Origin: a virus
Reading direction: 5' to 3' (one strand)
IMG/VR virus record: IMGVR_UViG_3300028596_000626
Span: 1-28,377 of that record
Length of the DNA stretch: 28,377 bases
Position numbers and translations under genes: made by a program. Each line of letters starts with the position of its first letter. Position 1 is the stretch's first letter. Under the pieces are notes generated by a model. That model worked only from the letters and a program-made list of their open reading frames with translations. It did not search any database and had not been told where the DNA came from. Positions 1 to 28,377 of this stretch are shown one piece after another.

Positions 1-748
1 TCAACGCCTCCAGCTCGGCGATCCGAGCGATCAGCCAGTCGACAGCCGGGGTCAGCGTCTCCCCGAGCGGGAACGGAACCTTACGGTCCTCACCCATCGG
101 AGACAGCGAACCCCGCATGTCCAGCGCATCGTTCTGGAGCGCTACGAGCCGCAGACGTCGCCGCTCCCGCTGCGCCTCCAGCTCGGCGATCCGGTCCCGG
201 GCCGCACGCAGCTCGCCCTCCAACTCAGCGATCCGATCCCGATCCGCCGCCAGCCACACATCCGCGTCAGACAGCGCCCGATTCGTCGAGCGCCGCTCCG
301 TCTCCAACCCGGCAACCCGGGACCGCAGAGCACCCAACTTCGCTTCCGCCTCGATCGCCGCCGCCCGCCACCGCTCCCGACTCGGCTCCGAGAACTGAAG
401 AGCGGACCGCAGCTCACGCCGCCCGCGCTTCGCCGACTCCAGCGCCAGCCTGAGCCGCGCGTTGTCCTGCTCCTCCTCCCACAGCGAGAGGCGCGCACCC
501 GTCAACTCGTCCTCGACGTCCCGCTCCGGCTCGGCGCCCACCGGCATCGGCAGCGCGTCCATCGACATCGACGACAGCCCGTGCTCCGCCAACTCCCGCA
601 ACGACGCCAACACCAACTCCGGCACCGGACCCGGGACATCTGCCAACGCGTACAGGCCGCGCCCCTCCCGGTTCACCGCACGCCGCGTCCAGCAGCACCC
701 GTCCTGCGTGTTCACGACCATCGGGTCGCGCGTCTGAGGCGCGCTCAT
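1..748 (-). CDS. Coiled-coil hypothetical protein, cut by left window edge
   Basis: This is an open frame of 249 codons with no stop before the edge, so the C-terminus is missing. It starts at an ATG preceded by a good ribosome binding site (GGAGGTG) and overlaps the stop of the upstream gene by ATGA, which fixes the start. Residues 1-60 form a small globular head with a CC-W motif (DGCCWTRR). From about residue 85 on, the protein is rich in Glu, Arg, Ala and Leu with heptad-like RIAELE repeats, which predicts a long coiled coil. I do not recognise a function. It is the fourth gene of the leftward operon that begins with the Cro-like regulator, so it is probably expressed early in lytic growth. 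That role is inferred from position only. Confidence 0.8.
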   Translation of the reverse strand, partial: MSAPQTRDPMVVNTQDGCCWTRRAVNREGRGLYALADVPGPVPELVLASLRELAEHGLSSMSMDALPMPVGAEPERDVEDELTGARLSLWEEEQDNARLRLALESAKRGRRELRSALQFSEPSRERWRAAAIEAEAKLGALRSRVAGLETERRSTNRALSDADVWLAADRDRIAELEGELRAARDRIAELEAQRERRRLRLVALQNDALDMRGSLSPMGEDRKVPFPLGETLTPAVDWLIARIAELEAL

Positions 749-1170
749 CGCCGCACCTCCGCCACGTCCGCAGCCGCCTCCAGCACCGCCACAGCCGACT
801 CCGTGGTGCGCCCTTCGAGGTCGCCCCAGCCGTCGACGTGCGCCCCCAGGTCGAAGATCCCGCCGAACAGCGGACCCTCCCCGTCGACCTCCAGCCGCAA
901 CGCCAGCCGGCCGATCGCCTCATCCGCGAGCAGCGACGTCAGGTGCGGGTCACCCGTCGTCGCGCACTTCAGCGCGGCCACGATGCTCATGGGGCGCAGG
1001 AAGTGCGGGACGTCCATCTCCCGGTCGAACGTGTCCGGGACGAAGTCGCCCTGCCACAGGCCGTTCGCGGCGAGGATCCGGGCCGCCGCACGGAACACCT
1101 GCGAGACGGTCACCGGGCGGGCTTGGGGGGCTTGGTGCAGAGGCACCGGGGTCTGCGAGTATGTACTCAA
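745..1170 (-). CDS. DUF6197-like hypothetical protein
   Basis: The product is 141 residues if translation starts at the TTG at 1170, which has a strong AAGGAG nine bases upstream. An in-frame ATG at 1188 would add six residues but has no visible ribosome binding site. The protein is soluble and mostly helical, with no membrane segment. The segments AARILAANGLWQGDF and AAVAVLEAAADVAE resemble DUF6197 proteins, which are frequent in Streptomyces and their mobile elements and have no known activity. The family assignment is from memory and is moderately sure. It overlaps the downstream coiled-coil gene by four bases, so the two are translationally coupled in the leftward early operon. Confidence 0.8.
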   Translation of the reverse strand: MSTYSQTPVPLHQAPQARPVTVSQVFRAAARILAANGLWQGDFVPDTFDREMDVPHFLRPMSIVAALKCATTGDPHLTSLLADEAIGRLALRLEVDGEGPLFGGIFDLGAHVDGWGDLEGRTTESAVAVLEAAADVAEVRR

Positions 1171-1263
1171 GGTGATCCACTCCTTCATGGGATCGAGGTG
1201 GATTGCCGAGTCGGGTGGCTCGCCGGGCCGGGAAGTCGGGCGGGCCCTCGGCGTTTTGTGGAG

Positions 1264-1443
1264 TCAGGCGGCCTTCGACGTGGACGCCGGCCGCTCGGAC
1301 GTTGCGGCCTCACGAGGGGCCGTCCAGATCCGGCGGAGTTCTTCGACCAGCTCGGGGCTGGGGTCCGGGGCCAGGTCGACTCGCTTGTGGAGTTCGGCGA
1401 TGACCTGGTCGCCGAGGATCGCTCGGCGTTCCTCGCGGGTCAT
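1264..1443 (-). CDS. Small early-operon protein, 59 aa
   Basis: A 59-residue frame begins MTREERRAILGDQVIAELHK and ends with a TGA. Its ATG overlaps the stop of the Cro-like gene by ATGA, which supports real, coupled translation. The N-terminal half is charged and helical; the C-terminal third is rich in Ala, Ser and Pro. No domain is recognised. Small proteins right behind Cro-like genes are common in actinophage early operons, and roles such as anti-repressor or excisionase helper are possible but not shown by the sequence. Confidence 0.7.
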   Translation of the reverse strand: MTREERRAILGDQVIAELHKRVDLAPDPSPELVEELRRIWTAPREAATSERPASTSKAA

Positions 1444-1664
1444 GCGACGGCCTCGATGGGGACGCGCTTGATGACGTGGCGCAGGTCGATGTCATATGCC
1501 TCAGCGAGGCGCATAGCCGAGTTCAGGTCAGGCTGCGTCTCGCCGTTGAGGATCCGGTACACGGACGATTCGGTGATCCCGGTGCGGCGGAAGATGTCGG
1601 CTCGGGTCCTGTCGCCGTGGCGTGCGGCCACTTCGAGGACCTTGGGGATGTCCAGGCGGAACAC
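1440..1664 (-). CDS. Cro-like XRE-family regulator
   Basis: This is a 74-residue DNA-binding protein with an XRE/Cro helix-turn-helix filling nearly the whole chain. Residues 22-40 give the helix-turn-helix, with the recognition helix segment TGITESSVYRILNGE. The start is the GTG at 1664, preceded by a near-perfect GAAGGAGGTGA; a longer frame reaching position 1766 would run back through the operators and has no such site. It is the first gene of the leftward operon and is divergent from the CI-like gene at 1922. By analogy with lambdoid switches it should be the Cro-type protein that favours lytic growth. The recognition helix shares TG-[IM]-TESSV with the divergent regulator, which suggests both read the same operators. 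Confidence 0.88.
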   Translation of the reverse strand: MFRLDIPKVLEVAARHGDRTRADIFRRTGITESSVYRILNGETQPDLNSAMRLAEAYDIDLRHVIKRVPIEAVA

Positions 1665-1721
1665 GTACTCACCTCCTTCGCGGGCTTGTTGGCAGGGGTT
1701 GTCGCTGGTAGCAGGCGATTC

Positions 1722-1771
1722 CTTGCTCACGAGGGAGACTCTGTCATGAAACACCCTCCCTCGCAAGGGAG
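1722..1771 (-). promoter_or_regulatory. Leftward early promoter with operators O1 and O2
   Basis: Two 16-bp dyads lie here: CTTGCT-CACG-AGGGAG (1722-1737) and the perfect CTCCCT-CGCA-AGGGAG (1756-1771). On the minus strand a TTGCGA -35 box (1761-1766) falls inside O2, and 17 bases further on a weak -10 box CAGAGT (1738-1743) abuts O1. Transcription would begin within or just past O1, about 65 bases before the GTG of the Cro-like gene. A repressor bound to either dyad would block polymerase. The dyads are plain in the sequence; the promoter boxes are inferred and the -10 is poor. Confidence 0.6.
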
Positions 1772-1864
1772 ACTCCAGGGTAAGAAGGATGAGTTTTCGG
1801 GCGAACGTGCGTTCGAGTCCTGGTGTGGCCAGTGTTAACGCAGGTCAGTGTCCTGATCGCGACT

Positions 1865-1906
1865 CTTGCGAGCGAGGGATTCTCTAGCTACTCCCTAACT
1901 AGGGAG
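1865..1906 (+). promoter_or_regulatory. Rightward lysogeny promoter with operators O3 and O4
   Basis: Two more copies of the 16-bp dyad lie here: CTTGCG-AGCG-AGGGAT (1865-1880) and CTCCCT-AACT-AGGGAG (1891-1906), the latter with 7-base perfect arms (CTCCCTA/TAGGGAG). A TTGCGA -35 box (1866-1871) is inside O3, and a weak TACTCC (1889-1894) lies 17 bases on, overlapping O4. The layout mirrors the leftward promoter. The start codon of the CI-like gene follows O4 by 15 bases, so the leader would be short. The -10 box is tentative. Confidence 0.55.
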
Positions 1907-1921
1907 GTAGAGTCCGGGGAC

Positions 1922-2365
1922 ATGACCGATGCGACCCCCACGCGCGCGCAGCGATTCGCCGCCCTCGTCGTGCCAGAAGCCGAGCGCGCCGGCTACACCG
2001 GCTTCGGCGCCAAAGCACGCTTCGCGCGAGACACCGGCATGACCGAAAGCAGCGTCACGCGGCTTTGGCAAGGAAGCGCCGTACCCGACGGCCGGTTCTA
2101 CGACGCCATCAGCCAAGCCACCGGCATCGACCTGGGCACCCTCCTAGTGGAGGGCGGGATTCTGTCACCCGATTCTCTTCAGTCACTGTCCGAAACGGAT
2201 CGATCGCAGGTACAGTCAGCACTCACTCCGGAAGAAGCGGCTGACGGGCTGGGGATCAAGGTAGGACGCGAAGTCTTCTTGTCCACTGTCGAAGGCCTCA
2301 AGCGCCTCGAAGCCGATGCCCCTGAAGACCGCTCCGACCGGGGAGGGACGGCAGCGCAGATGTGA
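1922..2365 (+). CDS. CI-like HTH repressor candidate
   Basis: A 147-residue protein. I start it at the ATG at 1922, just after operator O4; the longer open frame to 1823 would translate through the operators. Residues 26-70 hold a helix-turn-helix with DTGMTESSVTRLWQGSAVPD, followed by an XRE-like GIDLGTLLV tail. The C-terminal half (from about residue 75) is acidic and charged with no peptidase Ser/Lys dyad visible, so it is not a LexA-type self-cleaving repressor. It is divergent from the Cro-like gene and cotranscribed with the downstream membrane protein, facing the integrase, which is the lysogeny arrangement. It is the best candidate for the phage immunity repressor. Confidence 0.82.
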   Translation: MTDATPTRAQRFAALVVPEAERAGYTGFGAKARFARDTGMTESSVTRLWQGSAVPDGRFYDAISQATGIDLGTLLVEGGILSPDSLQSLSETDRSQVQSALTPEEAADGLGIKVGREVFLSTVEGLKRLEADAPEDRSDRGGTAAQM

Positions 2366-2378
2366 TGCGGGGGTACGG

Positions 2379-2930
2379 ATGGATCTCACGAGCGGCGCAC
2401 GGACCACGGCGACGGCAGCGGTAGTAGTGATGCTCGGAGGTCTCAGCCTCACCGCCCACGGCATGTGGCGCGACCAGGCCCCCCACTCCCTCGCCGGAGT
2501 AGTCCTCAGCATGATCGGGCTGACCATCATCATCCTCGGCACCATCCGCCACTGGATCACCGACACCAGCACCGAACGCATCGCGCTCGGCGCCGCCCAG
2601 CGCCAGGCACAGGAAGAGCGCCGCACCTACATCGCCGCGAAAGCAGCCCTGGAAAACGACCACGCCCGCCTCTACCAGGACCTGGCCGCCGACCGGGCCG
2701 CCGACGCCCAACGCCTCAAAGCCGAGCGCGAGGCCATGTGGGCTGAACTCGAAGACGCGCGAACCGACCTGGTGAACGAGGCGATGACAACCCTGGCGAC
2801 CTGGATCGTGGGCGGCAAAGTCCGGCCGCCCGAGCGCCGGGCCGACAACCTCATCCGCTTCCCGCACCAGGGCCAGGAGCCGCAGCATCAGCCAGAGCGG
2901 GCGCAGGAACACGGTGCGGCCGGTTCCTGA
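2379..2930 (+). CDS. Membrane protein with coiled-coil tail
   Basis: 183 residues from the ATG at 2379, 13 bases after the repressor stop, so it is in the same operon. Two hydrophobic helices lie at about residues 10-30 and 38-58. They are followed by a long Ala/Glu/Arg-rich coiled coil (about 70-145) and a charged, Gln/His-rich end. I do not recognise the family. A membrane protein expressed together with a lysogenic repressor is a typical position for superinfection exclusion or another lysogenic-conversion trait, but that is inference from context. The last 80 bases overlap, tail to tail, the 3' end of the integrase gene on the other strand. Confidence 0.75.
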   Translation: MDLTSGARTTATAAVVVMLGGLSLTAHGMWRDQAPHSLAGVVLSMIGLTIIILGTIRHWITDTSTERIALGAAQRQAQEERRTYIAAKAALENDHARLYQDLAADRAADAQRLKAEREAMWAELEDARTDLVNEAMTTLATWIVGGKVRPPERRADNLIRFPHQGQEPQHQPERAQEHGAAGS

Positions 2931-4509
2931 AACCGGGCTCGCCCGCGAACGCCAGCCGGATCCGTGAGACGTCCGGCCGGTTCGACCCCAGATTCGTCGA
3001 CCGGTGCAGCCGGATCGTCACCACCTTGCGGATGATCTCCCGCTTCTGGTCCAGCGTCAGCCCCTGCACCGCGGGCTCCGTCTCCGTCGCAGGCCGCCCG
3101 TTCCACACTGCGTCAGGATCCGGGGACTCCAGCATCCGCAGCACGAGCGGCGACACCCCCGTGATGCTGCGCAGCTTCGCCCGCTCCGCGTCGAGCAGCG
3201 GCTGGATCTGCTCCTCCATGTCCGCGAGCGATGACGCCGACATCCGCATCCGGCCCGTCACCGGACTGATCGTGCGCGTCAACTCCCGTGCCTCCGCCAG
3301 CTGCTCCTCGTAGGCGTTCACCAGCCGTTGAGCGGCAGCTACCTTCTCCGCGGCGTCATCGCTCGTCGGTACCAGCGCGGCTCGGGCGGCCGCCCGGTTG
3401 GTGAACCAGTGGATGATTGCCTCCTCGACGTACGCGTTCACCACCGGCTCGGACATCGACGTGTCCCGCTTCGGCTCGCACGTCAGCTTCGGGTGCGACC
3501 GGCCGGTCACCGACTGCGCGCAGAGCATCGCGTGGTCCCCACACTCCCCGCACAGCGCCAGGTAGGTCAGCAGGTGCGACACCTCGGTGCCCCGCTGCGA
3601 CCGCCGGCCGGGGTCCGACAGCTTGGCCACGACCCGGTTGAACATCGCCCGGCCCTGCGGTGTGTGCAGGCCATGGATCGGATCCCACGTCGCCTTCGTG
3701 TACGTGCCGCGGTGTGCCCGCTCCCCGAGGTAGGCCCGGTTCGTCAGCAGGGCTCGGACCGTGCTGAAGGTCCACTCTGCCCCGTCCGGGCGGGCGGCCT
3801 CCGGCGCCGAGTTCATCCACACCAGCAGGGAGCGCACCGACTTGCCGGAGTCGACGTGCTGGAAAGCGCTCAGCACTACGGGGCCCTGCACGGGGTGCTC
3901 GTACTGGCGGATGCACCGCTGCCGGCCGCCGACGTGGGCGTACTCACGCGCGTAGCCGAACGGCAGTCGGCCGTGAGGCTTGCCCTCGCTGGCCTGCCGT
4001 ACAACCGTGCGGAGGTTGCGATCCTGGATCGCGTCGGCTTCGTCCTCGGCGTCGATCGCGTGCTGCGCGGTCGCCTTGCGGTCGTCTCTGCGGGAGAGGT
4101 CGTAGACCTGGCCGTTGTAGCAGAGGAGGACGTCGCGGGCCATGCACGCCTTGCGGAGGCGGAGGTAGGCGTCGAGGTCGCGGTAGTAGCGGGAGGCCTC
4201 GTAGGCGACGACGATACGGCGGACGCCGGGCGGTGCCGGGTCGTTCAGGATGGAGGCGATGAGGCCTTCGAAGTCGTCACGGATCTTCTTCGCGTGGCGG
4301 CTGGCGGAGAGGTCGGAGTCCCTGAACTCGCCGATGATGGGCCAGGTGTGGCGGTGGCAGAGTTCGCGTCCGGTGGCGAGCTGGTCGTCGACGGAGTCGC
4401 GTACTCCGGCGATGCCGGCGAACTCGTTCTCGCTGTTGCGGCCGTAGAGCCAGGCCTCGAAGCGGACGTCGGTGATGACGAGGTGGAGGTATTCGGGCGC
4501 GTACGGCAT
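2851..4509 (-). CDS. int: Large serine recombinase (phage integrase)
   Basis: 552 residues, in the usual range for large serine integrases (about 450-650). It would carry out site-specific, unidirectional recombination between attP and a host attB. The N-terminal catalytic domain (about 15-165) has the motif Y22-G-R24-N-S26, with S26 as the likely nucleophile, and the second active-site arginine motif SRYYR at 106-110. The recombinase DNA-binding domain spans about 170-300 (GKPHGRLPFGY, LLTNRAYLG). A zinc ribbon has C320-x2-C323 and further cysteines at 330 and 344. A coiled coil lies at about 385-450. The C-terminal 25 residues are Pro/Ala-rich and overlap the convergent membrane-protein gene. 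The candidate att site lies just upstream of the start. The ribosome binding site is weak, so the start is less sure than the identity. Confidence 0.95.
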   Translation of the reverse strand: MPYAPEYLHLVITDVRFEAWLYGRNSENEFAGIAGVRDSVDDQLATGRELCHRHTWPIIGEFRDSDLSASRHAKKIRDDFEGLIASILNDPAPPGVRRIVVAYEASRYYRDLDAYLRLRKACMARDVLLCYNGQVYDLSRRDDRKATAQHAIDAEDEADAIQDRNLRTVVRQASEGKPHGRLPFGYAREYAHVGGRQRCIRQYEHPVQGPVVLSAFQHVDSGKSVRSLLVWMNSAPEAARPDGAEWTFSTVRALLTNRAYLGERAHRGTYTKATWDPIHGLHTPQGRAMFNRVVAKLSDPGRRSQRGTEVSHLLTYLALCGECGDHAMLCAQSVTGRSHPKLTCEPKRDTSMSEPVVNAYVEEAIIHWFTNRAAARAALVPTSDDAAEKVAAAQRLVNAYEEQLAEARELTRTISPVTGRMRMSASSLADMEEQIQPLLDAERAKLRSITGVSPLVLRMLESPDPDAVWNGRPATETEPAVQGLTLDQKREIIRKVVTIRLHRSTNLGSNRPDVSRIRLAFAGEPGFRNRPHRVPAPALADAAAPGPGAGSG

Positions 4510-4531
4510 GCCGGAATGCTACCGACTTCCA

Positions 4532-4577
4532 GTACCCCTAACTAGTGTTGTCGCCCCACAAGCGTGATTACCCGTAC
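4532..4577. other. Candidate attachment site (attP or hybrid att)
   Basis: A 46-bp imperfect inverted repeat lies 22 bases upstream of the integrase start. The left arm is GTACCCCTAACTAGTGTTGT, the centre is CGCCCC, and the right arm is ACAAGCGTGATTACCCGTAC. Comparing the left arm with the reverse complement of the right gives 12 matches in 20, clustered as GTAC, TAA and TTGT. Large serine integrases use sites of about 50 bp with this kind of imperfect symmetry around a 2-base crossover core, and phages usually keep attP next to int. The site is inferred; the crossover bases are not known. Confidence 0.5.
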
Positions 4578-4588
4578 AGGAGTGTGGG

Positions 4589-4819
4589 CTACGGGGGCGG
4601 CGCAGGGGGCTCGACCTCGGCAACCTCCGTGAGCAGGGCGAGCGTGTCGCCGAGCCGCGTACACAGACGGGTGATGATCAGGATCAGTTGGGCATGGTCC
4701 TGCTGCGGGAGATCGGCAGCCTGAGCGGCTTCGAGATCGCGGCGGGCGAAGCCGACGCGGTCGCGCTGGATGTTGGTGAGGGCGGGTCCGGTGGCGGCGC
4801 GGGCCTGCTCGTCGGTCAT
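4589..4819 (-). CDS. Small hypothetical protein
   Basis: 76 residues from the ATG at 4819 (MTDEQARAATGPALTN), which has a weak AGGCGA upstream. In-frame ATGs at 4873 and 4876 would add 18-19 residues of low-complexity sequence. The body is helical, with a hydrophobic stretch HAQLILIITRLCTRLGDTLALL that could be an amphipathic helix, and a Pro-rich end. I believe similar small proteins occur widely in Streptomyces, but I know no function. The gene reads toward the candidate att site and is divergent from the XRE gene at 5027. An inverted repeat TTCGTT/AACGAA (4891-4910) lies upstream of it. Confidence 0.6.
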   Translation of the reverse strand: MTDEQARAATGPALTNIQRDRVGFARRDLEAAQAADLPQQDHAQLILIITRLCTRLGDTLALLTEVAEVEPPAPPP

Positions 4820-4971
4820 GTGTGGTCGCCTGTCGCCGTGCGGATGCGGGGAGTAGTTGGGGGGTGCAGACATCATCGTTGGCCTGCGGTTTCGTTTAGG
4901 CAAGAACGAAAAGATCACATCATCCGAACGAGTGTTTTAAGGGGCTCAGGGCTTGTGATCACGCCATGTCG

Positions 4972-5018
4972 TTGATCTAGAAATGTACGGTCGACGATAC
5001 AGACACGCGATCATGATC
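4972..5018 (+). promoter_or_regulatory. Possible promoter and palindrome before XRE gene
   Basis: TTGATC (4972-4977) could be a -35 box, with GATACA (4996-5001) as a poor -10 box 18 bases later. A perfect 10-bp palindrome GATCATGATC (5009-5018) sits at the expected transcription start, where an autoregulatory XRE protein might bind. This is weak evidence based on spacing and position. Confidence 0.25.
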
Positions 5019-5026
5019 CCGGAAGC

Positions 5027-5269
5027 GTGTGGCGGGTGCCGACCGCCCTCCCACCCGACAAGGTTCTCGCCCGCCGCCGGGCCATCGGCGTGCGCATCCG
5101 CGAGACCCGCCGGGCCCGGAAGCTGTCGCAGGAGAAGCTCGCGGAGTTAGCCGGCATGGACCGGCAGGCGGTCAACAGGATCGAGATGGGGCACCAGGCC
5201 GCGCTGATCGACAACCTGATCCGGATCGCTCACGCCCTCGACGTGCCCCTCGCGGATCTCGTCCGCTGA
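5027..5269 (+). CDS. Small XRE-family regulator with TTA codon
   Basis: 80 residues from a GTG at 5027; a GTG at 5036 is also possible and is better spaced from GGAAG. An XRE helix-turn-helix spans about 20-78: IRETRRARKLSQEKLAELAG forms the first helices, MDRQAVNRIE the recognition helix, and LIRIAHALDVPLADLV the closing helices. Small single-domain regulators of this type are common in Streptomyces chromosomes and mobile elements. Leucine 41 is encoded by TTA (5147-5149), the codon read by the bldA tRNA in Streptomyces, so translation may be favoured late in development. It is the only in-frame TTA I noticed in the window. A strong hairpin follows the stop. Confidence 0.82.
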   Translation: MWRVPTALPPDKVLARRRAIGVRIRETRRARKLSQEKLAELAGMDRQAVNRIEMGHQAALIDNLIRIAHALDVPLADLVR

Positions 5270-5272
5270 GGT

Positions 5273-5341
5273 GGGCCCGCCGCCGACGCGCCACGGGGAG
5301 AGACGCACAGCGGCGGGCCCTGGCCGCCCCCTCAGGCGGCC
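5273..5341. terminator. Tandem hairpins, probable bidirectional terminator
   Basis: Four bases after the XRE stop, GGGCCCGCCGC (5273-5283) pairs perfectly with GCGGCGGGCCC (5310-5320). A second stem, GGCCGCC (5322-5328) with GGCGGCC (5335-5341), follows at once with a 6-base loop. No T-tract is present, which is usual for Streptomyces terminators. The hairpins lie between the rightward XRE gene and the leftward small genes ending at 5382, so they could serve both directions. Confidence 0.6.
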
Positions 5342-5381
5342 GTCCCGGGCCGGCCGGGTTGGGACACGGCCGGACCGGAAG

Positions 5382-5543
5382 TCACCAACGTATGCGGTGC
5401 TGATGGTTCGGGTGACGGCTGATCCAGACGTTGCAGTCGGACACCCCCGACCGGTCTCCCACCGCGGCAGCCAGGACCCGCCGCCGATCCAAGGCCGCAC
5501 ACTCGGCACAGCCGGGCTCCGGCCGGGGCGGCGTGAGCGGCAT
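5382..5543 (-). CDS. Small CxxC protein, 53 aa
   Basis: 53 residues from the ATG at 5543, with GGAG about ten bases upstream. The sequence GCAECAALDRRRVLAAAVGD, followed by a C-N-x-W-I-x-R-H segment, fits a family of tiny Streptomyces proteins that I recall having CxxC near the start and a conserved GD...SDxNV...RH pattern. No function is known to me. The CxxC plus a later Cys and several His could bind a metal, which is inference. It starts 23 bases after the stop of the zinc-finger-like gene and is probably cotranscribed with it. Confidence 0.65.
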   Translation of the reverse strand: MPLTPPRPEPGCAECAALDRRRVLAAAVGDRSGVSDCNVWISRHPNHQHRIRW

Positions 5544-5566
5544 CTGCGGGGCGCTCCGCGGGACCC

Positions 5567-5905
5567 TCACCGGGTCGCCCCCACGGAGACCGCCCACAGC
5601 GCCTGCCGCTCACCGCACTGGCCCGGATCGTCGACGCACTGCTCACACTGGCCGGCGTGCGCGGCAAGTGCTTTGCGGGCCTTCTGGCGGACGCAGTCGG
5701 GGCAGGCGCGCGGGAACCAGTGGGAGTCGGCGACGCCTTGGATGGTGCCCGTCTGCTCGCCGAGGCCGCTCGCTGTCTCCGCGTCGAGGCGCTCGCAGCA
5801 CCAGACGCAGTACGCTCCCCGGAGCTGCTCGGCGGTGAGCAGGTGCAGCCGTTCCGGGAGTGGCAGCAGGGCTAGGGCGTCGACGGTGCTGGGTTCGGCT
5901 GACAT
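5567..5905 (-). CDS. Cysteine-rich zinc-binding-like protein
   Basis: 112 residues from the ATG at 5905, with GGAGG eight bases upstream. Cysteine pairs appear as CVWCC (about 33-37), CPDC (about 69-72) and CEQC with a further C (about 86-97), plus several His, which suggests one or two treble-clef or zinc-ribbon sites. The N-terminus (VDALALLPLPERLHLLTAEQLRGAYCVWC) is typical of Streptomyces hypotheticals located beside XRE-TPR regulators. It follows the XRE-TPR gene on the same strand, after a 123-base gap that holds two palindromes and a leader hairpin. Partner or effector of the regulator is a plausible role, but none is established. Confidence 0.8.
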   Translation of the reverse strand: MSAEPSTVDALALLPLPERLHLLTAEQLRGAYCVWCCERLDAETASGLGEQTGTIQGVADSHWFPRACPDCVRQKARKALAAHAGQCEQCVDDPGQCGERQALWAVSVGATR

Positions 5906-5920
5906 GGCTCACGCCTCCAC

Positions 5921-5951
5921 GGTCACGGTGATCCGTCTCACACCAGTGACC
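5921..5951 (-). promoter_or_regulatory. Leader inverted repeat before zinc-finger gene
   Basis: GGTCACGGTG (5921-5930) and CACCAGTGACC (5941-5951) form a 10-base-pair inverted repeat with one bulged base and a 10-base loop, 16 bases before the start codon at 5905. It could be an RNA hairpin in the leader or an operator. Nothing in the sequence tells these apart. Confidence 0.4.
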
Positions 5952-5972
5952 GTAGGAGAGGCGCGCATGCCG

Positions 5973-6022
5973 AGGGGGTAGGACTCCTACCCCCTTGCGG
6001 AGGGGTAGGGTTCCTACCCCCT
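5973..6022. repeat. Two tandem long palindromes
   Basis: The first is a perfect 23-bp palindrome with arms GGGGGTAGGA and TCCTACCCCC around one central base, plus outer A/T (5973-5995). The second (6001-6022) is nearly the same sequence with one base deleted and two changed, with arms GGGGTAGG/CCTACCCC around GTT. They start 28 bases apart, lie just behind the XRE-TPR stop and about 70 bases before the zinc-finger gene. Two near-identical dyads in a promoter region suggest operators; a terminator is the alternative. Confidence 0.6.
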
Positions 6023-6028
6023 AAACGA

Positions 6029-7288
6029 TCACACGGGCACGCCCAGATCCTGCGCCAGCACCAGCGCATCATCACGGACCATCCGCGGCCCCGTCTTCAC
6101 CAGCCCCGGCAGCACCGACCTGGTGTGCAGGTTGTACTGGATCGTCTCCGGCGACTCGGAGAACGCCTTCCCCAGCAGCGACACCGCGGCCGTGCCCTCG
6201 CCGAGCATCCCGTGGGCGCGCGCCGACTCGATCAGATGGTAGGAGCGGCGCGTCGCCGACGGGATCTGCCCGAGGTCGAGGGACTCGGCGACCTCCAGCG
6301 CCTTCACCGGCTGCATCAGATCGCAGTGCATCGTGATCGCGTACCCGTCGACGATGCCCCGCCCGAAGATCAGCCACGGGTGGGCGTAGTCGTCCCCGAG
6401 CCGGCGTGCCGCAGCGTCGGCCTTGTCCCAGTACCGCCACGCGTCCCCGGCCTGCCCCGTCTTCGCATACGACAGGGCGACGGCGAGGTAGAGCAGCCCG
6501 CGGCGGGCGATGTGGTCGGGGTCGCTGTCGTCAGTCAGCAGGGCGGCGGCCTGCTCGGCGAGGTCCACGCGGGCCTCGGCTGCTTCACCCGCGTCGCGGT
6601 GGACGTGGTTGACGTACCAGGCTGCGGCCGCGATCGCGCGCGGGCTGTCGGCGTCCTGGGCGGCCGCCATGGCGCGGTCGCCGGTGAGGACGACGAGGTC
6701 TGGCGCGGGCTGGAAGGACAGGAAGAGTTGGGCCAGGTGGTAGGTCTCGGCGAGGGCAGTGAGGGCGCGGCGGCGGTCGGCGCCGTCCAGGGTGCGGGAG
6801 GAGTGCTGGGCGTCGGCGAGGAGGGCGGGCAGCAGCCGGACGATGCGGGTGCGGTTGCCTTCGACGGTGCGGCCGTGGGCGGTGCGGGGATCGCGGTCGT
6901 GCCACATCTGCCACGCCCTGCGCACCCGGGCGGTGAGGACGTCGGCGGGCTCCGGTTCGCGGCCGTCCGCCGTGAGCTGGTAGGAGGTGAGGGCCTGCTT
7001 CACCGTGGGCAGCTCGCCGTGCTCGGCCTTCGTGTACGTCGAGGCAGCGAGGCGTTCCTCGCCGGTCAGTTCGGTGATGTCCTCGACGCCGAGGACGTGC
7101 GCGAGGCGAAGGAGCTTGGGGAGGCGGGGCATTCCGATGCGGCCTGTCTCGATGGCCTTGACCCACTCGGTGGACTGGTCCATGAGGCCGGCGACGACGG
7201 TGCGGGTTTTGCCGGTGCGTTCGCGGGCGCGTTGGACGCGCTGGCCGAAGGTGAGTGCTGGGGGTGCGGTGTCGGTGTGCTCGGGCAT
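6029..7288 (-). CDS. XRE-family regulator with TPR-like sensor domain
   Basis: 419 residues. An XRE helix-turn-helix occupies about 12-75 (FGQRVQRARERTGKTRTVVA, then STEWVKAIETGRIGMPRLPK). The rest is all helical, with repeated pairs of amphipathic helices (AIAAAAWYVNHV, GLLYLAVALSYAKTGQAGDA, AHGMLGEGTAAVSLLGKAF), as in tetratricopeptide-type ligand or partner sensing domains. This architecture is very common in Streptomyces chromosomes, often beside small hypothetical genes, and is unusual inside a phage late region. The ATG at 7288 follows GGAG at a proper distance. The gene is divergent from the small gene at 7463 and leads into the two Cys-containing genes. Its ligand and targets are unknown; DNA binding is well supported. 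Confidence 0.9.
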   Translation of the reverse strand: MPEHTDTAPPALTFGQRVQRARERTGKTRTVVAGLMDQSTEWVKAIETGRIGMPRLPKLLRLAHVLGVEDITELTGEERLAASTYTKAEHGELPTVKQALTSYQLTADGREPEPADVLTARVRRAWQMWHDRDPRTAHGRTVEGNRTRIVRLLPALLADAQHSSRTLDGADRRRALTALAETYHLAQLFLSFQPAPDLVVLTGDRAMAAAQDADSPRAIAAAAWYVNHVHRDAGEAAEARVDLAEQAAALLTDDSDPDHIARRGLLYLAVALSYAKTGQAGDAWRYWDKADAAARRLGDDYAHPWLIFGRGIVDGYAITMHCDLMQPVKALEVAESLDLGQIPSATRRSYHLIESARAHGMLGEGTAAVSLLGKAFSESPETIQYNLHTRSVLPGLVKTGPRMVRDDALVLAQDLGVPV

Positions 7289-7462
7289 ACTGGACTCCGT
7301 TCTGACCTAGACACTCAGGACGGTACTCCGCTCTGGTGGCGGTGATGTGACGGTTGCGCCCCCTGCGCAGGCTTTGTGCTTGTGAGGGGGCGCTTCGCGT
7401 GTGCGGGGAAGTCGGCGGGATCGGGGTGAGTGATCGGCCTGGCTGATCGCTAGGCTGGTGGC

Positions 7463-7648
7463 ATGCCCCCCACTCCTTCGCCTTGCGGTGCTGTGCGTTC
7501 GGCTGCGGCCGTGAACGCTGCGATCCGGGCGATCGTTGTGGGCGCGCAGGGCAGGCCGTGGCGGGAGGCGGAGCGGGCCCTGTATGGGCTGCTTCTGGAG
7601 GAGTGGGTGGCGGCGCTCCGGGCGGAGGAGATGAGCGTCGCGGCGTGA
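7463..7648 (+). CDS. Small hypothetical protein, possibly leaderless
   Basis: 61 residues, helical, with a motif AIRAIVVGAQGRPWREAERA. No ribosome binding site is seen, but TAGGCT (7451-7456) sits at -10 distance from the ATG, which would make the mRNA leaderless, a common mode in Streptomyces. The gene is divergent from the XRE-TPR regulator, with 174 bases between their start codons. Codon bias fits a real gene, but no family is recognised. Confidence 0.5.
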   Translation: MPPTPSPCGAVRSAAAVNAAIRAIVVGAQGRPWREAERALYGLLLEEWVAALRAEEMSVAA

Positions 7649-7650
7649 CC

Positions 7651-7691
7651 CTGTAGACAGGACTACAGGCCGCCTGTAGAGTGGTCTACAG
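7651..7691 (+). promoter_or_regulatory. Promoter embedded in twin operators
   Basis: Two 18-bp dyads occur: CTGTAG-ACAGGA-CTACAG (7651-7668) and CTGTAGA-GTGG-TCTACAG (7674-7691), with centres 23 bases apart, about two helical turns. A good promoter fits exactly inside: TAGACA (7654-7659), a 17-base spacer and TAGAGT (7677-7682). Transcription would start near 7689 and lead into the HTH gene at 7725. A dimeric repressor binding both dyads would cover both promoter boxes. Confidence 0.7.
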
Positions 7692-7724
7692 ATGGAGCGA
7701 GGGGCGCTCCAAGAGGGGACCACC

Positions 7725-8081
7725 ATGCAGCGCTACGAACTCGACGCCTTCCTCGGCGACGACCACGGACTCAACGAGGACCAGATCACCGAACTCCTCG
7801 CCAAGGCCGACGAGATCGAAGAGCGCTGCGACGCAGACCCGGACGAGATGAGCGAGGAACTCGTCGCCGCCTACCGCCTCATGAGCGAGGAGCCCAACGC
7901 CGTCGTGGCCGAACTCGCCCAGCGTCGACTCGAAGCCAGCGTCGCCGAAGCCAACGCCCTCGCCGGGCTCCGGCAGGCCGCCATCGTGCTCATCGGCCGA
8001 GGCGACGCCACCGAGTCCGGGTTCGCGCGGCAGGCCGGAGTCGACCGCATGACCGTCCGGAAGTGGCTCGGCAAGAAGTAG
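7725..8081 (+). CDS. HTH-containing small regulator, probably autoregulated
   Basis: 118 residues from the ATG at 7725, with GAGGGG about six bases upstream. The N-terminal two thirds are acidic and helical (LLAKADEIEERCDADPDEMS and onward). The C-terminus ends in a helix-turn-helix, DATESGFARQAGVDRMTVRK, so the DNA-binding part is at the very end of the chain. A longer in-frame start at 7692 would lie at the predicted transcription start and is unlikely. The twin dyads at 7651-7691 are natural binding sites for this protein. It is followed by two strong hairpins. No named family is recognised. Its neighbours are island genes on the left and the convergent lysis genes on the right. Confidence 0.8.
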   Translation: MQRYELDAFLGDDHGLNEDQITELLAKADEIEERCDADPDEMSEELVAAYRLMSEEPNAVVAELAQRRLEASVAEANALAGLRQAAIVLIGRGDATESGFARQAGVDRMTVRKWLGKK

Positions 8082-8094
8082 CGGGCAGCCGTAT

Positions 8095-8158
8095 GCCTCC
8101 CGTGGGGAGCCGGGAGGCGCGGCGGGCCCCACCGGGTCGCAGCAACCCGGCAGGGCCC
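8095..8158. terminator. Two hairpins between convergent operons
   Basis: GCCTCCC (8095-8101) pairs with GGGAGGC (8112-8118). Next, a long stem at 8124-8158 has arms GGGCCCCACCGGGT and ACCCGGCAGGGCCC that match at 12 of 14 positions around a 7-base loop. There is no T-tract. They start 14 bases after the HTH gene and face the end of the leftward late operon, which fits a bidirectional terminator. Confidence 0.65.
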
Positions 8159-8353
8159 AGCAAGGGGAGTACCCGCCCGGGGGGATGGCGGCTCCCGCAC
8201 CCACACCATGCACCACAAACCAGCCACCGCGATAGATCACGACCGAAAGTAGATGACGCCACCTCATCGACCGGTTCGTCCGATACCGTCATCCCGCTGA
8301 CGACCTGGTGGGTCCAACACCCAAGCCCCCGGGGTGGTGCCCAGGGGCATCTC
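8159..8353. other. Non-coding stretch downstream of late operon
   Basis: No convincing gene is seen here. On the minus strand, just after the collagen-like gene stop, GCCCC and GGGGC can form a short stem, a weak candidate for the end of the late transcript. Together with the hairpins to its left, the whole 272-base gap between the convergent genes appears to be transcription-stop sequence. No second copy of the candidate att sequence was seen in it. Confidence 0.4.
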
Positions 8354-9019
8354 TTATGCGTACTGCCTGCGCTGAGGGTCAAGAGCCGACAACAGCCCCT
8401 GCCCATTCCCTGGCTCGTCATCCGGCTCCGGCGCCCCATCACGACGGCACACCAGCGCGTCCGGGTCATACGACGGAGCCTGCAAGCTGTAGCCGTCCGG
8501 ACAGGCAGGACCGGCCGGACCCCGGTCGCCCGTGTCGCCCTTCTCCCCCTCGGCCCCAGCGGGACCGGAAGGACCGTCCGGCCCGACAGGACCAGCGGGC
8601 CCCGGCACCGTCGAGTCCGCGCCGTTCCGCCCCGCAGGGCCCGTCGCGCCCGGGGCCGGTGTGATCGTCGGAGCGGCGACCCCCGGATCGCCCTTGTCAC
8701 CCTTGGGCCCCGGCGGGCCCGGGATCGGCACCGGTACTTCTGCCCGCGCGGGCAGATCCTCCACCGCCTGCGTCGGATCCGGCGCAACGGGCGTCGCACC
8801 TTCCGCCTTCACCTGCGCCCGAAGCGCCCGCACATCCCCCGCCAACGTCGACACCGCCGTACCCCGCAGGTCAGCCTCACGCGCCAGGTCCTGCCGGGCG
8901 TCCGCCTCCCGGTGGATGAGGAGCAGCGACAACGCCACCCCGCCGCCGAGGATCAGCAGTGCAGCCACCATCCACAGCAGGCGTCGGTTCTGATATAGCA
9001 CCAGCTCGGTCCGCGTCAT
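8354..9019 (-). CDS. Collagen-like membrane protein of lysis module
   Basis: 221 residues from the ATG at 9019, which overlaps the previous stop by ATGA. One membrane helix lies at about 13-36, with a short charged N-terminus inside the cell. A short coiled-coil-like stretch (about 38-72) follows, then a Pro-rich linker and Gly-X-Y repeats at about 101-112 and 124-171 ([29 protein letters not shown]). The tail carries two cysteines (C173, C191), probably disulfide-linked outside. This predicts a trimeric, membrane-anchored rod extending into the wall. Collagen-like repeats are known in phage fibres; here the gene is last in the lysis module. A role in lysis, wall anchoring or host surface change is open. 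It ends with TAA. Confidence 0.85.
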
Positions 9020-9303
9020 GGCGCGCCTCCGAGCTGCGTGACGAGCCCGCGCAGCCGTGAGACCTCCGCCTCCAGCGCGGACACCTTCGCCTCCGCTGCC
9101 GACGCGCGCGCCTCCGCGGTCTTCTCGTCCATCTCCGCCTTGTCCCTCTCGGCCACCAGCCGCTGCGTCAGGCTGTCGTATCCCGTCACCGCGCTGGTCT
9201 CCCTGGCCGCCCGGTTCGCGCCGCGGTTGCCGTACATGGCGGCGGCCGCGGCCACCGGTCCGGCGATCAATGCGCCGATCGCCGTCAGCACGGCCGCGTC
9301 CAC
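9016..9303 (-). CDS. Small membrane protein, holin-like or accessory
   Basis: 95 residues from the GTG at 9303, with a very strong GGGGAGGTGG upstream. One N-terminal hydrophobic helix (about 3-24, [20 protein letters not shown]) is followed by a long coiled coil (about 45-88). One helix plus a cytoplasmic or external coil fits a second holin, an antiholin or a spanin-like partner. It lies between the four-helix holin and the collagen-like gene and overlaps the latter by four bases. The exact role is inferred from position. Confidence 0.8.
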
Positions 9304-9339
9304 GCCACCACCACCTCCCCGACGCGCTCACGGGTCAGC

Positions 9340-9708
9340 TCAGACTGCCTTGACGACGCTGGACTCCTCCACCCTCAGCGCCGGCACCGGGGCCGTCACC
9401 TCCCGGTGCTCGAACAGCGCCAGCACCGCCGCGACCAGCGACATCCAACCCGCCTGCTCCTGCGCCGACATGTCCAGACCGAAGCCCAGGAACAGAGCCA
9501 GCATCGCGCTGGCGAGCTGGAGGATCGCCGCGCCGGCCGCGCCCGTCTTCAGGACCAGCGCCGACGCGACCGCGACGAGGCAGGCGAGGACGGTGTTGAT
9601 GAGGGTCTGCTGCTCCTCCGTGACGTCGAGGCCGTAGGCGGCGGCCAGCTTCAGGCCGATCGCGACGACGGCCAGGATGTACACGGGTTCACGCCCGAAT
9701 ACCTTCAT
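9340..9708 (-). CDS. Holin
   Basis: 122 residues from the ATG at 9708, which follows GAAGGAG; the open frame continues to 9798 but has only Arg-rich out-of-context sequence there. Hydrophobic helices lie at about 8-25, 36-53, 58-76 and 83-99, followed by a charged C-terminal tail. Holins make membrane lesions that let the endolysin reach the wall and set lysis timing. Size, helix count and its place two genes after the amidase support this call, though holins share little sequence. Confidence 0.82.
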   Translation of the reverse strand: MKVFGREPVYILAVVAIGLKLAAAYGLDVTEEQQTLINTVLACLVAVASALVLKTGAAGAAILQLASAMLALFLGFGLDMSAQEQAGWMSLVAAVLALFEHREVTAPVPALRVEESSVVKAV

Positions 9709-9709
9709 G

Positions 9710-10006
9710 TCAGTTCTCCTTCTGCGCGAGCGCGTGGGTGTGCGCGTCGAGACGCGCGTACTTCTCTTCCGTGCTGTGGCCGTCCCACGTCCCCGCACCT
9801 ACCGTGACGTGGGCGAACAGATCGATGTCTGCCGGGTTGACGTGCCACGACACCTGACCGGTCGGCAGGTCGATGAAGATGACCGGCCAGTCCGGGGCAT
9901 CCGGGTCCGCGCGGTACACGAGCATCGACGGATACTCGGCGGCGAGGTGCGCGATGAGGTGGTGCCGCTCGCGGTAGACGATCTGGAGCGCGTCGACGGC
10001 GGTCAC
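9710..10006 (-). CDS. Conserved phage protein, WDGHSTEEKYARL motif
   Basis: 98 residues from a GTG at 10006 that overlaps the endolysin stop by GTGA. It is a compact alpha/beta protein with no membrane segment. The segment GTWDGHSTEEKYARLDAHTH is a signature I associate with small proteins of Streptomyces phages; I know no function for it. Its place between endolysin and holin suggests a role around lysis, but the motif itself gives no activity. Confidence 0.8.
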   Translation of the reverse strand: MTAVDALQIVYRERHHLIAHLAAEYPSMLVYRADPDAPDWPVIFIDLPTGQVSWHVNPADIDLFAHVTVGAGTWDGHSTEEKYARLDAHTHALAQKEN

Positions 10007-10962
10007 GCGCTGTCCTTCAGTGCGTCGCCGAGCCGGTCCAGCGCCGCCTCAGCCCCGGCCTGAGCAGCCGCCTGAATCTCCGATGCGTCCAGCCCGCCGC
10101 CCTCGGCGAGCTTCCCCACAGCAGCGCTCAGCGCGGCCACCTGAGCCGTCAGCGCAGCCGTCGCCTTATCCACCCTGCGGCCCACAATCTCCGTGTTCCG
10201 CACCGCCGTCGCCAGCGAGATGAACGGGTTCACCGAGACGGTGTCCGTGTTGGGGTTGGCGATGATCCCGTCGATTGTCAGGACCCTCTTCGCGACCTTC
10301 GTCGCGTCGTCGTCGGACAGTGCCACGTCGTCCTCCTCGGGGACGGTCTGGCCCTTCGCGAGGGCGAGCAGCTTGGTGAAGTCGATGGCGCCCGGGTCGC
10401 CGTGGGTGTTCTCCGGAACGTGCATGTGGCCGCACACGCCCTTGAAGCCGTTCCACTGATCGAACGTGAAGCGCTGCCCGCCGCCGTTCGCATACGACGT
10501 GGGGTACGCCGGCCACTTCGACGGCCCGACGAGCGGGACGCCGTGCTCGGCGTTCAGCCACTTCAGGAACACCGCCAGGTCGGCAAGCGCCCAGTCCGGG
10601 GCTTCCGGCCAGTAGATGTGTTCGGCGCTGCCCCAGTTGCGGTGCGTGGCCGGGTCGCAGGTGCCGACGAGCTCGACTTGCACGACGTTCAGCGTGTTCG
10701 TCTCCACGCCGCCGCTGAGGTTCACGAGCGCACGGCTGGAGCGGTCGATGTCGAAGTGCTGGAACCAGCGCAGCTTCCGGGCGGCGAAGTCCGGCACCGC
10801 CGTCAGGTTCGGCGCGCTGCCGCCACCCCCGTAATCCGGCAGCGTCCGGCCCTCCGTCGTGTGCAGGCAGGCGACGTTCACCTCCATCACGTCGCCACCG
10901 AACCGGTTCTGGTAGAAGTAGGCGGTCGACGCGCCCGGGTACTTCTGCGGGCCAGTGGCCAT
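10003..10962 (-). CDS. Endolysin, N-acetylmuramoyl-L-alanine amidase
   Basis: 319 residues from the ATG at 10962 (MATGPQKYPG), sharing one base with the upstream stop (TGATG). The amidase_2/PGRP-type fold spans about 8-200. Likely zinc ligands are H34 (in ACLHTTEG) and H179 or H181 with D189 (in GHMHVPENTHGDPG). It would cut the amide bond between MurNAc and L-alanine. A linker follows, then a helical C-terminal part (about 222-319, SDDDATKVAKRVLTIDGII and Ala-rich coils) that looks like a spacer or oligomerisation domain rather than a known wall-binding repeat. There is no signal peptide, so release depends on the holin downstream. Confidence 0.93.
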   Translation of the reverse strand: MATGPQKYPGASTAYFYQNRFGGDVMEVNVACLHTTEGRTLPDYGGGGSAPNLTAVPDFAARKLRWFQHFDIDRSSRALVNLSGGVETNTLNVVQVELVGTCDPATHRNWGSAEHIYWPEAPDWALADLAVFLKWLNAEHGVPLVGPSKWPAYPTSYANGGGQRFTFDQWNGFKGVCGHMHVPENTHGDPGAIDFTKLLALAKGQTVPEEDDVALSDDDATKVAKRVLTIDGIIANPNTDTVSVNPFISLATAVRNTEIVGRRVDKATAALTAQVAALSAAVGKLAEGGGLDASEIQAAAQAGAEAALDRLGDALKDSA

Positions 10963-11507
10963 CACACGGCCTCCGTTCTCGGGGTGTACCGGCGGACAGT
11001 GAGCCGCCCGTAGGGGTCGACCGTGAGCCGGTCCTCGGCGACACCGTCGCCGTCCTTGTCCCACGCAGTGGAGTGCGCGTCCGCCCGGAGCACGATCACG
11101 ATCCGGTGCCCGACAGGCCAGTCCACAGGGACCACGTAGGGCACGGCCACGGCGAGGGTGATGTGGTGGGTGTCCTTCGTGACGTTCTCGCCCACCGACC
11201 CGGCCTCGCCGTCCAGCCGCCACCACGGGCGTACCGACACCGCCGGCACTGTCCCGTCCGGGCCCGGCGCCGGGTCGCAGTCGTAGGCCCACAGGTGCGC
11301 GCCCAAGCCGACGTTGTAGCCCTCGTCGTTGGTGGCCTTCATCCACGCGGACACGTCGAGGAGGTCACCCGCCTGGACGGGGACGACGACCCGCATGACG
11401 GTCTTCCACGTGCTGGTGGACAGGTCGATGACCAGGTCGGCAGGGACGACCTCGTTGGTCGTGTGGAAGCCGGTCAGATCGAGGGCGCCGGCGTTGATGA
11501 CGGTCAT
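10962..11507 (-). CDS. Tail-tip or fibre protein with Ca-loop motif
   Basis: 181 residues, beta-rich and without membrane segments. It starts at an ATG that shares a base with the upstream stop. Near the C-terminus, DKDGDGVAED has the DxDxDG spacing of EF-hand or dockerin-like calcium loops. The final strands (RLTVDPYGRLTVRRY) suggest a beta structure. Placed between the tail-tip genes and the endolysin, it is probably a virion component involved in adsorption; the family is not recognised. Confidence 0.75.
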   Translation of the reverse strand: MTVINAGALDLTGFHTTNEVVPADLVIDLSTSTWKTVMRVVVPVQAGDLLDVSAWMKATNDEGYNVGLGAHLWAYDCDPAPGPDGTVPAVSVRPWWRLDGEAGSVGENVTKDTHHITLAVAVPYVVPVDWPVGHRIVIVLRADAHSTAWDKDGDGVAEDRLTVDPYGRLTVRRYTPRTEAV

Positions 11508-11947
11508 CAGACCTCCTCGTAGATCGTGACGAGGATCTTCGTGAACGCACCCAGCACCTGGATGCCAGTGCCAGCGCTCATCGACGCCCGCAGCTTGAAC
11601 GTGTGCGAGCCGGCGGTGCCCACGGCGCCGCGCCAGATCTGCGTGTCCGTGCCGAAATCCGTCGTCACCTCGCCGCTCCAGCGCGCGTTGCCCAGGACGC
11701 TGGACCCGTCGAGCTGGAGAACCCCTGTAGCGAACGACGTGGTTGCCGAGGTGATGTCGAACGCGAACACGCCCTGCACCACGTAGTAGGCGCCGCTCGT
11801 CTCCGTCGTCAGCGTCACCGACGCGCTCGTCACGTCCGCCTCCGTCGTCGACAGGGCGATGTTGCCGCTGCCAGTCGCGTCGTACACGGCGGGCTTCAGC
11901 CGGTTGATGCGGGCTGCGGTGATGCGCTCACCAGCGAGATAGACCAT
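11507..11947 (-). CDS. Small tail protein, YLAGERITAARINRL type
   Basis: 146 residues. The N-terminus MVYLAGERITAARINRL is a signature of many actinophage tail-tip and fibre proteins, where a short helical anchor is followed by a beta-sandwich. The remaining 120 residues are Thr/Ser/Ala-rich beta strands (SASVTLTTETSGAYYVV, WRGAVGTAGSHTFKL), which fits a jelly-roll or TNF-like receptor-binding or decoration head. It is related at the N-terminus to the protein encoded just upstream (11957-12514), so the two may share the same anchor on the tail tip. Confidence 0.8.
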   Translation of the reverse strand: MVYLAGERITAARINRLKPAVYDATGSGNIALSTTEADVTSASVTLTTETSGAYYVVQGVFAFDITSATTSFATGVLQLDGSSVLGNARWSGEVTTDFGTDTQIWRGAVGTAGSHTFKLRASMSAGTGIQVLGAFTKILVTIYEEV

Positions 11948-11956
11948 GGGCGCTCC

Positions 11957-12514
11957 TCAGGCGATCCGCAGCAGTTGCAGCGACGAGTCGGTGAACAAGG
12001 TGACGGGACTGGCGTCAGAGGTCTGCTGCGACCAGTCGAGGGAGTACGTGCCACCGACGGAGCCGACACGGATAGTCGCCTTCAGGAGCAGCGTCAGCGC
12101 CGTCCCAACACCCAGGCAGCCGAAGGACTTGGCGGCCGCGATGTCGTTGGATTCGATACGGAGCGGATAGCCGCGGGACTGCACCGAGTCGCTGACGATC
12201 GCTGGCGTGGTGTTGAAGCTAACGACCGGGGAGTGGCCCGCGCCCCAGCCGAACCACTCGCCCTCCGTGCCACTGGGCACGGTCCAGTCGAGCAGCAGGT
12301 CGGCCGCGGTCGGGCCGTCGTACTTCAGCCAGCCGTCCAGCGTGTACACCGCGCCGGCAGTCAGCGTGAACTGAAGCTGCGTATCCGCAGCTGGCGTCGT
12401 GACCGCTGCGCGTGGGAGGTCAGAGGTCCTCCGCGCGACGAGCGGCTGCGCGGAGGAGAGCAGCGACGCAGTGAGCCGTCGCCCGGCCAGGTATGTCGGG
12501 TACGCCTCAGGCAT
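11957..12514 (-). CDS. Small tail protein, YLAGRRLTASLL type
   Basis: 185 residues. The N-terminus PTYLAGRRLTASLLSSAQP matches the anchor motif of the downstream gene (YLAG-[ER]-R-[IL]-TA). The body is a predicted beta-sandwich (LQFTLTAGAVYTLDGWLKYD, LTLLLKATIRVGSVGG). It lies directly behind the large minor tail protein and likely assembles with it at the tail tip. Receptor binding is a reasonable guess, unproven by sequence. Confidence 0.8.
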   Translation of the reverse strand: MPEAYPTYLAGRRLTASLLSSAQPLVARRTSDLPRAAVTTPAADTQLQFTLTAGAVYTLDGWLKYDGPTAADLLLDWTVPSGTEGEWFGWGAGHSPVVSFNTTPAIVSDSVQSRGYPLRIESNDIAAAKSFGCLGVGTALTLLLKATIRVGSVGGTYSLDWSQQTSDASPVTLFTDSSLQLLRIA

Positions 12515-12523
12515 TCGTCCTCC

Positions 12524-15373
12524 TCACAGCGAGACGATCGTCGGATAGGCCAGCCGGATGTCCTCGCCCGCCACCTGGGCTTTCGAGACCCCGTTCACCG
12601 AGCGCGTCACCGTGAAGATCTGCGGCAGCTGAAGGTCGAGGTTGTCGTAGGACACGATGGGGTTGACGTTGCTGTTCGCGACGTCGGAGATCGACCGCAG
12701 CCCGAAGAACGGCGAGTTGGTGAGCGCGGAGTCCGATGCCGTGATCTGCCACTCCGGGGTCTCAACCGCCGACGCCAGCCACGCCTTCGCCCGCAGCACA
12801 GCGCCACGCCCCTGGAACCGCACCCGGTAGAAGGTGCCAGCCACGTAAGCGTCCGGCAGGGCATACGTGCCCAGCGTCGTCTGCACGTCGTTCACGCGCT
12901 TGCGGATCGTCAGGCTGAGCGTGTTGGCCGTCGTGAACTCCAACTGCGCGGTGTACATGTTGCTGCTGTCCACGTAGCGGGCAGCCAAGCCACCGTTCAG
13001 GGAACCGCCCGTCGCGGTCGCCGAGGTGGTGATGCTGCCGTAGAAGTCGAAGTCGCTGTACGCGGTACCGCCGTCGATGAACGACCGGCGGGACGCGCCC
13101 GTCGTCGACAGCGTGTGCCCGCCGGCGCCGGACGCCACGTTGAAGTCGCCGGCCACCCCGCCCGCCGTCGACCACGTCTGCCCGTTGTCGGAGGTGCCCC
13201 AGCCACTGGACACGCTCCGCGTGAACGTGTCGTAGAGGAAGCTGCTGATGTCGGTGACGGTCATGATTTCGCCGCCGCACCGCACCTGGAACGGGAACTC
13301 GGCGTCCGTCGTCGTCCAGCGGGCGTAGTCCGTCGTCGACGGCGTCACCACCAGCTCGGTGTCCGCAGCGTCCACGGCGAGGAGCAACGCCGACCCGTCC
13401 GTGTCGACGCGGGCCGCATCCTGGTCGAGGACGCCCACCAGGTAGGGGGAGGCTGGCGCGCACACGAAGGTGATCACATGCTGGAATTTGGTCAGCGACC
13501 TTGGGTCGATGCCGAGGATGATCTGGTCGATCGCCCCCGGCGGCAGCCACGCGGGCGGGTTCTGCACCTGGATCCGGTCGCCCTGCCGCAGCCCGAGCAC
13601 AGCCTGTTTCAGGGCCGGGTTGTTGACGAAGCTGTCGCGCGCCAGGTTCACGCTGATCTTCGGGTAGCGGGGTTCATCGACCGTTCCCATGTGGACGCGC
13701 CACGCCGCCTGACTCGCGCCCTGCCCCGACGAGGACAGGTTCAGGGTGACCTCGCTGCCGTACACCCCCACCCCAGTCGGCGGGAGCTGCACGGACAGCG
13801 GGCCGTCCGTCGCCTCGTAGGTCGCGCTCACCCCGGACACCGTGACGGTCACCTTGTTCGCGATGTACCGGTCGTCCTCCACCGGCGTCGGAACATCCTC
13901 CGAGAGGTCGTTGCCCACGTAGTCCAGCACCAGCTGCGGGTCCTGGTTGCACAGGGCGACCCGGGTCCGGTAGCCGATCCCGCCGCGCGCCTCGTACAGC
14001 ATCCCGCCGTCGGCGAGCTCCGCCTCGCGGAAGTGCGTCAGTGCGTTCTGCTTGGGCTGCGCGCCCATCGCGACCGTGTCGTCCAGGTCCCCGATCCACT
14101 CGAACGGGATGCCCTCCTCCGCGCACAGCCGCTGGATCCGGCGCCCCGCAGTCTCCCCGACCGGGTTGAGGTGGACGCCGAGGAGCGTGACCGGGGTAAT
14201 CGTGTCCTCGACCGTGACGTGCCCGATCGCCACATCCGTCAGCCCCGACGTACCGATCGGACCCACCGCCGACCGCGAAGCCGGACCGAACTGGACCTGA
14301 GTGACCCGGGAAACGCCCGCCGCGCCACCGTCCGAGACGTCATACGAGCGCTGCTCGGTCAGGTCGTACAGGCGCAGTGCGCGGGTGATGACACCGCCGC
14401 TGTCCTGCAACTCGATGCTGACGTACAACTGGCGGCCGCGGACGTCGAGCGTGTGCGCCAGCTCGAAACCCAACAACGCGCCGTCGCCGTCGCACTGGCG
14501 GAGATACAGGGTGGTCCCGGTGGTGGTGTAGAAGAGTTCCCAGAACAGGGTGCCGCCAGTGTCCTCCTGGTCGACCGCGCAGATGACCTTGCCGTCGGTC
14601 AGGCCCTCCGCCGGAATCCGCACCAGGAACCGGACCTGCGTCATCGTCGGCTCGCTGTACCTCGCGACACCGCCCGTCAGCACGTTGCCCGCCATCAGGA
14701 CCACCGGATCCGCCGCGGCAAAGTCGTCGTAGCCCGCCAGCGTGGGCGTCCCGGTGAACGTCATCGGCGACCCGGAGACCAGCGGCGACGCCAGCGTCGT
14801 CGACCCCGTCGTGTCCTCGCACGGCCAGTACGCCCGCAGGTTCGACGACAACGGCTCCGTGATCGCGGTGCGCATCACCGAGTACGGCGGCGGCGGGGCC
14901 TGCGCGAGCCGCCACATCGGACCCGAGACGGTGACGTCCACCCACACGTCGTTCCCCGACCGATCCCAGGACGGAGCCCACGAGGTGACATCACCCCAGA
15001 TCACATAGGTTTTGCCGCCGACGCCGTCCGGGACGCTGATCCGCATCGGGGTGTTCCGGCCGATCGCCCCGTAGTAGGGGCCGGACGGATTCCGGGGGCT
15101 GAAGCGGGCGTCGTCGTTGCGCAGTTGCAGGCGGGCCACCGCGAACTCGGCCGAGGCGCCCTCCGACCGGATGCCGCTGGTGATCTCGACCTTGCCGTTG
15201 TCGTCCCGCACCATGCAGTACGACGTGATGTCCAGCCACTCCCCGCGCACCCACAACTCCACGACGACCGGCTCGCCGCTGGACGCCTCGCCGCCTCCGC
15301 GAGCACCGGGCCCGGGAAGGTTGGCAAGACGACGGCGGAACGCCGAGACGAAAGGCGCGATCGGGGTCGGCAT
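12524..15373 (-). CDS. Minor tail/hub protein with carbohydrate-binding-like domains
   Basis: 949 residues. Residues 35-155 (VELWVRGEWLDITSYC, then LQLRNDDARFSPRNPSGPYY) and 395-650 form the conserved actinophage minor-tail core that binds the tail end. A LamG/concanavalin-like domain is inserted at about 178-395 (LRAYWPCEDTTGSTT). At about 710-917 a second lectin-like domain (YDTFTRSVSSGWGTSDNGQT) interrupts a short C-terminal module: GGEIMTVTDI lies before it and QIFTVTRSVNGVSKAQVAG after. It acts outside the host as part of the baseplate or tip, probably contacting wall or surface glycans. It follows the tape measure and a small tail protein, the normal order for siphovirus tails. Confidence 0.9.
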   Translation of the reverse strand: MPTPIAPFVSAFRRRLANLPGPGARGGGEASSGEPVVVELWVRGEWLDITSYCMVRDDNGKVEITSGIRSEGASAEFAVARLQLRNDDARFSPRNPSGPYYGAIGRNTPMRISVPDGVGGKTYVIWGDVTSWAPSWDRSGNDVWVDVTVSGPMWRLAQAPPPPYSVMRTAITEPLSSNLRAYWPCEDTTGSTTLASPLVSGSPMTFTGTPTLAGYDDFAAADPVVLMAGNVLTGGVARYSEPTMTQVRFLVRIPAEGLTDGKVICAVDQEDTGGTLFWELFYTTTGTTLYLRQCDGDGALLGFELAHTLDVRGRQLYVSIELQDSGGVITRALRLYDLTEQRSYDVSDGGAAGVSRVTQVQFGPASRSAVGPIGTSGLTDVAIGHVTVEDTITPVTLLGVHLNPVGETAGRRIQRLCAEEGIPFEWIGDLDDTVAMGAQPKQNALTHFREAELADGGMLYEARGGIGYRTRVALCNQDPQLVLDYVGNDLSEDVPTPVEDDRYIANKVTVTVSGVSATYEATDGPLSVQLPPTGVGVYGSEVTLNLSSSGQGASQAAWRVHMGTVDEPRYPKISVNLARDSFVNNPALKQAVLGLRQGDRIQVQNPPAWLPPGAIDQIILGIDPRSLTKFQHVITFVCAPASPYLVGVLDQDAARVDTDGSALLLAVDAADTELVVTPSTTDYARWTTTDAEFPFQVRCGGEIMTVTDISSFLYDTFTRSVSSGWGTSDNGQTWSTAGGVAGDFNVASGAGGHTLSTTGASRRSFIDGGTAYSDFDFYGSITTSATATGGSLNGGLAARYVDSSNMYTAQLEFTTANTLSLTIRKRVNDVQTTLGTYALPDAYVAGTFYRVRFQGRGAVLRAKAWLASAVETPEWQITASDSALTNSPFFGLRSISDVANSNVNPIVSYDNLDLQLPQIFTVTRSVNGVSKAQVAGEDIRLAYPTIVSL

Positions 15374-15377
15374 CAGT

Positions 15378-15890
15378 TCAGCCCACCTGCTGGAAGGTGA
15401 TGAACGTGCGCATGTCGGAAGCAGTCGTCGGGGTCGTCGCCCGCACCCGCAGGAAACGGGAGACCGCGATGATCGGCCGGTCGTCCGGCATGAACGTCCG
15501 CACGTAGGAGAGCCCGGACTCGCCCGATACCGAGGACAGGGACACCGTGTCGAACACGCGGGTTGCCGTGATCGAACCCTCCGCAGTCGCCGTGTAGCCG
15601 GTCGCCGACGTACCCACCGTCAGCAGCGTCGTCGGCCCGTTCGGGTCCAGGTTGACCACGCCGGTGGCCGCGACGTGCGCGGTGACCGTGGCCGCAACGT
15701 CCGTCTGGAGAAGCTCGACCACGCCGTCGGCGCCGGGCGGGTCGTCGAGGCTGAAGCCCCACTCCAGGATCTGGATCTGCGTCGTGCTGGGCGTGGCCAG
15801 TTGCAGCATCGTCTTGATCGCGGTACCCGTCGTGACGCTGGCCTGGGCCGCCGTCGTCGGGGCCGGACCGTTCCACACGGTGAATGGCAC
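15378..15890 (-). CDS. Tail protein, hypothetical
   Basis: 170 residues, beta-rich, with the segment IQILEWGFSLDDPPGADGVV that I associate with Streptomyces phage tail or decoration proteins. No membrane or catalytic motif is visible. It lies between the tape measure and the minor tail protein, where siphoviruses usually encode the distal tail protein. A Dit-like role is therefore possible, but its short length (Dit is usually above 200 residues) and sequence do not prove it. Confidence 0.75.
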   Translation of the reverse strand: MPFTVWNGPAPTTAAQASVTTGTAIKTMLQLATPSTTQIQILEWGFSLDDPPGADGVVELLQTDVAATVTAHVAATGVVNLDPNGPTTLLTVGTSATGYTATAEGSITATRVFDTVSLSSVSGESGLSYVRTFMPDDRPIIAVSRFLRVRATTPTTASDMRTFITFQQVG

Positions 15891-15898
15891 GTCGTCTC

Positions 15899-18800
15899 CT
15901 ACCTGTCTCGTTGCCCGAGGGCGTTCTGCACGTTGCCGCCACGCCCGCGGATCAGCTCACGCAGCGGCTCGAATGTCTGCTGGGCGACGACCTTCCCGTC
16001 GAGCGTGATCGTCTGATGCACGATCACCGTCTGCGCGCCGCCCACGGCCGTGGCGCCGCCAGCTCGGCGCGGGGCGTTGAGCATCGACGCCCACGGCGCC
16101 GCCGCCTTCCGCTGCGAGTCCGGGTTCGACCACACCCGCGCCCCGGCCGGCAGATCCAGCAGCTCCGGCCCCTGCTCGCCCACCCACGTGAGGCCGCCCC
16201 GCACACCACCGGACGCGGCGCCGCCGATGATCCCGCCGGCCGCCTTCTTCCCCGGCGCCCGCGAGATGACCTTGTCGAGGTTCTTCGCCAGGCTGGCCAT
16301 CGTCGCTTCGAGCTTGTCCTGGCTCTTCTGCAACCGGCTCGTCGCTGCGGTCTGCGCCTTGATCGCCTGTCCGTACACCGTGTCCGCGGTGGTCTTCCCT
16401 GCGGCCGTGGCTGCCGACGTGATCTGCCCCTGAAGGGAGTTGATCGCCTTGATGTCGTTCGAGCCCGCCGTCATTAGCGCGCCCGCCGTCTCCAGGCCGC
16501 CGCCCTCGATACCCGCCTCGGCGATCTGCCGGATCAGCGACGACGACAGGCCCTTGCTCTTCAGGCTAGTGAGGGCCTTGGAGAACGCGGTCGCCTTGTC
16601 CCGGTTGTCGGTCAGACCCTGGAGGATGCCACCGACGGTGACGTTCTTGCCCGCGTTGCCGCTGGTGATGTTCGCCGCCGACAGCACCCCCGACTTCACC
16701 GACGACGACAGCTGCGACGACGCTGACTTGAGGTCCTTCAGCTTGTCCTTCGCCCCGTCCAACGCCTTGTTCACGCTGGTGAGGGACTTCTCGTGGGCCA
16801 TGAGCTTCTTGCCCACCGAGTCCAGCGTCCGCAGCAACCTTGCCTCGGTACCCCCGGACGTCTTGTCCTTGATCCGGGAACGGACGTCGGACAGCGTGGA
16901 CTTCAGCGAGGACATGTCCGACGGCGAGCTGAGCCCCTTCATCTGTCCCTTCGTCAGGCCGCCGCCCGCGAACCACTCCACGTTGCCGCCGAGGATCCCC
17001 ACCGTCTCCTCGGCGACCGCCCGGGAACGGGGCCGCTTCGCCGGGCTGAGCGGGATGTACGCCTCGCCGCCCGTCTCCGGCTCCGCCCACATGCGGAACG
17101 TAGGCTGCGCGATCTGCGCAACATGCTGCTCCATGCCGCCGTCCGCGTAGGAGCGGCCCGCGTAGATGTTGCCGTCCGCCGAGCGACCCGCCGTCGACCC
17201 CAGGTAGGTGCCAGACGCGACGTTCGGGTTGCCGCGGATCTTGTAGGTGGTGACGACGTATGTGTTGGCGGTGCGCCCGTTGAGGTTGTTCAATGCGGTC
17301 GACACCGCGCCGATGTTGCCGAGCGACTGGCCGTTCGCCGTGTACACCCTGGTGCTGCCGTCAGGTAGCTGCTCTGTCTTCAGGCCGACCGCCTCCAGCG
17401 CGGCGATCGCCGCACCGTTCAGCGTCGACACCGTCACCTCGTGCGAGTCCGGTGTGGCCTGGATCGCGGTGCGCACTTCCTCCAGCCCGGTGATAGCCTC
17501 CTCGCGCTCCAGCTTCACCAGCGTCGCGATATCCGACGGCACGCCGAGCAGCGTGTTCACGTACTCCTCGGCCTTCTTCTTGTTTCCGTCGAAGGCGTCG
17601 ATGGCCAGCGCCATCATCGACTCGCGCAGCTCGGACGACTTCTTCGTCATCGACCCGAGCGACTCGCCCGCCGCGACGCCGGCCGCGATGAACTCGTCCT
17701 GCGACTTCGCCGCCGCGGACATGGCCTGCCCGTTCGCCCGGCCGGCCTCCGTGTTCAGGTCGAGGGTGGCGCCGTTCTTCTCGAAAGCCGCCGAGAGGCT
17801 GTCGAGCGATGCCTCGAACCCGATCTGCGCGTCGTAGGCCGACCTGTTGGTGTCGTTCAGGGCGAGGATGCTGGCGCGCAGCCCGTCCGCCGACTGCCTC
17901 TGCGCTTCCAGCGTTGCCGATGTCGACTGCGCGGCCGCGCCGAAGACACCCATGCTGTCGGCCGCAAGGTCCTGCTCGAACTTCACGTCGGCGAGCGCGC
18001 TGTTGTAGCCGTCCATCTGCGACTTGAAGTCGGCCGCCTTGCCGCCGCCGTCGACGTACTCCTTCGACAGGCGGGCGAACGCGGCCGCAGCCATGTCGGC
18101 CTTGCCGCCGCGCACGAGGTTGGTCAGGCCCTCGTCGATGCCCTTCAGCCGGTCCTCGGCCTCGGAGTGCGGCGTCGAGTCGGCCATGCCGAGGGAGAAG
18201 ACCTTGACGAGTCCCTGCTGGATCTTGTCGGTGGTGGACGGGTCGCTGATGTTGCGGACCGAGTCGTACAGGCTGTCGAGGTCCGAGCCGAACAGGCGGG
18301 CCGCCTCGCCGCTGGCCTTGCCCGTGCGGCCCAGCTGGCCGAGGCTCGTGGTCAGCTTCTCCACGTTCGGTGGCGCCTCCCGGCCCACCTCCGCCAGCTT
18401 CCCGAACGCCACCGCCACCGCGGCCACACCGGCCACCACGATGCTGGCCTTCGCCGCCGTGCCCAGAGACAGAAACGCAGCCTTCAACCCCGCCAGCCCA
18501 CCGCCCGCCGCAGTCGACACAGCCGACAGCGCGGTGATCCGGGCTCCGAGCGTCGCGATCCCACCCGAGACGGCCGCAGCCCCCGCGCCCGCCACCGTGA
18601 CCAGCTTCAGCGCGACCGCAGTCTGCATCAGCACGGTCACCAGCTCCGGCGGCAGCGACGCCACCAGATTCGCCGCCGCGTTCACCAGCGTCAGCATCCC
18701 CGGCCCCGCGTCCGCCGCAGCCTCCACCAGCGTCGACACCGCATCGGCCATGTTGCCGAGCGTCTCCCGCAACGCGGGCCCGTTCGCCTCGGCGTACTCC

Positions 18801-19567
18801 ATGAACGCCTGCACCGGGCCACCCGCAGTACCCTCGGACAGCGCCCGGGAGAAGTGGATGATCCCGTCGACCGCGCCCTGCAACGACTCGTTCGCGAACG
18901 TGCTGATCTTCTCGGACAGCTTGTCGAACCCAGGCGACGCCATCGCCCCGCCCGCCACCGTCACCAGCCGGTCCAGCTGCGACGACGCACCCTTCACCAT
19001 CGGCGTCAGCTTCGGCAGCAGCTGCCCCAGCAGCGTGAAGCTCTTCTCGACCGGGACCATCGTGAACGAGGCCAGCTCGTCCGACCACCCCTTGGTCTCG
19101 CTCTTGAGGGTGCCCATCGCCACCGCGGCCCGCGCGGTCGCCTGCGGCATCGACGCCAGCGAATCCGACAGCGCGCGCTGCGCCTCGGCGGCCTGCTTGC
19201 TGCCGCGCCCGTGCTGCGCGACGGCGTCGTTGTACTTTTCCTGCGCCTTCGAGGCGTCCGACAGGTGGCCCGCCTGCCCGGCCACTGCCGCACCGAACGC
19301 CGCCACGGCGAGGCTCGCAGCGCCGGCCTTGACCGCGATCGGCGCGAGCGCCGCGCCGAGCGGCACCGCGGCCGTGGCCAGCGGGATGATCGACCCCTTG
19401 ACGCCGCCGATGGCCGCGGACAGCCGGTTCATCGAACCGGTCATCGCCGAGCCCTCGGTGATGAACCGGCCGCGCATGTCCCGCAGGCGGCCCTCTGTGT
19501 CGCGGAACGCTCGGATGACGTCGCCGTTGTCGGCGCGGATAGTGATCGTTACATCGTCGCCGGTCAT
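15899..19567 (-). CDS. Tail tape measure protein
   Basis: 1222 residues, the longest gene of the window. It starts at the ATG at 19567, overlapping the end of the frameshifted chaperone. The N-terminus is an Ala-rich coil (KAQEKYNDAVAQHGRGSKQA). Hydrophobic segments lie at about 60-97 and 305-395, as expected for a protein that inserts in the host membrane at DNA entry. Long Lys/Ser/Ala coils follow, and the C-terminus has a Gly-rich GGIIGGAASGGVRGG with GEQGPELLDLPAGARVW, a motif usual in tape measures. It sets tail length and is ejected at infection. At about 0.15 nm per residue the tail would be roughly 180 nm, which is an estimate. No lytic transglycosylase motif is evident. Confidence 0.95.
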   Translation of the reverse strand: MTGDDVTITIRADNGDVIRAFRDTEGRLRDMRGRFITEGSAMTGSMNRLSAAIGGVKGSIIPLATAAVPLGAALAPIAVKAGAASLAVAAFGAAVAGQAGHLSDASKAQEKYNDAVAQHGRGSKQAAEAQRALSDSLASMPQATARAAVAMGTLKSETKGWSDELASFTMVPVEKSFTLLGQLLPKLTPMVKGASSQLDRLVTVAGGAMASPGFDKLSEKISTFANESLQGAVDGIIHFSRALSEGTAGGPVQAFMEYAEANGPALRETLGNMADAVSTLVEAAADAGPGMLTLVNAAANLVASLPPELVTVLMQTAVALKLVTVAGAGAAAVSGGIATLGARITALSAVSTAAGGGLAGLKAAFLSLGTAAKASIVVAGVAAVAVAFGKLAEVGREAPPNVEKLTTSLGQLGRTGKASGEAARLFGSDLDSLYDSVRNISDPSTTDKIQQGLVKVFSLGMADSTPHSEAEDRLKGIDEGLTNLVRGGKADMAAAAFARLSKEYVDGGGKAADFKSQMDGYNSALADVKFEQDLAADSMGVFGAAAQSTSATLEAQRQSADGLRASILALNDTNRSAYDAQIGFEASLDSLSAAFEKNGATLDLNTEAGRANGQAMSAAAKSQDEFIAAGVAAGESLGSMTKKSSELRESMMALAIDAFDGNKKKAEEYVNTLLGVPSDIATLVKLEREEAITGLEEVRTAIQATPDSHEVTVSTLNGAAIAALEAVGLKTEQLPDGSTRVYTANGQSLGNIGAVSTALNNLNGRTANTYVVTTYKIRGNPNVASGTYLGSTAGRSADGNIYAGRSYADGGMEQHVAQIAQPTFRMWAEPETGGEAYIPLSPAKRPRSRAVAEETVGILGGNVEWFAGGGLTKGQMKGLSSPSDMSSLKSTLSDVRSRIKDKTSGGTEARLLRTLDSVGKKLMAHEKSLTSVNKALDGAKDKLKDLKSASSQLSSSVKSGVLSAANITSGNAGKNVTVGGILQGLTDNRDKATAFSKALTSLKSKGLSSSLIRQIAEAGIEGGGLETAGALMTAGSNDIKAINSLQGQITSAATAAGKTTADTVYGQAIKAQTAATSRLQKSQDKLEATMASLAKNLDKVISRAPGKKAAGGIIGGAASGGVRGGLTWVGEQGPELLDLPAGARVWSNPDSQRKAAAPWASMLNAPRRAGGATAVGGAQTVIVHQTITLDGKVVAQQTFEPLRELIRGRGGNVQNALGQRDR

Positions 19568-20120
19568 GGGGCGTCATCTCCTTCCGCGGGGTCGGGGTCG
19601 TCGGGTGTGCCGAGGCGTTCGATGCTGAGCAGGCGCAGCAGCCGCACGTCTTCTTGGAGCAGGGTGGTCAGGGTGTAGCCGGGGAACCGCTTGAGGAGAC
19701 CGAGGAGCGAGCGCGCCTCGATCAGCTCGCCCGGCTCTCCGACAACGGAGCCATCGGGATTTCGAGCACCTCCGAGGTGCTTCCAGAGGTGGAGCTTTCG
19801 GGCAAAGGGTCGGAGCTGTGGACCCCCACAAGTGCCTGAATCCACGCACTGTTCAGGGCGAGGATGAGCCGCTTGTCGCGGCTATGCGCCTCGCTCACGG
19901 GGATGGGCAGGTCCTGGCTGTCGGTGAGGTTCCAGCTCACGAGCGCCTTGAAGAAGCGCTCCAGGGTGGCGCCGTCGGTGTCGCCGCCGTTGCCGTCCCA
20001 GCCCATCGCGACGGCGTACTCGTCGATGGTCATGGAGCGGAGCGTCGCTTCGAGGCCGTGGTAGCGGTGGCCGTCCTCGAAGCGGACGGTGACGGTGCTG
20101 TCGGGCTCACGGAATCCCAT
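19564..20120 (-). CDS. Tail assembly chaperone, -1 frameshift product (gpGT-like)
   Basis: Fusion product made when ribosomes slip back one base at CCCTTTG (plus-strand 19803-19809). It shares the first 106 or so residues with the short form and then continues in the -1 frame as ARKLHLWKHLGGARNPDGSV, ending in an acidic PDDPDPAEGDD tail at 19564. The -1 frame has no good start codon of its own in the right place and ends four bases into the tape measure gene. In lambda-type phages the long form binds the tape measure and the tail tube to direct assembly. Order, frame direction and heptamer all agree with this. Confidence 0.88.
19722..20120 (-). CDS. Tail assembly chaperone, unshifted product (gpG-like)
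   Basis: 132 residues from the ATG at 20120 (MGFREPDSTVTVRFEDGHRY). The body is a small helical domain (RSMTIDEYAVAMGW, ATLERFFKALVSWNL). The tail beyond the slippery site, ESSTSGSTSEVLEIPMAPLS, is used only without frameshift. It is the abundant form that coats the tape measure during tail assembly and is absent from mature virions in related phages. It lies between the small tail-tube-like gene (two bases away) and the tape measure. Confidence 0.88.
   Translation of the reverse strand: MGFREPDSTVTVRFEDGHRYHGLEATLRSMTIDEYAVAMGWDGNGGDTDGATLERFFKALVSWNLTDSQDLPIPVSEAHSRDKRLILALNSAWIQALVGVHSSDPLPESSTSGSTSEVLEIPMAPLSESRAS
19765..19809 (-). other. Programmed -1 frameshift site with downstream stem
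   Basis: On the minus strand the heptamer C CCT TTG (19803-19809) is in the chaperone frame and fits X-XXY-YYZ exactly, so both tRNAs can re-pair on CCC TTT. A stem AGCACCTC/GAGGTGCT (19765-19781) begins 21 bases after it, further than the usual 5-9, so its role as stimulator is uncertain. Confidence 0.85.
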
Positions 20121-20122
20121 GG

Positions 20123-20530
20123 TCAGCTCCAGGTGGGGACGGCGCCGTTGGCGAGGGAGAACGGTGCCGAGTACGTGAACTCGCCGGACTGCGCGCGGGT
20201 GAGCGCGTAGTCGGTGATGAGGCACTCGTTGTTGAGGGTCTGGCCGGAGATGACGATGCCGATGCTCCGGGTCACCGACGTGGAGCCGACGGTCTTGAGG
20301 ACGTCGTGCGCCAGGTTGGACCCGTCGTCGAAGACGCCGTTCATCGTGCCGCTGAAATCTGCGAGGAGCAGGATCCGCTCGATCGCGGACTTGTCGATGC
20401 CGGTGGCGTCCTGGACGCCGCGGGGCATGGACCAGTCGAGGTTGGTGACGTCGTTGCGGATGTCGCGTGCGTTGCCGCCGGAGTCGTCCACGTTCAGCGT
20501 GGTCCACCCGAGGCCCGATTCCTTTGCCAT
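20123..20530 (-). CDS. Tail-tube-like protein, short form
   Basis: 135 residues from an ATG. The segment DATGIDKSAIERILLLADFS (about 41-60) closely matches VTGIDKSAYERVGLLRDG in the larger protein at 21008-22396, so the two are paralogs. The protein is a beta-rich fold of the phage tail tube type (SVTRSIGIVISGQTLNNECL). Being right before the chaperone pair, it occupies the classic place of the major tail protein. I think it is the tail tube subunit. Which of the two paralogs forms the tube cannot be told from sequence alone. Confidence 0.82.
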   Translation of the reverse strand: MAKESGLGWTTLNVDDSGGNARDIRNDVTNLDWSMPRGVQDATGIDKSAIERILLLADFSGTMNGVFDDGSNLAHDVLKTVGSTSVTRSIGIVISGQTLNNECLITDYALTRAQSGEFTYSAPFSLANGAVPTWS

Positions 20531-20561
20531 GGTTCACACCCTTCTGCGATAGTGCCGGGCC

Positions 20562-20996
20562 TCAGCCGCGGCGGCGGTCCTCGTTGAACCGGCCAAGCTC
20601 TTCCTGCACGTTCTCCACCCAGTCCTGCGCCCGCGTGTGCACGCGCCGCCGGCCGGTGGGGTTGCCCCGGAAGTCCCCGTCGCGGACGAGGTACAGCTCC
20701 GGGCGCGTCTTGTGGTCGGCGAAGCAGCGCTGACCCGAGTCGAACCGGAACGCTGTCAGGCCGTCGCCACGCGGCATCTCGCGGAAGGTTCGCCCCGACT
20801 GCTGCCGGATGTACGCGGCCTGCGCCTGCCCGAGGTCCGTGCGCTCGTCAATGACGGACTCCCAGCCCTGCCGCCACTGCTCGCAGCTGATCTCCTCGCA
20901 CACGGTGCGGACTGCCTGATCCGGGCGGGACCGGATGCTGAACGTCTGGTACGCCTGCACCGGGCCCTGCGCCGGAAGACGGAACGGATCACCCAT
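20562..20996 (-). CDS. Conserved actinophage protein with CxxxxxC
   Basis: 144 residues from the ATG at 20996 (MGDPFRLPAQGPVQAYQTFS). It has VCEEISCEQWRQGWES near residue 33, a SGRTFREM segment, and a RCFADHKTRPELYLVRDGDF segment before a charged C-terminus. I recognise this as a recurrent Streptomyces phage protein between the two tail genes, but no function is known to me. The cysteines at about 34 and 40, with Cys and His in the central segment, could bind zinc. A longer open frame on this strand up to 21332 is not likely to be used, as it would overlap the large tail gene. Confidence 0.82.
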   Translation of the reverse strand: MGDPFRLPAQGPVQAYQTFSIRSRPDQAVRTVCEEISCEQWRQGWESVIDERTDLGQAQAAYIRQQSGRTFREMPRGDGLTAFRFDSGQRCFADHKTRPELYLVRDGDFRGNPTGRRRVHTRAQDWVENVQEELGRFNEDRRRG

Positions 20997-21007
20997 CGCA
21001 CACCCCC

Positions 21008-22396
21008 TCAGAAGCTCGTCGCGGTCAGGTTGGCCGTCGCCGCGACCGCGAACACCAGGGACGTGAATCCCCCCGTCGTCACCGTCACCGCCCGGACATA
21101 CCGTTTGATCTCCGTGCCCGCAGCGATCGCGATCCGCTGAGCCGTCGGCCCGGCCGTGATCTGCGTGAACCCGCCGCCTGTGATGTCGGCGTACGCGTCG
21201 GTGCCGCCGTTGTCGTGGGAGTGCTGCAACTTGACCGTCACATCGGTGCCGGCGAACGAGAACACCTGTAGGTACGCCTGCCCGCCGTGGACCGTGTGCG
21301 AGCTGATGTAGGCGTTGCCCTGCTTCGTCCATGTCCGCGGCGTGGCGTCGGTGACCGTGTTCGAGGATGCCGATGCGATGGGCGCGGCCACCGACGTGCC
21401 GCCGATCCCGGAGAGCACCGACCCTTGGAAGAACTTGCCGGCCGTCCGGTTCACGGTGCCCGCGGTCTGCGAGCCGATCTCCAGGACTGCCGTCGACGCG
21501 AACACCGAGGTGGTGGCGCCGTTGAGCTGCTGAACACCGAGGGCGGTCCAGGTGGAGCCGTCCTCGCTGGTGTAGAAGTTCACGGCGGCGTCGGAGGCCC
21601 CGTTGTCGACGTCGAGGGTGGCGCGCACCCAGTGCGTGGTCCCGTTGGTGAACCCGGTCGTGGCACTGGACGTTTCCGTCTTCTCCGCCGTGCCGTTCTC
21701 CGACCAGCGGAAGATCAGCGCACCCGTAGCGGTGACCGCGAGCGCATACGACCTCTGGTTGCCGGTCGCCGTGTACTTCGCGATCAATGTCGACTCCGAC
21801 GCTGGCGTCCAGTCATCCAGCGCCACGCGGGCCCGCAGGTCGAGGTCGCCGACGATGTCCAGGCTCGCGGCGTCGGGCGTGGACGCGTAGTCACCGGACG
21901 TGCCGGACAGGAACAGGAAGTCCTCGCCGTCGTAGCCGAACTCCACTCCGGTCCCACTCGCCGCCCCGGTGTCGGTGCGCTGTCCGGCGGTGAGGAGATC
22001 GCACCACTCCAGGCCGTAGCCGTTGGCCTGCGACGACACGCTGATCGTCAGCGAACCGTCCTGGCCCCGGGTCGGGTTGTAGTCGATCTGCTTGCCGACC
22101 ATGCACGCCGCGGGAGCCCCGAGGCTGGTGGCGGTAGCCCACATCTCGTGCCGGTCGGTGGTGGGCAGCGCGGACAGCACGGGGTGCGCGGCCGCCGCAG
22201 CCGGGTTGAAGAACGACGTCCAGGACAGGCGGCCGTCCCGGAGCAGGCCCACCCTCTCGTAGGCGCTCTTGTCGATGCCGGTGACATCCTGTGTTCCGGC
22301 GAGGCCGCAGCCGATTTCGTTGCCGGCGCCGGTGTCACCGGACAGGTTGTAGCCGCCCAGGTAGAAGTTCTGCGCGAGGCCACTCTTCTTGGTCAT
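21008..22396 (-). CDS. Large tail-tube-like protein with inserted LamG-like domain
   Basis: 462 residues from the ATG at 22396 (MTKKSGLAQNFYLGGYNLSG), which shares a base with the preceding stop. Residues 1-150 carry the tube-like part, including the VTGIDKSAYERVGLLRDG motif shared with the short paralog. At about 157-358 there is a LamG/concanavalin-type domain (DYASTPDAASLDIVGDLDLR, HWVRATLDVDNGASDA). After it, residues 371-452 resume a conserved beta domain (AYLQVFSFAGTDVTVKLQHS, then RYVRAVTVTTGGFTSLVFAV). The lectin-like cassette thus sits inside a tail protein. It may decorate the tail and bind host surface sugars; that role is inferred. Confidence 0.85.
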   Translation of the reverse strand: MTKKSGLAQNFYLGGYNLSGDTGAGNEIGCGLAGTQDVTGIDKSAYERVGLLRDGRLSWTSFFNPAAAAAHPVLSALPTTDRHEMWATATSLGAPAACMVGKQIDYNPTRGQDGSLTISVSSQANGYGLEWCDLLTAGQRTDTGAASGTGVEFGYDGEDFLFLSGTSGDYASTPDAASLDIVGDLDLRARVALDDWTPASESTLIAKYTATGNQRSYALAVTATGALIFRWSENGTAEKTETSSATTGFTNGTTHWVRATLDVDNGASDAAVNFYTSEDGSTWTALGVQQLNGATTSVFASTAVLEIGSQTAGTVNRTAGKFFQGSVLSGIGGTSVAAPIASASSNTVTDATPRTWTKQGNAYISSHTVHGGQAYLQVFSFAGTDVTVKLQHSHDNGGTDAYADITGGGFTQITAGPTAQRIAIAAGTEIKRYVRAVTVTTGGFTSLVFAVAATANLTATSF

Positions 22397-22854
22397 CAGG
22401 CCCCCTGAGCCCATGCGTCGTTGATGATCAGCGGGATGGTGAGCGTGGCCACCCGGTAGGTCGTGGAGTCGAAGCGCGTGAAGCCGAACTGTGCGGACAG
22501 CGGCGTCCCGTGCGCGCCAAGCAGGTCGACGTTGCGGACGCTCCCGCCGAACTCGAAGTCGGCCGAGTACGCGGACATCAGACTGTCGACCGCGCCCGTC
22601 ACCGCGATGTCGACGTCGTCCTCGGGCTGACTGTCGGCAGGCATGAACACCCGGCCGGTCAGCTCCAGCCGGCCGGTGCCCGCGCGCAGACCAGAGGCTG
22701 CCGGGACGGGTGAGATCCGGGAGACCCACAGGGCGTAGACCAGACCGGAACCCGGTGCGGACACTGGTTCGTGGCCGAGGACCTGCGTGAACAGGCCGAG
22801 GGTCTGCGCGTGCGACATGGCCACGCCGCGGTAGGTGAGGAGATCGAGGGCCAC
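22396..22854 (-). CDS. Tail terminator or neck-like protein
   Basis: 152 residues from a GTG at 22854, six bases before the upstream gene's stop. It has a mixed alpha/beta pattern with LFTQVLGHEPVSAPGSGLVY, a central beta hairpin (GRLELTGRVFMPADSQPEDD) and LTIPLIINDAWAQGA at the end. Its place between the HK97 gp10-like gene and the tail-tube genes is that of a tail terminator that ends tube growth and joins head and tail. Assignment rests on size, predicted fold and order. Confidence 0.7.
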   Translation of the reverse strand: MALDLLTYRGVAMSHAQTLGLFTQVLGHEPVSAPGSGLVYALWVSRISPVPAASGLRAGTGRLELTGRVFMPADSQPEDDVDIAVTGAVDSLMSAYSADFEFGGSVRNVDLLGAHGTPLSAQFGFTRFDSTTYRVATLTIPLIINDAWAQGA

Positions 22855-22860
22855 GGGCGA

Positions 22861-23235
22861 TCACATCCGTCCCGTGTAGCGCCTGAGCAGGCGTTCGCCG
22901 ATGCCGCGCTTGCGGGCGTTGAGCTTGTCGCGGGTGACGATCCAGTGGTCGTAGCCCTTGAACTTGGTCACGGGGTAGTTCCTGCTCCCGATGCCAGCCA
23001 GCCACGGCCCGTAGATGACTCGGTTGTCCCAGATCTTGTTGCCGTCGATGACTTCGATCCGGGTCCGGTAGTAGGGGGTCTGGGTTCGCAGGACGCGGTC
23101 GAGTTCGTCGAGGAGGATGGTGCGGCCGTCCTCGGCCAGTTGCCGCTCCAGGTGGTCGACGTAGGCGTTAGCAGCGGCTCGGGCGCGGCCGTCGAACATG
23201 GGGCCGCGGCCGTTGGTGGAGACATCGAGGCGCAT
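22861..23235 (-). CDS. Neck/head-closure-like protein (HK97 gp10-type place)
   Basis: 124 residues, with a helical N-terminus (RARAAANAYVDHLERQLAED) and a basic, Tyr-rich C-terminal half (YPVTKFKGYDHWIVTRDKLN). It starts right after the adaptor stop (3 bases). Basic proteins of this size in this spot connect the portal complex to the tail tube. Family identity is inferred from position and general appearance, not from a diagnostic motif. Confidence 0.72.
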   Translation of the reverse strand: MRLDVSTNGRGPMFDGRARAAANAYVDHLERQLAEDGRTILLDELDRVLRTQTPYYRTRIEVIDGNKIWDNRVIYGPWLAGIGSRNYPVTKFKGYDHWIVTRDKLNARKRGIGERLLRRYTGRM

Positions 23236-23238
23236 CAG

Positions 23239-24300
23239 CTACACCGCCCTCGTGCGGGCCTTGCGGCCGTGGCTGGTGTACACGCGGTCCCGAAGCTGGA
23301 TGATGCCGCGGCCTGCCACCTCGCGCTCGGACTCGCCTGCGCCCGCGGTGCGCGCATATCCGGAACGGCCCTGCATGAGGTCGACGAGGGCCTCGGCGAC
23401 GCACAGTTGCCGGACGGGGCCGGGGGGGTCCCACCGGTACACCGGCGCTGCGGTGAGGTGAGTGGCTGCGGTGGTGCCGAGCGCACCCCGCTCCACGGTC
23501 AGAGTCCGCGGGGCGTAGATGGTGGCACCGACGCTGTGCGCGGCGATTGTGGAGCCGTCCCACGCCCGCGTCACCACGAGGGTGTTGCCTGCGATCTCAT
23601 CGACCCGCATCCGTTCGCCGTCGATGAGGATGGACTCGCCGGCCGCGAACGCCGTCCCGGACTGCACGGTGACGGTGACGGAGTTGTTGGTGTTGGTGAG
23701 GCCGCTGCCGCCGAGGGTCTGCCCGGTGTCGAGCTGCGTCCGGCCGGTGACGATGACCCGCTCCGAGTCGATCCGCAGCAGCGAGCCGACGCCGACTGAG
23801 GCGGAGGTGGCGGCATCGACGTCGATGCCGGTCTCGCTGCTGTCGAGAGCCTCGATCGTCGCGCCCACGCTGGTCTCGTCGTTGCGGAAGTTCCACAGGC
23901 CCGCAATACCGACGTCCTCTTGGTACGTGGAGCCGCCGCCGAAGCTGGCGTTGCCGCTGAGATCGATCTCGATACGCGTGTAAGGAGGCTCGTCCCTATT
24001 GTCGGCGCGGCGCAGCAGGTAGTCGCCCGGCGCGATCGTCGTGCCGCCGGAGGTGACGGAGGTGACGGAGATCAGCTCGTTGTCGTCCAGACGCAGGATC
24101 CACGGCGTGGCGCCCTGCCGCGGCGGCCAGTCGAAGCGCCGCGTCGCGACCACCGGGTAGAACACGCGGTGCAGCAAGCCATGCACCGACTCGGTCGCAT
24201 CAGCGAGGGCCCGGTCGATGCGAGCGTTGCTGCGCGCGGTCTCCTTGACGTCAAGTTCGGCCTTGATCTCTTCACGTGTGGCGTACCACGGGGTGGTCAT
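23239..24300 (-). CDS. Head-tail adaptor with inserted beta modules
   Basis: 353 residues, long for an adaptor (usual gp6-type length is about 100-200). The N-terminal helices (about 5-45, ATREEIKAELDVKETARSNA, then RALADATESVHGLLHR) match the head-tail connector family that binds the portal. Residues 165-272 hold two related beta modules: GSLLRIDSERVIVTGR, and GESILIDGERMRVDEI with VTRAWDGSTIAAHSVG. The C-terminal helix region (298-340, LCVAEALVDLMQGRSGYART) completes the adaptor fold. The start has a strong AGAGGAGGTGA. It would close the capsid exit channel and accept the neck proteins encoded downstream. Confidence 0.83.
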   Translation of the reverse strand: MTTPWYATREEIKAELDVKETARSNARIDRALADATESVHGLLHRVFYPVVATRRFDWPPRQGATPWILRLDDNELISVTSVTSGGTTIAPGDYLLRRADNRDEPPYTRIEIDLSGNASFGGGSTYQEDVGIAGLWNFRNDETSVGATIEALDSSETGIDVDAATSASVGVGSLLRIDSERVIVTGRTQLDTGQTLGGSGLTNTNNSVTVTVQSGTAFAAGESILIDGERMRVDEIAGNTLVVTRAWDGSTIAAHSVGATIYAPRTLTVERGALGTTAATHLTAAPVYRWDPPGPVRQLCVAEALVDLMQGRSGYARTAGAGESEREVAGRGIIQLRDRVYTSHGRKARTRAV

Positions 24301-24338
24301 CTGGTGTCACCTCCTCTCAAAGCAGCGGGGCAGGCCGG

Positions 24339-24935
24339 TCAGGTGCCGACGGCCATCCATGGGCCGGCCAGCAGGGAAGCGGAGTTGGATGCGGGTGTGA
24401 TCGAGGCGGGCAGCGACGTCTGTGACGTGCCTGCGGTGGCGTACCGGTAGGTAGCAGGCGTCAGCCCCGCGTTCAGGCTGGTGGTGGCCCCTGCCGCGCC
24501 GGCGCCGTAGGCGACGGTGGGTTTGGCGGTGGCGTTGAAGACGAGCGCTCCCCACACGAAGCTTCCGGCCGTCAGCGCGGTGGAGGCGATCGTCAGCGTT
24601 TGGAGGCCCGCGCTCGCAGTTACTGTGGCGTCCGCGTCAGCGGTTACCAGGCGCGTGCCGGCCGAGCTGTAGAGGCCACCGAAGTTCTGCCCGGCGGTCG
24701 TGCCGCTCCCGGCGACGGCCATCCACCAGTACAGCTTGGTGACGCTGACGGTCTGCGTGATGTGGAGTTTGGTCAGGTAGACGGTGCCGCCGGTCAGCTC
24801 GATGACGTTGACGGCCAGCGACGGATCGTAGGTCCAGGCCACCAGGTTCTGTGCGGCTGGGGTGACCTGGCCGTTGGCGAAGCCGGTGACCTGCTGGTAG
24901 CCGGTGACGGTCGAGTTGCTGCGGTAGAGAGGCAT
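24339..24935 (-). CDS. Beta-rich virion protein, hypothetical
   Basis: 198 residues, with long Thr/Ala/Ser strands (TVYLTKLHITQTVSVTKLYW, then LQTLTIASTALTAGSFVWGA) that predict a single beta-sandwich or jelly-roll domain. It is encoded between the adaptor and the decoration-type genes behind the capsid gene. It could be a head fibre or other surface protein; no catalytic motif is visible and I do not recognise a named family. Confidence 0.75.
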   Translation of the reverse strand: MPLYRSNSTVTGYQQVTGFANGQVTPAAQNLVAWTYDPSLAVNVIELTGGTVYLTKLHITQTVSVTKLYWWMAVAGSGTTAGQNFGGLYSSAGTRLVTADADATVTASAGLQTLTIASTALTAGSFVWGALVFNATAKPTVAYGAGAAGATTSLNAGLTPATYRYATAGTSQTSLPASITPASNSASLLAGPWMAVGT

Positions 24936-24938
24936 GGG

Positions 24939-25220
24939 TCACCACGCCGTCGTTCGGGCGTTGCCGTTGGCGGCGGCCCAGATGCCGTCGACGACTCCGC
25001 CGTAGCAGGGCTGCGGGAACTCGTAGTAGTCCCCGGCTGCGAGTTGGACGGTGTAGCTGGTGGCGGAGGCGGTGGCCCCGAACTTGACGTAGAGGACGGC
25101 GGTGGAGTCGTTGTAGATGGTGCGGGCGCGGGCGGCCCCGTTCGCGGCGAACAGCGTCACCGAGCTCGCCGAGCTGGCGACGTTGGCGAGCGTCGCGGAC
25201 TGGGGGCTGATGACGCTCAT
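24939..25220 (-). CDS. Small head-decoration-like protein
   Basis: 93 residues with a start ATG three bases from the previous stop. The strands ARTIYNDSTAVLYVKFGATA and SYTVQLAAGDYYEFPQPCYG are characteristic of small beta proteins found on actinophage capsids and tails. It is one of a series of such proteins. Decoration of the head is the likely role; the exact place on the virion is not known. Confidence 0.78.
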   Translation of the reverse strand: MSVISPQSATLANVASSASSVTLFAANGAARARTIYNDSTAVLYVKFGATASATSYTVQLAAGDYYEFPQPCYGGVVDGIWAAANGNARTTAW

Positions 25221-25223
25221 GGG

Positions 25224-25682
25224 TCAGTCCTCCGTGCCGTCAGCAGCCGACGTACCGGTCTCCGGGGCGCCATCCGTCCCATCGACAGAAGAGGTCTCCG
25301 TCTGGGCCTTGCGTGAGCGGCTCCCCGTCGTTCGGGCACGCTTGGGGATCGGCTTGCTGCTGGGCTCGGAGTTCTGCTCCGGCGTCTCGGTAGATGCTGA
25401 CGAGCTGCTCCCAGGCGATGACTCCTCACCCCCTTCCTCTTCCTCGGGCTCCGGCACGGCGGCCGGCGCCTCCTCGGCCTCGGGCGCCTGGGCGTCGACG
25501 GCCTCGGCCTCTTCGTCCGGCGCGGGCACGGTGTGGTCCGACGCCCCGCCGTGACGCGTGATCTTCGCCATGGGGTCTCCGTCCTCGAAGAACTCGGTGT
25601 TGTGGCAGCGAGGGCAGCGGGACAGGCCGACTGCGTACTTCGTTCCGCAGCCGACCTCACCGCCGCACACCCACAGAGCCAT
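25224..25682 (-). CDS. Zinc-ribbon protein with acidic tail
   Basis: 152 residues from the ATG at 25682 (MALWVCGGEVGCGTKYAVGL), sharing a base with the upstream stop. Cysteines C6, C12, C23 and C26 form a compact zinc-ribbon-like knuckle. From about residue 55 the chain is almost only Glu, Pro, Ala and Ser, highly acidic and presumably disordered, ending in a Thr/Asp-rich stretch. I recognise this N-terminus as common in Streptomyces phages right behind the capsid genes; function is unknown. A scaffold, assembly or DNA-mimic role is speculative. Confidence 0.82.
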   Translation of the reverse strand: MALWVCGGEVGCGTKYAVGLSRCPRCHNTEFFEDGDPMAKITRHGGASDHTVPAPDEEAEAVDAQAPEAEEAPAAVPEPEEEEGGEESSPGSSSSASTETPEQNSEPSSKPIPKRARTTGSRSRKAQTETSSVDGTDGAPETGTSAADGTED

Positions 25683-26143
25683 CAGGCAGCCACCAACGTC
25701 GCGCCGTCGTCGAGGGGGATCCAGAAGACCACCCACGTGATCTCGCCGTCCGTGCCCGCGGACACCGACTCGATCTGCCCGATCCCGATCGGCACGATCC
25801 CCGTCAGGGACACCGTCGACACCGTGGTCGTGGACCCGCCCGTGATCGCCGCCGCCGGGCTCGTCATCGACAGGACGGCGCCGGCCGGGGTGTCGTTCGT
25901 CCCCAGGTCGGTGGCCGTGCAGAGGTCCATGGTCGTGCCGGTCGTCGGGTTCGACACCAGCTTGTAGCTGTTGGCGACCGTGATCGCGGTGCCCACGTAT
26001 CCGTAGATCGCAGTGATGCCGACCCGGCCGCCCGCGATCGTGAACAGCGGCACCGTCGTCGCCGCCAGGGTGCCGGTGCTCTTCGACGCCCGCTGGCCGA
26101 GGTTGACGAGGCGCAGCTGGTTCGCCTGGATGAGAACGCTCAT
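25682..26143 (-). CDS. Beta-rich capsid accessory protein
   Basis: 153 residues. The N-terminal segment LRLVNLGQRASKSTGTLAAT is followed by strands typical of phage decoration or fibre-head domains (VPLFTIAGGRVGITAIYGYV, then DGEITWVVFWIPLDDG). There are no charged clusters or membrane parts. It lies third from the major capsid gene in a row of similar small beta proteins and is translationally coupled to the zinc-ribbon gene downstream. Likely a structural surface protein. Confidence 0.77.
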   Translation of the reverse strand: MSVLIQANQLRLVNLGQRASKSTGTLAATTVPLFTIAGGRVGITAIYGYVGTAITVANSYKLVSNPTTGTTMDLCTATDLGTNDTPAGAVLSMTSPAAAITGGSTTTVSTVSLTGIVPIGIGQIESVSAGTDGEITWVVFWIPLDDGATLVAA

Positions 26144-26155
26144 GAGTCAGCCCTC

Positions 26156-26575
26156 TCAGACCAGAGCCGGGAGGTTCTCAGGCGCGCGCTGCACCTTGAG
26201 GTCGTGCAGGATCGCCACCACCGTGCCGGTCGACGTGGAGGCGACCTTGACGTGCGTGTGGTTCGCCGGCAGTTCCGCCTCGCTGATCGTGAACACGGAG
26301 CAGTCGTGGCCGGCCGTGCCGTTGTTGACGACGGTCGAGGCGGCGGCCTGCGTCACCTTCGACCAGGCGCCGCCGGTGCCGGTGCTGTCGTAGAAGTGGT
26401 CGACGGTGGCCAGCACCGCAGCGCTGCCGCCGGCCGCGCTGGTTGCGGACGTCACGGTGTACGTGTCGCCGGCGCCGAGGAAGCAGACGAAGCTGACCGC
26501 GCTCGCGTCCTTGAGCGGGACGTAGACGTCGTCGGCTACAGCGACGACGTTGAAGACCCTTCCGAGTCCGTCCAT
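26156..26575 (-). CDS. Capsid decoration-like protein
   Basis: 139 residues from an ATG preceded by CAAGGAGGG. It begins MDGLGRVFNVVAVADDVYVP and contains VSFVCFLGAGDTYTVTSATS and HDCSVFTISEAELPANHTHV, a beta-rich pattern I associate with small proteins next to actinophage capsid genes. It is the first gene after the capsid gene and is separated from it by competing hairpins, so its expression level may differ from that of the capsid protein. A cement or decoration role is inferred. Confidence 0.8.
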   Translation of the reverse strand: MDGLGRVFNVVAVADDVYVPLKDASAVSFVCFLGAGDTYTVTSATSAAGGSAAVLATVDHFYDSTGTGGAWSKVTQAAASTVVNNGTAGHDCSVFTISEAELPANHTHVKVASTSTGTVVAILHDLKVQRAPENLPALV

Positions 26576-26616
26576 GGTGCCCTCCTTGAGGGGGTTGATT
26601 GCCTCTGGGGATCAGG

Positions 26617-26654
26617 CCCTGGCAGGGGGGTTAGTGCCTGCCAGGGCTGGCAGG
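26617..26654 (-). promoter_or_regulatory. Three-armed competing hairpins behind capsid gene
   Basis: Three copies of one 8-base arm follow the capsid stop. The middle arm CCTGCCAGGG (26637-26646, plus strand) can pair either with CCCTGGCAGG (26617-26626; 10 bp, 10-base loop) or with CTGGCAGG (26647-26654; 8 bp, tight loop). In the leftward mRNA the structure lies 3 bases after the capsid stop. This could trim readthrough or protect the capsid message from 3' decay. Confidence 0.6.
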
Positions 26655-26657
26655 GGG

Positions 26658-28160
26658 TCAGGCTCGTGCGGCGAGCTGCACGAACGGGGAGAGGGTGGCG
26701 CCGTTGTTCTGGGGGGTGACCGCGGACTGGAGCCACGGCTTGCCGTCGACGCGCTGGATGATGCGGTAGGCCGTCTGGTCGTTCTGGAACTTGAAGTGCG
26801 GCGACGACATCGCGGACATGACCTGCCGGTCACCGATCAGGTAGAACCCGAAGTCCACGAAGCTGATGTCGCCGAGGTCGCCGAGGAGACCGGGGGCCTT
26901 CTCCGTGACGATGACCGGCCGTCCGAGGATGGTCATCGGCGGGCCGGCGACACCGTTGTTGAGCCAGATCGCGGAGCCGCCCGTGCCGACGCTCAGCGCC
27001 ATGGTGGCGAGCTCGGGGAAGGTGTCCGGGGAGACGACCCACACAGCCCGGTCCAGCGAGCCGGGGAGCATGCGGGCGTACATCTTGACGATGTTCTCCC
27101 ACATGATGGTGTCCGCGACCTGCCCGGACTCCTTGGACACGGAGACGATCGCGCTATTCCCGGCGGAGAGGGCGCCCTGGGGTTCGCCGACGCCGGTGCC
27201 CTTGAGGAACGCGAGGTCCTCGTAGAAGTTGAGGGCCTCGGGGAAGATCTGGTCGAGGAACGCCTGGAACGAGATCGCGCTGTCGGAGATCAGCTCGTTG
27301 GGGACCTCGGTGTACGCGGTCAGCTTCTTCGCGTCGAGGACGATGCGGGAGAACGCGGCCTGCGACGCGGTGAGCGCGGCGCCTTCCTCAGTCCAGTAGC
27401 CGACCACACCGCCGTACACGGAGGACACGTTGCTGGTGGCGTCGATGGCCGGGAACGGCACCCGGAGCGTCTCCATGGGAATGACGCGGGCGCGCTGGCG
27501 GACGACGGACTGCTCCAGCGCGATGGCCAGCAGCTCCGAGCGCAGCACCTCGGGGATCAGGAAGCCGCCCTCGCTGGGGACGGTGGAGGAGAACGCGTTG
27601 CGGACGCGGGTCAGCTTGGCCTGCATGTCCGCGGTGCGGTTGGCGTTGTGCCAGATCGTCTGGAAGTACTCCGCCGAGTTCTTGAACTCGCGGTCCAGAA
27701 CGGCGCCCATCGCCTTCGGGTTGTGCAGGTGGTTGCGGGCGTTGCCGGTCTGCACCACCGCGCGGGGGGTGAGGTCGAGGCGGTCGATGCCCTCCGGCTG
27801 GTTCTCCCGCATCCAGTCCGCGAGGGTCGCGGTCACCTGCTCCTTGACCTGCGTGGCGATCGACAGGTCCCGGTTGTGGACGGCCCGCGCGTAGTTGGTG
27901 ACGAACTCACCGAACGCGCCGTTCTTGTCGGCGAACACGCGCTGCATCTGAGCGGAGTCGGTGAGCATCGCCTCCAGCTCGGCCTGCGAGGTGGGGATCG
28001 CCAGCCGCTCGGGATCCATCCCCCCGGCCGGAGCGGCAGGGTTCGCGGCCCGGTTGAACGGTCGGCCGACCGCGGACGGGTCGAAGCCAGCGCGCTGGAG
28101 CATGCGTTCCCGGATGCCTGCGGTGACGCGGCGCCTCTGGATGGTGCTGGACGTGTTCAC
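26658..28160 (-). CDS. Major capsid protein, HK97 fold
   Basis: 500 residues from a GTG at 28160, preceded by GGGAGG and overlapping the upstream stop by GTGA. The first 150 or so residues are charged and helical (AELEAMLTDSAQMQRVFADK, then VKEQVTATLADWMRENQPEG) and fit a scaffolding delta domain removed by a protease. The shell part starts near residue 180: VPSEGGFLIPEVLRSELL, then TEVPNELISDSAISFQAFLD with EDLAFLKGTGVGEPQG, are hallmark stretches of the phage capsid family. It ends in RIIQRVDGKPWLQSAVTPQN. It forms the icosahedral head shell. Confidence 0.95.
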   Translation of the reverse strand: MNTSSTIQRRRVTAGIRERMLQRAGFDPSAVGRPFNRAANPAAPAGGMDPERLAIPTSQAELEAMLTDSAQMQRVFADKNGAFGEFVTNYARAVHNRDLSIATQVKEQVTATLADWMRENQPEGIDRLDLTPRAVVQTGNARNHLHNPKAMGAVLDREFKNSAEYFQTIWHNANRTADMQAKLTRVRNAFSSTVPSEGGFLIPEVLRSELLAIALEQSVVRQRARVIPMETLRVPFPAIDATSNVSSVYGGVVGYWTEEGAALTASQAAFSRIVLDAKKLTAYTEVPNELISDSAISFQAFLDQIFPEALNFYEDLAFLKGTGVGEPQGALSAGNSAIVSVSKESGQVADTIMWENIVKMYARMLPGSLDRAVWVVSPDTFPELATMALSVGTGGSAIWLNNGVAGPPMTILGRPVIVTEKAPGLLGDLGDISFVDFGFYLIGDRQVMSAMSSPHFKFQNDQTAYRIIQRVDGKPWLQSAVTPQNNGATLSPFVQLAARA

Positions 28161-28377
28161 AGTCGTGCCTCCCTGAGGCTGCGTTCGAAGCTGGTTCTGT
28201 CGATTGCTGGGATCGGCTCGGCGGGTGCCGGGCCGGGTGCCGCAGCCTGTTCGGGGGCGGCGAGATCTTGGGCGGCGTTCGCGAGGAGGGTGCGGAAGTA
28301 GTCGACCGCTACCTCGCTGGCCGGAGCTGGAGCGTGGTCCACCGGCGCCGCGTCAGCCACGTTGGGGGGTGGGGTGG
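28157..28377 (-). CDS. C-terminal end of upstream head protein, cut by right edge
   Basis: The frame is open to the right edge. A GTG lies at 28360, but no ribosome binding site precedes it and the codons above it stay open and Pro-rich, so I treat this as the end of a longer protein rather than a 67-residue gene. The visible part is Ala/Pro/Asp-rich with one helical segment (VAVDYFRTLLANAAQDLAAP) and a basic finish (RTSFERSLREARL). The next gene upstream of the capsid gene is usually the capsid protease or the portal. Which of these it is cannot be seen here. Confidence 0.6.
   Translation of the reverse strand, partial: TPPPNVADAAPVDHAPAPASEVAVDYFRTLLANAAQDLAAPEQAAAPGPAPAEPIPAIDRTSFERSLREARL

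Follow-up and report, generated by a model that had tools for sequence, protein, structure and literature searches.

A siphophage tail-tube paralog with an internal LamG-like domain and its undecorated partner: candidates for a decorated tail made from two genes

The tail tube of phage SPP1 contains short and long subunits (gp17.1 and gp17.1*) mixed 3:1, and the outer domain of the long form, which is dispensable, has been proposed to contact host carbohydrates (PMC8718954). In the lactococcal 936 phages, immunogold labeling of MTP-TpeX marks a spiral along the tail (PMC4759559), and the isolated TpeX domain binds host cells (PMC6669499). A third arrangement is that of T5, where each repeat built by pb6 has a pair of tube domains and a single outer domain (PMC8718954).

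We found a variant of these decorated tails, known from a few other phages, in an IMG/VR virus record of 28,377 bases (hereafter the window), whose tail genes are on the minus strand and whose host is probably a Streptomyces-like soil bacterium. The variant consists of TubeA (21008-22396, minus strand; open reading frame with an ATG start), a 462-aa tail-tube paralog with an internal LamG-like domain, and TubeB (20123-20530, minus strand), a 135-aa undecorated tail-tube protein that lies one gene downstream and was assigned from its model and structural matches.

As with gp17.1 and gp17.1*, short and C-terminally decorated tube subunits would occur side by side, but the long form of SPP1 arises by a frameshift from one gene and ends in an FN3 domain, whereas here a separate, diverged gene encodes a LamG-like domain and then a cement-type jellyroll. 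The likeness to MTP-TpeX lies in lectin-like modules that sit on tube subunits and vary among related phages (PMC4759559, PMC6669499); in the 936 phages, however, a BppA-like C-terminal module is added by +1 frameshifting where the same gene ends, whereas the module in TubeA is internal and belongs to a second gene. Hence, since TubeA and TubeB are separate genes, the long form does not have the frameshift origin seen in SPP1 and 936, while what is shared with these phages is a carbohydrate-binding-type domain on a tube domain, predicted from its fold to be LamG-like here and from sequence to be CBM4/9 in relatives. The T5 arrangement would be alike if TubeA and TubeB share rings, although T5 has both tube domains in one polypeptide (PMC8718954) and the window has them in two genes. 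The preliminary description of this locus had called a tail studded with sugar-binding domains an unusual adsorption arrangement; this was only half right, as lectin-like tail decoration was already shown experimentally in 936 phages (PMC4759559, PMC6669499) and proposed in SPP1 (PMC8718954).

In the window, as in 181 of 184 relatives, both tube genes belong to the tail block and precede the putative chaperone genes and the tape measure gene. The TubeA frame (22396-21008, minus strand) begins with an ATG that overlaps the stop codon of the upstream gene (TGATG). This upstream gene (22396-22854, minus strand) occupies the place of a tail terminator gene; for its 152-aa product, Pfam, NCBIfam and PHROG searches gave no above-threshold family match. 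An open frame for a 144-aa protein (20562-20996, minus strand) separates TubeA from TubeB, and family searches with it gave nothing better than E 0.069. In most relatives, the gap between the two tube genes (median 472 nt) has space for one gene like this one; in the Arthrobacter and Microcystis phages discussed below, the tube genes are adjacent, unlike in the window.

Between the tube genes and the tape measure gene, we found a probable first frame of the tail assembly chaperone (19722-20120, minus strand), which overlaps a probable frameshift extension (19564-19845, minus strand) that reaches the start of the tape measure gene; the chaperone and terminator identities are taken from gene position only. 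The tape measure protein (15899-19567, minus strand) matches phrog_10780 (E 7e-9) and phrog_9228 (E 1e-7), and a 949-aa tail-tip type protein (12524-15373, minus strand) matches phrog_5313 (E 4e-154). Elsewhere in the window, an open frame downstream of the endolysin gene (8354-9331, minus strand) has collagen-like GPP/GPK repeats, and the 198-aa product of a gene among the head genes (24339-24935, minus strand) matches the tail fiber family phrog_14726 (E 1e-8). In the head-tail adaptor (23239-24300, minus strand), phrog_442 covers residues 6-98, and about 250 more residues, rich in beta type, are present.

Domains of TubeA

We modeled TubeA with AlphaFold2 from a 29-sequence alignment (mean pLDDT 62.6). 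In the predicted model, residues 1-142 (21971-22396, minus strand) align with solved siphophage tube proteins at Z ~12 and an rmsd of 2.1-2.4, and this fold match together with identity to TubeB defines them as the tail-tube domain. The TubeB model (mean pLDDT 76) likewise has tail tubes as its best structural matches (Z ~10), and a tail-tube fold is predicted for both the N-terminal domain of TubeA and TubeB. The 462-residue protein had been described as a paralog of the tail tube protein, which is borne out by 35% identity to the 135-aa TubeB over ~98 residues (E 7e-8).

The middle part of TubeA (residues 156-365; 21302-21931, minus strand), delimited by profile, aligns in a low-confidence region of the model with C-reactive protein, PTX3, the neurexin LNS domain and the laminin LG domain (Z 8.7-10.7); its pLDDT is ~57-73 in the core and <50 at the edges. 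The same part matches phrog_5313 (E 1.3e-25), which comprises large phage proteins and has no named function. No Pfam or NCBIfam sequence model matches it, and searching PDB sequences with an alignment of the domain gave nothing meaningful (best E 0.56); hence, the LamG call is based on the fold and on the phage-family matches. Given the low model confidence, the lack of a Pfam or NCBIfam match and the match to phrog_5313, we call the domain LamG-like, that is, a predicted two-sheet jellyroll of the LamG/pentraxin kind. The preliminary description had set the domain at 21323-21928, which corresponds to residues 157-358, with the tube-like part before it and a conserved C-terminal beta domain after it; this placement agrees with the profile limits.

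Conservation of the C-terminal beta domain, also claimed beforehand, was confirmed: across a set of 19 sequences, column identity averages 60%. These last 96 residues (367-462; 21011-21298, minus strand) are well modeled, with pLDDT mostly >80, and profile and fold both relate them to the capsid cementing protein of phage BPP-1 (PDB 3j4u_H): the profile match has E 1.3e-5, and the predicted model aligns with it at Z 11.4 and 22% identity. The Pfam Bbp16 model matches weakly in TubeA relatives. An Ig-like C-terminal domain, guessed from lambda gpV, was discarded, as profile and fold searches gave the BPP-1 protein instead. The BPP-1 cementing protein is a sequence and fold relative of the TubeA C-terminal domain, but it is a separate capsid protein, whereas in TubeA the domain is fused to a tail-tube domain. 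A tail-tube protein whose C-terminal domain is akin to capsid cementing proteins (BPP-1, Carin1) is an instance of head-to-tail domain reuse.

Exchange of modules at one TubeA junction

We collected relatives of TubeA by scanning viral contigs, bacterial genomes and phage records, and counted those in which both end domains were present, which gave 193 distinct proteins. Because some scans were seeded with insert-bearing proteins, this is a non-random sample as far as the insert counts are concerned: 157 of the 193 lack an insert and join the tube domain to the C-terminal domain by 10-29 residues, and 22 have a LamG-like insert of 222-226 residues. A single CBM4/9 domain (carbohydrate-binding family PF02018) is present in eight and a tandem double in one; the best single copy reaches E 7.7e-6 and the tandem E 2.3e-7, and some single copies fall short of the Pfam cut-off. 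Five proteins carry an 84-aa insert, an unclassified small beta domain. All insert classes occupy one and the same junction. The 84-aa insert (VVITGGTMTAVVINGVTVGTGAGTYTLPAGQSITLTYTVAPTW type) was seen in loci L144, L148, L151, L153 and L172.

For the LamG-like domain, comparison of the window with relatives gave dN of ~0.14-0.21 and dS of ~0.63-1.06, as under purifying selection. Hence, with the same junction used in 22 distinct proteins and with purifying selection, the insert is neither a chance event nor an assembly artefact. The tube can do without it, as most relatives have no insert.

The two ends of TubeA have different histories with respect to the insert. On a tree of 49 tube domains, the LamG-like domain requires six changes, and a single clade of LamG-bearing proteins is rejected (p-AU 1.3e-7), whereas on the C-terminal-domain tree the same 14 LamG-bearing proteins form one clade (95/89). 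In the window, the tube domain is nearest (89%) to a protein without the LamG-like domain, and the eleven nearest C-terminal domains all belong to LamG-bearing proteins. Hence, the LamG-like and C-terminal domains move together and have more than once been attached to different tube domains; the tube-domain tree rules out that all LamG-bearing TubeA proteins share a single line of descent, in favor of cassette exchange.

Homologs of the LamG-like domain, 34-44% identical, are present in the tail-tip proteins of many relatives, which suggests the tail tip as a possible source of the domain. The window's own tip protein (12524-15373) was considered as the carrier of a second copy and rejected, as the profile finds no match there, though it does in the tips of relatives. 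CBM4/9 domains, recognized in relatives by their sequence at the junction that the LamG-like module occupies here, support a surface-binding role for this module.

The TubeA-TubeB pair

Pairing of the two genes is nearly obligate: a same-strand TubeB follows TubeA in 181 of the 184 loci in which the position is visible. Hosts of the pair range from Streptomyces to Chloroflexota, and those with genome matches include Streptomyces, Nonomuraea, Thermoactinospora, Catellatospora, Prauserella, Amycolatopsis, Kitasatospora, Herbidospora and Chloroflexota bins. Randomly sampled genomes yielded few prophages (2 of 396 in Actinomycetota, 1 of 301 in Chloroflexota), and Streptomyces genomes yielded 10 of 393. 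In one relative (L057:4661-6421), both tube genes are frame-broken, probably through sequencing error or as a decayed copy. LamG-bearing loci in Streptomyces prophages include those of S. alboflavus NRRL B-2373 and S. ossamyceticus NRRL B-3822. Among isolates, an insert-free pair is present in Streptomyces phage Dagobah, whose virion was shown by electron microscopy to be that of a siphovirus (PMC7650747).

Arthrobacter phages Ottawa (L083:5001-6185) and Kharcho and Microcystis phage Mae-JY09 (L084:4968-6092) have more distantly related pairs. The Ottawa pair, both genes of which are annotated as major tail protein, showed neither a LamG-like nor a carbohydrate-binding insert. PHROGs has one family for each partner (9522 and 10528), both named major tail protein, and the Arthrobacter pair matches them. 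Hence, with both partners bearing this name in other phages, annotation does not decide which is the main tube protein. Tandem tail-tube genes are also a feature of actinophages whose annotation lists two major tail proteins, such as Microbacterium phage Damascus (PMC11080557) and the Arthrobacter phages Ottawa and Kharcho, a likeness that for Damascus is one of annotation.

The likeness between TubeA and TubeB peaks at residues 36-53, with 53% within-genome identity compared to 16-34% elsewhere, and this segment is a low-confidence loop in both models. In tube proteins, a stacking loop joins ring to ring (PMC8718954). We infer that residues 36-53 are this ring-stacking loop, for which low model confidence is to be expected. 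The near-obligate pairing and the common loop support a tube that contains both proteins. One loop position co-varies between the partners, a hint that comprises two independent events only. Co-variation of the two loops was rejected as proof of contact, since its value exceeds those of all shuffles but does so outside the loop too, with relatedness uncontrolled.

TubeB is the more conserved partner, with shorter tree branches than TubeA. Window-type TubeA and TubeB proteins form two separate clades, which indicates an old duplication there, whereas the two proteins of Mae-JY09 cluster together (96/80), which points to a separate duplication or to homogenization. The two Mae-JY09 proteins have an identical 16-residue stretch (the EADVAESSTFGADWKQYV region). 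The fold matches of both models include the Hcp2-Hcp3 heterohexamer of the Bacteroides type VI secretion system (T6SS; PDB 9vne), a precedent outside phages for unlike subunits sharing one ring.

A proposed decorated tail from two genes

The reading that we favor, with a probability of about 55%, is that TubeA is a decorated subunit that co-assembles with plain TubeB and displays an exchangeable module that binds the host surface. The N-terminal domain of TubeA would pack into the siphophage tail tube alongside bare TubeB, and the module would be exposed on the outside at the end of this tube domain; in the window, it would be the LamG/pentraxin-like domain and then the capsid-cement-type jellyroll. 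A mixed tail of plain and decorated subunits would in this way be made from two genes with no frameshift. TubeA would be present in the tube in many copies with its module facing outward, and the displayed domains would probably bind host-surface glycans weakly and multivalently, aiding adsorption before the tip proteins engage.

Since TubeB is nearly always encoded beside TubeA, a largely bare tube may contain some decorated subunits, the rings may be mixed, or one ring may be decorated. Studding of the whole shaft with LamG-like domains, as first proposed for this protein, is plausible but unproven, and a single decorated ring is possible. TubeA may also be the minor component, since TubeB has the classic main-tube position next to the chaperones and is more conserved.

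For these same two reasons, the more canonical gene position of TubeB and its greater conservation, the most serious alternative to the co-assembled tube is a lone decorated ring close to the head. TubeA would then make one specialized ring or very few, such as a head-proximal, collar-like lectin ring beside the terminator, and TubeB alone would make the shaft. This would suit a TubeA gene directly after the gene in the terminator position and a TubeB gene ahead of the chaperones and tape measure, and there is a parallel in the 936 collar with carbohydrate-binding modules, whose gene is distinct from the major tail gene and lies upstream of it (PMC4759559, PMC6669499). We nevertheless consider such a ring unlikely, as the putative stacking loop is common to the TubeA tube domain and TubeB and as this domain aligns with ordinary shaft proteins (Z ~12). 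The parallel is also imperfect, since the 936 collar protein is predicted to be a BppU-like ring with a coiled-coil fiber and no tube domain (PMC6669499); at the N-terminus, where the neck passage structure protein of 936 would have its BppU-like ring, the TubeA domain aligns with tube proteins, although a list of fold matches does not rule out a BppU-like one, and the coiled-coil fiber is absent from the TubeA model, which has short helices only, all before residue 76.

Less probable again is that TubeA is the main shaft protein, with the whole tail studded by LamG-like domains and TubeB a minor tube component. A place directly after the terminator-position gene is usual for the major tail gene too, and insert-free TubeA proteins (245-267 aa) have the two-part layout of lambda gpV, a tube domain and an outer domain; however, TubeB is nearly always there, is better conserved and is next to the chaperones. 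The LamG-like domain might instead be structural only, stabilizing the tube or contacting other tail proteins without binding a host glycan. Many LamG folds serve protein-protein contacts, no binding residues could be assigned in the LamG-like domain, and the 84-aa inserts are small beta domains of no assigned class. This role is the least likely of all, since most relatives do without any LamG-like domain or other insert and others use the insert site for a carbohydrate-binding module (PF02018, E down to 2.3e-7); the homologs of the domain in tail-tip proteins also speak against it.

Beyond the co-assembly of TubeA with TubeB, we propose only tentatively a widespread class of siphophages whose tube has two components from paralogous genes, either as mixed hexamers (e.g. 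three TubeA and three TubeB, a two-gene counterpart of the duplicated T5 tube protein) or as interspersed rings of each, one component displaying a lectin or carbohydrate-binding cassette that is swapped between phages together with the cement-type jellyroll. In the open-licence literature, we found no account of a tail-tube protein with a LamG domain and no description of a two-gene arrangement with exchangeable lectin-like cassettes between tube and capsid-cement-type domains.

If the two genes do make a decorated tail, such tails would be encoded by a dedicated second tube gene too, and not by frameshifts alone, in an arrangement conserved from phages of Streptomyces to those of Chloroflexota. 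The glycan-binding part of the tail shaft would then be a cassette that is swapped while the tube domain in front of it stays constant. The arrangement may be the reason why several actinophage clusters have 'two major tail proteins' in their annotation, and it makes testable the idea that long-tailed phages build their tubes from two unlike subunits.
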